42,030 nt of DNA, from IMG/VR virus record IMGVR_UViG_3300005613_000142, positions 1 through 42,030 of that record. One strand, written 5' to 3'. The notes beneath the pieces were generated by a model. It had not been told where the DNA came from. It saw nothing but the letters and a program-made list of their open reading frames with translations, and ran no database searches. Source of the stretch: a virus. Position numbers and translations under genes: made by a program. Positions 1-42,030 of the stretch are shown here, one piece after another. Every line of letters begins with the position of its first letter. Within the stretch, counting starts at the first letter, position 1.

Positions 1-123
1 AAGGCAAAAGTTATCTACAGAGGAGAGGATGTAGAGCTAGAGAAAGTTGAGGTCGATGAAGTAGTGAGTGTCATAAATAATCCGCAGATAGGATTCGCGT
101 CATTCACTAAGAAAGCGTACTTG
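1..123. repeat. Terminal direct repeat, left copy
   Basis: The first 123 bases are identical to the last 123 bases of the window (41908-42030). An exact end-to-end overlap of this kind is usual when a circular or circularly permuted phage genome is assembled as a linear contig. It could also be a true short terminal repeat, but it lies inside a coding gene rather than at a packaging-type site, so an assembly overlap is the simpler reading. Confidence 0.9.
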
Positions 124-168
124 GATTATATTGCAGACGTAAGAAAGAAAGCCGAGGAGAAGAAATAA
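1..168 (+). CDS. Hypothetical protein, C-terminal part (gene crosses the contig junction)
   Basis: The first 56 codons, ending in TAA at 166-168, continue the gene that starts at 41782 and runs off the right end. Because 1-123 equals 41908-42030, the complete protein is 97 residues, starting MKFSFHNVGL and ending in a lysine/glutamate-rich tail (RKKAEEKK). I do not recognise the family. It lies between a fibre-like gene (40003-41751) and another probable structural gene, so a minor virion or assembly role is possible, but this is only inferred from position. Confidence 0.8.
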   Translation, partial: KAKVIYRGEDVELEKVEVDEVVSVINNPQIGFASFTKKAYLDYIADVRKKAEEKK

Positions 169-179
169 GCTTTTAGGTA

Positions 180-202
180 GTGAGCCTCCGAGTGAGGCTC
201 AC
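180..202 (+). terminator. Hairpin after the junction gene; possible terminator without a T-tract
   Basis: GTGAGCCT (180-187) and AGGCTCAC (195-202) form a perfect 8-bp stem with a 7-base loop. It lies between the stop at 168 and the next likely start at 231. What follows is CCCCCAAG rather than a T-run, so it is not a classic intrinsic terminator. It may protect an mRNA end or attenuate transcription. Confidence 0.4.
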
Positions 203-230
203 CCCCAAGAATTTATTAACAACCTATATT

Positions 231-647
231 ATGGGATTACACGGTAAAAGTGCGTCAATTATGACGCAGAAAACAACATCAGGAGTTGGTACTGCTATTA
301 ATGTGCAGAAATATGAGAGGGTAGTTTTAACAATTATAGGAGAAGGCACAATAACTGCGGCTTTGGAGATATTGGGTACACAGGAAACAGGGCTAACAGA
401 CCCTATTACGGATTGGACAACTCCTAATTTAACTAATCCTGTTTCGCCTGTATTTTGTGTAAATCAGGATTCGGGTTCAAGTGTAGAGGGTTCAACAGGT
501 ATTGCATTTTCAGGTACAGCAGCAGTTAGACAGTATATCCTTAATACTGAATGCTTATCGTGGCTTAATGCGAATTTATCAGCGATCAGTGGTGCGGGAG
601 CGAAGATGACGGTTAAGGTACGAGGTGTAACACTTAATTATCACTAA
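231..647 (+). CDS. Putative virion structural protein, beta-rich
   Basis: 138 residues, starting MGLHGKSASIMTQ. A GTG at 180 is in frame, but it lies inside the 180-202 hairpin, so I chose the ATG at 231. The body alternates short hydrophobic and polar stretches (VVLTIIGEGTITAALEILG, MTVKVRGV), as in small beta-sandwich virion proteins. No motif is diagnostic. It sits between capsid-side fibre genes and the secreted fibre-like proteins, which supports a structural or adsorption role by context only. Confidence 0.6.
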   Translation: MGLHGKSASIMTQKTTSGVGTAINVQKYERVVLTIIGEGTITAALEILGTQETGLTDPITDWTTPNLTNPVSPVFCVNQDSGSSVEGSTGIAFSGTAAVRQYILNTECLSWLNANLSAISGAGAKMTVKVRGVTLNYH

Positions 648-659
648 CATAATAATTCA

Positions 660-2552
660 ATGAACTTTTTTAAAAGGCTTATCGGCTCAATTTTAATTGC
701 AATGCTTATTCCAGGTATTGCAATGGCTGATTGGTCATTCCCTCGGTATTGGGAGAATGTAGAAGGAACAGACTATATTCTAACAACACAGGACGACACT
801 GGTACTCGATATGATATAGGTGATTCTACTCATACAGTACCGAATGTGCACATGGAGAACGCTTATATATACGGGCTTTTATACGTGGGCGGGCTTGCAG
901 GTTCAGATATTGATTTCATGGGATATAATGCTTTAAATGTAGGGGCATTAACGGGTTCAGGTACAGTTTTACATATAGGCACGGGTTCAATAGCTTCTAG
1001 TTATAGTCTATCTTCACAATCTGATTTATTGGTTGAAGGTGATTTAGAAGTTGATGGAGTAACTTATATGGATTCAGGGTTTACGGCAGTTGGTACTGGG
1101 ACAATAACTGATGATGTAGTGTTTGGTTCAGATATAACAGTTACAGGGACAGGAACATTTGCGACTATTACAGATAGTGTGTTATCAATTACAGGCGGTG
1201 CAATAACAGCCTTAAGTTCAATTACAGATGGTGTGGCTTCATGGGCTTCAAATAGCCTTTCGGGGTTTGTCAATATAACAGCAACGGGTACGGGTACTTT
1301 TGCAAGTGGTAATTTTGGAGATGGTAATATTTTTAATGTAGGCGATATTGCGGTTGATTCTGTTTCTCCTGATAATACAAACATCTCAATTACGATTGAT
1401 TCAGGTGAGCTAGGTATAGGCGATGGTACATATTCTTGGACTCATAGTCCGAATGTAGGTATTGAAGGTAATCTTGAGGTTGATGGGATTATATATGCGG
1501 ATGGGAATGTTATTGTGTCTTCGGCCTCTACGTTTGAAATGTCCAATGCAGGAGCTATGAGATATGGAGCAGATGATGGATGGAGATTTACAGTTAACGC
1601 AAATGCCAATGTTGGAAATCAAAATTTTATTTTTACAGCATATCCTAATAAAGAAAAAGATCACGACCACGATGAATTAAGTACGAATCCGACTGTTTGG
1701 GTTCATAGTGCAACAGACCCCGACACAGACAACCTTCAATATTTGAATTTTTATCACGACACAGCTAATCCAAGATTTAATTCAGGCAAGGGATATTTTA
1801 CATTTGGGAACAACTCGACAAGCCGCAGTCTCACGGGGACAGGAGACGTTGTTGTTTCTGGAAGTTTAGAAGTTGATGGATGGGTTTATGCAGATAGTCG
1901 ATTTGTTGTGAATAAAGCGGGGAATGGGACTTTCTTCTTCGGACAGATAAACGGATCTGATTATTGGAAGATGGGTGCGACTGCGGATGATGGAGTATTC
2001 TTGGCTGTAAATTCTACGAACGGACAAGGGAATAATAACTTTGTCTTAATGTCTTCGAGTAATACTGGAGATGATTATGGACATTCGCCTGGTTCAGCCA
2101 ATCCGACCTTTTGGATACATTCTGAAACACCTGCTGCAACCGCAACCGACGAATGGTTGAGTATTTCGTTTGACCCTTCTATCCCTGGTGGTGTTGTTGC
2201 AACTGGGACAGGAACGGTTAGGATTGACTCAACTTTGAGTTTTGAGGCTTCTTCTGATACTGCACAAGCGAATGATTCAACTATTACTTGTGCGAATGGA
2301 ATTATGAGAATTGTAGGTGATGGAGGTGCTACAGTATTGGATACTGACCCTGCTATTGCAGACGGAGCGACAGACGGACAAACTTGTATTATAGAAGGGA
2401 CTTCCGAAGTTAATACGGTTCAAGTTGATGATGGCAATAATATTGAATTGAATGGCGGTGTAGCATTTATTTTCGGGCAAGGTGATACGTTGTGGATATA
2501 TTGGGATGAAGGTGATTCGACTTGGTACGAAATGAGCAGAAGCGATAACTAA
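660..2552 (+). CDS. Exported fibre-like repeat protein (630 aa)
   Basis: The N-terminus (MNFFKRLIGSILIAMLIPG, then IAMA before DW) has the charged start, hydrophobic core and AxA-type end of a Sec signal peptide. The rest is Gly/Ser/Thr-rich and repetitive. A short element of the form GxLEVDGxxYxD occurs near residues 126, 269 and 400. A longer module containing NPTxWxHS followed by DxxWLSIS/LNFYHD occurs twice. Such repeats are typical of phage fibres and adhesins. A signal peptide is unusual for a virion part, since virions assemble in the cytoplasm. It is the first of three consecutive genes with signal peptides. It could be a secreted surface adhesin or decoy, or a fibre whose hydrophobic N-terminus is an anchor. 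Confidence 0.75.
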   Translation: MNFFKRLIGSILIAMLIPGIAMADWSFPRYWENVEGTDYILTTQDDTGTRYDIGDSTHTVPNVHMENAYIYGLLYVGGLAGSDIDFMGYNALNVGALTGSGTVLHIGTGSIASSYSLSSQSDLLVEGDLEVDGVTYMDSGFTAVGTGTITDDVVFGSDITVTGTGTFATITDSVLSITGGAITALSSITDGVASWASNSLSGFVNITATGTGTFASGNFGDGNIFNVGDIAVDSVSPDNTNISITIDSGELGIGDGTYSWTHSPNVGIEGNLEVDGIIYADGNVIVSSASTFEMSNAGAMRYGADDGWRFTVNANANVGNQNFIFTAYPNKEKDHDHDELSTNPTVWVHSATDPDTDNLQYLNFYHDTANPRFNSGKGYFTFGNNSTSRSLTGTGDVVVSGSLEVDGWVYADSRFVVNKAGNGTFFFGQINGSDYWKMGATADDGVFLAVNSTNGQGNNNFVLMSSSNTGDDYGHSPGSANPTFWIHSETPAATATDEWLSISFDPSIPGGVVATGTGTVRIDSTLSFEASSDTAQANDSTITCANGIMRIVGDGGATVLDTDPAIADGATDGQTCIIEGTSEVNTVQVDDGNNIELNGGVAFIFGQGDTLWIYWDEGDSTWYEMSRSDN

Positions 2553-2575
2553 AATTTATAATCAACTTAAATACT

Positions 2576-4486
2576 ATGAAAAACTTTCTAAAAAATGTCT
2601 TTATAGGACTTATTGCTTCATTATTGGTAGTTAGTCCTACTTATGCAATTTCTATAGGTGGAGCAGGGAGTAGTAATGGAGATCAATATGTGGGGACAGG
2701 TATGTATCTCGATGATGTGCCTTTTACTATGGGCGCAAGCGAAGATTCTGTAATTTCCTGGAATAGAGATCAAACAATAGGAGAAACCCTTGTATGGGGG
2801 CTTGGGAATTTGAGCAATACACTTATTTTCACTCAGGCTCAATATATTAGTAGCAATCTTGGCTATCCTGGCCAAGCAGACCCTACAGTTACAATATTTT
2901 CTGCAACTGATCCCGCAACTGCAACAGATCAATGGTTAAGTATGACGTATGAAAGTGCGAGTGGAATAGGATTGATGAAAACAGGCACAGGCTCATTGGT
3001 GTTTGCTCCTGCTACAATAACGCAAATAGGTACTGGACATACGCCTAGTAGCTTGACTGGCATAGCAGATTCTATGCTCATTGGTGGAGAGCTTGAAATT
3101 GATGGTACTGTTTATTTCGATGGTACTGTTGTGTCGGGTAGCGGATTTGTGCAAACAGGTACAGGCTCATTCGGCTCTATAACAATCGGTGGTAGTGTTG
3201 CGGACAATGCTACAGGAAGCGGTAGTTTATTTGTTTCAGGAGACGCAGAAGTCGATGGTACTTTCTATTCTGATGGTGGCATTGAAATCGCTTCTAATGA
3301 AGAATTAGGGCTTGGTAATCTACCAAATTCAATATTCAAATGGGATACTACACAAAATAGCAGCACTACTCCTACTGTCGTATGGGGTATTGGAAATAGT
3401 GCAAAATCTGTTATTTTGACAACTCTTGATAAGAGTGATAAAGATTTTGACCACGCCGCAGAAGGTGATCCGACATTATTCATACAGTCATATACTGACC
3501 CTGATACAGCAAATGACGAATGGGGGTCACTTTCTTATGATCCGAATGGTGGAGCAGGATATTTCGAGCTTGCCACAGGTTCAGGTTATGTTAGTGTTGG
3601 AGCGGGCGCGGCTGATTCTTTTGATGGTGATGTTGGCGATTTATTTGTTAAAAGTGAGCTAGAAGTGGATGGAACGGCTTATTTTGATGGATTAGGCATA
3701 TTCGCTACTGATGTAAAGTTGGAAGACGATGTGACTATTAGCTTTGGGGACAATGCTGATTCGCTTTTGGACTGGAGTACGGCACAAGCAACAAACAATA
3801 CCTTGGTGTGGGGGCTTGGGGACGGCTCAAAATCCATAGTGTTCACAACAGAACCTAATATAAACAAAGACTTCGATCACGTTGGGCAATCCGACCCTAC
3901 TATATTTTTGCACTCGGGGACTGATCCTGATACAGCAAATGATGAATATTTAAGTATGTATTATGATCCTAGTGCACCTAGTGGAGGGACTGCATATATG
4001 TCTACAGGAAGTGGCTCGCTTATAATCAATCCTTATACTGTAACAATTATCGGTATGCCTTCTGTCCCGCCAGATCATATAACAAGTATATCCAATTCTT
4101 TGTTTTTAGTTGGTGCACTTGAGTTAGACAATATATTGTACGCAGATGACGATTTTAATTTAGCTGGTACAGGCGCTTTTGCAGGTTCTCAAATTGTAGG
4201 TACTAAAACTATTAACACAGCGACTTATACAGTTTTGACTACTGATTACTTCTTGAATGTCCAATATACGCTAACGGGTACAGGTACATTAACTTTGCCA
4301 ACTGACATTACAGATGACGGTAGAACGCTACACATAAAAGATTTTGGAGGTAATGCAGCTACGTATCCAATAATTATTGAAACGGAAGGAGCAGAGCAAA
4401 TAGATGGTGCAGCAAACTTTACTATATCTGAAGACTTTGATTCGATTGGTTTAGTTTCTGATGGTTCAGGTTGGTATGTATTTTAA
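2576..4486 (+). CDS. Exported fibre-like repeat protein, paralogue (636 aa)
   Basis: It begins MKNFLKNVFIGLIASLLVV with a cleavage-like TYA before IS, again resembling a Sec signal peptide. The LEVDG-type element appears near residues 170, 221, 359 and 512 (the last degenerate, LELDNILYADD). Three copies of a roughly 85-residue module follow a common plan: W-D/N...LVWGLGN, then IFT, DHxxxxDPTIFxHS, TDPDTANDEY/W, LSMYYDP, TGSGS. The same module type occurs in the preceding gene, so the two are paralogues. The gap to the upstream gene is 23 bases, suggesting one transcript. Substrate or receptor cannot be told from sequence. Confidence 0.75.
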   Translation: MKNFLKNVFIGLIASLLVVSPTYAISIGGAGSSNGDQYVGTGMYLDDVPFTMGASEDSVISWNRDQTIGETLVWGLGNLSNTLIFTQAQYISSNLGYPGQADPTVTIFSATDPATATDQWLSMTYESASGIGLMKTGTGSLVFAPATITQIGTGHTPSSLTGIADSMLIGGELEIDGTVYFDGTVVSGSGFVQTGTGSFGSITIGGSVADNATGSGSLFVSGDAEVDGTFYSDGGIEIASNEELGLGNLPNSIFKWDTTQNSSTTPTVVWGIGNSAKSVILTTLDKSDKDFDHAAEGDPTLFIQSYTDPDTANDEWGSLSYDPNGGAGYFELATGSGYVSVGAGAADSFDGDVGDLFVKSELEVDGTAYFDGLGIFATDVKLEDDVTISFGDNADSLLDWSTAQATNNTLVWGLGDGSKSIVFTTEPNINKDFDHVGQSDPTIFLHSGTDPDTANDEYLSMYYDPSAPSGGTAYMSTGSGSLIINPYTVTIIGMPSVPPDHITSISNSLFLVGALELDNILYADDDFNLAGTGAFAGSQIVGTKTINTATYTVLTTDYFLNVQYTLTGTGTLTLPTDITDDGRTLHIKDFGGNAATYPIIIETEGAEQIDGAANFTISEDFDSIGLVSDGSGWYVF

Positions 4487-4502
4487 CTAAATTTATAAAA
4501 TT

Positions 4503-5030
4503 ATGAGAAACTTCTTCAACTTATTCTTATCGGCGATTATATCTATTTTAGTTATTACGGGTGTGGCATATGCCGCATATAGCTCACATTCTTTTGAAAA
4601 AGATGGTGTTTATGCTTATGTCTCTACCCCTGCGGCTACTACCACAACAACCGGCGCAGTCTATTATCGTCTTGAGGGAATTTTCACTAATGAAATATTG
4701 GAAAATTGGGTTTTAGCAGGTGATCCACTTTCTATAACTTATGACGGAGCTAGTACTCGATATTTTGAAATTGAAGTACACGCAAACTTGACAAGTGATA
4801 CCAATGGCACAACATCGACTATAGCTATATATAAAAATGGTGTATTACAGCCTAATTCCCTTATGGATATTTATATGAAGACATTAGGCGAATCATATAC
4901 AGTATCTTTAAATGATGTACTTGCTATTGAAAATGGGGATTATATAGAAATCTATATTAAAAGTGATAAGGCGGGTGCAGAAATCACAGCTAACACGCTG
5001 ACGACATCAGCGCAAACATTTTTCTATTAA
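4503..5030 (+). CDS. Exported protein with C1q/TNF-like fibre head domain
   Basis: 175 residues. It opens with MRNFFNLFLSAIISILVITG and AYA, the third signal peptide in a row. The remainder resembles the jelly-roll head domain found at the tips of many phage fibres: RYFEIEVHANL, then TIAIYKNGV, then YTVSLNDVLAIENGDYIEIYI. In the usual architecture this domain binds the receptor at the C-terminus of a fibre; here it is separate and apparently exported. It may work with the two upstream repeat proteins as shaft and head, which is inference from order and shared signal peptides. Confidence 0.65.
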   Translation: MRNFFNLFLSAIISILVITGVAYAAYSSHSFEKDGVYAYVSTPAATTTTTGAVYYRLEGIFTNEILENWVLAGDPLSITYDGASTRYFEIEVHANLTSDTNGTTSTIAIYKNGVLQPNSLMDIYMKTLGESYTVSLNDVLAIENGDYIEIYIKSDKAGAEITANTLTTSAQTFFY

Positions 5031-5058
5031 AAGCATTTATACTTTAACCGCACAAAAA

Positions 5059-5331
5059 ATGGAAAAACTCAAAATAATCGGTATATGTGCTGTTGTAGCC
5101 ATTGTAACGATTCTAGGCACTCTAGGTGTCTACACAGCGTTAGAAGAGCGACAGGCGGAAAAGACAGCCGAATTTGAGGCGCAATTAGTAGAAGCGTATC
5201 AGCAAGGGCAATTAGATGTTGTTGAGTATCTCAAGACAACAGATGTGGATGTATGCGATGAGAACGAGAACTGTATAACTATAGGAGTAATTGAACCCAT
5301 AACCGAAATAACAAATGAAGAAGTCGAGTAA
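5059..5331 (+). CDS. Small membrane protein with N-terminal TM segment
   Basis: 90 residues. Residues 5-26 (KIIGICAVVAIVTILGTLGV) form one hydrophobic helix, followed by a charged region rich in Glu and Gln that could be helical (EERQAEKTAEFEAQLVEAYQQ). Two cysteines lie close together (CDENENC). The end overlaps the next gene by 17 bases. The topology resembles inner-membrane spanins, but the distance from the lysin and lack of a proline-rich lipoprotein partner make this only one option. Confidence 0.6.
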   Translation: MEKLKIIGICAVVAIVTILGTLGVYTALEERQAEKTAEFEAQLVEAYQQGQLDVVEYLKTTDVDVCDENENCITIGVIEPITEITNEEVE

Positions 5332-5752
5332 AATAATTGGCGGCGTTGTAACAGGATTAACTATTGCGGGATTAGCAATAGGCTCGGTTGCGAATCCTCA
5401 TGCGGGAGAAGCATTATGTAAGCAAGGCGAATATCAGATTGATGATGTATCTATTGAAACAGAAGTAGGGAATAGTAGACAGTCTTTTTGTCTTAACCAG
5501 AAAGATTTTGATTTATTGAAAGAACAGCTTGCAAAGGAGATTGCTGAAAATAGTAAGGCTGGATATGGGAATGGAGGATTTGATGTTGATCCCGAAGATT
5601 TATGGCTGGCTTTAGAAATAGCAAATGAGGAGCTTAAGAGCCGAGGAGTATATAACGAGGAGGATTTTTTATTATATGCAATAGAGCGCAATCCTGACGA
5701 AACAATAACAAACGAACTTCTCCACCAGGAGATTATCGATTTATTTAATTAA
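5315..5752 (+). CDS. Hypothetical protein with hydrophobic N-terminus
   Basis: 145 residues. The start MKKSSKIIGGVVTGLTIAGL is positively charged then hydrophobic, ending near VANPHAGEA, so it is either a signal peptide or a membrane anchor. The mature part is acidic, with two cysteines (residues about 35 and 59). Family not recognised. It is translationally overlapped with the preceding membrane-protein gene. Confidence 0.6.
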   Translation: MKKSSKIIGGVVTGLTIAGLAIGSVANPHAGEALCKQGEYQIDDVSIETEVGNSRQSFCLNQKDFDLLKEQLAKEIAENSKAGYGNGGFDVDPEDLWLALEIANEELKSRGVYNEEDFLLYAIERNPDETITNELLHQEIIDLFN

Positions 5753-5763
5753 CCCCTATCAAA

Positions 5764-6033
5764 ATGGAACAGATTATCGCAGTATTACTAGGTTTTGTAG
5801 CTTCATGGCTACAAGGTGGTAAGCTTAAGAGCTTAAATTTGAGCGATAAAGCCACCTCTCGCTTGCGTTTTGTAGTTTCCTTAGTTACACCCCTGCTTGC
5901 TGGCTTTGCACTCCATTACGGCGATTTTATGCTAAATGGTGAGTTTAATTGGGCAGAGGTGTTTGCTAACTTTGGCTTGATGTTTGCAACTTCGCAAACT
6001 TATTACAATACTTATTTTAAACACAAAGAATAA
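5764..6033 (+). CDS. Small membrane protein, holin-like candidate
   Basis: 89 residues with two to three hydrophobic stretches (IIAVLLGFVASWL; FVVSLVTPLLAGFALHYG; WAEVFANFGLMFATSQ) and a charged C-terminus (FKHKE). Size and topology fit a phage holin, but the lysin is 11 kb away and another holin candidate lies directly beside it. It is preceded by TAACCCCTATCAAAATG, a form of the leader seen before many genes here. Its stop overlaps the next start by one base. Confidence 0.55.
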   Translation: MEQIIAVLLGFVASWLQGGKLKSLNLSDKATSRLRFVVSLVTPLLAGFALHYGDFMLNGEFNWAEVFANFGLMFATSQTYYNTYFKHKE

Positions 6034-6266
6034 TGGAGCAAACTGCATCATCGCTTATCGAACTCGGAAAGTACGGAACAATTGGTGTAATGCTCGCTCT
6101 GATTCTCTTATGCGCTGTTACGATTTGGATGTTATGGAAGATGGCTTGCAATCATATTGAGCATAGCAATCAGATATTCGGAGAAAATACAAAGGCTTTA
6201 ACACAGTTAATAGATTCTCAACGCTCAAACACAACAGCTCTTAATCGCTTAATTGACAAATTATAA
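6033..6266 (+). CDS. Small single-TM protein with helical C-terminus
   Basis: 77 residues. One TM helix spans about residues 15-37 (GTIGVMLALILLCAVTIWMLW), followed by a polar helical tail (NTKALTQLIDSQRSNTTALNRL). Both ends overlap neighbours by a single base (TAATG), so it is cotranslated with the upstream membrane protein and the connector gene. The architecture is that of small phage membrane proteins near holins; no specific family can be assigned. Confidence 0.6.
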   Translation: MEQTASSLIELGKYGTIGVMLALILLCAVTIWMLWKMACNHIEHSNQIFGENTKALTQLIDSQRSNTTALNRLIDKL

Positions 6267-7018
6267 TGTATACAACGGTAACAAAAGTCAGGCAGGCGGG
6301 AGGATATGTAGGGAATAGTAATATTTCTGATTCTTATATATCCGGCTTAATCCGAAGAGGTGATAATTTTATTGATAGTGTAATTAGCAATGTTTATACA
6401 CTCCCTCTCCCGAAGTATTATGAGCAGGCTATTGTATTTACAGGTACAGGTGCAGGTTCGGCGAATATGACTATTACTATTGATGGAAGTAATTATGTGG
6501 TTGCTGTTACGAATGGTATGACTGCTTCAGAGGCGGCCGATGCTTTTAGAACGGCTGCCAGTGTATCGAGTAATACGAGTTTTGTTACTGATGGGCTTGG
6601 TTCAGGTGCTACTGTTACAATTCATAACTATTCGCAGGAAAGTGATTCTGATGAGGTTACTATTACTTCAACAGACCCTCAAACAGTACAAGGTATAACT
6701 GCAACAGGGGGTACTGTTACGGAAGTTTCGATACCTACCCTTGAATGGTTGTCTACACAACACGCAGTTGCACAGCTTCATATAGACGATTATGGAGCTG
6801 AATCACAAGATACTGATAAGGATGGTTTTAAGCGTATGGCTAAGGTTGAGGAAGTTTTAGATGGTATTAAGAATAAGGACGAATCGTTATTTGATTTTGC
6901 TAAGAATATATTACCTGTAGGCACAACTCAACAGCTTCGATATGCGCCTACTTCGACAACAGAGGATGAGTATGGGACTACTATGAAGGCTAAGTTTACT
7001 ATAAATAAGAAGTATTAA
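6266..7018 (+). CDS. Head-tail connector, Mu gp36/DUF1320-like with inserted domain
   Basis: 250 residues. The N-terminus (MYTTVTKVRQAG, ISGLIRRGDNFIDSVISNVYTLPL) and C-terminus (TLEWLSTQHAVAQLHIDDYG, FKRMAKVEEVLDGIKN) match the helical pattern of gp36/DUF1320 connector proteins. Between them, at about residues 55-150, sits a Gly/Ser/Thr-rich beta domain (MTITIDGSNYVVAVTNGMTA) not part of the usual roughly 140-residue family. It starts the gp36-gpG-terminator series, in the usual order of Mu-like head completion genes. Confidence 0.65.
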   Translation: MYTTVTKVRQAGGYVGNSNISDSYISGLIRRGDNFIDSVISNVYTLPLPKYYEQAIVFTGTGAGSANMTITIDGSNYVVAVTNGMTASEAADAFRTAASVSSNTSFVTDGLGSGATVTIHNYSQESDSDEVTITSTDPQTVQGITATGGTVTEVSIPTLEWLSTQHAVAQLHIDDYGAESQDTDKDGFKRMAKVEEVLDGIKNKDESLFDFAKNILPVGTTQQLRYAPTSTTEDEYGTTMKAKFTINKKY

Positions 7019-7461
7019 TGGATTTTTCTCTTAATCTTAATGGCGATAAGCGATTGATCAAGAAACTCGATAATATAAGTGATTCAATTAAGGACTTCAA
7101 GAAGCCACTCAAGGAAACAGGTAATCTCATAGTAGAGGAGGTAGACAAACAGTTTGAAACGGAAGGTAGTCGATTAAATAAGAAATGGAAGGCACTTAAA
7201 TCGGCAACAGAAGCACAGAAACGAAGAGCGGGATATGGTTCAAAGGGAATACTGGAGAGGACAGGAGCATTAAGGAAGAGTTTTAAGGCGGCAGTAGATA
7301 GGTTCAAAGTTACAGTATCGAGCAAGTCTAGTTATTACAAATATCATCAGCGAGGGGATAGGCCACAGCCTAAGAGGACAATGCTTACATTATCAGAGCG
7401 ATTGAAACAGGATATAGTCGAAATATTTCATAAGTATATAAGAAAAGTTATCAATGAATGA
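7018..7461 (+). CDS. Mu gpG-like virion morphogenesis protein (Phage_tail_S family)
   Basis: 147 residues. It shows the family's order of features: WKALKSATEAQKRR, then GILERTGALRKSF, then a beta-strand pair, YKYHQRGDRPQPKRTM and LSERLKQDI near the end. These proteins act at the head-tail interface or tail completion. The gene overlaps its neighbours at both ends (TAATG upstream, ATGAATGA downstream). Confidence 0.75.
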   Translation: MDFSLNLNGDKRLIKKLDNISDSIKDFKKPLKETGNLIVEEVDKQFETEGSRLNKKWKALKSATEAQKRRAGYGSKGILERTGALRKSFKAAVDRFKVTVSSKSSYYKYHQRGDRPQPKRTMLTLSERLKQDIVEIFHKYIRKVINE

Positions 7462-7930
7462 ACTCTTATCAGCACTGAAAACAGTTGTAGAAACTGCTCT
7501 AGGCGATACATATACCTATTACATAGGGAAAGTGGCTATACCTTCACAGAGTAATCTTCCTTTGGTTACTTTTTATCCTATTTCGATGAATCAATCTCAT
7601 AGTGGTACTGTTAAGGATAGAGTGGAATATGAGATTGCAATTGAGGTGTTTCTTAATATGAAGCAATATTTTGATAACGAGAACGGAGAAGGGCAGGAGA
7701 ATGAAACAGTTGAAGCATTGGTTAATATTGTTGAGGATAGGGAAACTGATGGAGATGCTAAGGCGAATACGCTTGTTAATCTGATTAATTCAAATATCAA
7801 TCTTACAGATACGGTATTATATACCGATAATATCAACGTGGAGTATGAACCTTACTACGACACAGGAGAATTTCCTGTTGCTAAGGTATTGGTAACATTC
7901 TCCGCACATCATTTAGTCAATAGAACATAA
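7454..7930 (+). CDS. Probable tail terminator / tail completion protein
   Basis: 158 residues. It has an N-terminal helix (LLSALKTVVETAL), then LPLVTFYPISMNQSHSGTVKDRVEYEIAIEVFL and a helical acidic region, ending in a beta strand (KVLVTFSAHHL). This is the general arrangement of siphophage tail terminators that cap the tail tube below the head. Position between the gpG-like gene and the tail tube gene supports it. The family match is weak by eye. Confidence 0.55.
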   Translation: MNELLSALKTVVETALGDTYTYYIGKVAIPSQSNLPLVTFYPISMNQSHSGTVKDRVEYEIAIEVFLNMKQYFDNENGEGQENETVEALVNIVEDRETDGDAKANTLVNLINSNINLTDTVLYTDNINVEYEPYYDTGEFPVAKVLVTFSAHHLVNRT

Positions 7931-7942
7931 CCCTTTTCAAAA

Positions 7943-8059
7943 ATGACTACAGAACCAAAATTTATAGAAACAACTGACGATGCAGGTCGAGTCGTCAAGG
8001 TTGAGGTTGTCCATGAGAAAGTAGAAAAGAAAAAGAAAAAGAAGAAAGAGGAAGAATAA
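7943..8059 (+). CDS. Short Lys/Glu-tailed protein (38 aa)
   Basis: A 38-codon frame starts at ATG 7943, directly after the leader-like TAACCCTTTTCAAAA, and stops with TAA at 8057-8059. It begins MTTEPKFIETTDDAGR and ends in a run of seven lysines followed by three glutamates. The clean spacing between the flanking genes and the leader argue that it is translated. Function unknown. Confidence 0.6.
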   Translation: MTTEPKFIETTDDAGRVVKVEVVHEKVEKKKKKKKEEE

Positions 8060-8085
8060 TTTTTATCCTATAACTAACTTATACA

Positions 8086-9606
8086 ATGAGCGACGCAGGA
8101 AAATATTCCAAACTCGGACATGCGGTACTAAGTAAGGAAGCAACTGCAGGGACAGCTATATATCCTGCAACCTTCTTTGAACTTCTATCCGAGAGTATGC
8201 TCCCTAATTGGGATCATTCAGATTCATCACCTATTGCCGATCACAGATCGAAACATTTTAGACCAGTTAAGAATAAGGTTGGGCCATTTGTTGGCAATAT
8301 AGTTGTTAATGTTGAGCCTAAGACTTTCGGACATTGGTTAACAGGTCTATTAGGCGAGGCAACAGATTATACACTTGAGGCGGATGCAAGTTATGACCAT
8401 TATTTCACACCACTTACAACACTCGAAACATATACGATTGATATTAGTCCTGCTGATGAGGATTATGTTGAGAGATATTTCGGTGTTCGTGTAGCAGGTG
8501 TTGATTTCTCTATTAACGAGAACAAATTACAAGCGAATATCTCATTATCAGCACAAAGGATATTTCAGAATGCTCGTGTAACTACAGAGGCTTCAAGTGG
8601 TACTACTTTAGCAGTTGATCAAACAAGTGGTATTACTACATCGGACACAATTATTGTTTTAAATGCTTCTACAGGGGCTTCGATTGCCGAATACACCGTT
8701 ACTTCGGTTGATTCGGAAACACAGCTTACAATCTCTGAAATTAGCGATACGCTTGCTGTGGATTCGATTGTTGTGATTAAGAAACAAACACCTTCTTATT
8801 CGCTAGGTTCAGAGATGATATTTAGTGGAGGTGCTTCTGTTGAATTGGCGAATGGTACTAATGGAATTCATAATCCAACAGCAATTACTAATGTTGAGGA
8901 CTTTAAAATATCTATCAAGAACGATTTAGAGCCTAAATGGGCTGCAACAGGTGCGGATGTAGTTGACCGTATGCCTTCTAATATCCTTGTAAAAGGGATA
9001 GAGGTTACAGGTACTATGTCGAACTTCCATGTTGACCCTAAGTATCTTGATATGCTTCGGGAAATGGAGCAGGTATGTTTACGATTTAAATTCGAGAATT
9101 CGGATGATTTGAATTCAAGCACAGCAGAAGCGGCAAGTGCAACTGTTGAAACTGATGGTAGTGATACGCTTACTGTTGCTTATGATACTGCGGGGGATGC
9201 CGGGAATGATTTATGTATTGATATAGTACAAGGCACAACTACATTATCAGCAGCAGTTTCAGGGCAGGTTATTACTGTTACATTATCAGCAACACCAGCA
9301 CAGAATACAACTACGCTTGTTGCGGCTGCTATTGATGGGCTTACTGATATTAGTTGTAGCGATGAAGGTACTGATCTTGTAACAACGACTGATAATGCGG
9401 ATAGGATTAGGCTTGCAACTGGTCGTGATGCTGCAGAGCCTTCTATGCTACAGATTGATTTACCGTATACTGTCTTTGACCCTTTCAATGCGAATATGGG
9501 TGAGGATGATATTGTAATGGAAGAGATTAACTTCACTGCTTATCGTGATAATAATGATGAGCATGATGTATTTGTAAGATTAAGAAATTCGACTAGCGAT
9601 TACTAG
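8086..9606 (+). CDS. Major tail tube protein with inserted beta domains
   Basis: 506 residues. The N-terminus (KLGHAVLSKEATAGTAIYPATFFELLSES) and the recurring NIVVNVEPKTFGHWLTGLLG, VAGVDFSINENKLQANISL and GIEVTGTMS elements fit siphophage tail tube proteins of the TTP family, usually about 250-330 residues. Extra length comes from two Thr/Ser-rich beta regions at about residues 160-225 and 343-440, probably surface decoration domains. It lies immediately before the tail chaperone pair and tape measure, the standard order. Confidence 0.75.
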   Translation: MSDAGKYSKLGHAVLSKEATAGTAIYPATFFELLSESMLPNWDHSDSSPIADHRSKHFRPVKNKVGPFVGNIVVNVEPKTFGHWLTGLLGEATDYTLEADASYDHYFTPLTTLETYTIDISPADEDYVERYFGVRVAGVDFSINENKLQANISLSAQRIFQNARVTTEASSGTTLAVDQTSGITTSDTIIVLNASTGASIAEYTVTSVDSETQLTISEISDTLAVDSIVVIKKQTPSYSLGSEMIFSGGASVELANGTNGIHNPTAITNVEDFKISIKNDLEPKWAATGADVVDRMPSNILVKGIEVTGTMSNFHVDPKYLDMLREMEQVCLRFKFENSDDLNSSTAEAASATVETDGSDTLTVAYDTAGDAGNDLCIDIVQGTTTLSAAVSGQVITVTLSATPAQNTTTLVAAAIDGLTDISCSDEGTDLVTTTDNADRIRLATGRDAAEPSMLQIDLPYTVFDPFNANMGEDDIVMEEINFTAYRDNNDEHDVFVRLRNSTSDY

Positions 9607-9612
9607 TCGTGG

Positions 9613-9655
9613 CGGGGGAGGATAGAGTTTGGGCTTTTCTCCCCCGTTCCCAAAC
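9613..9655 (+). other. Intergenic RNA structure, two overlapping stems (possible pseudoknot)
   Basis: CGGGGGAG (9613-9620) pairs with CTCCCCCG (9639-9646), 8 bp. GTTTGGG (9627-9633), in its loop, pairs with CCCAAAC (9649-9655) beyond the stem, 7 bp. The two either form an H-type pseudoknot or alternate. No T-tract follows, so it is not a plain terminator. It sits between the highly expressed tail tube gene and the tail chaperone gene, where it could lower or regulate downstream expression. Confidence 0.55.
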
Positions 9656-9689
9656 ACCCAAACATTTTATAACCTAAACAAACTGAACA

Positions 9690-10001
9690 ATGGAGGTCAA
9701 AATCTCAAATGGAGTAATCACTATTAAGGATTACTTTCCAAGAAAAGCAAAGAAAGCTTATAATAAGGCTTTATATTCGGGTATTACAATGGACACCGAT
9801 AAGAATTTATCAGGATTGTCGTTAGGCAATACTGATAATGCTAACGATGCTTTAATGATTAATATGATTGAGAAAATAGTTATTGATGGCAAGGATGCGC
9901 CCGTTGCAATTGAAACCTTAGACGAGATGAAGTCATCTGATATTGATGAGCTTATTAGAGCAATCAATAAGGTAACAAAAGAGGCAATCCCAAACGAATA
10001 G
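9690..10001 (+). CDS. Tail assembly chaperone, short form (G-like)
   Basis: 103 residues, placed between the tail tube and tape measure genes as lambda gpG is. It contains helical stretches (KKAYNKALYSG; DALMINMIEKIVIDG; DIDELIRAINKVTKEA). Just before its stop, the heptamer CCCAAAC (9989-9995) is phased C CCA AAC, allowing a -1 shift into the frame that ends at 10234. The short form should be the major product and the shifted form the minor one, both acting on the tape measure during tail assembly. Confidence 0.75.
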   Translation: MEVKISNGVITIKDYFPRKAKKAYNKALYSGITMDTDKNLSGLSLGNTDNANDALMINMIEKIVIDGKDAPVAIETLDEMKSSDIDELIRAINKVTKEAIPNE

Positions 10002-10234
10002 GGGAGGAGTTGCGATTGCATTTAAAGAATCCGACTAATCATGCGCCTCCTCCCGAATATGTAGAAATGAAGTTATGCGAAAGATTTAGTTGTTTACCTC
10101 GAGAACTCGATCTCCAAGATAATTACATAATAGAAGTATTTAGATATATGTTAGCAGTAGAAGCGGAAATATATCGAGCGAAACAGAATAATCCGAGGCA
10201 GTTTAAGAAACCACAATTCCGTAAACGTATGTAA
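9690..10234 (+). CDS. Tail assembly chaperone, -1 frameshift product (GT-like)
   Basis: Reading 9690-9995, stepping back one base and continuing from 9995 to 10234 gives about 181 residues. The extension includes EYVEMKLCERFSCLPREL and a basic end (RQFKKPQFRKRM). The downstream frame has no ATG of its own near its start; its first possible start, TTG at 10010, is inside the proposed stimulatory stem-loop. This is the classical G/GT arrangement of siphophages. The last base of its stop is the first base of the tape-measure ATG. Confidence 0.75.
9989..10054 (+). promoter_or_regulatory. Programmed -1 frameshift signal
   Basis: The slippery heptamer CCCAAAC is at 9989-9995 (XXXYYYZ form in the zero-frame phase C CCA AAC). 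Six bases downstream, GGGAGGAG (10002-10009) is perfectly complementary to CTCCTCCC (10047-10054). Inside that, TGCAT (10017-10021) can pair with ATGCG (10041-10045, one wobble). Spacer, stem strength and the zero-frame TAG at 9999-10001 all fit known frameshift elements. Confidence 0.75.
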
Positions 10235-12534
10235 TGGCATCAGAAAAATTAGACATAGTAGTACATTTAAAAGATAAGGCTTCAAAAGAATTATCAGGAT
10301 TAAAAAGAGCCTTTAATAATTCTTATGAAGATATTATCAGAACAGCAAAACGTGCTGCAGTAGCGATCGGGGTTGCTGCTACTGCAATAGCGGCAGTGAG
10401 TATTAAATTAGCTTCTGATGCAGAGGAAACACAGTCTAAATTCAATACTGTATTTTCTGGTATGGAAGTGGATATGAATATGTGGGCGGAGCAATTTTCT
10501 ACTGATGTTGGGCGAGCAAGGCAAGATATTAAGGCGTTTTCGGCAGGTATAGCCGATGTTTTAAAACCGATGGGGTTACAAACTAATGCGGCTGCTGAAA
10601 TGTCGCAACAAATGGTTGAGCTTGCTCTTGATGTAGCTTCTTTTAATAATCGTCAAGATGCGGATGTTATACATGCTTTTACTTCTGCTCTTACAGGTGA
10701 GAGGGAGAGTTTGAAAACTTTAGGTATAGTTATTAATGAAGCTGATGTTAAACAGGAAGCTTATAGAGCGGGATTGGTAGAGGTGGGGGCAGAATTAACA
10801 AAAGAAGCCAAGGCACAAGCAACAGTCAATCTTTTATTTGCAAATTCAAAAGATGCTCAAGGTGATTTAGAAAGAACATCAGGGAGTTTTGCTAATCAAA
10901 CTAAAAAACTAACATCTACTTTAAAGAATTTAGGGGAAGACATAGGTAAAGTATTATTACCAAATGCTACTAAATTAATTACGAGTTTTTCAGAAACTAT
11001 TGATGAGATGGGCGGTACAGAGGAAATTGCAAAACGATTACAACCTGCATTAGAGCAACTTACGGATGCTTTTATGGGAGCGGCTGATCAATTACTAAGT
11101 TTATCAACGGATGCTTTACCAAAAGCAATTGGAATGTTTGAGAATCTTGTACGAGCGATTACTCCTGTATCAGATGCTCTTATGTTTTTATTTAATGCTG
11201 CTGATTCTGTTATCGGATTATTTAAGCACGATTTCCCTGTTGTAGCCGAAAAGATGGGGGAAACTACGCAAACCTTTGTAGATGGTACGTTGAAAATGGA
11301 AACTTATGTTAAGGCTTCCAATAAAGTTGGACTCTCAACAGAGGAAGCGGCAACAAGAATTAATGATTATTCCGAAGCTTTTGGAGGATTAGAGGCTGCT
11401 GGAGCTGCCCTTAATATGAGTCTTGATGAGATGAATAAAATATTAGGGAATACAGTTGATGATACCGAGGAATTTGTTAATACTGTTTCAGGTGGTGGTG
11501 GGAGTGCTTCTCAATCAGTTAAGGATTTCACATCAGATATTGATGATTTAATTGAAGGGTTTGAAGAAATGCAGGAGAAAGGAAGTGAGAAAGCTCTTGA
11601 GCTTGCACTCGATTTTGAAACTGCAATGACTGATATTGATAATGCGATTTCTGATATTGATAAATCGCTTGCTGATTTACAAGAAAGATTTGCATCGGAA
11701 ACAAAATCACAGAGCGAAGATTTTGCTTCGGCAGTTGTGGAATCGGAAGAAAAGGTTGCTGATTTACAGGCGGAGATTGCAGAAAAGAAAGCTGCTTTAG
11801 CCGAAGAAACAGACGAAGATAAAATAGCAAGTGGGCAGGCTTATATAGATGAATTACAGACACAGCTTGATAAGGAATTGGAAGCACGAGAAGCGTTAAA
11901 AGATCAAATACTTGCACATGAAGAAGAAATTTCAGAGGTAAAACGATTTAATGGACTTACGGAACTCGAGCAGGCTTATGAGAAATTCCAAGAAGAACGA
12001 CAGGCTTCTATAGATACTTTTGAGGAAGAAAAGTTATTGCTCGAAGATAAACGACTTGCTTACGAACAGAGTAAAAAAGATTTAATCGCTTTGGCGGATG
12101 AAATGTGGATAGAAATTGGAGGATTACAGAATAAAGCGAATATAACTTATGGAGCTTTTCTTAATAGCCGTGAAGAAATTACGCAAGGGTTTGTTGATAA
12201 AACAAAAGCACAGCTTGAGGAGCTTGAGGCTATGTTCAATAAAATTGATAGCTTACAGTCATTTTCTGATGGTAGCATGGTTCAAGGTTTTGCTGATGGT
12301 GGGGTTGTATATGCTCAAGATGGATATAGGGCAAAGGGAACAGATACTGTCCCGGCTATGCTTACTCCTGGCGAAGTTGTATTATCAGCAGCACAACAGA
12401 AAAATATTGCTGGGCGATTGGGAGGCGGGAATATTATTATCAATAATCCTGTTGTATTAAAGCCTTCGGATATAGTTGATATGATAGGCGACCCTTTAAT
12501 AAAAGAATTTAGTAAACATTCAGCTTTCGCATAA
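10234..12534 (+). CDS. Tape measure protein
   Basis: 766 residues. The N-terminal third is typical of tape measures: a short beta start (LDIVVHLKDKASKELSGLKRAF), a hydrophobic Ala-rich helix (AAVAIGVAATAIAAVSIKLA), then FSTDVGRARQDIKAFSAGIADVLKPMG and ALTGERESLKTLGIVI. The middle and late parts (about 430-650) are long charged coiled coil. The C-terminus is Gly-rich (FADGGVVYAQDGYRAKGTDTVPAMLTPGEVVLS), a common tape-measure ending. Length predicts a tail of roughly 100-120 nm at the usual 1.5 angstrom per residue. Confidence 0.9.
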   Translation: MASEKLDIVVHLKDKASKELSGLKRAFNNSYEDIIRTAKRAAVAIGVAATAIAAVSIKLASDAEETQSKFNTVFSGMEVDMNMWAEQFSTDVGRARQDIKAFSAGIADVLKPMGLQTNAAAEMSQQMVELALDVASFNNRQDADVIHAFTSALTGERESLKTLGIVINEADVKQEAYRAGLVEVGAELTKEAKAQATVNLLFANSKDAQGDLERTSGSFANQTKKLTSTLKNLGEDIGKVLLPNATKLITSFSETIDEMGGTEEIAKRLQPALEQLTDAFMGAADQLLSLSTDALPKAIGMFENLVRAITPVSDALMFLFNAADSVIGLFKHDFPVVAEKMGETTQTFVDGTLKMETYVKASNKVGLSTEEAATRINDYSEAFGGLEAAGAALNMSLDEMNKILGNTVDDTEEFVNTVSGGGGSASQSVKDFTSDIDDLIEGFEEMQEKGSEKALELALDFETAMTDIDNAISDIDKSLADLQERFASETKSQSEDFASAVVESEEKVADLQAEIAEKKAALAEETDEDKIASGQAYIDELQTQLDKELEAREALKDQILAHEEEISEVKRFNGLTELEQAYEKFQEERQASIDTFEEEKLLLEDKRLAYEQSKKDLIALADEMWIEIGGLQNKANITYGAFLNSREEITQGFVDKTKAQLEELEAMFNKIDSLQSFSDGSMVQGFADGGVVYAQDGYRAKGTDTVPAMLTPGEVVLSAAQQKNIAGRLGGGNIIINNPVVLKPSDIVDMIGDPLIKEFSKHSAFA

Positions 12535-14951
12535 TGTATTTTCTTTATATAAATGATACGGATACAACAGATTATCTCGAAAGGGAGTCTGTTGGTATAC
12601 TTGAACAATTACAACAAAGGTCGAATATCCTGTCATTTGATTTATTATCAGGTGTTACACGTCCTTCAAATGAACAGGATGTGAAGTTATTTGATGGTGT
12701 TTTTCTTACTGCTAATCTTGCTTCGCATATTCTTACTGTTACAGATACCTTTGAGAAAACGAATAAGTTTAGAGTAGGTGATAAGTTATATCTTGGTATA
12801 GGGGAATCAACAGAGGAAACAGTAACAATAACGGCAATAGATCATGATAATAATCAGATTACTATATCAGGTGATTTAAATGCTCATAGTACAGGTGAAA
12901 GGGTTGGCAAGTTATGTTTTGGCGGTACTATTGCCGAAATGGAGGATTATAATTTAGACCATAATACAAGTTCTTTATTCTACAGAATAACTTGTTATGA
13001 TTATACTCGTGCTTTAGATTCGCAATTATGGAATGAATCTTATACAAGCAAAGACCCTCGGTATATCATAATAGATCGTATTAATAATGTTACGAATGTT
13101 AATAACAGTATTGATACGATGGATTATGATGACAATGCAGCAATCCAGGCTGAATGGTTGGAAACAGGAGATGGTGATAATCCGACTATTGATTCAAGTA
13201 ATTATGTAGTGGGGGATGCTTCGGGAGTATTATCATGGACTAATTCAGGGGGTACGGCTACTTTTACAGCTTCTCCTACCAGTAGAGATTTATCCGATTA
13301 CACAGGTGCAGCTTCGGGTGCGCCTACAGAGGGTAATTTAACCTTATGGATTGACCCTGTTGATAGTAGTGTTATTACTTCTGTTAAAGTGCGTATAGGT
13401 TCTGATGCTTCACATTATCTTGAACTTACCGTAACGCTTGGGGAAAATGGTGATTTCAGTTTCGATAATATGCCTCTTAAGGATGGTTCTGTTACAGGAA
13501 CACCTGATTGGACTGCTGTTGATTATATAGCGATTATAGTTACTGAAACAGATGATGGTTCGATTAAAGTTAATGATATTCGAGTAACCGAGGAAGGAAG
13601 TTTTACAATGTATGGCTTAGAGCCGGGGATTTCGATGGATGATTATAGGATTTCTTTTAAGAAGCCTACTAAGGTTATTCAGGATTTAGCGAGGATTAAT
13701 CAGAAGTATTGGTATATTGATTATGAGAAAGATATTAGATTTTTCGACCAGGAAACTTTAGAAGCTCCTTTTGAGATTGATGTTGATACAGGTTCAGAGA
13801 ATTATAGCGGGTTGATTATTACTCCCGACACCTCAATGCTTAAGAATCGACAGATTGTTAGGGGGGGTACTGAAACATCAGATTCAGCATCGGCTATTAT
13901 CAGAAAAGGGGATGACAGTACCGAGCAATGGGATTTAGAGAAGTTTTTTAGTGACCTTACAGTAACAGTTGATGATAATTCGGTTAATCATGCAGCCGAA
14001 GTAGGTACAACAACAACTAATATTAAGATTACAGGGCATGGATTATCGGTAGGCGATCATGTGACTAATCGAACACGGGGAGTTTGGAGGAGGGTCGATG
14101 AGGTAGTTGATAATGATAATATTACAGTTAAGGCGGTAACAGGGCAGGTTGCAACAGATACTATTTCTTATTATTCGGAAGCTAAAACAGCGGGTATAGA
14201 GAATATAGATGATGAAACTTCTTATGATTATATGTATAATTATAACGAGAAAACAGTTAGGGCTTCTTCGGGAACTGCTGTTTTGACTTCATCTGAATAT
14301 ATAAGGTTTGAATTTTATGAGAAGATTCCTATTAGAGTTTCCCATCAGGACAACCCGTCTATATTTGCGATGCAGACTCTTGTAGGTGGTAAAGGAATAG
14401 TTGATGGTGATGTTATTACGGATACATCAATTAATGATAGGGCAACAGCACGAGCGATTGCGGAAGCGGAGGTTACTCAATATTGCAATGCGATTATTAA
14501 TGTTTCTTTTGTTACAGATCAGGAAGGATTGAAGGCGGGGCAACTCATTAATATTACTGATTCTAATCGATCGCTTTCATCGGAACCTTTTTTAATACAG
14601 AAGGTTAAGCGTAATGTAATAACGGGGGAGTATGGCGATTATAATGAATATTCGATCAAGTGTGCGAGTACATTATTCGGTATAATTGAATTTTTTCAAA
14701 AGCTACTCGCTCAAGGTGATGAGATTAATGTTGATGAGAATGAGGAGGTTGATCTTATTGTAGGGGAGAATGTTGAGGTTACTATTACGGATTCAAATGC
14801 TTATGAGGCAACGGAAACAGTAACGGAAACACCTACTGTAACAGTAACGGAAACAGATAATAGCGTAACCGAGAAAGATATAAGTGCAACTAAATATAAA
14901 TGGCAGCCTGATGCTTCTGATGCACGATATAATTTAGCCGAGTGGGGGTAG
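12534..14951 (+). CDS. Tail hub / tail-associated protein (Dit-Tal region)
   Basis: 805 residues directly after the tape measure, overlapping it by one base. The N-terminus (MYFLYINDTDTTDYLERESVGILEQLQQRSNILSFDL) resembles the distal-tail or gp44-like hub start. A beta-sandwich, carbohydrate-binding-like region is inserted at about residues 195-360. Hub-like segments resume (PTKVIQDLARINQKYWYIDYEKDIRFFDQETLEAPF; VSFVTDQEGLKAGQLINITD; FLIQKVKRNVITG). The C-terminus is Thr/Glu-rich (ETVTETPTVTVTETD). It probably forms the tail tip. Confidence 0.7.
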   Translation: MYFLYINDTDTTDYLERESVGILEQLQQRSNILSFDLLSGVTRPSNEQDVKLFDGVFLTANLASHILTVTDTFEKTNKFRVGDKLYLGIGESTEETVTITAIDHDNNQITISGDLNAHSTGERVGKLCFGGTIAEMEDYNLDHNTSSLFYRITCYDYTRALDSQLWNESYTSKDPRYIIIDRINNVTNVNNSIDTMDYDDNAAIQAEWLETGDGDNPTIDSSNYVVGDASGVLSWTNSGGTATFTASPTSRDLSDYTGAASGAPTEGNLTLWIDPVDSSVITSVKVRIGSDASHYLELTVTLGENGDFSFDNMPLKDGSVTGTPDWTAVDYIAIIVTETDDGSIKVNDIRVTEEGSFTMYGLEPGISMDDYRISFKKPTKVIQDLARINQKYWYIDYEKDIRFFDQETLEAPFEIDVDTGSENYSGLIITPDTSMLKNRQIVRGGTETSDSASAIIRKGDDSTEQWDLEKFFSDLTVTVDDNSVNHAAEVGTTTTNIKITGHGLSVGDHVTNRTRGVWRRVDEVVDNDNITVKAVTGQVATDTISYYSEAKTAGIENIDDETSYDYMYNYNEKTVRASSGTAVLTSSEYIRFEFYEKIPIRVSHQDNPSIFAMQTLVGGKGIVDGDVITDTSINDRATARAIAEAEVTQYCNAIINVSFVTDQEGLKAGQLINITDSNRSLSSEPFLIQKVKRNVITGEYGDYNEYSIKCASTLFGIIEFFQKLLAQGDEINVDENEEVDLIVGENVEVTITDSNAYEATETVTETPTVTVTETDNSVTEKDISATKYKWQPDASDARYNLAEWG

Positions 14952-14985
14952 TGTTTTATTTTTTTTTAGTCTATAATTAAAATGT

Positions 14986-15591
14986 ATGATAACAAAACAG
15001 GCAAACAAAATTAATCTTAAGGAAGCAAGCGCACAGACCGGTATTATCGGTAAGCATAAGTTTTCGGTATGCGACGTTCGTCATCCTAAGGTTGAGAAAC
15101 TAGAGCAGGAAATACTGCATACTATTCGTTCGGTAATACCAAACGATGAGAAGTATAACTTATTATCGCAATTATACGCTGAAATACGCCGTCTAACGAG
15201 CGTTAGGGAGTTAGTGCTATCTAATATCATTCCGACTGTTGGAAGGGCTGTAATCGCACAAAGATTAGCTTCTACGAATACTTATACTTTGAATGTTAAC
15301 TATGGAGCGGTTGGGGATGATAATACGGCGGTTGCGAATGGTGATACTGCTTTAGGGAACGAGGTGTATCGTAAGGCAATTTCTTCTTATACGAGTTCAA
15401 ATAATATTGCATATTTAAGTCAGTTTTATGCTTCAACAGATTTTAATGATACGATTGAGGAGTTCGGATGGTTTATTGATGGTGGTGCGGGGGCTGATAC
15501 AGGACAGTTATTCTCGCATTTTCTTACAACAACCATAGCGAAGTCAGCAACGGAAACTTTGACAATCGAATCAAGTTTGACAATTTCGTAG
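14986..15591 (+). CDS. Tail/baseplate structural protein
   Basis: 201 residues. The C-terminal half (ALGNEVYRKAISSYTSSN, YLSQFYASTDFNDTIEEFGWFI, FLTTTIAKSATETLTIESSLTIS) belongs to a motif set I know from many phage tail and baseplate proteins. The N-terminal half is helical. A TATAAT sequence lies at 14972-14977 just before the start, but no convincing -35 accompanies it. The next gene is a homing endonuclease inserted into the tail cluster. Confidence 0.6.
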   Translation: MITKQANKINLKEASAQTGIIGKHKFSVCDVRHPKVEKLEQEILHTIRSVIPNDEKYNLLSQLYAEIRRLTSVRELVLSNIIPTVGRAVIAQRLASTNTYTLNVNYGAVGDDNTAVANGDTALGNEVYRKAISSYTSSNNIAYLSQFYASTDFNDTIEEFGWFIDGGAGADTGQLFSHFLTTTIAKSATETLTIESSLTIS

Positions 15592-15619
15592 GCTGTATTA
15601 TAATTTAACATTTAATGTT

Positions 15620-16276
15620 ATGCATTGGTCTAAAGACCCTAAACAACGAGAAGAGGTATTGAAGAAAATCAGCAATAAGTTAAAAGGCAGAACCTCACCG
15701 CGTAAGGGCATTGTAATGTCTGAAAAGCAAAAAAAGAAAATCAGTAAATCGAAAATTGGCAAGCCTAATTTTAAAAAGCGAGCGAAGATTAATAAAGCAT
15801 TAGTTTGTAAATTGTATAAAGCAGGTGATAGTAGTCCTGTATTAGCTAAAAAATTTGGTGTAGCCTCAATAACTATACGTAGGATTTTAGAAGAGCATGG
15901 CATTAAAATAAGAAGTTACCGAGAAATGACATTAAATGCTATTAAACAAGGTCGAAACTCTAATAGCGAATTACAAAGAAAGACTGCTAGCAAGCTTTGG
16001 ACTGGCAAAGGCAATCCTCGATATAGGCATGGTAAAAACAATGGATATAAAATGATTAAGGTTGACAACAAATGGATACCAGAACATCGATATATTATGG
16101 AAGAACATCTTGGCAGAAAACTAGAGAAGAACGAAGTTGTCCATCACATGAATTTTGATAGACATGACAATCGTATAGAGAATCTTGAAGTTATGACTAT
16201 TGCAGAGCATATTAGTTTACATAGGAAAATTGATGGCTTGAATCCGATGAAGTGTAAATTGCTTTCTATTTCATAA
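15620..16276 (+). CDS. Homing endonuclease: NUMOD3 + HTH + HNH
   Basis: 218 residues. The N-terminus is very basic with a NUMOD3-like segment (KGRTSPRKGIVMSEKQKKK), followed by a helix-turn-helix (SPVLAKKFGVASITIRRILEEHG). The C-terminal HNH nuclease has the pattern WIPEHRYIMEEHLGRKLEKNEVVHHMNFDRHDNRIENLEVM, with catalytic His in VHHMN and Asn in RHDNR. It is free-standing and interrupts the run of tail genes. Such genes spread by cutting unoccupied sites in related phages. Confidence 0.85.
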   Translation: MHWSKDPKQREEVLKKISNKLKGRTSPRKGIVMSEKQKKKISKSKIGKPNFKKRAKINKALVCKLYKAGDSSPVLAKKFGVASITIRRILEEHGIKIRSYREMTLNAIKQGRNSNSELQRKTASKLWTGKGNPRYRHGKNNGYKMIKVDNKWIPEHRYIMEEHLGRKLEKNEVVHHMNFDRHDNRIENLEVMTIAEHISLHRKIDGLNPMKCKLLSIS

Positions 16277-16284
16277 ACCCAAAC

Positions 16285-16551
16285 ATGATGAACTCTAAAA
16301 CTCTCAAGGAGAATATCGAATTAAGATTTCACGAGGAAACGATGGAGCTGACTATCAATATTTCTGCACAGGCACATCTTCTTGTAGATAATATGCCGAA
16401 CTTCAATAAAGCAGATTTTGCATTATGGTGGTGGAATCAACAAAGACAGGTCGGCTCAAACAATATTCTAGAATATTTATCTTATAAAAAAAGGCTTGTC
16501 GAAACGGAGCGACTAATGAAAGAACAGGCTGAAAAACAAACTAAAAAATAA
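16285..16551 (+). CDS. Hypothetical protein in tail-fibre cluster
   Basis: 88 residues, with a tryptophan-rich middle (FALWWWNQQRQ) and a charged helical end (KRLVETERLMKEQAEKQTKK). ATG codons at 16285 and 16288 are adjacent, and the leader AACCCAAAC precedes them. Family not recognised. It is three bases from the following fibre gene and could be a chaperone or small tail component. Confidence 0.55.
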   Translation: MMNSKTLKENIELRFHEETMELTINISAQAHLLVDNMPNFNKADFALWWWNQQRQVGSNNILEYLSYKKRLVETERLMKEQAEKQTKK

Positions 16552-16554
16552 ATT

Positions 16555-17280
16555 ATGGCTACAAGTAGCGCAGTAATTGCGGGTGATGATATATTAGCAA
16601 GTGATTATAATGACTTGCGGACAGATGTTTTAGCTACGCATGACCACGAAGGGACAGATGGCCAGAAGCTAGAATTCAACTCATGTTTTGATACAGCGAT
16701 CACTGCGACTGAAGCGGAAATAAATCAGCTTATTGCCGGTATAGCTGCTACTTCAACACAAGCGACTTTAGATGCGTTAATGGATAAGACTGTAAATATT
16801 ACTTCGCATGGACACGATAGACCTATCCGGGATGTCGTGCAGCTTATGACAAGTGGCACTGCGCTTGCTAGATATGGAGCAGGTGGCCCGATGGGGGCAA
16901 GTATGAATGATTCTGCCGATACTATCGTGGAAACAGTCAGGTCGTTATATAGGCCAGTAGGATATAACATTTCTTCAATGAAGTTTTATTTTATTGGTGC
17001 AGCCAATTTATCTGCTAACCTAAGACTAGATTTCAATGGTGGTAGTTGGAAAGACGATAACTCGATTGCAAATGATGTTGTTGGTGCTACTACTTATGCT
17101 GTTACCGTTGGAGCGATTGGCGAGGTTGAGGTTGTCGACATACCATCGAGTGCTTATGCAAGTTGGGATACTGGAGAATATTTCCACTTAACTATACAGA
17201 GGACAGCGACGCATATTGACGATACCTATAATGCAAATGTATTCGCTGTTCTATTAGAAGTTATTTATACTTTACCTTAA
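16555..17280 (+). CDS. Probable tail fibre / receptor-binding protein
   Basis: 241 residues. The N-terminus (AGDDILASDYNDLRTDVLATHDHEGTDGQKL) is the type seen at the start of short phage fibres. The C-terminal half is a predicted beta-sandwich (ISSMKFYFIGAANLSANLRLDFNGGSW; VDIPSSAYASWDTGEYFHLTIQRTA). It precedes the lysin gene by five bases. The receptor cannot be inferred. Confidence 0.6.
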   Translation: MATSSAVIAGDDILASDYNDLRTDVLATHDHEGTDGQKLEFNSCFDTAITATEAEINQLIAGIAATSTQATLDALMDKTVNITSHGHDRPIRDVVQLMTSGTALARYGAGGPMGASMNDSADTIVETVRSLYRPVGYNISSMKFYFIGAANLSANLRLDFNGGSWKDDNSIANDVVGATTYAVTVGAIGEVEVVDIPSSAYASWDTGEYFHLTIQRTATHIDDTYNANVFAVLLEVIYTLP

Positions 17281-17285
17281 ACATT

Positions 17286-17987
17286 ATGCAACCACTTGAA
17301 GAATGTACAATGCCCCTTCTAGGGTATAATTATTGTGTTGATATTGGATATGCAATACATCCCGGTGTCGATTTTGGCACACCTGGTACAACAGATAGGG
17401 GGAAACCGATCCGATCAATCAAGAGGGGAAATGTAGAATTTATCCAAGGCGAAGATTTAAAGAATAGTAACGGTTACGGGCGTTTTGTTGTGGTTAAGCA
17501 TGTAGATGGTACCTACTCCCTTTCAGCGCATATGACAGCCTATACAGAGGGATTGCAAGTCGGTGACAGAGTGAAGGCAGGTCAAACTATTGGATATGTT
17601 GGTGGTTCTGGGACTTCGGAATATACTTACTCAGATCATTTACATCTTGAAGTATTCGGTGAGAATGTTGCACAACTTAAGCGTGATTATAAGATTCCTT
17701 GGGGATTCTATCCTACGAAAACAAGGCTCAAATCTATGGGTGTTACTGATTATAAACAATGGGTCAGGGATAATTATTACAATCCTTGGAATCATCTTGA
17801 GGCACAGCCTGTTTCGGAATGGGCGGAAACAGCGTATGAATATTTAACAAAGAATGAAATTACTGACGGCACAAGGCCACGAGATAACCTTACTCGAGAA
17901 GAAGCTTGGGTAATGTTATGGAGATTAGATAGGGTGCAGAAACAATATATTAATAAAATATTCCAAGAGCTTCGCGAATGGAAATAA
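17286..17987 (+). CDS. Endolysin: M23 metallopeptidase with C-terminal SLH-like segment
   Basis: 233 residues. The M23 (LytM-type) domain has HPGVD (His25, Asp29), SAHM (His81) and HLHLEV (His118, His120), the zinc-binding and catalytic set that cuts peptide cross-bridges of peptidoglycan. Residues about 174-215 (SEWAETAYEYLTKNEITDG, RDNLTREEAWVMLWRL) match one S-layer homology repeat, normally used to bind pyruvylated wall polymers. No signal peptide is seen, so release by a holin is expected. The next gene, which overlaps it, encodes a holin-like membrane protein. Confidence 0.8.
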   Translation: MQPLEECTMPLLGYNYCVDIGYAIHPGVDFGTPGTTDRGKPIRSIKRGNVEFIQGEDLKNSNGYGRFVVVKHVDGTYSLSAHMTAYTEGLQVGDRVKAGQTIGYVGGSGTSEYTYSDHLHLEVFGENVAQLKRDYKIPWGFYPTKTRLKSMGVTDYKQWVRDNYYNPWNHLEAQPVSEWAETAYEYLTKNEITDGTRPRDNLTREEAWVMLWRLDRVQKQYINKIFQELREWK

Positions 17988-18160
17988 TTAAATCAGTTGT
18001 ATTTTATATTGAATTACTAATAAGAATAATAGTCGATATTTTGAACTATTTATTTAAGCTTGCGGTTTGGGTAGGTGCTTTTCTTATGCTTATAGGAGTT
18101 GCTAAAGTTTTACTTTATGCTTGGGACAGTATAAGTATTTGGATTAATTCACTCATCTAA
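17978..18160 (+). CDS. Holin candidate
   Basis: 60 residues, nearly all hydrophobic, with two predicted TM helices (VVFYIELLIRIIVDILNYLF and LAVWVGAFLMLIGVAKVLLYAW). The gene overlaps the lysin gene by 10 bases, the classical lysin-holin pairing. It ends inside the last codons of the convergent gene on the other strand, so no terminator separates the two transcription units. Confidence 0.65.
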   Translation: MEIIKSVVFYIELLIRIIVDILNYLFKLAVWVGAFLMLIGVAKVLLYAWDSISIWINSLI

Positions 18161-18394
18161 TCCCGTTGCAAAATATTCAGGCTCATAACTATCCACGTTT
18201 TCATCGGGCAATATAATCTCATTCATCAAATATAGCTCATTATTGCTCTCTACAGCGTTTTTTTGTTCAGCGAGCTGTATGAGTGCCCTTGCACCACGAA
18301 AACAAGCGTCGCAGCTTGTATTTGGGAAAATAGGGCATTGTGAGAATTGAGGGAAGTGTTTTTGCAGTAATTGTCTAAGTTGTTTATTATCCAT
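18149..18394 (-). CDS. Hypothetical protein with cysteine cluster
   Basis: 81 residues. Cysteines occur as CPIFPNTSCDACFRGAR, a possible metal-binding site. It is the last gene of the leftward early block, with a TGA stop at 18149-18151 inside the convergent holin frame. Its start is overlapped by the end of the 34-residue membrane peptide gene. Function unknown. Confidence 0.6.
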   Translation of the reverse strand: MDNKQLRQLLQKHFPQFSQCPIFPNTSCDACFRGARALIQLAEQKNAVESNNELYLMNEIILPDENVDSYEPEYFATGLDE

Positions 18395-18491
18395 ACATGA
18401 AAGCTAATAATTCTTGATATAGAATAATGTTAATTGCAATTGAAAGCAATAATAGTAGAAATAGAATATATTGTATTAAGAATTTGATCAT
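18387..18491 (-). CDS. Tiny membrane peptide (34 aa)
   Basis: MIKFLIQYILFLLLLLSIAI followed by NIILYQELLAFMYG is essentially one TM helix. It starts within the stop of the upstream gene (ATGA overlap) and its own TAA overlaps the next ATG, so it is tightly coupled on both sides, supporting real translation. Small membrane peptides of early phage regions often alter host membrane functions; the role here is unknown. Confidence 0.6.
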   Translation of the reverse strand: MIKFLIQYILFLLLLLSIAINIILYQELLAFMYG

Positions 18492-18664
18492 TCATTAATT
18501 ACATCTTTAATTTTTACCATTGTTAGGTTCTGTACCCCGTCAATATAACTGCATCCTATTACTTGATATGTTCCGTCCTCGCCTAGCAGATGGTCGCCAG
18601 CAACGAGATTTTCTCCGTTAATGACTTCGTTTTCTATAGGGTCGTATGGTATGAATTCTTCCAT
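18488..18664 (-). CDS. Hypothetical protein (58 aa)
   Basis: It begins MEEFIPYDPIENEVINGENL and reads GDHLLGEDGTYQVIGCSY in the middle, suggesting a small beta-barrel fold. The leader CTAACCTAAACTAAAC precedes its ATG. It overlaps the 34-residue peptide gene by four bases. Family not recognised. Confidence 0.6.
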   Translation of the reverse strand: MEEFIPYDPIENEVINGENLVAGDHLLGEDGTYQVIGCSYIDGVQNLTMVKIKDVINE

Positions 18665-18666
18665 GT

Positions 18667-18903
18667 TTAGTTTAGGTTAGCTTTTAAAATATCCTGTAGT
18701 TTCTCTCTTATCTGGTCTTTTACATCCTCGAGGATTCTCCGTTCGTAGCTTCGTAGTCCTCCACCCGCTTCAGGAGTACCGTACCATCCAATCCTATCAA
18801 ACAGTAGTATCTCCGAGATTTCATCATCGGCTTTTTCAAGCTCCTCAACAGGAAGGTCAAGGTCTAGTTCGGAGTAGTGTGCGATTTTTTCGGAGAGGGT
18901 CAT
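18667..18903 (-). CDS. Hypothetical helical protein (78 aa)
   Basis: 78 residues, acidic and helical at the start (MTLSEKIAHYSELDLDLPVEELEKADDEI) and charged at the end (ERRILEDVKDQIREKLQDIL). It lies two bases upstream of the next leftward gene. No domain recognised. Confidence 0.6.
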   Translation of the reverse strand: MTLSEKIAHYSELDLDLPVEELEKADDEISEILLFDRIGWYGTPEAGGGLRSYERRILEDVKDQIREKLQDILKANLN

Positions 18904-18955
18904 ATTGGTTTAATAGGTATAAAATAGGTATAGTTTAAGTGTAATTATACTTAAA
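18904..18955 (-). promoter_or_regulatory. AT-rich regulatory segment: palindrome and direct repeats
   Basis: Positions 18934-18955 form a 22-base palindrome (TTTAAGTGTA / TATACTTAAA around AT, one G-T mismatch). Beside it, AATAGGTATA is tandemly repeated (18913-18931). On the leftward transcript this lies just after the methyltransferase gene and before the 78-residue gene. It could be an operator with TATACCTATT-type -10 elements, or an AU-rich hairpin. Confidence 0.35.
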
Positions 18956-19568
18956 ATAATGATTGCACTTCTGATTTGAAGGCTTCGTTGAAGATATGTA
19001 GCCCCGTTTCAGGTTCTACGCAATTTCTTAAAGCCTTGCGTTTGTCTATCCCTTTATAATCAGCCAAGTCAAATCCCTTTCTAGCTTCGAGATTGTTAAT
19101 AGTCGCCATGTGGTCACGAGATTGCTTTTGCATAGGTCTGATATAAAAATTAGTCCAGAAATAGTGTTTGTTTATCTCGTAAGGCTCTATCAATGGCTTA
19201 TACCAAGACACAACATTTTCGATACACCATTTGCAGTTGTTCTTGAGATAGCCTTGTAGTAGTAAGATTTCTTCGTATAGTTCCATGTCGGGATAAATAG
19301 GTTCGTTCTGTCCACTAGCCTCAACACCTAACTCTTTTCGTATATGGCTATGACTAGGGCACGGCGGGCTACTCCATATAAAATCAAACTCCTTAAAGTG
19401 TTCAAGTAGATACTGGTGTGCGTCTGCTACTATCACCTTGTCATTCGGGAAGAAGTCTTGATATATAGAAGCTATTTTTGGGTCTAATTCGACAGCAGTA
19501 ATCTCATGCTCGTTTCCCCAGAGCTTCCGGTTCCCTCCCAGTCCGCAATATAAGTTTAGTATTTTCAT
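18951..19568 (-). CDS. DNA (cytosine-5) methyltransferase, compact phage type
   Basis: 205 residues from the ATG at 19568; an in-frame upstream ATG at 19601 lies inside the previous gene. SAM-binding motif I is LNLYCGLGGNRKLW, motif II VELDP, motif IV SSPPCPSHS with catalytic Cys70, and motif VI IENV. The enzyme transfers methyl to C5 of cytosine. It is shorter than usual C5 enzymes and has little room for a target-recognition domain, as in other small phage methylases. No partner restriction enzyme is seen, so protection of phage DNA from host restriction is likely. Start and upstream stop overlap (ATGA). Confidence 0.85.
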   Translation of the reverse strand: MKILNLYCGLGGNRKLWGNEHEITAVELDPKIASIYQDFFPNDKVIVADAHQYLLEHFKEFDFIWSSPPCPSHSHIRKELGVEASGQNEPIYPDMELYEEILLLQGYLKNNCKWCIENVVSWYKPLIEPYEINKHYFWTNFYIRPMQKQSRDHMATINNLEARKGFDLADYKGIDKRKALRNCVEPETGLHIFNEAFKSEVQSLF

Positions 19569-19789
19569 TTTGTTAAAGTTATCTTGCCGCAAACGGAGCA
19601 AATCCGTAATCTAAATCCCTTGATATACTTATCCAACCGCTTCCAGCCCTGCTGTTCAATCCATTCCTTTCTGTCCTCTGGTTCTCTTGGTACATCTCCG
19701 AGGGCTGTTGCATAGCAGTTGTGGACTACAAGTTGCTCTGTGCAGTCTTGAAGGCTGGATGATTCGCAGTGATGACGATAATTTCTCAT
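19565..19789 (-). CDS. Hypothetical protein with C-terminal CxxC
   Basis: 74 residues. Cysteines are at CESSSLQDC, HNC and RICSVCGK near the end, which may bind zinc. It is coupled by ATGA overlaps to both the upstream 34-residue gene and the downstream methyltransferase. Function unknown. Confidence 0.55.
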   Translation of the reverse strand: MRNYRHHCESSSLQDCTEQLVVHNCYATALGDVPREPEDRKEWIEQQGWKRLDKYIKGFRLRICSVCGKITLTK

Positions 19790-19890
19790 TGGATTATTGC
19801 TTTATATGTTTTGCCGTCTAGTTTTACTTCAACCTCTTTACCTGCTAGAGAAGGCTCGCTTACTGATACGCCGTTTTCTGTGATTTGCAT
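19786..19890 (-). CDS. Hypothetical small protein (34 aa)
   Basis: MQITENGVSVSEPSLAGKEV followed by EVKLDGKTYKAIIQ. A GTG at 19989 would extend it to 67 residues but would overlap the basic 33-residue gene almost fully. The ATG at 19890 is preceded by TAAACCAAACAACT, the shared leader, so I chose it. Predicted beta-rich. Family unknown. Confidence 0.6.
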   Translation of the reverse strand: MQITENGVSVSEPSLAGKEVEVKLDGKTYKAIIQ

Positions 19891-19909
19891 AGTTGTTTGG
19901 TTTATAGGT

Positions 19910-20011
19910 TTATTTTCTTTTGCCTGTCTTACGAGGTGTGCAACCTCCACGACCTTTGTTTGCTCGTCTTCCTTTACCTGAGCCGTCACGTTTTGGTGTT
20001 CCTTTTTTCAT
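19910..20011 (-). CDS. Very basic Gly/Arg/Lys-rich small protein (33 aa)
   Basis: It reads MKKGTPKRDGSGKGRRANKG followed by RGGCTPRKTGKRK. The GTPKRDGSGKGxRANxGRGGC pattern recalls short, conserved, very basic proteins seen in phage and bacterial genomes; I know no assigned function. Preceded by TTTAACCTAAGTATT. Nucleic-acid binding is plausible from charge alone. Confidence 0.6.
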   Translation of the reverse strand: MKKGTPKRDGSGKGRRANKGRGGCTPRKTGKRK

Positions 20012-20039
20012 AATACTTAGGTTAAATTATACCTTATTT

Positions 20040-20240
20040 TCAAAGATTTTTCAATCTGTCAATCGTCTGGACCAGTACCCTCCGCCACGATCCGCCTCCG
20101 CTTGCTGTTGCCATGTGCTTTTCTATTTCCCTAACTGTTTCCTTCCGTATTCTTCTGCCGTATTCTCGTACTATATCCTTCTTCTTAGCGTCTTGAAGTA
20201 TGTCCAGTTCTGAACATAGAAAGTCCCAAAAATCTTCCAT
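20040..20240 (-). CDS. Hypothetical helical protein (66 aa)
   Basis: 66 residues: MEDFWDFLCSELDILQDAKK then a basic helix (KDIVREYGRRIRKETVREIEKHM), a glycine turn and a second helix. No domain recognised. Preceded by ATTAACCAATTTACTATA. Confidence 0.5.
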   Translation of the reverse strand: MEDFWDFLCSELDILQDAKKKDIVREYGRRIRKETVREIEKHMATASGGGSWRRVLVQTIDRLKNL

Positions 20241-20281
20241 TATAGTAAATTGGTTAATGCTTGTTTGGCCTCTAGTGTCAT

Positions 20282-20479
20282 TTAGTTTTTGTTAAATCTT
20301 TTTTTATATTCTAAATCTACTTTGTACATCTCTATCCAAGTTCTAAGCTGTAATTCACGGATACACTTATTGCAACGTGGTTTGATGTTTATATCAATGT
20401 CAAAATCTATTGTATATAATTTCCGTCTTTTACCACAATCGTGGCATTTCCCTATAAGTGTTTTCTGTTTTGGTTTCAT
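20282..20479 (-). CDS. Zinc-ribbon-like small protein
   Basis: 65 residues from the ATG at 20479 (MKPKQKTLIGKCHDCGKRRK). CxxC pairs are at CHDC and CNKC, spaced about 25 residues, as in a zinc ribbon. An upstream in-frame ATG at 20500 would overlap the preceding gene. Probable nucleic-acid or protein-binding factor of the early block. Confidence 0.6.
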   Translation of the reverse strand: MKPKQKTLIGKCHDCGKRRKLYTIDFDIDINIKPRCNKCIRELQLRTWIEMYKVDLEYKKRFNKN

Positions 20480-20490
20480 AATGATTTGTT

Positions 20491-20730
20491 TTAAATACAA
20501 TCTTCACAAGTACCGCATATAAACTTACCACCCTTCACCTTCCCGCAACAGTCGCAAAACTGTAGCTTGCCACTCTCTATCTCCGCTATAACCTCACGCC
20601 TAGCTTATTCCCTCTGCCTAGATATGAAGGCTTTGAGCCTGCCGTAATCTTTCTTATTTACAATAGTGCATAATCCAAATGAACCATACGCTTCTTCGAA
20701 TTCTTCCTCCCATTGTTCTGTTTTAGTCAT
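20491..20730 (-). pseudogene. Gene interrupted by an in-frame TAA (41 + 37 codons)
   Basis: Starting at 20730 the frame reads MTKTEQWEEEFEEAYGSF and continues to FISRQRE, then TAA at 20605-20607. The same frame then continues without break: ARREVIAEIESGKLQFCDCC, GKVKGGKFICGTCEDCI, to a second TAA at 20491-20493. The downstream part has a four-cysteine zinc ribbon and a helix that continues the upstream one, so this looks like one 79-codon gene split by a nonsense change. Sequencing error or readthrough are alternatives. Confidence 0.6.
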
Positions 20731-20857
20731 TTTTAGATTTAATTAGTTTAATAAGTTTCTTATACTCTTTGATCTCCCTTTCGCACCATGCGATTATCGC
20801 TTCGGGATCGTCTTTGAGCATATCGTATAAGTGATTAGCTCCTGTTTCTTTAGGCAT
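20723..20857 (-). CDS. Hypothetical small protein (44 aa)
   Basis: It reads MPKETGANHLYDMLKDDPEA then IIAWCEREIKEYKKLIKLIK and SKND. Leader TTAACCCAACCTAAAA precedes it, and its stop overlaps the start of the interrupted downstream gene. Helical, function unknown. Confidence 0.55.
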   Translation of the reverse strand: MPKETGANHLYDMLKDDPEAIIAWCEREIKEYKKLIKLIKSKND

Positions 20858-20899
20858 TTTTAGGTTGGGTTAAGGTTAGAAGTTAATTAAAGGTAGCTT

Positions 20900-21160
20900 C
20901 TATTCCTCACACTCGTTGTATATTTTGTTGATTTTATAAAGAAGCTCTGCATCATCTATCTCTTGCAATGGAGTTGCTGATTGTACATAAGTTGCATCGC
21001 TACCTCTCGGCTCTTTCCATAATTCCATAGGTGAATAAGAACCATTTGAAAAACTGAAAGATTCTCGTTCTTTGTCGTAAGTACCAATACGGAAGCTGTG
21101 TATTTTTCCGTGTGCAGCTATTCCGCAGAGATACAATGATTCTAATTCTTGATATTTCAT
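20900..21160 (-). CDS. Hypothetical protein (86 aa)
   Basis: 86 residues beginning MKYQELESLYLCGIAAHGKI, with an acidic C-terminus (EIDDAELLYKINKIYNECEE). No motif recognised. It follows the 124-residue gene by two bases, in the leftward early run. Confidence 0.55.
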   Translation of the reverse strand: MKYQELESLYLCGIAAHGKIHSFRIGTYDKERESFSFSNGSYSPMELWKEPRGSDATYVQSATPLQEIDDAELLYKINKIYNECEE

Positions 21161-21162
21161 AT

Positions 21163-21537
21163 TTACAAGTTAAGGTTAAAAATAAATTCTAAAAGGTTTC
21201 GTGCGTTGGGGTCTCTTAGCTCTGTTTCGTAAAGATGTCGCTCTGCTACCTTGTCGCCATAAACATAACAAGCCCCTCCCGGCATTCTCTCCTTCTCGTA
21301 AGCACCACATCTTATACAGCTTCTCTCCCAACCGCTAGCTTCTATAATGTCTTGGAGGGATTTGTTGCAACCACCTGCCAAATGCCATAGGCAACAAATT
21401 TCTATGCTTCTCTCCCCGAATCCATAAGGGTCTTGGTCTCCTTTTTTGTCTTGTGTCCTCTCAAGCACATCACCGATCCTGCAATCTTCTCCTAGTTTTT
21501 CGAGAAGCTCATCTGTTTGTTTTCTATTTGGCGTCAT
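21163..21537 (-). CDS. Hypothetical cysteine-rich protein (124 aa)
   Basis: 124 residues, starting MTPNRKQTDELLEKLGEDCR. Cysteines at EICCLW, GGCNK, SCIRCGAYEK and GGACYV suggest metal binding. The first seven residues and the DNA before them are shared with the gene ending at 21820, so part of this start region is a duplication. Start overlaps the upstream stop (ATGA). Confidence 0.6.
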   Translation of the reverse strand: MTPNRKQTDELLEKLGEDCRIGDVLERTQDKKGDQDPYGFGERSIEICCLWHLAGGCNKSLQDIIEASGWERSCIRCGAYEKERMPGGACYVYGDKVAERHLYETELRDPNARNLLEFIFNLNL

Positions 21538-21827
21538 TGGGAGGTTGGTGTTATTTCGCCTGTCTTAATAAGCTGATACATATAATCAAGTGGCACTATT
21601 CCCTGTGTGAGCTTATCTTTCTCGTAGAGCCTGCAATATTCATCGAGTATCTCTTGTGTCAGCTTATCCCCTTCTTGGTTTGGAAGCCTTCCTTTAACTC
21701 TTAGGAATATGTCCACCCTCTCGAAAGATAGAGTGGCGGGATATTCTTTCCTTCTCTCAATACGAGCTAATTCATTCTTTATGTCCTGTACAGTTGCACG
21801 TTGTTTCTTTTTCATTTTTTTATACAT
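21534..21827 (-). CDS. Hypothetical protein (97 aa)
   Basis: 97 residues, basic at the start (MYKKMKKKQRATVQDIKNEL). A second ATG at 21815 is an equally good start. The rest is mixed helix with GIVPLDYMYQLIKTG near the end. Unrecognised. Confidence 0.5.
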   Translation of the reverse strand: MYKKMKKKQRATVQDIKNELARIERRKEYPATLSFERVDIFLRVKGRLPNQEGDKLTQEILDEYCRLYEKDKLTQGIVPLDYMYQLIKTGEITPTSQ

Positions 21828-22041
21828 TACGGATTATAAATTCGTTCATTGCATTGATTACATCTTTGCGTTCAGCGGAACTCACATAAAACATATTCCC
21901 GCCCTTTCCGTAGTCAAACATCATAAGCATAAAGCCCATACCTGTTGGCGTACCTTTTTTCAATTCTTCGCCTGTCTTACGTAAAATCTCTTCTACTTTT
22001 TTATTTCTGACTTGGAAGTTTTGTTTTCTATTTGGTGTCAT
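21820..22041 (-). CDS. Hypothetical protein with shared MTPNRKQ start
   Basis: 73 residues from the ATG at 22041. I preferred this to the ATG at 22083, which would overlap the previous gene further. It shares MTPNRKQ and its upstream bases with the gene at 21537. The body reads KKVEEILRKTGEELKKG then GFMLMMFDYGKGGNMFYVSS. Unrecognised. Confidence 0.5.
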   Translation of the reverse strand: MTPNRKQNFQVRNKKVEEILRKTGEELKKGTPTGMGFMLMMFDYGKGGNMFYVSSAERKDVINAMNEFIIRNV

Positions 22042-22540
22042 TGGAAGAGGTGTTAAATGAGAATTGCGAAGGTAAAAATTCAAATCTTACATCCTCATAA
22101 TTTCTCTTGAAATTATAAACACTTTTAAGTCCAAATTTGTTTTGTACATTCTTTTTAAATTCTTCCTCTAGTTCTTGCAATCGCTTTTGTGCAACTGAAA
22201 TATCCTTGACCCACTTATCCCATTCAGGAATATCTCTTTTCGCAATCGTAGCCCTATAAGCCTCTGAGCTATATTCGGTACAAGGTTGGTATTTCACTGA
22301 TGAGCTTTCTATTTCTCTTACAGAGTCCTTTTCTACTCCTTCCCCTACGACAATTTCAATCTCCAAAATCTCTTTAATTTCAACGACAAACCCTTTATAT
22401 GATTTCGTGTAAGCTCTTTGTAAATCTGCTATTCCTGAATATGATTTGACAATAAACTTATGTAGAACTTCGGGTATCCCCTTTCGGGTTCGCCTAGTGA
22501 TAGCAACTTCGTATACCGATATATCTTGTTTTGTTTCCAT
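22028..22540 (-). CDS. Hypothetical early protein (170 aa)
   Basis: 170 residues, METKQDISVYEVAITRRTRK at the start; a helical middle to late part (DKWVKDISVAQKRLQELEEE) suggests coiled coil. Preceded by TTTAACCAAGTAAGTATT. No family recognised. Confidence 0.55.
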   Translation of the reverse strand: METKQDISVYEVAITRRTRKGIPEVLHKFIVKSYSGIADLQRAYTKSYKGFVVEIKEILEIEIVVGEGVEKDSVREIESSSVKYQPCTEYSSEAYRATIAKRDIPEWDKWVKDISVAQKRLQELEEEFKKNVQNKFGLKSVYNFKRNYEDVRFEFLPSQFSFNTSSNDTK

Positions 22541-22572
22541 AATACTTACTTGGTTAAATTATTGGGTGGGGG

Positions 22573-22719
22573 TTAGGTATATATAGGGTATCCACAATTA
22601 GGACAATAATCTTTGTCAGCTCCATCGGTAAATCTATCATATTCATCTGACTCGCAACCTGTATGACATTGCCAGCAGTAAAATGTTTTAGTTGGCTTTA
22701 CTTCTGTTTTTTCCTTCAT
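22573..22719 (-). CDS. Zinc-ribbon protein (48 aa)
   Basis: It starts MKEKTEVKPTKTFYCWQCHT and has CWQC and CPNC separated by about 20 residues, a classic zinc-ribbon spacing, ending YPIYT. Leader TTTAACCTAAACAGC precedes the ATG. Likely a small regulatory or host-interaction protein; exact role unknown. Confidence 0.65.
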   Translation of the reverse strand: MKEKTEVKPTKTFYCWQCHTGCESDEYDRFTDGADKDYCPNCGYPIYT

Positions 22720-22724
22720 GCTGT

Positions 22725-22832
22725 TTAGGTTAAATTATTTCGTTCCTTCTCAAGGTCGGCGATTTCTTCGTCAACCTGTGCGCCGAAAGTAAAGCGCAGG
22801 AACTTCAAGATATATATTAAGATTAGTTTCAT
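22725..22832 (-). CDS. Tiny protein with hydrophobic N-terminus (35 aa)
   Basis: It reads MKLILIYILKFLRFTFGAQV then DEEIADLEKERNNLT: a short amphipathic or TM helix followed by a charged helix. Its stop lies six bases before the zinc-ribbon gene and its start overlaps the upstream stop. Function unknown. Confidence 0.5.
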   Translation of the reverse strand: MKLILIYILKFLRFTFGAQVDEEIADLEKERNNLT

Positions 22833-23023
22833 AGTAGGTTATATTCCTTTTGAAGCTCTTCATAATTCCGTGTCGCACCACAACGATCACATCGTACTTC
22901 CATTACTGTTCCCCTCGGTAAAATCTTCCGAGCGAACTTGAAGAAGCCTTTTTGATCTTCATATCCACAGCCCTTACAGCGCATGGTGATTACTTTGTTT
23001 TGATGTTGTACGAGTTCAATCAT
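22829..23023 (-). CDS. Zinc-ribbon protein (64 aa)
   Basis: 64 residues from ATG 23023 (MIELVQHQNKVITMRCKGCG). CKGC and CDRC pairs are about 30 residues apart, forming a zinc ribbon. An alternative ATG at 23038 overlaps the upstream gene. Third zinc-ribbon protein in this early block. Confidence 0.6.
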   Translation of the reverse strand: MIELVQHQNKVITMRCKGCGYEDQKGFFKFARKILPRGTVMEVRCDRCGATRNYEELQKEYNLL

Positions 23024-23024
23024 C

Positions 23025-23246
23025 TTAATTTGTGTCAAAAGACTTGATATAAGCGATTATATCCGCACGATGGATAACCCACCAAGGGCGAGCTGAATCA
23101 GAGCTGTTAACAGCCTTTATACGCCCATTACGGACATGATCACGGAAGGTTCTCTCGCATACAGGTACTATACCCATTCTGATTATCTCCGGGGGTTTAT
23201 ACCATTCCTTAGTGAGCTTTTTTTCGATTGTCTTGAATTCTATCAT
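23025..23246 (-). CDS. Excisionase-like HTH DNA-binding protein
   Basis: 73 residues. The stretch EWYKPPEIIRMGIVPVCERT followed by FRDHVRNGRIKAV and WWVIHRADIIAYI has the winged-helix pattern of HTH_17/excisionase proteins. No integrase is visible in the genome, so a role as a transcription regulator is at least as likely as excision. Preceded by TTTAACCTCACTTAACCA. Confidence 0.65.
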   Translation of the reverse strand: MIEFKTIEKKLTKEWYKPPEIIRMGIVPVCERTFRDHVRNGRIKAVNSSDSARPWWVIHRADIIAYIKSFDTN

Positions 23247-23264
23247 TGGTTAAGTGAGGTTAAA

Positions 23265-24017
23265 TTAAAAGGGAAGGTCGTCTTTTTCTACATCTTTTAC
23301 AGGTTCTTCAGAAGTTTCCAGTAATTCTTTTTCTTTCGTCTGCACACTTTCATAATACTTCGCTAATCCTTCATCAAGTTGTCGAGCAATAGGAATGGCT
23401 TTCTCTATAGGGTATTCATCGCCCATCTTAAAATGCATTTGCTTATAGTGATTAGTACCTGTTTTCTCGTCCGTTAAATGCGAAACAGTAAATAGATGGG
23501 GTCTTAGGGTTTTATCGATTGCACCCTTGACCTCAAACCAACTTCCCAAGTGTGCGCCCCCAATATTCCAACGATATATTCTTTCGTTGTAATAGACATA
23601 TACGCTATGAGTGAACTTGAGCTTGTACTTATCTTTCAACTCTCGGTACTCACCTGTTGCAACTTCTTCGCCATCTGAATTATTAACTGTGATAAGATCA
23701 CACTCATTCACTTCCCTGCACCAATATTTGGCTTTTTCTGTTTTCTCATCATAATCAGTACATCTTATTTGTACCCGGACTCTAACGAGCAGAAATTCAG
23801 CAGTATCAATATTGATTTCTTCCTTAATTTCGTTTCCATATTCGTCATAATGTATAGCAAAGAGTTTTCCATAATCAGGATTTTCCTTGCCATCATTCCC
23901 TAAAGGGGAATTTGCGAGCTTAATCGTATTGGTACGATTGCCCTGCCCTCTGTATTGAAGGCTGTTCCATTCTTCAAGAGCTTGTTGCTCTTTGTTGGCT
24001 AGTGCTTTGTCGTTCAT
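23265..24017 (-). CDS. Putative ssDNA-binding protein (SSB-like tail)
   Basis: 250 residues. The last residues (VEKDDLPF) match the acidic, phenylalanine-ended tip with which SSB proteins recruit replication and repair partners. The core is beta-rich with aromatic residues (AEFLLVRVRVQIRCTDYDE; HSVYVYYNERIYRWNIGG), compatible with an OB-like fold, but I cannot confirm this by eye. It follows the Gp157-like gene, a frequent neighbour of phage single-strand-annealing and SSB genes. Leader TAACCCCAAACAACATG is present. Confidence 0.55.
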   Translation of the reverse strand: MNDKALANKEQQALEEWNSLQYRGQGNRTNTIKLANSPLGNDGKENPDYGKLFAIHYDEYGNEIKEEINIDTAEFLLVRVRVQIRCTDYDEKTEKAKYWCREVNECDLITVNNSDGEEVATGEYRELKDKYKLKFTHSVYVYYNERIYRWNIGGAHLGSWFEVKGAIDKTLRPHLFTVSHLTDEKTGTNHYKQMHFKMGDEYPIEKAIPIARQLDEGLAKYYESVQTKEKELLETSEEPVKDVEKDDLPF

Positions 24018-24028
24018 GTTGTTTGGGG

Positions 24029-24397
24029 TTATTTATTAGAACGAATTGACATATATTCAGTTTTATTAAGAATCCATCCCTCTATTTCTTCACCTGCTTT
24101 TATTCTTTCTTCGATCTGTTTCTTTTTAGCGGGGTCAAATATAATACTTTTCCTAACAGCTCTTGAGAATGTTGCTTCTTCTGTTTTCCAACTCTTAAGC
24201 CTACTGCCTCGCATTGCTTCCATAAGCCTTAATGTAAGTTCCTCCTTCTGTTTTTTGGTTGTACTGATCTGTTCTTTTAATTTAACTACTTCGGTAATTT
24301 TACCTAGTAATTCTTCGAGCTGATCTTCATAGTGTTTTACTTCTAATCGGGCAACGACTATATCGTTGGCAATTTCATTTAATTGTTCGACTTCCAT
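24029..24397 (-). CDS. Gp157-like coiled-coil protein
   Basis: 122 residues from the ATG at 24397, chosen because TAACCCCAAACAAAATG and a strong promoter immediately precede it. A long coiled coil (HYEDQLEELLGKITEVVKLK and beyond) leads to TEEATFSRAVRKSIIFDP and WILNKTEYMSI, the layout of siphovirus Gp157 proteins, which sit next to recombination/SSB genes. Exact role unsettled. Confidence 0.6.
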   Translation of the reverse strand: MEVEQLNEIANDIVVARLEVKHYEDQLEELLGKITEVVKLKEQISTTKKQKEELTLRLMEAMRGSRLKSWKTEEATFSRAVRKSIIFDPAKKKQIEERIKAGEEIEGWILNKTEYMSIRSNK

Positions 24398-24418
24398 TTT
24401 GTTTGGGGTTATAGGTTT

Positions 24419-24447
24419 ATTATATAGCAAGGGTTGGCATAATGCAA
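24419..24447 (-). promoter_or_regulatory. Sigma70-like promoter for the Gp157/SSB operon
   Basis: On the minus strand, TTGCAT (24447-24442), a 17-base spacer, then TATAAT (24424-24419). Transcription would begin around 24412, giving a leader of about 15 bases consisting almost only of the TAACCCCAAACAAA motif before the ATG at 24397. Confidence 0.75.
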
Positions 24448-24448
24448 A

Positions 24449-24607
24449 CTATTTTTTAGTGTTTTTCTTGTAGTGTCCTTTCTGGGTTGCAAGAGTATTT
24501 CCATCATCAATTAAATCTATAGTATGAGGATAAAGCCTATTCCTTATCTGTTCTTCTGTCATAGGTCGCCACTCCATTGTACCTTTTGGCGAAAATAGAT
24601 ATTTCAT
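24449..24607 (-). CDS. Hypothetical small protein (52 aa)
   Basis: It reads MKYLFSPKGTMEWRPMTEEQ then IRNRLYPHTIDLIDDGNTLA and a basic end (TQKGHYKKNTKK). Located just upstream of the 24419-24447 promoter. Unrecognised. Confidence 0.55.
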   Translation of the reverse strand: MKYLFSPKGTMEWRPMTEEQIRNRLYPHTIDLIDDGNTLATQKGHYKKNTKK

Positions 24608-24631
24608 TTATTGAATTTGTTAATATATTTA

Positions 24632-24805
24632 TTATATTCCTTTTCCCCATTCGCTTAATAAAACACCGCTTGCTTTATATAAAACATTGAAGGCTCGATT
24701 GTTAAATAATTTATTTGCCTGTTTTTTTGACAATTCATGAACAATTTTGGTGGCGAAGTTAATACCTTCTAATCTGCCGAGTTGATAATCTTTGTTGTTT
24801 TCCAT
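24632..24805 (-). CDS. Hypothetical small protein (57 aa)
   Basis: It reads MENNKDYQLGRLEGINFATK and then IVHELSKKQANKLFNNRAFN, ending GVLLSEWGKGI. Preceded by the exact leader TTAACCCCAAACATTATG, strong support for the start. Helical, unrecognised. Confidence 0.6.
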   Translation of the reverse strand: MENNKDYQLGRLEGINFATKIVHELSKKQANKLFNNRAFNVLYKASGVLLSEWGKGI

Positions 24806-24816
24806 AATGTTTGGGG

Positions 24817-25104
24817 TTAAATTTTAGATAATGGTTTTTCTGAAAAATAAAGGTCGCGCTCTATCCCTAACCCGAATCTTCCTTTAATTGATTCGAGTTC
24901 TGTAAGTGAAAAATAACCAAGTTCCTTTTCTAATCCGTGAACCATTCCAAAGAAAAGCTGTTCTTCTGGTATGTATTCAGTGGCAAACCAAGTCCAACCG
25001 CTTTGTGGGTCAAAGAATTTAGCAATAACAAGAGGGTCTTTTTCATTTTCTTGTCGTCCGATTTTTTTAAATCGAGCTTCTAATGCTTTTGTTAGTAATT
25101 TCAT
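24817..25104 (-). CDS. DUF2958 family protein
   Basis: 95 residues. KLLTKALEARF, VIAKFFDPQSGWTWFATEY, LFFGMVHGLEKELGYFSLTEL and GIERDLYF match the DUF2958 family in order and length. The family is common on plasmids, phages and conjugative elements; its biochemical role is unknown. Preceded by TAACCCCAAACAAAATG. Confidence 0.75.
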   Translation of the reverse strand: MKLLTKALEARFKKIGRQENEKDPLVIAKFFDPQSGWTWFATEYIPEEQLFFGMVHGLEKELGYFSLTELESIKGRFGLGIERDLYFSEKPLSKI

Positions 25105-25115
25105 TTTGTTTGGGG

Positions 25116-25286
25116 TTATAGATTATTATATCCTGGAGGTATATTCCCGCTAGGATATTGCTTGGTTTTAAAAAGCCCTTGTCTATTAAGATCACGCAAT
25201 TCAAGTCGGAGGTCAGCATATTCTTTATTATGTAGCCGTTTCTGCTCCTTAGCATACTTGAGGATTTTTGTAATGATTTTTAACAT
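25116..25286 (-). CDS. Hypothetical basic protein (56 aa)
   Basis: It reads MLKIITKILKYAKEQKRLHN then KEYADLRLELRDLNRQGLF and a Pro/Gly/Asn-rich end. It is the first gene downstream of the strong leftward promoter at 25314-25342. Lys/Arg-rich helix, no recognised family. Confidence 0.6.
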   Translation of the reverse strand: MLKIITKILKYAKEQKRLHNKEYADLRLELRDLNRQGLFKTKQYPSGNIPPGYNNL

Positions 25287-25313
25287 AGCTTTTTATTAAC
25301 TGTAACACTTTCC

Positions 25314-25342
25314 ATTATATACCAACCAATGTAGCAATGCAA
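25314..25342 (-). promoter_or_regulatory. Strong sigma70-like early promoter
   Basis: On the minus strand, TTGCAT (25342-25337), 17-base spacer and TATAAT (25319-25314). It drives the 56-residue gene and probably DUF2958 and following genes. Upstream of the -35 lie two tandem CTGGCAAT boxes (25351-25358 and 25361-25368, plus-strand sense). Confidence 0.75.
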
Positions 25343-25350
25343 CCCTTTTT

Positions 25351-25370
25351 CTGGCAATGACTGGCAATAA
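25351..25370. promoter_or_regulatory. Tandem CTGGCAAT boxes (candidate operator)
   Basis: CTGGCAATGA is followed directly by CTGGCAATAA, a 10-base period matching one DNA turn. The same CTGGCAAT occurs at 26122-26129, six bases before the -35 of the rightward promoter. In both cases the boxes lie just upstream of a TTGCAT -35, a position suited to an activator or regulator. Confidence 0.5.
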
Positions 25371-25396
25371 CGCTTTACAATAACCATAAATATATT

Positions 25397-25816
25397 TTAG
25401 TTATAGTAGTCATCTCCACAATAGAAGGGTTCATTAGGTTCGGGGATATTGACACCATACTCAAGAGAAGCCCATGACCTTACTTTTGACATATAATCCT
25501 CCCATTCTACAGTTGACATTTTTCTTGTACTTCCGACTGTTGGCGGGTCGAGGTCTTTTTTCCTTAAGAACTGCCATTTAAGAGCTTCGTGCATTTCATC
25601 ATTATCATAGCCGAAATAATCGCATAGGATTGATATTACTACACCCCAATAATAGCGGTTCTGTTTATTGCTTCGTTTCCGTTTCTTGGATTCAACTAAT
25701 ATTTGCACCTCTTTCCCTTCGAACTGCTGATAGTATTCTTTGAATCTATCGGGATGATTAACTGCAAGCTGTCCTTTTTCTACTATTCCGTAGAATAGTG
25801 GTTTGGGTGGTTTCAT
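25397..25816 (-). CDS. NinB-like recombination protein (tentative)
   Basis: 139 residues. The SNKQNRYYWGVVISILCDYF segment followed by EMHEALKWQFL is the recognisable core of a phage family often annotated as NinB or recombination-associated. N-terminal GKEVQILVESKKRKR precedes it. Adjacent to an HNH gene, which recalls the nin/rap region of lambdoid phages. Start overlaps the HNH stop (ATGA). Confidence 0.55.
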   Translation of the reverse strand: MKPPKPLFYGIVEKGQLAVNHPDRFKEYYQQFEGKEVQILVESKKRKRSNKQNRYYWGVVISILCDYFGYDNDEMHEALKWQFLRKKDLDPPTVGSTRKMSTVEWEDYMSKVRSWASLEYGVNIPEPNEPFYCGDDYYN

Positions 25817-26073
25817 AATATTGGTTTATAGTATCGAACATTATCAAGATCATCCCGGGAATTTATTGTAATTGCCCCCGAATGTATAAGGCGATGACAG
25901 ACCGCACATACATTTACCCCATTATCTATATTAAATCGTTTTTCCGGGTGCGCTCCCTGACTAGCAATATGATGACCGCATAATTCATTTCTATTTCCCC
26001 ATTTCTTACACACTTCACATTTCCCGTTTGCACGGTTGTATATTGCTTCATGCCATTTTTCTAAGTTCACCAT
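25813..26073 (-). CDS. HNH-family zinc nuclease
   Basis: 86 residues. The first zinc pair is CEVCKKW, then ELCGHHIASQGAHPEKRFNI, DNGVNVCAVCHRLIHSG: the Cys4-HNH arrangement with HH, N and final H. Such small HNH proteins act as nicking or packaging-linked nucleases; beside a NinB-like gene a NinG/Rap-like recombination role is also possible. First gene of the leftward block. Confidence 0.7.
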   Translation of the reverse strand: MVNLEKWHEAIYNRANGKCEVCKKWGNRNELCGHHIASQGAHPEKRFNIDNGVNVCAVCHRLIHSGAITINSRDDLDNVRYYKPIL

Positions 26074-26079
26074 AACTGT

Positions 26080-26108
26080 ATTCTATATTATATACTGCAA
26101 TATGGCAA
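26080..26108 (-). promoter_or_regulatory. Candidate promoter for the HNH/NinB-like genes
   Basis: On the minus strand, TTGCCA (26108-26103), 17-base spacer, TAGAAT (26085-26080). The start point would fall at or next to the ATG at 26073, implying a leaderless or nearly leaderless message. A TATAAT lies within the spacer but has no matching -35. Confidence 0.4.
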
Positions 26109-26135
26109 GGAGTTTTTTCTTCTGGCAATTTGGGG

Positions 26136-26164
26136 TTGCATTGTTTGCTATCCCGTGCTATAAT
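26136..26164 (+). promoter_or_regulatory. Strong extended -10 promoter (rightward)
   Basis: TTGCAT (26136-26141), 17 bases, TATAAT (26159-26164) with TG at 26156-26157 forming an extended -10. A CTGGCAAT box sits at 26122-26129. The 5' leader contains AAAACAGCCA, repeated at about 30240 before another gene. Drives the membrane protein/transglycosylase cassette. Confidence 0.8.
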
Positions 26165-26215
26165 GGAGTAAAACAGCCACTTTAAAATATATTAAAAAAT
26201 CTAACAAACAACAAA

Positions 26216-26647
26216 ATGGAAAACCCAAACATCCAATTTCCCGATTACATACAAAAGGGAAAAGACGCTCAACCGGCGTATAAACTGGTTAAGAAAATGG
26301 GAATGCTCTTTGTAGGGCTTCTCTGTTTTGCCCTTATATTATGGGGCGCACAGTCCAACACAACGAACGCTAATGTGACAGAGGAGGATTATTACTCTTC
26401 AACCACTATTACGGCGCAGACAGCGTATAACAGCGCAACACTTTCGCGGATAAGCGCAGAAGAAGCTTTAGCCCAAGCAGAAGTCGCCTATGACAACGCT
26501 TACTTTGCAGAAGCTAATAGCATGAAAGCTCTCGCCATGGCTAAGTATTCAGATTTATTGGTAGCAGGATATGATGTATGCTCCGACAGAATGTTAGAGC
26601 TGGGGGAGAAAGCGGGGGTTGAGAAGCCTGCTTGTGATTTTCAGTAG
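26216..26647 (+). CDS. Single-TM protein with helical ectodomain; N-terminal half of a split transglycosylase
   Basis: 143 residues. A TM helix (MGMLFVGLLCFALILWGAQS) follows a short cytoplasmic tail. An Ala/Glu-rich coiled region (AEEALAQAEVAYDNAYFAEA) and two cysteines follow. It stops at TAG 26645-26647. The -1 frame from 26638 is open and encodes the lysozyme-like domain, so the two may form one membrane-anchored protein. First gene after the 26136-26164 promoter. Confidence 0.7.
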   Translation: MENPNIQFPDYIQKGKDAQPAYKLVKKMGMLFVGLLCFALILWGAQSNTTNANVTEEDYYSSTTITAQTAYNSATLSRISAEEALAQAEVAYDNAYFAEANSMKALAMAKYSDLLVAGYDVCSDRMLELGEKAGVEKPACDFQ

Positions 26648-27066
26648 AAGCGGGATCTTCTCAAACTATAGAAAAGAATGTAACCTTTGCGCCCTATGAG
26701 GATAAAGAGGGCGCAAAAGGTACATACTGCTATAAAAAGAATGTAGATGAAGATCAGAATCAGTATGTACGATATGCCTCTATGATTAGCGGAAACGATA
26801 TAGACTTCCTGGCTACACTAGACGCTGAGAATGGGCTTTTTTCACCCGATAGACAAAGCGAAGTATTCATAGACGGATGGAGAGAACAGAGCTACGGTTT
26901 CTGCCAGATAAACGCAATCTTCCACCCTGAAATAGTCAACGATGAACGATTCTTTACAGACCCTTATTGGCAACTAGACAAATGTTGGGAGATGTACGAA
27001 GGAGGCACAACTTTCTACGGATATAATAACAGGTGGAAAACTATAGATAATTTTATTTGCCCCTAA
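26638..27066 (+). CDS. Lytic transglycosylase-like domain, probably expressed by -1 frameshift from the preceding gene
   Basis: LATLDAENGLF carries the candidate catalytic Glu, and EQSYGFCQIN resembles the S-x-G-x-x-Q-I signature of SLT-type transglycosylases; FFTDPYWQLDKCWEMYEGG follows. An ATG at 26782 would make a 94-residue protein lacking the roughly 48 conserved-looking residues before it. The frame is open back to a TGA at 26635-26637 but has no ATG, GTG or TTG before 26782. The overlap with the upstream frame contains TTTT (26638-26641), where Phe tRNA can slip -1 onto identical bases. Alternatives: start at 26782, or a true indel. Confidence 0.55.
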   Translation, partial: FSVEAGSSQTIEKNVTFAPYEDKEGAKGTYCYKKNVDEDQNQYVRYASMISGNDIDFLATLDAENGLFSPDRQSEVFIDGWREQSYGFCQINAIFHPEIVNDERFFTDPYWQLDKCWEMYEGGTTFYGYNNRWKTIDNFICP

Positions 27067-27077
27067 CCCCTAAAACT

Positions 27078-27323
27078 ATGAAAACACTTTTAGAAATGCT
27101 TGCTGAAATAATAGGTGTATCGTTTGGGGTTGCAGTAGTATATTCGATGTTCTTTGCTATCATTGCCCTACTAGAAAAAGCTATTGGCGCAGAAATAGTG
27201 GTGGGAATCCTTGGAGCTTTAATAGCAATATTTGCTTCAATAGGCTTTATAGGAAGCTTTATATTCTACACAGAGTCCTTCAAAGAATGGAGAGAATTAA
27301 AAAAGGCTCCTAAAAAAACTTAA
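27078..27323 (+). CDS. Membrane protein, two TM segments
   Basis: 81 residues. The hydrophobic regions are IIGVSFGVAVVYSMFFAIIALL and IVVGILGALIAIFASIGFIG, with a charged C-terminus (FKEWRELKKAPKKT). The start is preceded by TAACCCCTAAAACTATG, whose TAA is the stop of the transglycosylase gene. This exact 17-base unit recurs before the next two frames. Holin-like topology, in an early cassette next to a wall-active enzyme. Confidence 0.65.
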   Translation: MKTLLEMLAEIIGVSFGVAVVYSMFFAIIALLEKAIGAEIVVGILGALIAIFASIGFIGSFIFYTESFKEWRELKKAPKKT

Positions 27324-27334
27324 CCCCTAAAACT

Positions 27335-27481
27335 ATGTTTTTTTGTATCGTATTAAGGTTAGCAGAAGATATAACCGACACATCCACGGCTCCGCTTCTG
27401 CTTACCATAGGCTCGTTGTTTGCAATCGCTTTAGATGTAGCAATAATCGCAAGCCTATTACATTACTGTGGAGCATTCTAA
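27335..27481 (+). CDS. Small membrane protein (48 aa)
   Basis: It reads MFFCIVLRLAEDITDTSTAP then LLLTIGSLFAIALDVAIIAS, LLHYCGAF. One TM helix in the second half. Start is preceded by the second exact copy of TAACCCCTAAAACTATG. Function unknown; cotranscribed with the other membrane proteins. Confidence 0.6.
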   Translation: MFFCIVLRLAEDITDTSTAPLLLTIGSLFAIALDVAIIASLLHYCGAF

Positions 27482-27492
27482 CCCCTAAAACT

Positions 27493-27552
27493 ATGTCAAT
27501 AATGCTATGCCCCAAAAATAAGCTTGACCAATCCCAAGGGATTAGATTATAA
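27493..27552 (+). CDS. Possible 19-residue peptide
   Basis: MSIMLCPKNKLDQSQGIRL follows the third exact copy of TAACCCCTAAAACTATG (27479-27495) and stops at TAA inside the -10 region of the downstream promoter. It could be a leader peptide or a relic. Support is only the leader copy. Confidence 0.35.
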   Translation: MSIMLCPKNKLDQSQGIRL

Positions 27553-27553
27553 T
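27524..27553 (+). promoter_or_regulatory. Sigma70-like promoter upstream of the replication genes
   Basis: TTGACC (27524-27529), 18 bases, TATAAT (27548-27553). It is the best -35 match in the window. The transcript would start near 27560, entering directly the inverted-segment region and then the initiator and helicase genes. Confidence 0.7.
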
Positions 27554-27557
27554 GTAA

Positions 27558-27677
27558 ATGAAATTAACTGTCGGCACAAACTATGAACGCATATTTTTTT
27601 ATTATCAACGACCCCGCCAGCAGGCATCAGTGCCGACAATCTCTTATGCGTTCAACTGCTGGTGGGGTTCTTGTTAA
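27558..27677 (+). CDS. Possible 39-residue peptide over the inverted-segment region
   Basis: An ATG-started frame (MKLTVGTNYERIFFYYQRPR, then QQASVPTISYAFNCWWGSC) spans the whole inverted-segment element and ends at TAA 27675-27677. The start is only a few bases from the predicted transcript start. It may be translated, or open by chance. The many inverted segments in it argue for an RNA role. Confidence 0.3.
   Translation: MKLTVGTNYERIFFYYQRPRQQASVPTISYAFNCWWGSC
27569..27668 (+). ncRNA. Structured RNA or DNA element with three collinear inverted segments
   Basis: Segment A TGTCGGCAC (27569-27577) is complementary to 27630-27638. Segment B TGAACGCATA (27584-27593) is complementary to 27645-27654. 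Segment C (27611-27623, ACCCCGCCAGCAG) pairs with 27656-27668 (13 bp, one G-U). The order is A-B-C-A'-B'-C', so the three stems cross rather than nest. The C stem is followed by TTCTTGTT, making it terminator-like; B contains a small hairpin (TATG-AACG-CATA) followed by seven T. It lies between a strong promoter and the replication genes. Confidence 0.6.
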
Positions 27678-27691
27678 TAACCTCAAATAAT

Positions 27692-27853
27692 ATGGAAGAC
27701 GATGTAAAAGCCTTTGCAGTTTGGCTCACCGCAAGGAAATATCTGCAAAAACTTGATAAAAATGCTTATTCTGATCTTAGATTATCTTTATTAGATGCGC
27801 ACTTTATAACCAGAATGTCTGAACACTTTTCACTTAAAAACAAAAATGGATAG
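27692..27853 (+). CDS. Hypothetical small protein (53 aa)
   Basis: 53 residues from the ATG at 27692 (MEDDVKAFAVWLTARKYLQK); an upstream GTG would lie in the structured element. Helical, with DLRLSLLDAHFITRMSEHF. It overlaps the initiator gene by eight bases, so it may act in replication or its control. Confidence 0.55.
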   Translation: MEDDVKAFAVWLTARKYLQKLDKNAYSDLRLSLLDAHFITRMSEHFSLKNKNG

Positions 27854-28532
27854 TCCACAACTAGAAAACGGACACTTTAGGATCGCCAACGAAATAGCGG
27901 AGGCGTTAGCACAAATCAATTTATCGAGTTACCAATCTAGGTTACTTTGGGCGGTGCTAAGAAAAACATACGGATTTAATAAAAAAGATGATTGGATTTC
28001 TAATAGCCAATTAGTAGAATCAACAGGTTTAAGAAAGCAACATATTAGTCGGGCAAAAAGAGAATTGTTTGACCGCAACATATTAGTAACCAATAGGGGT
28101 AACAAAATAGCTTTTAACAAGTTACACAAGTCATGGAAAGAGTTACCGAAAGGGGTTACTAGCCATAAAGTAACCAATAGGGGTTCTGGAGTAACCAATA
28201 GGGGTTCTGGAGTAACCAATAGGGGGGAACACAAAAGACAATATACAAAAGACAATATACAAAAGACAGGGGGGCGCGAGGTGATTCCGCCATCGCTGGA
28301 CGAAGTAGTTGCGTATTGCGAAGAACGCAATAACGGCATAGATGCTGAGGAATTTATGGCGCATTATGAGGCGAACGGGTGGATGCGAGGCAAGTCCAAG
28401 ATTAAAAGCTGGAAGGCGTGTGTTATTACATGGGAAAAGAAGCGGGAGAATAAAGACCCTCGAGCTAGAAAACCGAATGAGTCATGGTCGGATTGGCAAT
28501 TGCGACTTGCAAAAACAGATAACCAAAAATAA
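27846..28532 (+). CDS. Phage replication initiator, lambda O-like
   Basis: 228 residues. The N-terminal winged-helix domain (ENGHFRIANEIAEALAQINL, SSYQSRLLWAVLRKTYGFNK, QHISRAKRELFDRNILV) matches phage replication protein O N-terminal domains, which bind origin iterons. A central linker repeats VTNRGSG, encoded by the iterons themselves. The C-terminal part (EEFMAHYEANGWMRGKSKIKSWKACVITWEKK) resembles the helicase-recruiting tail of such initiators. It is followed at once by a DnaB-family helicase gene. Confidence 0.85.
   Translation: MDSPQLENGHFRIANEIAEALAQINLSSYQSRLLWAVLRKTYGFNKKDDWISNSQLVESTGLRKQHISRAKRELFDRNILVTNRGNKIAFNKLHKSWKELPKGVTSHKVTNRGSGVTNRGSGVTNRGEHKRQYTKDNIQKTGGREVIPPSLDEVVAYCEERNNGIDAEEFMAHYEANGWMRGKSKIKSWKACVITWEKKRENKDPRARKPNESWSDWQLRLAKTDNQK
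28169..28272 (+). other. Probable replication origin: iterons plus AT-rich repeats inside the initiator gene
   Basis: AGTAACCAATAGGGG begins at 28169, 28190 and 28211, exactly 21 bp apart (two helical turns), each of the first two followed by TTCTGG. A fourth, separate copy is at 28085-28099, and AGGGGTTACT (28151-28160) is a partial inverse copy. Immediately downstream, ACAAAAGACAATAT is repeated at 28231 and 28245, with a shortened copy at 28259, a likely unwinding region. This is the lambda ori layout. Confidence 0.75.
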
Positions 28533-28534
28533 AA

Positions 28535-29791
28535 ATGAACAACTTACCGTCAGATCAGGAGGCAGAAAGATCAATTATTGGATGTATTTTTTCTGATTCG
28601 TCCATATTGAAAATGATTGATTTGGAGAAGGATGATTTTTATTTCACTAAGTATCAGATTGTTTTTATGTGTATGAAGTATCTGGAAACAAAAGGGATAG
28701 AGCCTGATTTAACAACGGTTGATGGCGAGCTTAAAAGGTCGGGCAATATGGACAAGGTTGGTGGTTCGTGGGTTTTAGCAGAAGCGCATTCTTCGGTACC
28801 AAGCCTTACGCATTTCGAGTCTTATGTGAAGTTAATTAAGAACGCATCCTATCACCGAAAAGCAATTTTGGGTATGCAGAAATTAAGTGAATATCTCAAA
28901 GGCGATTATAATTCAAGTGAGTTTGTTAAAAAGCTTGCTGATTTTACAGAGGATATTAAGCCAAAACAGGAAGGCATGCATGATGTTAATGGTTCTGAGA
29001 TAGCGAATGATATAGACATATTGCTTGAATCGAGAATGGATTTTACTTGGGGAACTCAAAATTTGGATTATAAATTTTCACCTTTAAGCCCTTCAAAATA
29101 TGTAATTCTTGCGGGTGAAACAGGTGTTGGCAAAACAACCTTTGCATTACATTTTGCAATTGAAAACGCAAAGCTCGGGCATAAGGTTTTATATTTATCT
29201 CTTGAGATGACAAACCGTGCATTGCTTATGAGATATGCAAGATCAAAGCTTAATATTTCAAAGGTTGACTGGAAGAAAAAGCAATACGACAAGGAAGAAA
29301 TTAAGGAAGCAGTTGCCTCCCTTCCTGAAAATTTGGTTTTTAAGGATATTGAAACGAGCAGTGGTCAAATTGATTTAGAGCGGATTAAGAGCATGATTAC
29401 TGATGGAAATTATGATATAGTTTTAATAGATAATTTTGGATTTATAGATTCTATTGGTAAAGATGAAAATGATAAATTCAAAAACATTTCAAGGTATATT
29501 GTTGAAATTGTTAAGAAGAAACCGATCATAATTGTTGCATTACATCATTTCCGTAAGGGCGGAGAAAAAGAAAGCCGGATTAGGAATATCAATGCTCTTA
29601 TGGGAACCGCGAAGCTTGCACACGACATAGATTTTTGTGTGCAGGTTACAAGGGATATGAACCCTGATGAAGATGCAGGGCCGGAAAACAAAGCTGAATT
29701 ATCTGTTGTTTTACAAAAAGATAGGGAGTGGGGAGAGTTCGCATTATCTAATATTTATTACAAAGATGGAGAGTTTACAGATCGATATTGA
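28535..29791 (+). CDS. Replicative DNA helicase, DnaB family
   Basis: 418 residues. The N-terminal domain opens with LPSDQEAERSIIGCIFSD, standard for DnaB. Walker A is GETGVGKT (194-201), Walker B IVLIDN (295-300), and motif ALHHFRKGGE with NALMGTAKLAHDIDFCVQV follows. It unwinds DNA 5' to 3' at the phage fork and is presumably loaded by the O-like protein at the adjacent iterons. No separate loader gene is seen. Confidence 0.9.
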   Translation: MNNLPSDQEAERSIIGCIFSDSSILKMIDLEKDDFYFTKYQIVFMCMKYLETKGIEPDLTTVDGELKRSGNMDKVGGSWVLAEAHSSVPSLTHFESYVKLIKNASYHRKAILGMQKLSEYLKGDYNSSEFVKKLADFTEDIKPKQEGMHDVNGSEIANDIDILLESRMDFTWGTQNLDYKFSPLSPSKYVILAGETGVGKTTFALHFAIENAKLGHKVLYLSLEMTNRALLMRYARSKLNISKVDWKKKQYDKEEIKEAVASLPENLVFKDIETSSGQIDLERIKSMITDGNYDIVLIDNFGFIDSIGKDENDKFKNISRYIVEIVKKKPIIIVALHHFRKGGEKESRIRNINALMGTAKLAHDIDFCVQVTRDMNPDEDAGPENKAELSVVLQKDREWGEFALSNIYYKDGEFTDRY

Positions 29792-29861
29792 GTATGTTGA
29801 AAGCGAGGAAGGCTGGCTCGGGTATATAGATCCAGAAACAGGAGAAATATTTTATTCATAA
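29766..29861 (+). CDS. Small acidic protein (31 aa)
   Basis: MESLQIDIEYVESEEGWLGY then IDPETGEIFYS. It overlaps the end of the helicase gene in another frame; a longer in-frame start further upstream would lie deep inside the helicase. Its stop forms the TAA of the next leader (TAACCCCAAACAAAATG). Unrecognised. Confidence 0.45.
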   Translation: MESLQIDIEYVESEEGWLGYIDPETGEIFYS

Positions 29862-29872
29862 CCCCAAACAAA

Positions 29873-30163
29873 ATGGAAAAATTCATCGACACACCGGTTG
29901 GCAAGCTTCCCGAATGGAAAGTTAAAAAGCTTGAAGAGCTTGAAGTGCTATCAGTAATTGATGGCGAATCAATCCCGATGTATGGTCGGAATTATTATCT
30001 CTTTATCGCTTGCTTCGTTAAGCGTGGAGCAAATTGGGACAGCATGTTACACGAGTTTGAGAAAACTCAAGACACCGACATACTCAAAGAGATTGGAATT
30101 GAAAGCTGGGCAGGGCTAATCAAACACTATTTATTCCATAACCGCCAAAAAACTAATACATAG
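29873..30163 (+). CDS. Hypothetical protein (96 aa)
   Basis: 96 residues beginning MEKFIDTPVGKLPEWKVKKL, with YLFIACFVKRGANWDSMLHEF in the middle. Preceded by TAACCCCAAACAAAATG. No domain recognised; last gene of the helicase operon before a non-coding stretch. Confidence 0.6.
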   Translation: MEKFIDTPVGKLPEWKVKKLEELEVLSVIDGESIPMYGRNYYLFIACFVKRGANWDSMLHEFEKTQDTDILKEIGIESWAGLIKHYLFHNRQKTNT

Positions 30164-30287
30164 TTTCGCTTACAGCCGTTTTTATTTTCAAGCGGGGGTA
30201 GCATACCTTTTCGCCTGGAAAATGCTTGTATGGGCATAAAAACAGCCATAGCGTTTAATATATATTCACTAATTAACCCCAAACATT
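30164..30287 (+). other. Non-coding segment with inverted repeat, possible small RNA or promoter region
   Basis: GTTTTTAT (30178-30185) and ATAAAAAC (30236-30243) are perfectly complementary across a 50-base loop. That loop holds smaller stems (GGTA-GCA-TACC followed by TTTT; AAGC with GCTT; ATTTTC with GAAAAT, the last two crossing). AAAACAGCCA at 30239-30248 repeats the leader of the 26136 promoter transcript. No clear -35/-10 pair was found. Confidence 0.35.
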
Positions 30288-30431
30288 ATGTATCACAAAG
30301 TTATTGCAAGTTTTATGATTTTATTCGGGTTGTTTTTCTTTTCTAATGCGCTGACTGATATTCAGCTCGGATTTGGTTTTGTTTTGTTTCTGAACGGATT
30401 ATATTTTATTAAAAATAAGAAAAATGACTAG
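30288..30431 (+). CDS. Small membrane protein, two TM segments (47 aa)
   Basis: It reads MYHKVIASFMILFGLFFFSN then ALTDIQLGFGFVLFLNGLYF, IKNKKND. Two hydrophobic helices. Leader TTAACCCCAAACATT directly precedes the ATG, and the end overlaps the YopX gene (ATGACTAG). Function unknown. Confidence 0.6.
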   Translation: MYHKVIASFMILFGLFFFSNALTDIQLGFGFVLFLNGLYFIKNKKND

Positions 30432-30909
30432 AATTATCAAGTTTCGAGCGTGGGATGGGGAAAATATATTTAATCCAATATTTGTTTTAAATCAAGAAAA
30501 TACTGAAATAAAGCCTGAAACCTTGAAGGATTTAAGATTTCAGGCAGAAATGGCTATGAATATTGCGATTGAGAATATGCAAAAAGAAGGGCTAGTTCTT
30601 ATGCAATTCACAGGTTTACACGATGATAAACAGGGCAAAGAAATTTATGAAGGAGATATTTTGACGTATGATCATGTTGAAACAGATACTACAGATTGGT
30701 TGTCAAAGGGGTTATGTTATAATGATCTTCCAAAAAAAAAGTTTATAGATGAAATTGGGGATGTATTTTGGGATGTTGATGGATTTTGGGTGCGATGGCA
30801 AACTTCAGATGTGAATTGTACGCTTTGTGATATTGAAAATGTTAAAATTATTGGAAATATATACGAAAACCCTGAATTATTAACCCAAAATAAAAATGCA
30901 AAGGTATAA
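30424..30909 (+). CDS. YopX family protein
   Basis: 161 residues. IIKFRAWDGENIFNP at the start, LMQFTGLHDDKQGKEIYEGDIL in the middle and VKIIGNIYENPELL at the end are the hallmark positions of YopX proteins, common in phages and of unknown biochemical function. It overlaps a second YopX-like gene. Confidence 0.8.
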   Translation: MTRIIKFRAWDGENIFNPIFVLNQENTEIKPETLKDLRFQAEMAMNIAIENMQKEGLVLMQFTGLHDDKQGKEIYEGDILTYDHVETDTTDWLSKGLCYNDLPKKKFIDEIGDVFWDVDGFWVRWQTSDVNCTLCDIENVKIIGNIYENPELLTQNKNAKV

Positions 30910-31360
30910 AGTATGGAATAATGAGGTGAAGGAGTTTGTCGATTCTCCTGTAGTAAGTTTTTACCCTGATGGTTCGGTTAAGGTAGTGCAACAGCAATCG
31001 GAAGCTCATATACCTAATTGCCGGATTTTTGATTGGGCTGAATGTTATGATAAAAACAACATCCCGATTTACGAAGGCGATATATTAAGGCTCGAAATTG
31101 GTGAAGATGAGTATGAATATTTTTTGGTGAGCAAAGGGGAAGGTAAGTTTAATGATAGCCATTATTTATATCGAGGATTCTTTGTTGAGCAGTATATTAA
31201 CGGCGATATGGCGCAATTAAACGAGCGATTAATGATTGCAATGGATAATCCGAAGAATATTTATCCAATCTCCCGAAGTGCGGAGGTTGTAGGTGATATT
31301 ATGACACAGCCTCAATTTTTCAATCCTTCGTTAAATTCTAAGTTCAAATTTAAGCGATAA
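30896..31360 (+). CDS. YopX-like protein, divergent
   Basis: 154 residues. YKVWNNEVKEF is the degenerate YopX start and CYDKNNIPIYEGDILRLE the conserved centre; AEVVGDIM matches the C-terminal element. It follows and overlaps a canonical YopX gene, so it probably arose by duplication or capture of a second family member. Confidence 0.7.
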   Translation: MQRYKVWNNEVKEFVDSPVVSFYPDGSVKVVQQQSEAHIPNCRIFDWAECYDKNNIPIYEGDILRLEIGEDEYEYFLVSKGEGKFNDSHYLYRGFFVEQYINGDMAQLNERLMIAMDNPKNIYPISRSAEVVGDIMTQPQFFNPSLNSKFKFKR

Positions 31361-31370
31361 CAGCCCGAAT

Positions 31371-31400
31371 TTGTGTTATAATAGCATTGTTTGGTATAAT
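31371..31400 (+). promoter_or_regulatory. Tandem -10 promoters before the nuclease and packaging genes
   Basis: Two TATAAT hexamers at 31377-31382 and 31395-31400, each with a TGN extension directly upstream. For the second, TTGTGT (31371-31376) is a plausible -35 with an 18-base spacer. It is the best candidate start of the rightward late block. Confidence 0.6.
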
Positions 31401-31426
31401 AGAGCTGATAGAAGTAATTATTTTGG

Positions 31427-31777
31427 TTGAAGATAAGCGAAAAACAGATAGAGGAGGCAATTTTAGATTACCTCCAAAGGTCGGGTATATTCTGTTGGAA
31501 GAACCCTACAGGAGCAACTAAGCATGTTGATAAGTATGGTCGGGAAAGATGGATGCGGTATGGGAAGAAGGGTAGTAGTGATATAATCGGATTATTGCCG
31601 GGTGGTAGATTTCTAGCTATTGAAGTTAAATCAAAATCTGGTATACTAAGCCCAGAGCAGGAAGAATTTTTACAGCAGGTGAACGAGAAAGGCGGTGTAG
31701 GAATTGTAGCAAGATCGGTTGATGAGGTTATTGAGGATTTCAGGGCTTTAGATATTGAGCGACAACTTACAATTTAA
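31427..31777 (+). CDS. VRR-NUC nuclease
   Basis: 116 residues with a TTG start; an in-frame TAA at 31415-31417 rules out longer versions. EKQIEEAILDYL, the Lys/Gly-rich KKGSSDIIGLLPGGRFLAIEVKSKSG and SPEQEEFLQQVNEKGGVGIVA carry the D...ExK core of the PD-(D/E)XK VRR-NUC family. These phage nucleases act on branched or structured DNA, fitting DNA processing before packaging. Confidence 0.8.
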   Translation: MKISEKQIEEAILDYLQRSGIFCWKNPTGATKHVDKYGRERWMRYGKKGSSDIIGLLPGGRFLAIEVKSKSGILSPEQEEFLQQVNEKGGVGIVARSVDEVIEDFRALDIERQLTI

Positions 31778-31788
31778 CCCAAACAAAA

Positions 31789-32037
31789 ATGCAAGAACCA
31801 GTTTTAACGGAAACAGTCGAAGCGTGGGTGAAGCTTCCTTTTACTGAAAAGAAAAAGGTATTTAGGGCTTCCGAGTGCAAGCGATTAGGTGTTAATTGGC
31901 AAACAAGGATTGTCGAAGTAATGCAGGAAGATAATACGGTGGATATTTATAGTGGGCTTTATTATTCAAAGGAGCAGATTGTTGAAAAGCCTGTAGTTGA
32001 AACGCCTCCATCTGGTATTTTAGTACCAAAAAAATAA
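31789..32037 (+). CDS. Hypothetical protein (82 aa)
   Basis: 82 residues: MQEPVLTETVEAWVKLPFTE, KKKVFRASECKRLGV, then a Pro/Val-rich C-terminus. Preceded by TTTAACCCAAACAAAAATG. Unrecognised. Stop overlaps the next ATG (TAATG). Confidence 0.55.
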   Translation: MQEPVLTETVEAWVKLPFTEKKKVFRASECKRLGVNWQTRIVEVMQEDNTVDIYSGLYYSKEQIVEKPVVETPPSGILVPKK

Positions 32038-32204
32038 TGAATGTTTTACAAAAATTTTTAGGCAAGTTAGGGATTACCCCTTCGCAGGAGGGCAATGTCT
32101 TGCAATGGAATAATCCGAAGTCTTTTTATAGTCATTCACAAACAAAAGCCTATGAAACCAAAACAAAAAGAAAACAAGAGGAAGCCCTTAGAGCGAGGGG
32201 CTGA
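32037..32204 (+). CDS. Hypothetical small basic protein (55 aa)
   Basis: It reads MNVLQKFLGKLGITPSQEGN and VLQWNNPKSFYSHSQTKAYE, with a Lys/Arg-rich end (TKTKRKQEEALRARG). TAATG overlap with the preceding gene supports translation. Unrecognised. Confidence 0.5.
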   Translation: MNVLQKFLGKLGITPSQEGNVLQWNNPKSFYSHSQTKAYETKTKRKQEEALRARG

Positions 32205-32304
32205 ACATCTTGGAGAAATTTTCGGTAGAAATGCTATAACTACCGACAGATCGTATGCGCTCAAAATACCTAACAGAAATAACAATGGACAAAATAGATA
32301 TTAG
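32152..32304 (+). CDS. Possible small basic protein (50 aa)
   Basis: MKPKQKENKRKPLERGAEHL, then GEIFGRNAITTDRSYALKIP and NRNNNGQNRY. The frame overlaps the preceding 55-residue gene by 53 bases and includes a 7-bp hairpin (TCGGTAG 32222-32228 with CTACCGA 32240-32246). Both frames cannot be equally trusted; this one fills the gap to the ParB fragment. Confidence 0.35.
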   Translation: MKPKQKENKRKPLERGAEHLGEIFGRNAITTDRSYALKIPNRNNNGQNRY

Positions 32305-32467
32305 CAAGATTAAGCCTTATCCGAAGAACGCCAAAAAGCATCCAAAAGAACAGGTGAAAAAAATTGCATCTTCGATAAAAGAGTTCGGATTTAACCAGCC
32401 AATAGTTGTCGATAAAGACAATGTTGTCATAGTTGGACACGTTAAACAACCACTTATAAGGAAATGA
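32285..32467 (+). CDS. Truncated ParB-like domain protein (remnant)
   Basis: 60 residues from the ATG at 32285. IDISKIKPYPKNAKKHPKEQ, KIASSIKEFGFNQPIVVDKD and VVIVGH are a textbook ParB/Srx N-terminal domain. The family continues GHGRxxAA, but here after VIVGH the frame reads VKQPLIRK and stops, so the rest is lost. The intact form in phages is often fused to a DNA methyltransferase. Probably a non-functional 5' remnant left by a deletion. Confidence 0.6.
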   Translation: MDKIDISKIKPYPKNAKKHPKEQVKKIASSIKEFGFNQPIVVDKDNVVIVGHVKQPLIRK

Positions 32468-32607
32468 TCAAGAAATGCAAACAATGCAATCAGCCCTTCA
32501 CAACGATTAAGGTATTATCAAAAGACAAGAAACATTTAAGCTCAAGAGAATTCTGTTCGGATTATTGTCATCAATTATACATTAAACAAATATATGAAGA
32601 AGGATAA
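32464..32607 (+). CDS. Zinc-finger protein (47 aa)
   Basis: It starts MIKKCKQCNQPFTTIKVLSK and has CKQC and later FCSDYCHQLY, a CxxC...CxxxCH finger. Start overlaps the stop of the ParB remnant (ATGA) and its end overlaps the small terminase gene. Similar small fingers often lie next to terminase genes. Confidence 0.6.
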   Translation: MIKKCKQCNQPFTTIKVLSKDKKHLSSREFCSDYCHQLYIKQIYEEG

Positions 32608-32983
32608 AGAACCTGACGAACCGATTTCAAACGGTGAGAAACGGTATAATGACCCAGTAACAGGAAAGTTCACAGAGGGCAATCCTGGGGGTGGTCGTCC
32701 GAAAGGTAGTGTGTCTATAGTTGAGCTTATTAAGAAGAAGCTTGAAGAAGTTGCAGAGCTTAAGAATGACCCTAAGAATAAGAAAACTTATGCTGAATTA
32801 TTGGTAACGAAGATGTTTTCTAAGGCTTTAATTGACGGCGATACAACTATGCTTAAGGATATTACTGATAGGATTGATGGTAAGCCGAATCAGACTATTA
32901 GACATGAAACGCCTGTACCAACTAAACCATTAAGCGAGGAAGCACAAGACCGCTTAAAGCAATGTACTGATGATAACGTATGA
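32594..32983 (+). CDS. Probable terminase small subunit
   Basis: 129 residues. FTEGNPGGGRPKGSVSIVEL followed by a helical region (IKKKLEEVAEL; LLVTKMFSKALIDGDTTMLK; DRIDGKPNQT) matches small DNA-binding proteins placed directly before the large terminase. It should recognise phage DNA for packaging. Its TGA lies inside the start of the large subunit gene (14-base overlap). Confidence 0.65.
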   Translation: MKKDKEPDEPISNGEKRYNDPVTGKFTEGNPGGGRPKGSVSIVELIKKKLEEVAELKNDPKNKKTYAELLVTKMFSKALIDGDTTMLKDITDRIDGKPNQTIRHETPVPTKPLSEEAQDRLKQCTDDNV

Positions 32984-34433
32984 ATTCTGGTGTGAGCAAT
33001 TAGATAATATCAAGGAGGAGGAACAAGAGGAGTTCGTTCGGCAATCGCTTAGGTCTAAGAGTAATCTACATATATTCGGTAGATATTTTTTCCCTAGAAT
33101 AATTACTGGTGATGTAGCTGATTGCCATAAGGAACTTACTGTTGATCTTGGTAATAGGAAAACGGGGGCGATTATATTCCCCAGAGGGCATGGGAAAACT
33201 ACATGGGAGAAGATAGATACAATTCATGATATTGTATATAATATCGAGCCTGTTATTGTTTATGTAGGTAATACGCTTGGAGATGCACAGAAGCATTTTG
33301 AGTCGATTAAGATGGAGCTTGAGGATAATAGTTTATTAAGGCGTGTTTATGGTAATTTTGTACCTTCTGAATCGGATTATAGCCGTAAGTGGTCGAACAC
33401 TCATTTTGAAACTACGAATGGTGTTAATGTAGTTGCAAGAGGTGCTTGCAAAGGGCGTGGTGTTAATATTAAGAATAACAGACCAACTAAGATAATTCTT
33501 GACGATGTAGAGGATGATGAGCAAGTTAGAAGTCCTGATAGGCGGGAGAAATTGCATAATTGGTTTTATGGAGTTATATACCCTTCCCGGGATTTTCAGA
33601 AAGGGTTTGTTAAATGGATTGGTACGGTTATACATCCCGAAGTAGAAGTTAAGAAATTTTATAATAAGTTCGGAGGAGTATTTAAGACGTGTACTGTTGA
33701 TAATAGATCAATTGAAGTTAGCGAACCTATATGGCCCAACTATTTTACTAAGGAAAAACTGCTTGCTGAAAAGGAGGATATAGGTACGGCCAAATTCAAT
33801 CAGGAGTATATGAATGACCCTATTGATGATGAAACGGCACGATATAAGCGTAAATGGATTGAGAATAATTATTATACCGAATTACCTGATAAGTGGAGAG
33901 AGTGGTGTATGATTGTTATGGCGGTTGACCCTAATGCTTCTGCTAAGGCTTCGGCTGATGCGATGGGGATATGTGTAATGGCTTTAGATAGGCGTGATTT
34001 CAAGAGGTATGTTTTAGATTCTTTAGCAGTTCGTTTGACAATTGATAAACAACTTGAGATAATTAAGGAGGTATATGATAAATGGCAACCTTCACGGCTT
34101 GGTATAGAGTGCGTAATGAATCAAAGAGCACTCTATGATTTAGCACTTGTAGACCCGAAGAATATGCGTTTGCAAGAGCTTAATCCAAGAAGTAAGGATA
34201 AGATTACAAGATCGAGTTATGTTGAGCCGTTGGTTGAAGCGGGGAAGGTCAATTTTTCACCTAGTCATCAAACATTATATGAAGAACTCATCCAATTCCC
34301 TAACGGGGCACATGACGATACAGCAGATGCGTTCTTTTATGCAAACCAAATGTTAGATGAAATAGGTGTTTTGAAAATCAATTCAGAAAAGACCGGCTCA
34401 ATTGCTGGTAACATACGAAACAAAAAATTCTAA
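32970..34433 (+). CDS. terL: Terminase large subunit
   Basis: 487 residues. The ATPase has Walker A PRGHGKTT (71-78) and Walker B KIILDDVED (174-182). The nuclease domain starts at MAVDPNAS (Asp319) and ends with HDDTADA (447-453), the RNaseH-like metal site. It powers DNA entry and cuts the genome. It is followed without gap by the portal gene (TAATG). Confidence 0.92.
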   Translation: MITYEFWCEQLDNIKEEEQEEFVRQSLRSKSNLHIFGRYFFPRIITGDVADCHKELTVDLGNRKTGAIIFPRGHGKTTWEKIDTIHDIVYNIEPVIVYVGNTLGDAQKHFESIKMELEDNSLLRRVYGNFVPSESDYSRKWSNTHFETTNGVNVVARGACKGRGVNIKNNRPTKIILDDVEDDEQVRSPDRREKLHNWFYGVIYPSRDFQKGFVKWIGTVIHPEVEVKKFYNKFGGVFKTCTVDNRSIEVSEPIWPNYFTKEKLLAEKEDIGTAKFNQEYMNDPIDDETARYKRKWIENNYYTELPDKWREWCMIVMAVDPNASAKASADAMGICVMALDRRDFKRYVLDSLAVRLTIDKQLEIIKEVYDKWQPSRLGIECVMNQRALYDLALVDPKNMRLQELNPRSKDKITRSSYVEPLVEAGKVNFSPSHQTLYEELIQFPNGAHDDTADAFFYANQMLDEIGVLKINSEKTGSIAGNIRNKKF

Positions 34434-36802
34434 TGGGATTATTCCAACAGTTAAAACAAACATTCTTAGCGGATAAAGCTTCAAAGCGTATTCGCACCAA
34501 TCTTGGACAGGAAATAGGGCGTTCCGGTACTGAAATATCGGGAGGTTATATTAGCGATGATGATAATTCGGATTTCAATAATACACAACAGATTGCTATT
34601 TACGATAAGATGTTAAGGACAGATGGTATGGTGAAAGCCGCAATTGATGCGATGAGGCTTCCTATATTAGCGACAGAACGGCGCATATTACCTCCTGCAG
34701 ACGACCCTGATGATACAAGAGGCACAAAAGCGCATACCGAAGAAGCAATGTTTGAGAGGCTTGATTTTGACAAATTCTTATTAGAGGCTTTGAATTATCC
34801 TGCTTATGGATTTTATTATTTTGAGAAAATATTTGAATTAGTTGATGGTAAGATTTTTTGGAAGAAATGGGCGGGGCGTGTACCTACCGCGCACGAGGCT
34901 TGGGAGATGCATTCTGACCCTAAGACGCCGGGGGTAACACAACAGTTACCTTCTAACGATTATCCAGGATTTAAGGATACGGAAAATCTTACGCCTGAAA
35001 TTCCTATGAGTAAGTTGATTTTATTTATACATCAGCAAACAGGGGATAACTATGAGGGTATATCGGCATTACGACCTGCTTATAAGCACTGGTATATTAA
35101 GGATAATTTATATCGTATACAGACTATTAAGCAGGAAAGAGGTGCTGGGATATTAATTATCAAGCTTCCGAAGGGTTCAAGTGAGGATGATATTGATAAG
35201 GCGGAGGATTTAGCGGAGAATTTTAGATTAAACGAGAAGTCTTATATAGTTTGCCCTAATCCTGATTGGGAAATTGAAATACTTGGTGTAGGCGGAGGGG
35301 GTGGCAAGGATTCTGTTTCAGGTAATGATTTAGTTACACATCATAATCGTATGATAGCGATGTCGGTACTTGCTCAATTCTTAGAGCTTGGAGGTGGTGA
35401 TACAGGGTCTTACTCATTATCGAAAGACCAATCATCCTTTTTCACTCTTGGATTAAGGGCAGTTGCTGATAATGTAGCTTCTGTAATCAACGAGCAAGCT
35501 ATTAAGGAATTGGTTGATTTGAATTTCGGGCCACAGAAGTATTATCCGAAACTGGAATTTGCGGAGGTAGGTGATATTGATTTCAAAGAAACAGCAGAAG
35601 CCCTTGAGAAGCTTGCTAATAGTGGTTTTGTAGTTGTTAATGATAATGTTAAGAAATGGGCGCACGATCAATATAAATTGCCTAAGCTTACTGATAAGGA
35701 ATTGGAAGAAATGAAACAACAGGAAGCGGAGGCACAGAAAAAGCAAGAGGAGAAAGAGAAACGAGCAGAAGATTTGAAGCGTGAAGTTATGAAACAATCT
35801 AACAAAGAACCCGATGATGTTGACAAGGATGTTAAGGAGGTTCTTAAAAAAGAAGAGCCTAAAAAGCCTAAAGAACCTTCGGTTAAAAAAAAAAGATTAG
35901 CTGAAGAGCGATTATTTGATTATAAGAGTTTTCGCCCTCTTACATTCGCCGAGAAGCGTGTTAATTTTGCTGAACAGAAGAAGCAATGGGATGCACAGGA
36001 GAATGAGGTGCGGGTATTATTATCTGAATACACAGCGAAGCAGAAGGATGCTTTATTTAAGCAGATCGAATCGGCGATGAAGAATGAAGATGTTAAGGCT
36101 GTTAAGGATTTAACGGCTTCATTATCGACTCAGGCTAAGAAGGATTTAACTAATCAGGTTAAGAAGTCTTATGAGTACGGACAGACCGAGGCTGCTGATG
36201 AGATTTCTACAACACCACCGGCAACTTCTGATAATGCGCTTATAGAAACACAGGTCGATAATATTGTTGAGGAGCGGAATAATAAGATCACAACCGAAGT
36301 CAAGAAGTCGGTTACTAATAGTCTTGCTACTGGTATTGGGGCTGCTGCTGCTTTATTTGCTGCAAGCCAGGTATTTGACAAGGCTGCTAATGTTACAAAT
36401 GAGGCTATTGCAACAACAGTTATAGGTGAAGCTTTTAATATGGGGCGTAATTCAACTTTTACTTCGGCTAGTGGGGGGATTTATGCAATGCAGAGGAGCG
36501 AGATTTTAGATAGTGCTACCTGCAATGTTTGCATGAGTATTGATGGGCGTGTAGTTGACAAGAAAGACCCTTTTTCGCAATTGGGTTTAGTGCATAGTCG
36601 TTGTAGGGGTACATGGGTGGCTATATTGCAGACAGACGAAGATTTGCCGAAGGTTACAGGCGTTCCTAAGTCGATTAAGAGCCGTTTTGAGGTGGTTGAG
36701 GGTGTACCACAGGCTAATGCTTTTAAACAGCTTAAAAACCCTAATATAACCAAGTCTTCTAGGGCGCAACAAAAAATTGATGATGGAAAAATCGAACAAT
36801 GA
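34433..36802 (+). CDS. Portal protein fused to a MuF-like head morphogenesis domain
   Basis: 789 residues. The first 420 or so match Mu gp29/DUF935 portals (YDKMLRTDGMVKAAIDAMRL, GISALRPAYKHWYIKDNLYR, IMVMSV-type helices near 290-360). A charged Lys/Glu linker (about 420-500) follows. The C-terminal part ends with the gpF-like signature RSEILDSATCNVCMSIDGRV (Cys697, Cys700) and VHSRCRGTW (His721, Cys724). In Mu these are separate proteins; here one chain carries both. TGA stop lies inside the start of the next small gene. Confidence 0.85.
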   Translation: MGLFQQLKQTFLADKASKRIRTNLGQEIGRSGTEISGGYISDDDNSDFNNTQQIAIYDKMLRTDGMVKAAIDAMRLPILATERRILPPADDPDDTRGTKAHTEEAMFERLDFDKFLLEALNYPAYGFYYFEKIFELVDGKIFWKKWAGRVPTAHEAWEMHSDPKTPGVTQQLPSNDYPGFKDTENLTPEIPMSKLILFIHQQTGDNYEGISALRPAYKHWYIKDNLYRIQTIKQERGAGILIIKLPKGSSEDDIDKAEDLAENFRLNEKSYIVCPNPDWEIEILGVGGGGGKDSVSGNDLVTHHNRMIAMSVLAQFLELGGGDTGSYSLSKDQSSFFTLGLRAVADNVASVINEQAIKELVDLNFGPQKYYPKLEFAEVGDIDFKETAEALEKLANSGFVVVNDNVKKWAHDQYKLPKLTDKELEEMKQQEAEAQKKQEEKEKRAEDLKREVMKQSNKEPDDVDKDVKEVLKKEEPKKPKEPSVKKKRLAEERLFDYKSFRPLTFAEKRVNFAEQKKQWDAQENEVRVLLSEYTAKQKDALFKQIESAMKNEDVKAVKDLTASLSTQAKKDLTNQVKKSYEYGQTEAADEISTTPPATSDNALIETQVDNIVEERNNKITTEVKKSVTNSLATGIGAAAALFAASQVFDKAANVTNEAIATTVIGEAFNMGRNSTFTSASGGIYAMQRSEILDSATCNVCMSIDGRVVDKKDPFSQLGLVHSRCRGTWVAILQTDEDLPKVTGVPKSIKSRFEVVEGVPQANAFKQLKNPNITKSSRAQQKIDDGKIEQ

Positions 36803-36929
36803 GCAATTACTTAAAACATTTGCTTGTAGTAAATGTAAAAGACTATTATGTTTGCACGATGTAATAGAAGGTAGTATAATAGAAGTGAAATGTCCCCGTT
36901 GTGGGAATATTGAGAGATTAAACAGATAA
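36783..36929 (+). CDS. Com-like zinc-finger protein (48 aa)
   Basis: It reads MEKSNNEQLLKTFACSKCKR, LLCLHDVIEGSIIEVKCPRC, GNIERLNR. The CxxC and CPRC pairs and the EVKCPRCG end match the Com family, whose Mu member is an RNA-binding translational activator of mom. No mom gene is visible. It overlaps the portal-MuF gene by 20 bases. Confidence 0.75.
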   Translation: MEKSNNEQLLKTFACSKCKRLLCLHDVIEGSIIEVKCPRCGNIERLNR

Positions 36930-36947
36930 CCGCAGAGAAGCTCTTGA

Positions 36948-36972
36948 AGCTCGGATAAGTGCCGGGTTTTTT
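36948..36972 (+). terminator. Rho-independent terminator
   Basis: AGCTCGG (36948-36954) pairs with CCGGGTT (36962-36968) through 7 bp with two wobbles, loop ATAAGTG, followed by a T-run ending the stem. It lies between the portal/Com genes and the protease gene, so capsid genes may have partly separate expression. Confidence 0.6.
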
Positions 36973-36992
36973 ATATGTAACAAAAATTCAAT

Positions 36993-38126
36993 ATGAAAAA
37001 GGATAAATATTCAAAACAGATTAGGCTTTTATGTGAAGTCTTGGATGTTAATTTTGCTGATATAACTGATGATGATATATATTCGCAGAAATATATGATA
37101 CTCAAGACAGGGCAATATTATGACCCTCGTTATGGGGATTTCAAAGTTACCCCTAAGCTACTTGAAGCTCTTAAGAAGAATTTTGATGATAATGTGCTTG
37201 GTATAGATGTTGCGATTGATCTTAATCACAACCCTGCAGGGGGAGCTTTTGCATGGATTAAATCGCTTGAGATTGAAGGCAATGCGTTATATATGGTGAT
37301 TAAGGATGTAACAGAGGAGGGTAAAAAGATTCTTAAGGAGAAAATATACAAGTATTTTAGTGTTGAGTTTGGGATTTTTGATTGTGTTAAGAAGGGCAAA
37401 AAGATGTCAATACACGATGTATTGAAAGGTGTTGCTCTTACCAATAGACCTGTAATCAAGGGGATGAAGCCGACTTTTATGTCGGAAGATGCCCCTGTTA
37501 AGGATTATGTTTCCAATTTATTCTATAACGATTCAAACATGGATACATTCAAAGTATTCGCTGACAAGCTATTATCGGAAGATAGTATTAGTGCAGGAGA
37601 TTTTGAAACTCTGAAAGCAATGCATAAAACATTGTCGGAGGAAGATCAAGAAGCTACTGCCGAAACGCTTGAGAAAGCGGAAGAAAAGGTTGAAGAAGAA
37701 AAGGAAGAGGTAGAGGAGGAGAAAGAAGAAAAGGAAGAAGAAAAGGAAGAAGGTGGAGAGCTTGCTTCTAAGGTAAGCGAACACGACAAGGTGCTTTCTG
37801 AAATTACAGCAGAAAAGCGTTTGTCAACCATTACCCTATCAGAGAGTAATGCAAAAGGGTTTTCTCTAGCGGGAGAAAACAAAAGCGAACTTGAGAAATT
37901 CATTATAACATTAAGTGAATCTCAATTTGCACAGTTTAAGGCTCTTATCCCGAAGGTAACAACTTTTGCAGAGGATAAGGAACTTGGACACGGTAAGAAG
38001 GTTGAGGCTTCAGATAAATCTTATGATGATAAGGTTGATGAAGCTGCCAACGAATACATGGAAAAGCACGAAGGCGTTTCTTATGCAGAAGCGGTCAAGG
38101 TTGTTTCGCCAGGTATTAAGGAATAA
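36993..38126 (+). CDS. Mu gpI-like prohead protease/scaffold protein
   Basis: 377 residues. The N-terminal 175 (YDPRYGDFKVTPKLLEALKK, NFDDNVLGIDVAIDLNHNPA, KYFSVEFGIFD, GVALTNRPVIKGM) match Mu I-type proteases. A very acidic Glu/Lys-repeat region (about 225-252) and a helical C-terminus resemble a scaffold. An internal ATG at 37539 (MDTFKVFADKLLSEDSISAG) could start a separate scaffold product as in Mu gpI/gpZ. Confidence 0.8.
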   Translation: MKKDKYSKQIRLLCEVLDVNFADITDDDIYSQKYMILKTGQYYDPRYGDFKVTPKLLEALKKNFDDNVLGIDVAIDLNHNPAGGAFAWIKSLEIEGNALYMVIKDVTEEGKKILKEKIYKYFSVEFGIFDCVKKGKKMSIHDVLKGVALTNRPVIKGMKPTFMSEDAPVKDYVSNLFYNDSNMDTFKVFADKLLSEDSISAGDFETLKAMHKTLSEEDQEATAETLEKAEEKVEEEKEEVEEEKEEKEEEKEEGGELASKVSEHDKVLSEITAEKRLSTITLSESNAKGFSLAGENKSELEKFIITLSESQFAQFKALIPKVTTFAEDKELGHGKKVEASDKSYDDKVDEAANEYMEKHEGVSYAEAVKVVSPGIKE

Positions 38127-38151
38127 TTTTATTTTCTAACACAACTTCAAA

Positions 38152-38538
38152 ATGAGTGTTGAAGCAACACATGGTTACCCAGAGGCTTCATTTGAGGCCG
38201 AAGAAGCTATGGCTAATCTCTATAGAGGGATTAAGCTAGGTACAGGTGCTAATCAAGTGCTTTTAAATGCAGCTAATAGCACAATGGGCATTGGTGTTAA
38301 TCAAGTTACTGCATCGAGTGGTGGTCCGGTTACAGTTCAAGTAGCAGGATTTACTCTTGCTTATTGTTCAGGTGGTTGGACAAAAGGTGATAAATTGACT
38401 GCGGGTTCAGCTGGTGTACTTGCCACAACAACAACTGCAGCACATCTTGTTTGTGCAATCGCAATGGAAACTGTTAGTGATACTGAATACGGAGAAGTAT
38501 ATTTGGTTTCTCCTGCTTTGCGTTATGACAGCTTCTAA
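38152..38538 (+). CDS. Head decoration protein, DUF2190-like
   Basis: 128 residues. Gly/Ala/Thr-rich, with ANLYRGIKLGTGANQVLLNA, VQVAGFTLAYCSGGWTKGDK and LTAGSAGVLA, the beta-barrel pattern of DUF2190 capsid-cement proteins. It sits between protease/scaffold and major capsid genes, the usual place. Confidence 0.7.
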   Translation: MSVEATHGYPEASFEAEEAMANLYRGIKLGTGANQVLLNAANSTMGIGVNQVTASSGGPVTVQVAGFTLAYCSGGWTKGDKLTAGSAGVLATTTTAAHLVCAIAMETVSDTEYGEVYLVSPALRYDSF

Positions 38539-38564
38539 ATTTAATTTTTTAACCTAGTTCTGAA

Positions 38565-39518
38565 ATGCTTACACAACAAAGCAATGTATATACCAGTAAA
38601 CCGTTGACTAACGTATCGCTGGCATATCACAACGAAGGTTATATTTGCGACAAGATTGCTCCTAATGTAATTGTTAAGCAAGATACAGGAAAAATCTATT
38701 CTTATGGGATGGATAGTCTACGTATAGTTAACACTTACAGAGGAACAGGAGGTCGATCAAATATAGTCGAAACAACGGTCAGTTCTGCTGATCACTATGA
38801 TCTTGAAGATCATGCGCTTGGGGAATTCATACCTCAAGAGGTGTACGATAACGAGGAAGCTCCTATTAATGCTCGTGTTGATGTAACCGAGGCATTAACA
38901 GAAAGAATCCTTGTTGATAAAGAGAAAGCTCTTGCGGATGTAATTACTGCAACAGGTACTTACTCAAATTACGAAACTCTATCAGGGAATGACCAATGGA
39001 ATGATTATGATAATTCCGATCCTGTTGAGGCAATTAAGGATTCTATTTCAACTGTTAGAAGTGCTTGCGGTAAAACACCGAACTCTTTGATAGTTGCATG
39101 GGATACTATGAATGCGTTGACATATCATCCTGTAATTAGAAAGTATTTCCCTGGTGCAACAGCAATTACTTTTAAGATGTTGAGGGATGCTTTACCAACC
39201 ATTTTCAATCTTAAAAATTTGATTGTTGGTGATGCTCAATACAACAACTCTAACAAAGGGGGTACAGATACTCTTACTGATATTTGGACTGATTTTGCAC
39301 TTGTTGCTTATATTGAGCCTAAGCCTACGAAAAAGAGTCGAACATTTATGTTTAATTATACTCGTAAAGCGGGTAGAAATGTTGAGTATTTACCGCAAGG
39401 CAAAGGAGGTTTAGAAACTATGGATAGAAAATCGGATTATGTTCGTGTTTCTGACAAGTATGACTTGGTTCTACTTGATGAAACATGTGCGTATTTATTC
39501 GATGACACACTTGCTTAG
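38565..39518 (+). CDS. Major capsid protein, Mu type
   Basis: 317 residues. TNVSLAYHNEGYICDKIAPN, VDVTEALTERILVDKEKALA, SLIVAWDTMNALTYHPVIRK, LNLIVGDAQYN-type and YVRVSDKYDLVLLDETCAYL elements match coat proteins found with Mu-like heads. Length is typical. It probably adopts the HK97 fold. Confidence 0.82.
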   Translation: MLTQQSNVYTSKPLTNVSLAYHNEGYICDKIAPNVIVKQDTGKIYSYGMDSLRIVNTYRGTGGRSNIVETTVSSADHYDLEDHALGEFIPQEVYDNEEAPINARVDVTEALTERILVDKEKALADVITATGTYSNYETLSGNDQWNDYDNSDPVEAIKDSISTVRSACGKTPNSLIVAWDTMNALTYHPVIRKYFPGATAITFKMLRDALPTIFNLKNLIVGDAQYNNSNKGGTDTLTDIWTDFALVAYIEPKPTKKSRTFMFNYTRKAGRNVEYLPQGKGGLETMDRKSDYVRVSDKYDLVLLDETCAYLFDDTLA

Positions 39519-39538
39519 TTCCTAACACTTTTTAAACC

Positions 39539-40006
39539 ATGCGTATTTCACAAGACCCGACTCCGAAAAAGACTATGCGTGTTTCTGAACTTCGTGTCAG
39601 GAATAAGGCAGGTTTGCCCGAAGATGTTCAGCATTGTCAAATGCTTAAAACAGTTCGGCATAACGGAGTTATTTATAGGGAGGGTACGATCATGACTGAT
39701 CAATCTCTCCTGGAGTTATTTTGGAAGAAAGGCTTTATGTATGTGAATGAAGCTGCTCAACCTAAGAAGGTTGAAATGGCTGAAATTCCTATTACTGAAT
39801 CTAAAGAGGAAGCTGTTGAAGAAGTAGAATCCGAAAAGGAGGATACGGAAGAAGCAGTCGAACCTAAAGAGGAAGCTGTTGAAGAAGTAGAATCCGAAAA
39901 GGAGGATACGGAAGAAGCAGTCGAACCTAAAGAGGAAGCTGTTGAAGAAAAGCCGAAGAAGAAAACTCCGAAGAAGAAAACATCCTCTAACACCTCTAAA
40001 AAATGA
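39539..40006 (+). CDS. Hypothetical acidic protein with tandem repeat
   Basis: 155 residues. The N-terminal half (MRISQDPTPKKTMRVSELRV, HNGVIYREGTIMTDQSLLEL) is globular. The C-terminal half consists of two identical 21-residue repeats (KEEAVEEVESEKEDTEEAVE, then P) and part of a third, then a Lys-rich tail. Position after the capsid gene suggests a head-completion or head-decoration role. The acidic region may be flexible. Confidence 0.6.
   Translation: MRISQDPTPKKTMRVSELRVRNKAGLPEDVQHCQMLKTVRHNGVIYREGTIMTDQSLLELFWKKGFMYVNEAAQPKKVEMAEIPITESKEEAVEEVESEKEDTEEAVEPKEEAVEEVESEKEDTEEAVEPKEEAVEEKPKKKTPKKKTSSNTSKK
39803..39949 (+). repeat. Exact 63-bp tandem repeat, 2.3 copies
   Basis: 39803-39865 and 39866-39928 are identical; 39929-39949 matches the first 21 bases of the unit. 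The unit is in frame (21 codons). Perfect identity indicates recent duplication or active slippage. Confidence 0.9.
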
Positions 40007-41751
40007 ATAGAGATTTCGTAGGAGAGGTACTGGTATATGATGCCGCGCAATTAGGGGGATACTCTGATACTATCAATAGCCAATCTGTTAGCGTTCTTAT
40101 GAAGGATGCTGATGGTGATATTCTTTTGTGTACTGGTACTGTAACCGTAACAGACGGCGGTTCTGGATATGCAAAGGGCTGTATTTATATCAAGACTGAT
40201 GTTGCAACAGGAACTACCGGAAGGTATGAGAATGTTGGGACAAACATTTCTTGTAATTTTGATACAGTTGGTAGTACAGGAGTAACAACTCTAACGGCGT
40301 TGACAGATACATCCATTGCTACTCCAGCAAGCGGACATATCTTGATTTGGGACGGTAGTAATTCTTGGGACAATAAAGCTGTTTCGGGGGATATTACTAT
40401 TTCCAATCTAGGTGTTGTTGCGATTGCGGCAGGTGTGATTGTTAATGCTGATATTAAATCAGATGCGGCAATTGCATGGTCGAAGATGGCATCTTCGACA
40501 GATATTAGCACAACTGGTACTGTTACAGACCTTACTATGACAAGTGAGGCGCAAGGTACATTGTTGCAATTCGATGGTACAAATTGGGTTGTGATAGGAG
40601 TTGGTTCATCAGGACAGGCTCTTGTATCTGGTGGTGCTGGTGCTGATTGTTATTGGGGTACTCCGACAGTAGGTAGTGCTTCATCACTTGCTAACAATGT
40701 AACTTGCGAGGCAGGTGCAAGTGATTACACTATTGATTTTGGTACGGCAGGAGGAGCTTATACTCTTACTGTTCCCGCAGTTGGTGGTGCAAGAACTTTT
40801 GCATTCATCAATGAAGCTCAAACCATTTCAGCTAATCAGACATTCGGTCAAACTAATCTCCATCTCCAAGGTGGTGATTCCAATGCAATGAACATTAAGG
40901 TTAATGAAACCTTAACAGGTGCAAAGACTCTTAATGTTAAGATTAATGATACTGATCGTACTATTGATCTTGGTGGCGATTTAACATTGGCTGGCGACCT
41001 GACAACTGTAACAGATGCTATTACTTTAACGGCAACTGGTGGTGGTTCAAGCGTTACGCTTCCTGCAAGTGGTACACTATTAGCGAATGTTTCAGAAGAT
41101 GCTACTCCGCAATTGGGTGGTAATCTTGATGTTAATGGTAATGGTATTACTTTCACAGGTGCTACTGTTACCGATATAACTGGAGCTGATACAACTCTTG
41201 TATCTGGTACAGCAGGAACAGATGGGAATATCGTTATTTGGAATTCTGATGGTGATGTAGTAGACAGTTCAACTGCTGAAGCTGATATAGTTACTGGAGA
41301 TTCGACTGATACTTTCACAAACAAGACATTTGATTGTGATGGTAGTGGTAACACTTTCGCTAACTTGAATGCTGATGAATTGGATAGTATTACAGGTAAT
41401 ACTTATGGTGTGCCATTTGTTATTCAGTACACACTCACAAACCAAGCATCAGCAGTCAATATCTACAGCTCAAATGCTCCTTTCAAGTTTAAGATAGTAA
41501 GGGCATATTCGATTTCAACATCATCAGATGGTGGAACTTGGAAACTGAATAATGGTGCAGCAGGTGCAGGTACAGATTTATCAGCAGCAGTTACTGTTGA
41601 CGCAGATAGCGGTGATCTTGATGAGATGACAGAAGATATTGCTTCTGTAGCTGATAGGACTATTGCGGCGAATGGTAGTTTATCTATTGTTCCTGATGGT
41701 GGAGGTGCACTTGATTGCGAAATATTCATCGAATGTATCAGAGTAGATTAA
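40003..41751 (+). CDS. Fibre-like virion protein (582 aa)
   Basis: 582 residues, Gly/Thr/Asn/Asp-rich with repetitive beta motifs (SGHILIWDGSNSWDNKAVSG; GTLLQFDGTNWVVIGVGSSG; DSTDTFTNKTFDCDGSGNTF) and a C-terminal beta domain (KFKIVRAYSISTSSDGGTWK; GGGALDCEIFIECIRVD). No signal peptide, unlike the exported fibre-like proteins further on. Position after capsid genes fits a head fibre or a fibre of the connector region. Confidence 0.65.
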   Translation: MNRDFVGEVLVYDAAQLGGYSDTINSQSVSVLMKDADGDILLCTGTVTVTDGGSGYAKGCIYIKTDVATGTTGRYENVGTNISCNFDTVGSTGVTTLTALTDTSIATPASGHILIWDGSNSWDNKAVSGDITISNLGVVAIAAGVIVNADIKSDAAIAWSKMASSTDISTTGTVTDLTMTSEAQGTLLQFDGTNWVVIGVGSSGQALVSGGAGADCYWGTPTVGSASSLANNVTCEAGASDYTIDFGTAGGAYTLTVPAVGGARTFAFINEAQTISANQTFGQTNLHLQGGDSNAMNIKVNETLTGAKTLNVKINDTDRTIDLGGDLTLAGDLTTVTDAITLTATGGGSSVTLPASGTLLANVSEDATPQLGGNLDVNGNGITFTGATVTDITGADTTLVSGTAGTDGNIVIWNSDGDVVDSSTAEADIVTGDSTDTFTNKTFDCDGSGNTFANLNADELDSITGNTYGVPFVIQYTLTNQASAVNIYSSNAPFKFKIVRAYSISTSSDGGTWKLNNGAAGAGTDLSAAVTVDADSGDLDEMTEDIASVADRTIAANGSLSIVPDGGGALDCEIFIECIRVD

Positions 41752-41781
41752 TAACTTCATATTCTTTAACCCAAACACAAC

Positions 41782-42030
41782 ATGAAGTTCTCATTCCACA
41801 ACGTAGGTCTATGCGACATTGAGGGAAAACCCCTTGCAGACCAGAAAACCTACCAAAAACTCGGACAAGCTATCTATAGCTTTACTAAAAATCTTGATCT
41901 TGTAGACAAGGCAAAAGTTATCTACAGAGGAGAGGATGTAGAGCTAGAGAAAGTTGAGGTCGATGAAGTAGTGAGTGTCATAAATAATCCGCAGATAGGA
42001 TTCGCGTCATTCACTAAGAAAGCGTACTTG
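41782..42030 (+). CDS. Hypothetical protein, N-terminal part (continues at position 1)
   Basis: ATG at 41782 follows TTAACCCAAACACAAC. The first 83 codons run to the end of the window, the last 41 of them inside the terminal repeat; joined through that repeat the gene ends at 166-168, 97 residues in total. It begins MKFSFHNVGLCDIEGKPLAD and contains YSFTKNLDLVDKAKVIYRGE. Unrecognised. Confidence 0.75.
   Translation, partial: MKFSFHNVGLCDIEGKPLADQKTYQKLGQAIYSFTKNLDLVDKAKVIYRGEDVELEKVEVDEVVSVINNPQIGFASFTKKAYL
41908..42030. repeat. Terminal direct repeat, right copy
   Basis: Identical to 1-123. See the left copy for interpretation; it closes the genome at 41907 bp of unique sequence. Confidence 0.9.

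Follow-up and report, generated by a model that had tools for sequence, protein, structure and literature searches.

A predicted leader RNA of three crossing helices ahead of replication genes in an uncultivated phage

The replication operon and its leader

The window, i.e. the whole 42,030-nucleotide stretch of viral DNA analysed here (IMG/VR record IMGVR_UViG_3300005613_000142), carries a set of replication genes on its plus strand. They are preceded by a sigma-70-type promoter, TTGACC-18-TATAAT (27524-27553, + strand), with 11 of 12 consensus matches, the best in a 2.7-kb region. Transcription is predicted to start near 27560-27561 and to enter a leader frame of 35 codons (27583-27690, + strand), whose TAA lies 1 nt before the ATG (27692) of a 53-codon reading frame (27692-27853, + strand). 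The latter overlaps the start of the gene for phage replication protein O (RepO; 27846-28532, + strand; Phage_rep_O, Pfam PF04492, E 3.7e-27), which is followed by a gene for a DnaB-like replicative helicase (28535-29791, + strand). The 21-bp iteron-like repeats within repO (28169-28225) are interpreted as iterons of a lambda-like origin; directly after them (28231-28268) stands a 14-bp tandem repeat, ACAAAAGACAATAT. Upstream of this region (26683-26770), two adjacent hairpins, TTTGCGCCCT..AGGGCGCAAA and GTACATACTG..CAGTATGTAC, are located between the frame of a membrane-anchored protein and a lysozyme-like frame.

The leader harbours an element (27569-27680, + strand) in which three segments, A, B and C, are followed by their complementary partners in the same order (A-B-C-A'-B'-C'). 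Segment A (27569-27577, + strand, TGTCGGCAC) starts about 8 nt after the predicted transcription start and pairs perfectly, over 9 of 9 positions, with A' (27630-27638, + strand, GTGCCGACA). Segment B (27584-27593, + strand, TGAACGCATA), which overlaps the leader start codon, pairs with B' (27645-27654, + strand, TATGCGTTCA) over 10 of 10. The third helix spans 25 positions: C (27599-27623, + strand) is made of a TTATT base and the core CCCCGCCAGCAG, and C' (27656-27680, + strand) of a GC-rich core followed by TTCTTGTTA, resembling a terminator. The cores CCCCGCCAGCAG and CTGCTGGTGGGG form 12 unbroken pairs including one G.U, and the base outside them is AU-rich and weaker. The starts of A and B are 15 nt apart, as are those of A' and B', and the successive spacers (A-B, B-C, C-A', A'-B', B'-C') measure 6, 5, 6, 6 and 1 nt. 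RNAfold, run without pseudoknots, folded only C and small hairpins. Judged from the sequence, the presence of a three-helix crossed structure in this leader is nearly certain.

These features had for the most part been pointed out in an earlier note on this DNA, whose three inverted segments in collinear order, 15-base offsets and placement between a strong promoter and the replication genes were all borne out, as was the T-rich run after the C stem. The extent it had assigned to the element (27524-27690) was too generous, the first part of it (27524-27553) being the promoter. The observation itself is thus confirmed, and the interpretation offered with it is partly supported.

Excess over chance and conservation among related phages

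The crossed pairing stands well above background. Only 26 exact inverted pairs of at least 9 nt within about 120 nt occur in the 42 kb, and A and B are the only two that cross. In a stacking-energy search of the 42 kb the best collinear triple was found here, at -76.9 kcal/mol, the runner-up scoring -42.5; among crossing pairs, A x C reached -59 kcal/mol, the next best in the window -42. None of 120 dinucleotide shuffles attained the window's best crossing pair (z = -12.4), and each of the five leaders with a full element (those of the window, L010, L009, L020 and L027) surpassed every shuffle, with z from -8.2 to -12.4. When 16 replication-operon leaders were compared with 1420 background tiles from the same contigs, the best crossing pair fell in the top 0.7% for 11 of them, in a test that is less biased than the list of 18 leaders used below, which was completed partly by eye, and in which the L022 start position and the L009 region were set with knowledge of the element. 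The element was not seen in L021 and L024 in this test. Crossing pairs within coding genes of L004 scored at background level and were rejected as chance. That the pairing in the window is accidental or a by-product of the encoded peptide has a practically negligible probability, being contradicted by the shuffles, by the genome background and by the compensatory changes described below; segment A moreover falls outside the 35-codon frame.

Related phage contigs were reached via their replication proteins and then searched for crossing helices, with no sequence used as a query. An element of this kind emerged directly after a promoter and before the replication genes in related phages. Four of them (L010, L009, L020 and L027) keep the full ABCA'B'C' order with rewritten helix sequences, the helices of L009 and L010 having been defined by hand. 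Their spacers, in the order given above, are 6,5,6,6,0 (L010), 7,7,6,7,0 (L009), 6,6,8,8,1 (L020) and 4,5,6,4,0 (L027), so that the ranges amount to 4-7 nt for A-B, 5-7 for B-C, 6-8 for C-A', 4-8 for A'-B' and 0-1 for B'-C'. The full elements are 107-117 nt long. Three mutually crossing collinear helices, the ABCABC or pseudotrefoil topology, are therefore found in five leaders including the window, and in degenerate versions in L029 and L033. Eleven other leaders from ten phages (L001, L002 twice, L012, L019, L022, L025, L028, L036, L038 and L066) possess two crossing helices (A, C, A', C') and no B, often with small local hairpins added; L036 has, as its first helix, a long two-part hairpin. 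A and A' are spaced by 59-64 nt in 9 of the 18 leaders. The second crossing-helix leader of L002 (8866-8990) is located after DnaB with its own promoter. The roughly 350 nt of non-coding sequence downstream of it (8990-9340) also appear to be structured and match no Rfam family.

Covariation had been proposed as a check on the structure, and among the five full examples compensatory changes affect 21 of 26 pairs, with 129 of 130 cells paired, in an alignment that was placed by hand on the helices and hence leans towards structure. In an independent MAFFT alignment of five relatives, the ATG at the A/B junction is invariant, as are TTATT and AATAA in the C base; the helices in between vary in sequence. 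The earlier note had envisaged relatives that would retain the peptide and lose the complementarity; the opposite was found, the leader peptide sequences not being conserved and the complementarity being preserved by compensatory changes. G.U mismatches outnumber A.C ones 19 to 6 (p 0.015, with a helix extension that does not favour G.U), an indication that the pairing operates in the sense RNA rather than in DNA or in the antisense strand. This bias, together with the collinear pairing, upholds the proposal of helices crossing at the RNA level and argues against the DNA-level element that had been suggested beside it. A cruciform, recombination or origin site would agree with the nearby replication genes and the long inverted repeats, but is very improbable: besides the G.U excess, the crossing order is not that of a cruciform, the position is fixed relative to the promoter and the iteron-like repeats in repO make a likelier origin.

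BLAST of the element and its relatives against annotated phages returned no match, owing to the lack of sequence conservation in the helices. Viral contigs scanned with an exact pattern were likewise without match, two scans of bacterial and archaeal genomes with the linked proteins uncovered no relative, and the element is absent from most Rep_O phages of cultured hosts. The Rfam 15 covariance models gave 0 hits at the gathering threshold for the window and the related loci, the best sub-threshold matches being snoRNAs with E > 2 on the other strand.

Start signals, terminator-like end and competing accounts

The ATG of the 35-codon frame occupies the A/B junction, and an ATG is found at the matching structural place, 4-7 nt after A, in L010, L009, L020 and L027. 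Since it is kept in these four relatives, the 35-codon frame is a better candidate than the 39-codon frame (27558-27677) put forward in the earlier note, which is present in the sequence but starts at or upstream of the predicted transcript start (~27560). An ATG near A is missing in 6 of the 18 leaders. The stop of the leader frame is separated from the next start codon by 1 nt in the window, 3 in L020, 6 in L027 and 7 in L066. In L001 (4540-4700), an HNH endonuclease frame directly after the leader element lacks an ATG, GTG or TTG start and is in frame with the leader frame past its TGA; readthrough, an unusual start or a misassembly could account for this.

About half of the window genes, if not more, carry a TAAC(CCC) motif about 14-16 nt before the start codon in place of a Shine-Dalgarno sequence (e.g. 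the genes starting at 5764, 24017, 25104, 27078, 29873, 30288 and 31789); this motif may be a non-standard translation-initiation motif and may help to identify the host. A similar TTAAC (27564-27568, + strand) lies directly 5' of A, at -18 of the leader frame, of which it is possibly the initiation signal. A TAACC element (27678-27682, + strand) is found 14 nt before the ATG of the 53-codon frame, its TAA being paired in the base of helix C. As TTAAC adjoins A and TAACC extends into the paired base of C', both start sites would be closed by the fold.

The last helix is a GC-rich stem followed by a U-rich tract that abuts the next start codon. Over the 18 leaders, the 9-nt tails after the last G-C pair of C' contain 57% T against a background of 28% (p 2e-15), and in 12 of the 18 tails, 5 or more of the 9 nt are T. 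A simple terminator scan did not list C' because its loop limit is 8 nt, the loop of this terminator-like stem being far longer than usual. The U-rich tract is poor in L020, in both copies of L002 and in L022, hence termination cannot be universal. C' resembles an intrinsic terminator and the folded RNA may terminate transcription. The large loop that contains A' and B' belongs to a conserved architecture and not to an insertion, which speaks against the earlier idea of a split terminator carrying an insertion.

The distance from promoter to A is the same in relatives; in eight leaders A follows the predicted transcription start by 1-9 nt, and usually by 5-9. A consensus scan for antisense promoters directed at the element was negative for the window and for 15 of the 18 leaders. 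An attenuator driven by an antisense RNA was set aside for this reason, and the same result for the window and most relatives speaks against a replication-control RNA acting in trans, which the element may otherwise be. The compact fold extending from about 8 nt after the predicted transcript start to the terminator-like tract could also delimit a stable small RNA of about 110-115 nt (promoter to U-rich tract) that acts in trans or shields a 5' end from nucleases. This is quite unlikely given a downstream gene that is always close in cis, an open leader frame with a conserved ATG, and no conserved unpaired seed region.

A rather unlikely account, though one to be taken more seriously, is translational control alone, where the pseudoknot would hide or present the starts of the replication genes without any termination, perhaps as an RNA operator of a phage replication protein, comparable to that of T4 gp32 on its own mRNA. 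In most leaders only about 5-25 nt separate the end of C' from the next start codon, the TAACC element of the window is within the base of helix C, and an extra copy of A occurs near the start codon in L012 and in the first copy of L002. The strong enrichment of U-rich tracts after C' is at odds with it, and the lack of conservation of the helix sequences makes a sequence-reading protein unlikely. The further copies of A are situated just before or over the start codon (L012:4299-4407 and L002:6036-6160), and L030 (2448-2500) has two copies of the A equivalent; in these three phages the loop segment A' could possibly pair with either copy, as in an alternative-pairing switch.

A possible switch and its relation to known systems

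The reading that we prefer, to which a probability of about 45% may be given, is that the leader RNA acts in cis as a gate to the replication operon, made up of the 53-codon frame, RepO and DnaB. The RNA-level pairing, the conserved geometry, the leader ATG and the U-rich tract are established by sequence comparison; the way in which such a gate would sense ribosomes, terminate and couple translation is what we infer from them. A ribosome that initiates on the leader frame would cover both A and B. Were it to load before transcription has reached A' and B', some 60 nt further on, the A-A' and B-B' pairings would be blocked; C would then be a long-loop hairpin that translation keeps open, transcription would read on, and the ribosome coming from the leader frame could restart at the adjacent frame. 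If no ribosome were loaded, A-A' and then B-B' would pair as the RNA emerges and bring C beside C' (spacer of 0-1 nt); helix C would close, both start sites would be hidden and termination in the U-rich tract would be favoured. The collinear order fits such a switch because each partner is made a constant distance of about 60 nt later and the lock would close along transcription. The same anatomy is predicted by autoregulation through a replication protein, by a role in RNA stability and by a stable small RNA.

Leaders of replication genes that serve the same regulatory need, with other topologies and with an antisense RNA, are known from several plasmids. In those of the IncI-alpha, IncB and IncL/M groups (ColIb-P9 repZ, IncL/M repA; references cited in PMC10724649), a leader peptide, translational coupling and a pseudoknot switch are involved. 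The present element likewise belongs to the leader of a replication initiator with a short frame whose stop adjoins the next start (in the window, and similarly in L020, L027 and L066), and it contains a pseudoknot in the rep mRNA leader, here predicted from pairing and covariation. The pseudoknot of these plasmids is short, activates translation and is under antisense RNA control. The element differs from it in that helices of 8-10 bp cross in ABCA'B'C' order and cover a terminator-like stem as well as the leader start; moreover, the scan revealed no antisense promoter, and sequence similarity was not seen. In the rep attenuators of pT181 and pIP501, a terminator-like stem directly 5' of the initiator start is set by alternative leader pairing; termination is triggered by an antisense RNA, and one arm of the terminator can pair with a pre-emptor (PMC5703833). 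In 12 of 18 leaders the C' core and T-rich tail provide a comparable stem just upstream of the rep start, whereas no pre-emptor is present: A and B are complementary to segments of the terminator loop, A' and B', and not to C, and their pairing can coexist with the terminator stem.

Among phages, the pseudoknot of the T4 gene 32 mRNA is described as possibly the sole viral example in translational autoregulation (PMC3014915). It is formed by a pair of small coaxial stems to which gp32 binds, and lies 67 nt before the start. It has in common with the element its location in a phage mRNA leader near a DNA replication gene, the element differing by three long crossed helices next to the start codon and to a leader frame. 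Pseudoknots of the ABCABC type ('pseudotrefoil', genus 1), whose topology the element shares, are reported to be rare, with 51 sequences against 1688 for the simple H-type (PMC3390330). No account of an ABCABC pseudoknot in a phage leader was found in the literature consulted.

The HK022 put and EAR elements are promoter-proximal structured RNAs ahead of an operon. The element resembles them by its closeness to the promoter before an operon, and differs by its fold, its terminator-like end and the lack of any shared sequence. A processive antitermination RNA of this kind, which once folded would make the polymerase ignore later terminators, is improbable here. The element is always within 5-30 nt of a promoter, and L002 carries it twice, in front of the replication genes and again between DnaB and the packaging genes, as such a function would allow. 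Known processive antitermination RNAs, put and EAR among them, depend however on conserved sequence positions, where only spacing and pairing are kept here, and the element itself closes with a terminator-like stem.

As no tested family fits, the element is classed as a new structural form of replication-gene leader switch. A broader claim can be put forward more tentatively, namely that of a new class of regulatory leader RNA, a three-helix pseudotrefoil where the same helices would preorganise an intrinsic terminator and make up the initiation region of the leader frame. Ribosome loading would then be sensed directly and the replication genes tied to the translational state of the host, in an RNA conserved by geometry alone while its helix sequences are freely rewritten. 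If the cis-acting gate works as proposed, it would be a compact, protein-free sensor of ribosome loading that links phage DNA replication to the growth state of the host, and it would add a structural class to the replication-gene leader switches known from plasmids. Complex pseudoknots with this topology are rare and usually limited to one RNA family; here one is conserved among unrelated-looking sequences that head the replication operons of uncultivated phages, and provides a natural covarying set for asking how collinear helices fold during transcription.

Two other structured stretches were observed next to repO genes of the related phages. Between the leader element and RepO of L009 (960-1130), a tRNA-like stretch is closed by AATCTA.GATTGAGAG / CTCTCAATC.TAGATT, in which ARAGORN called no tRNA. 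Before RepO of L032 (2421-2500), a hairpin loop, CCTATCC, can pair with a GGATAGG that overlaps a Shine-Dalgarno-like AGGAG, and this leader pseudoknot is enclosed by a TTGCCGGC/GCCGGCAA helix, a design that differs from that of the crossed element.
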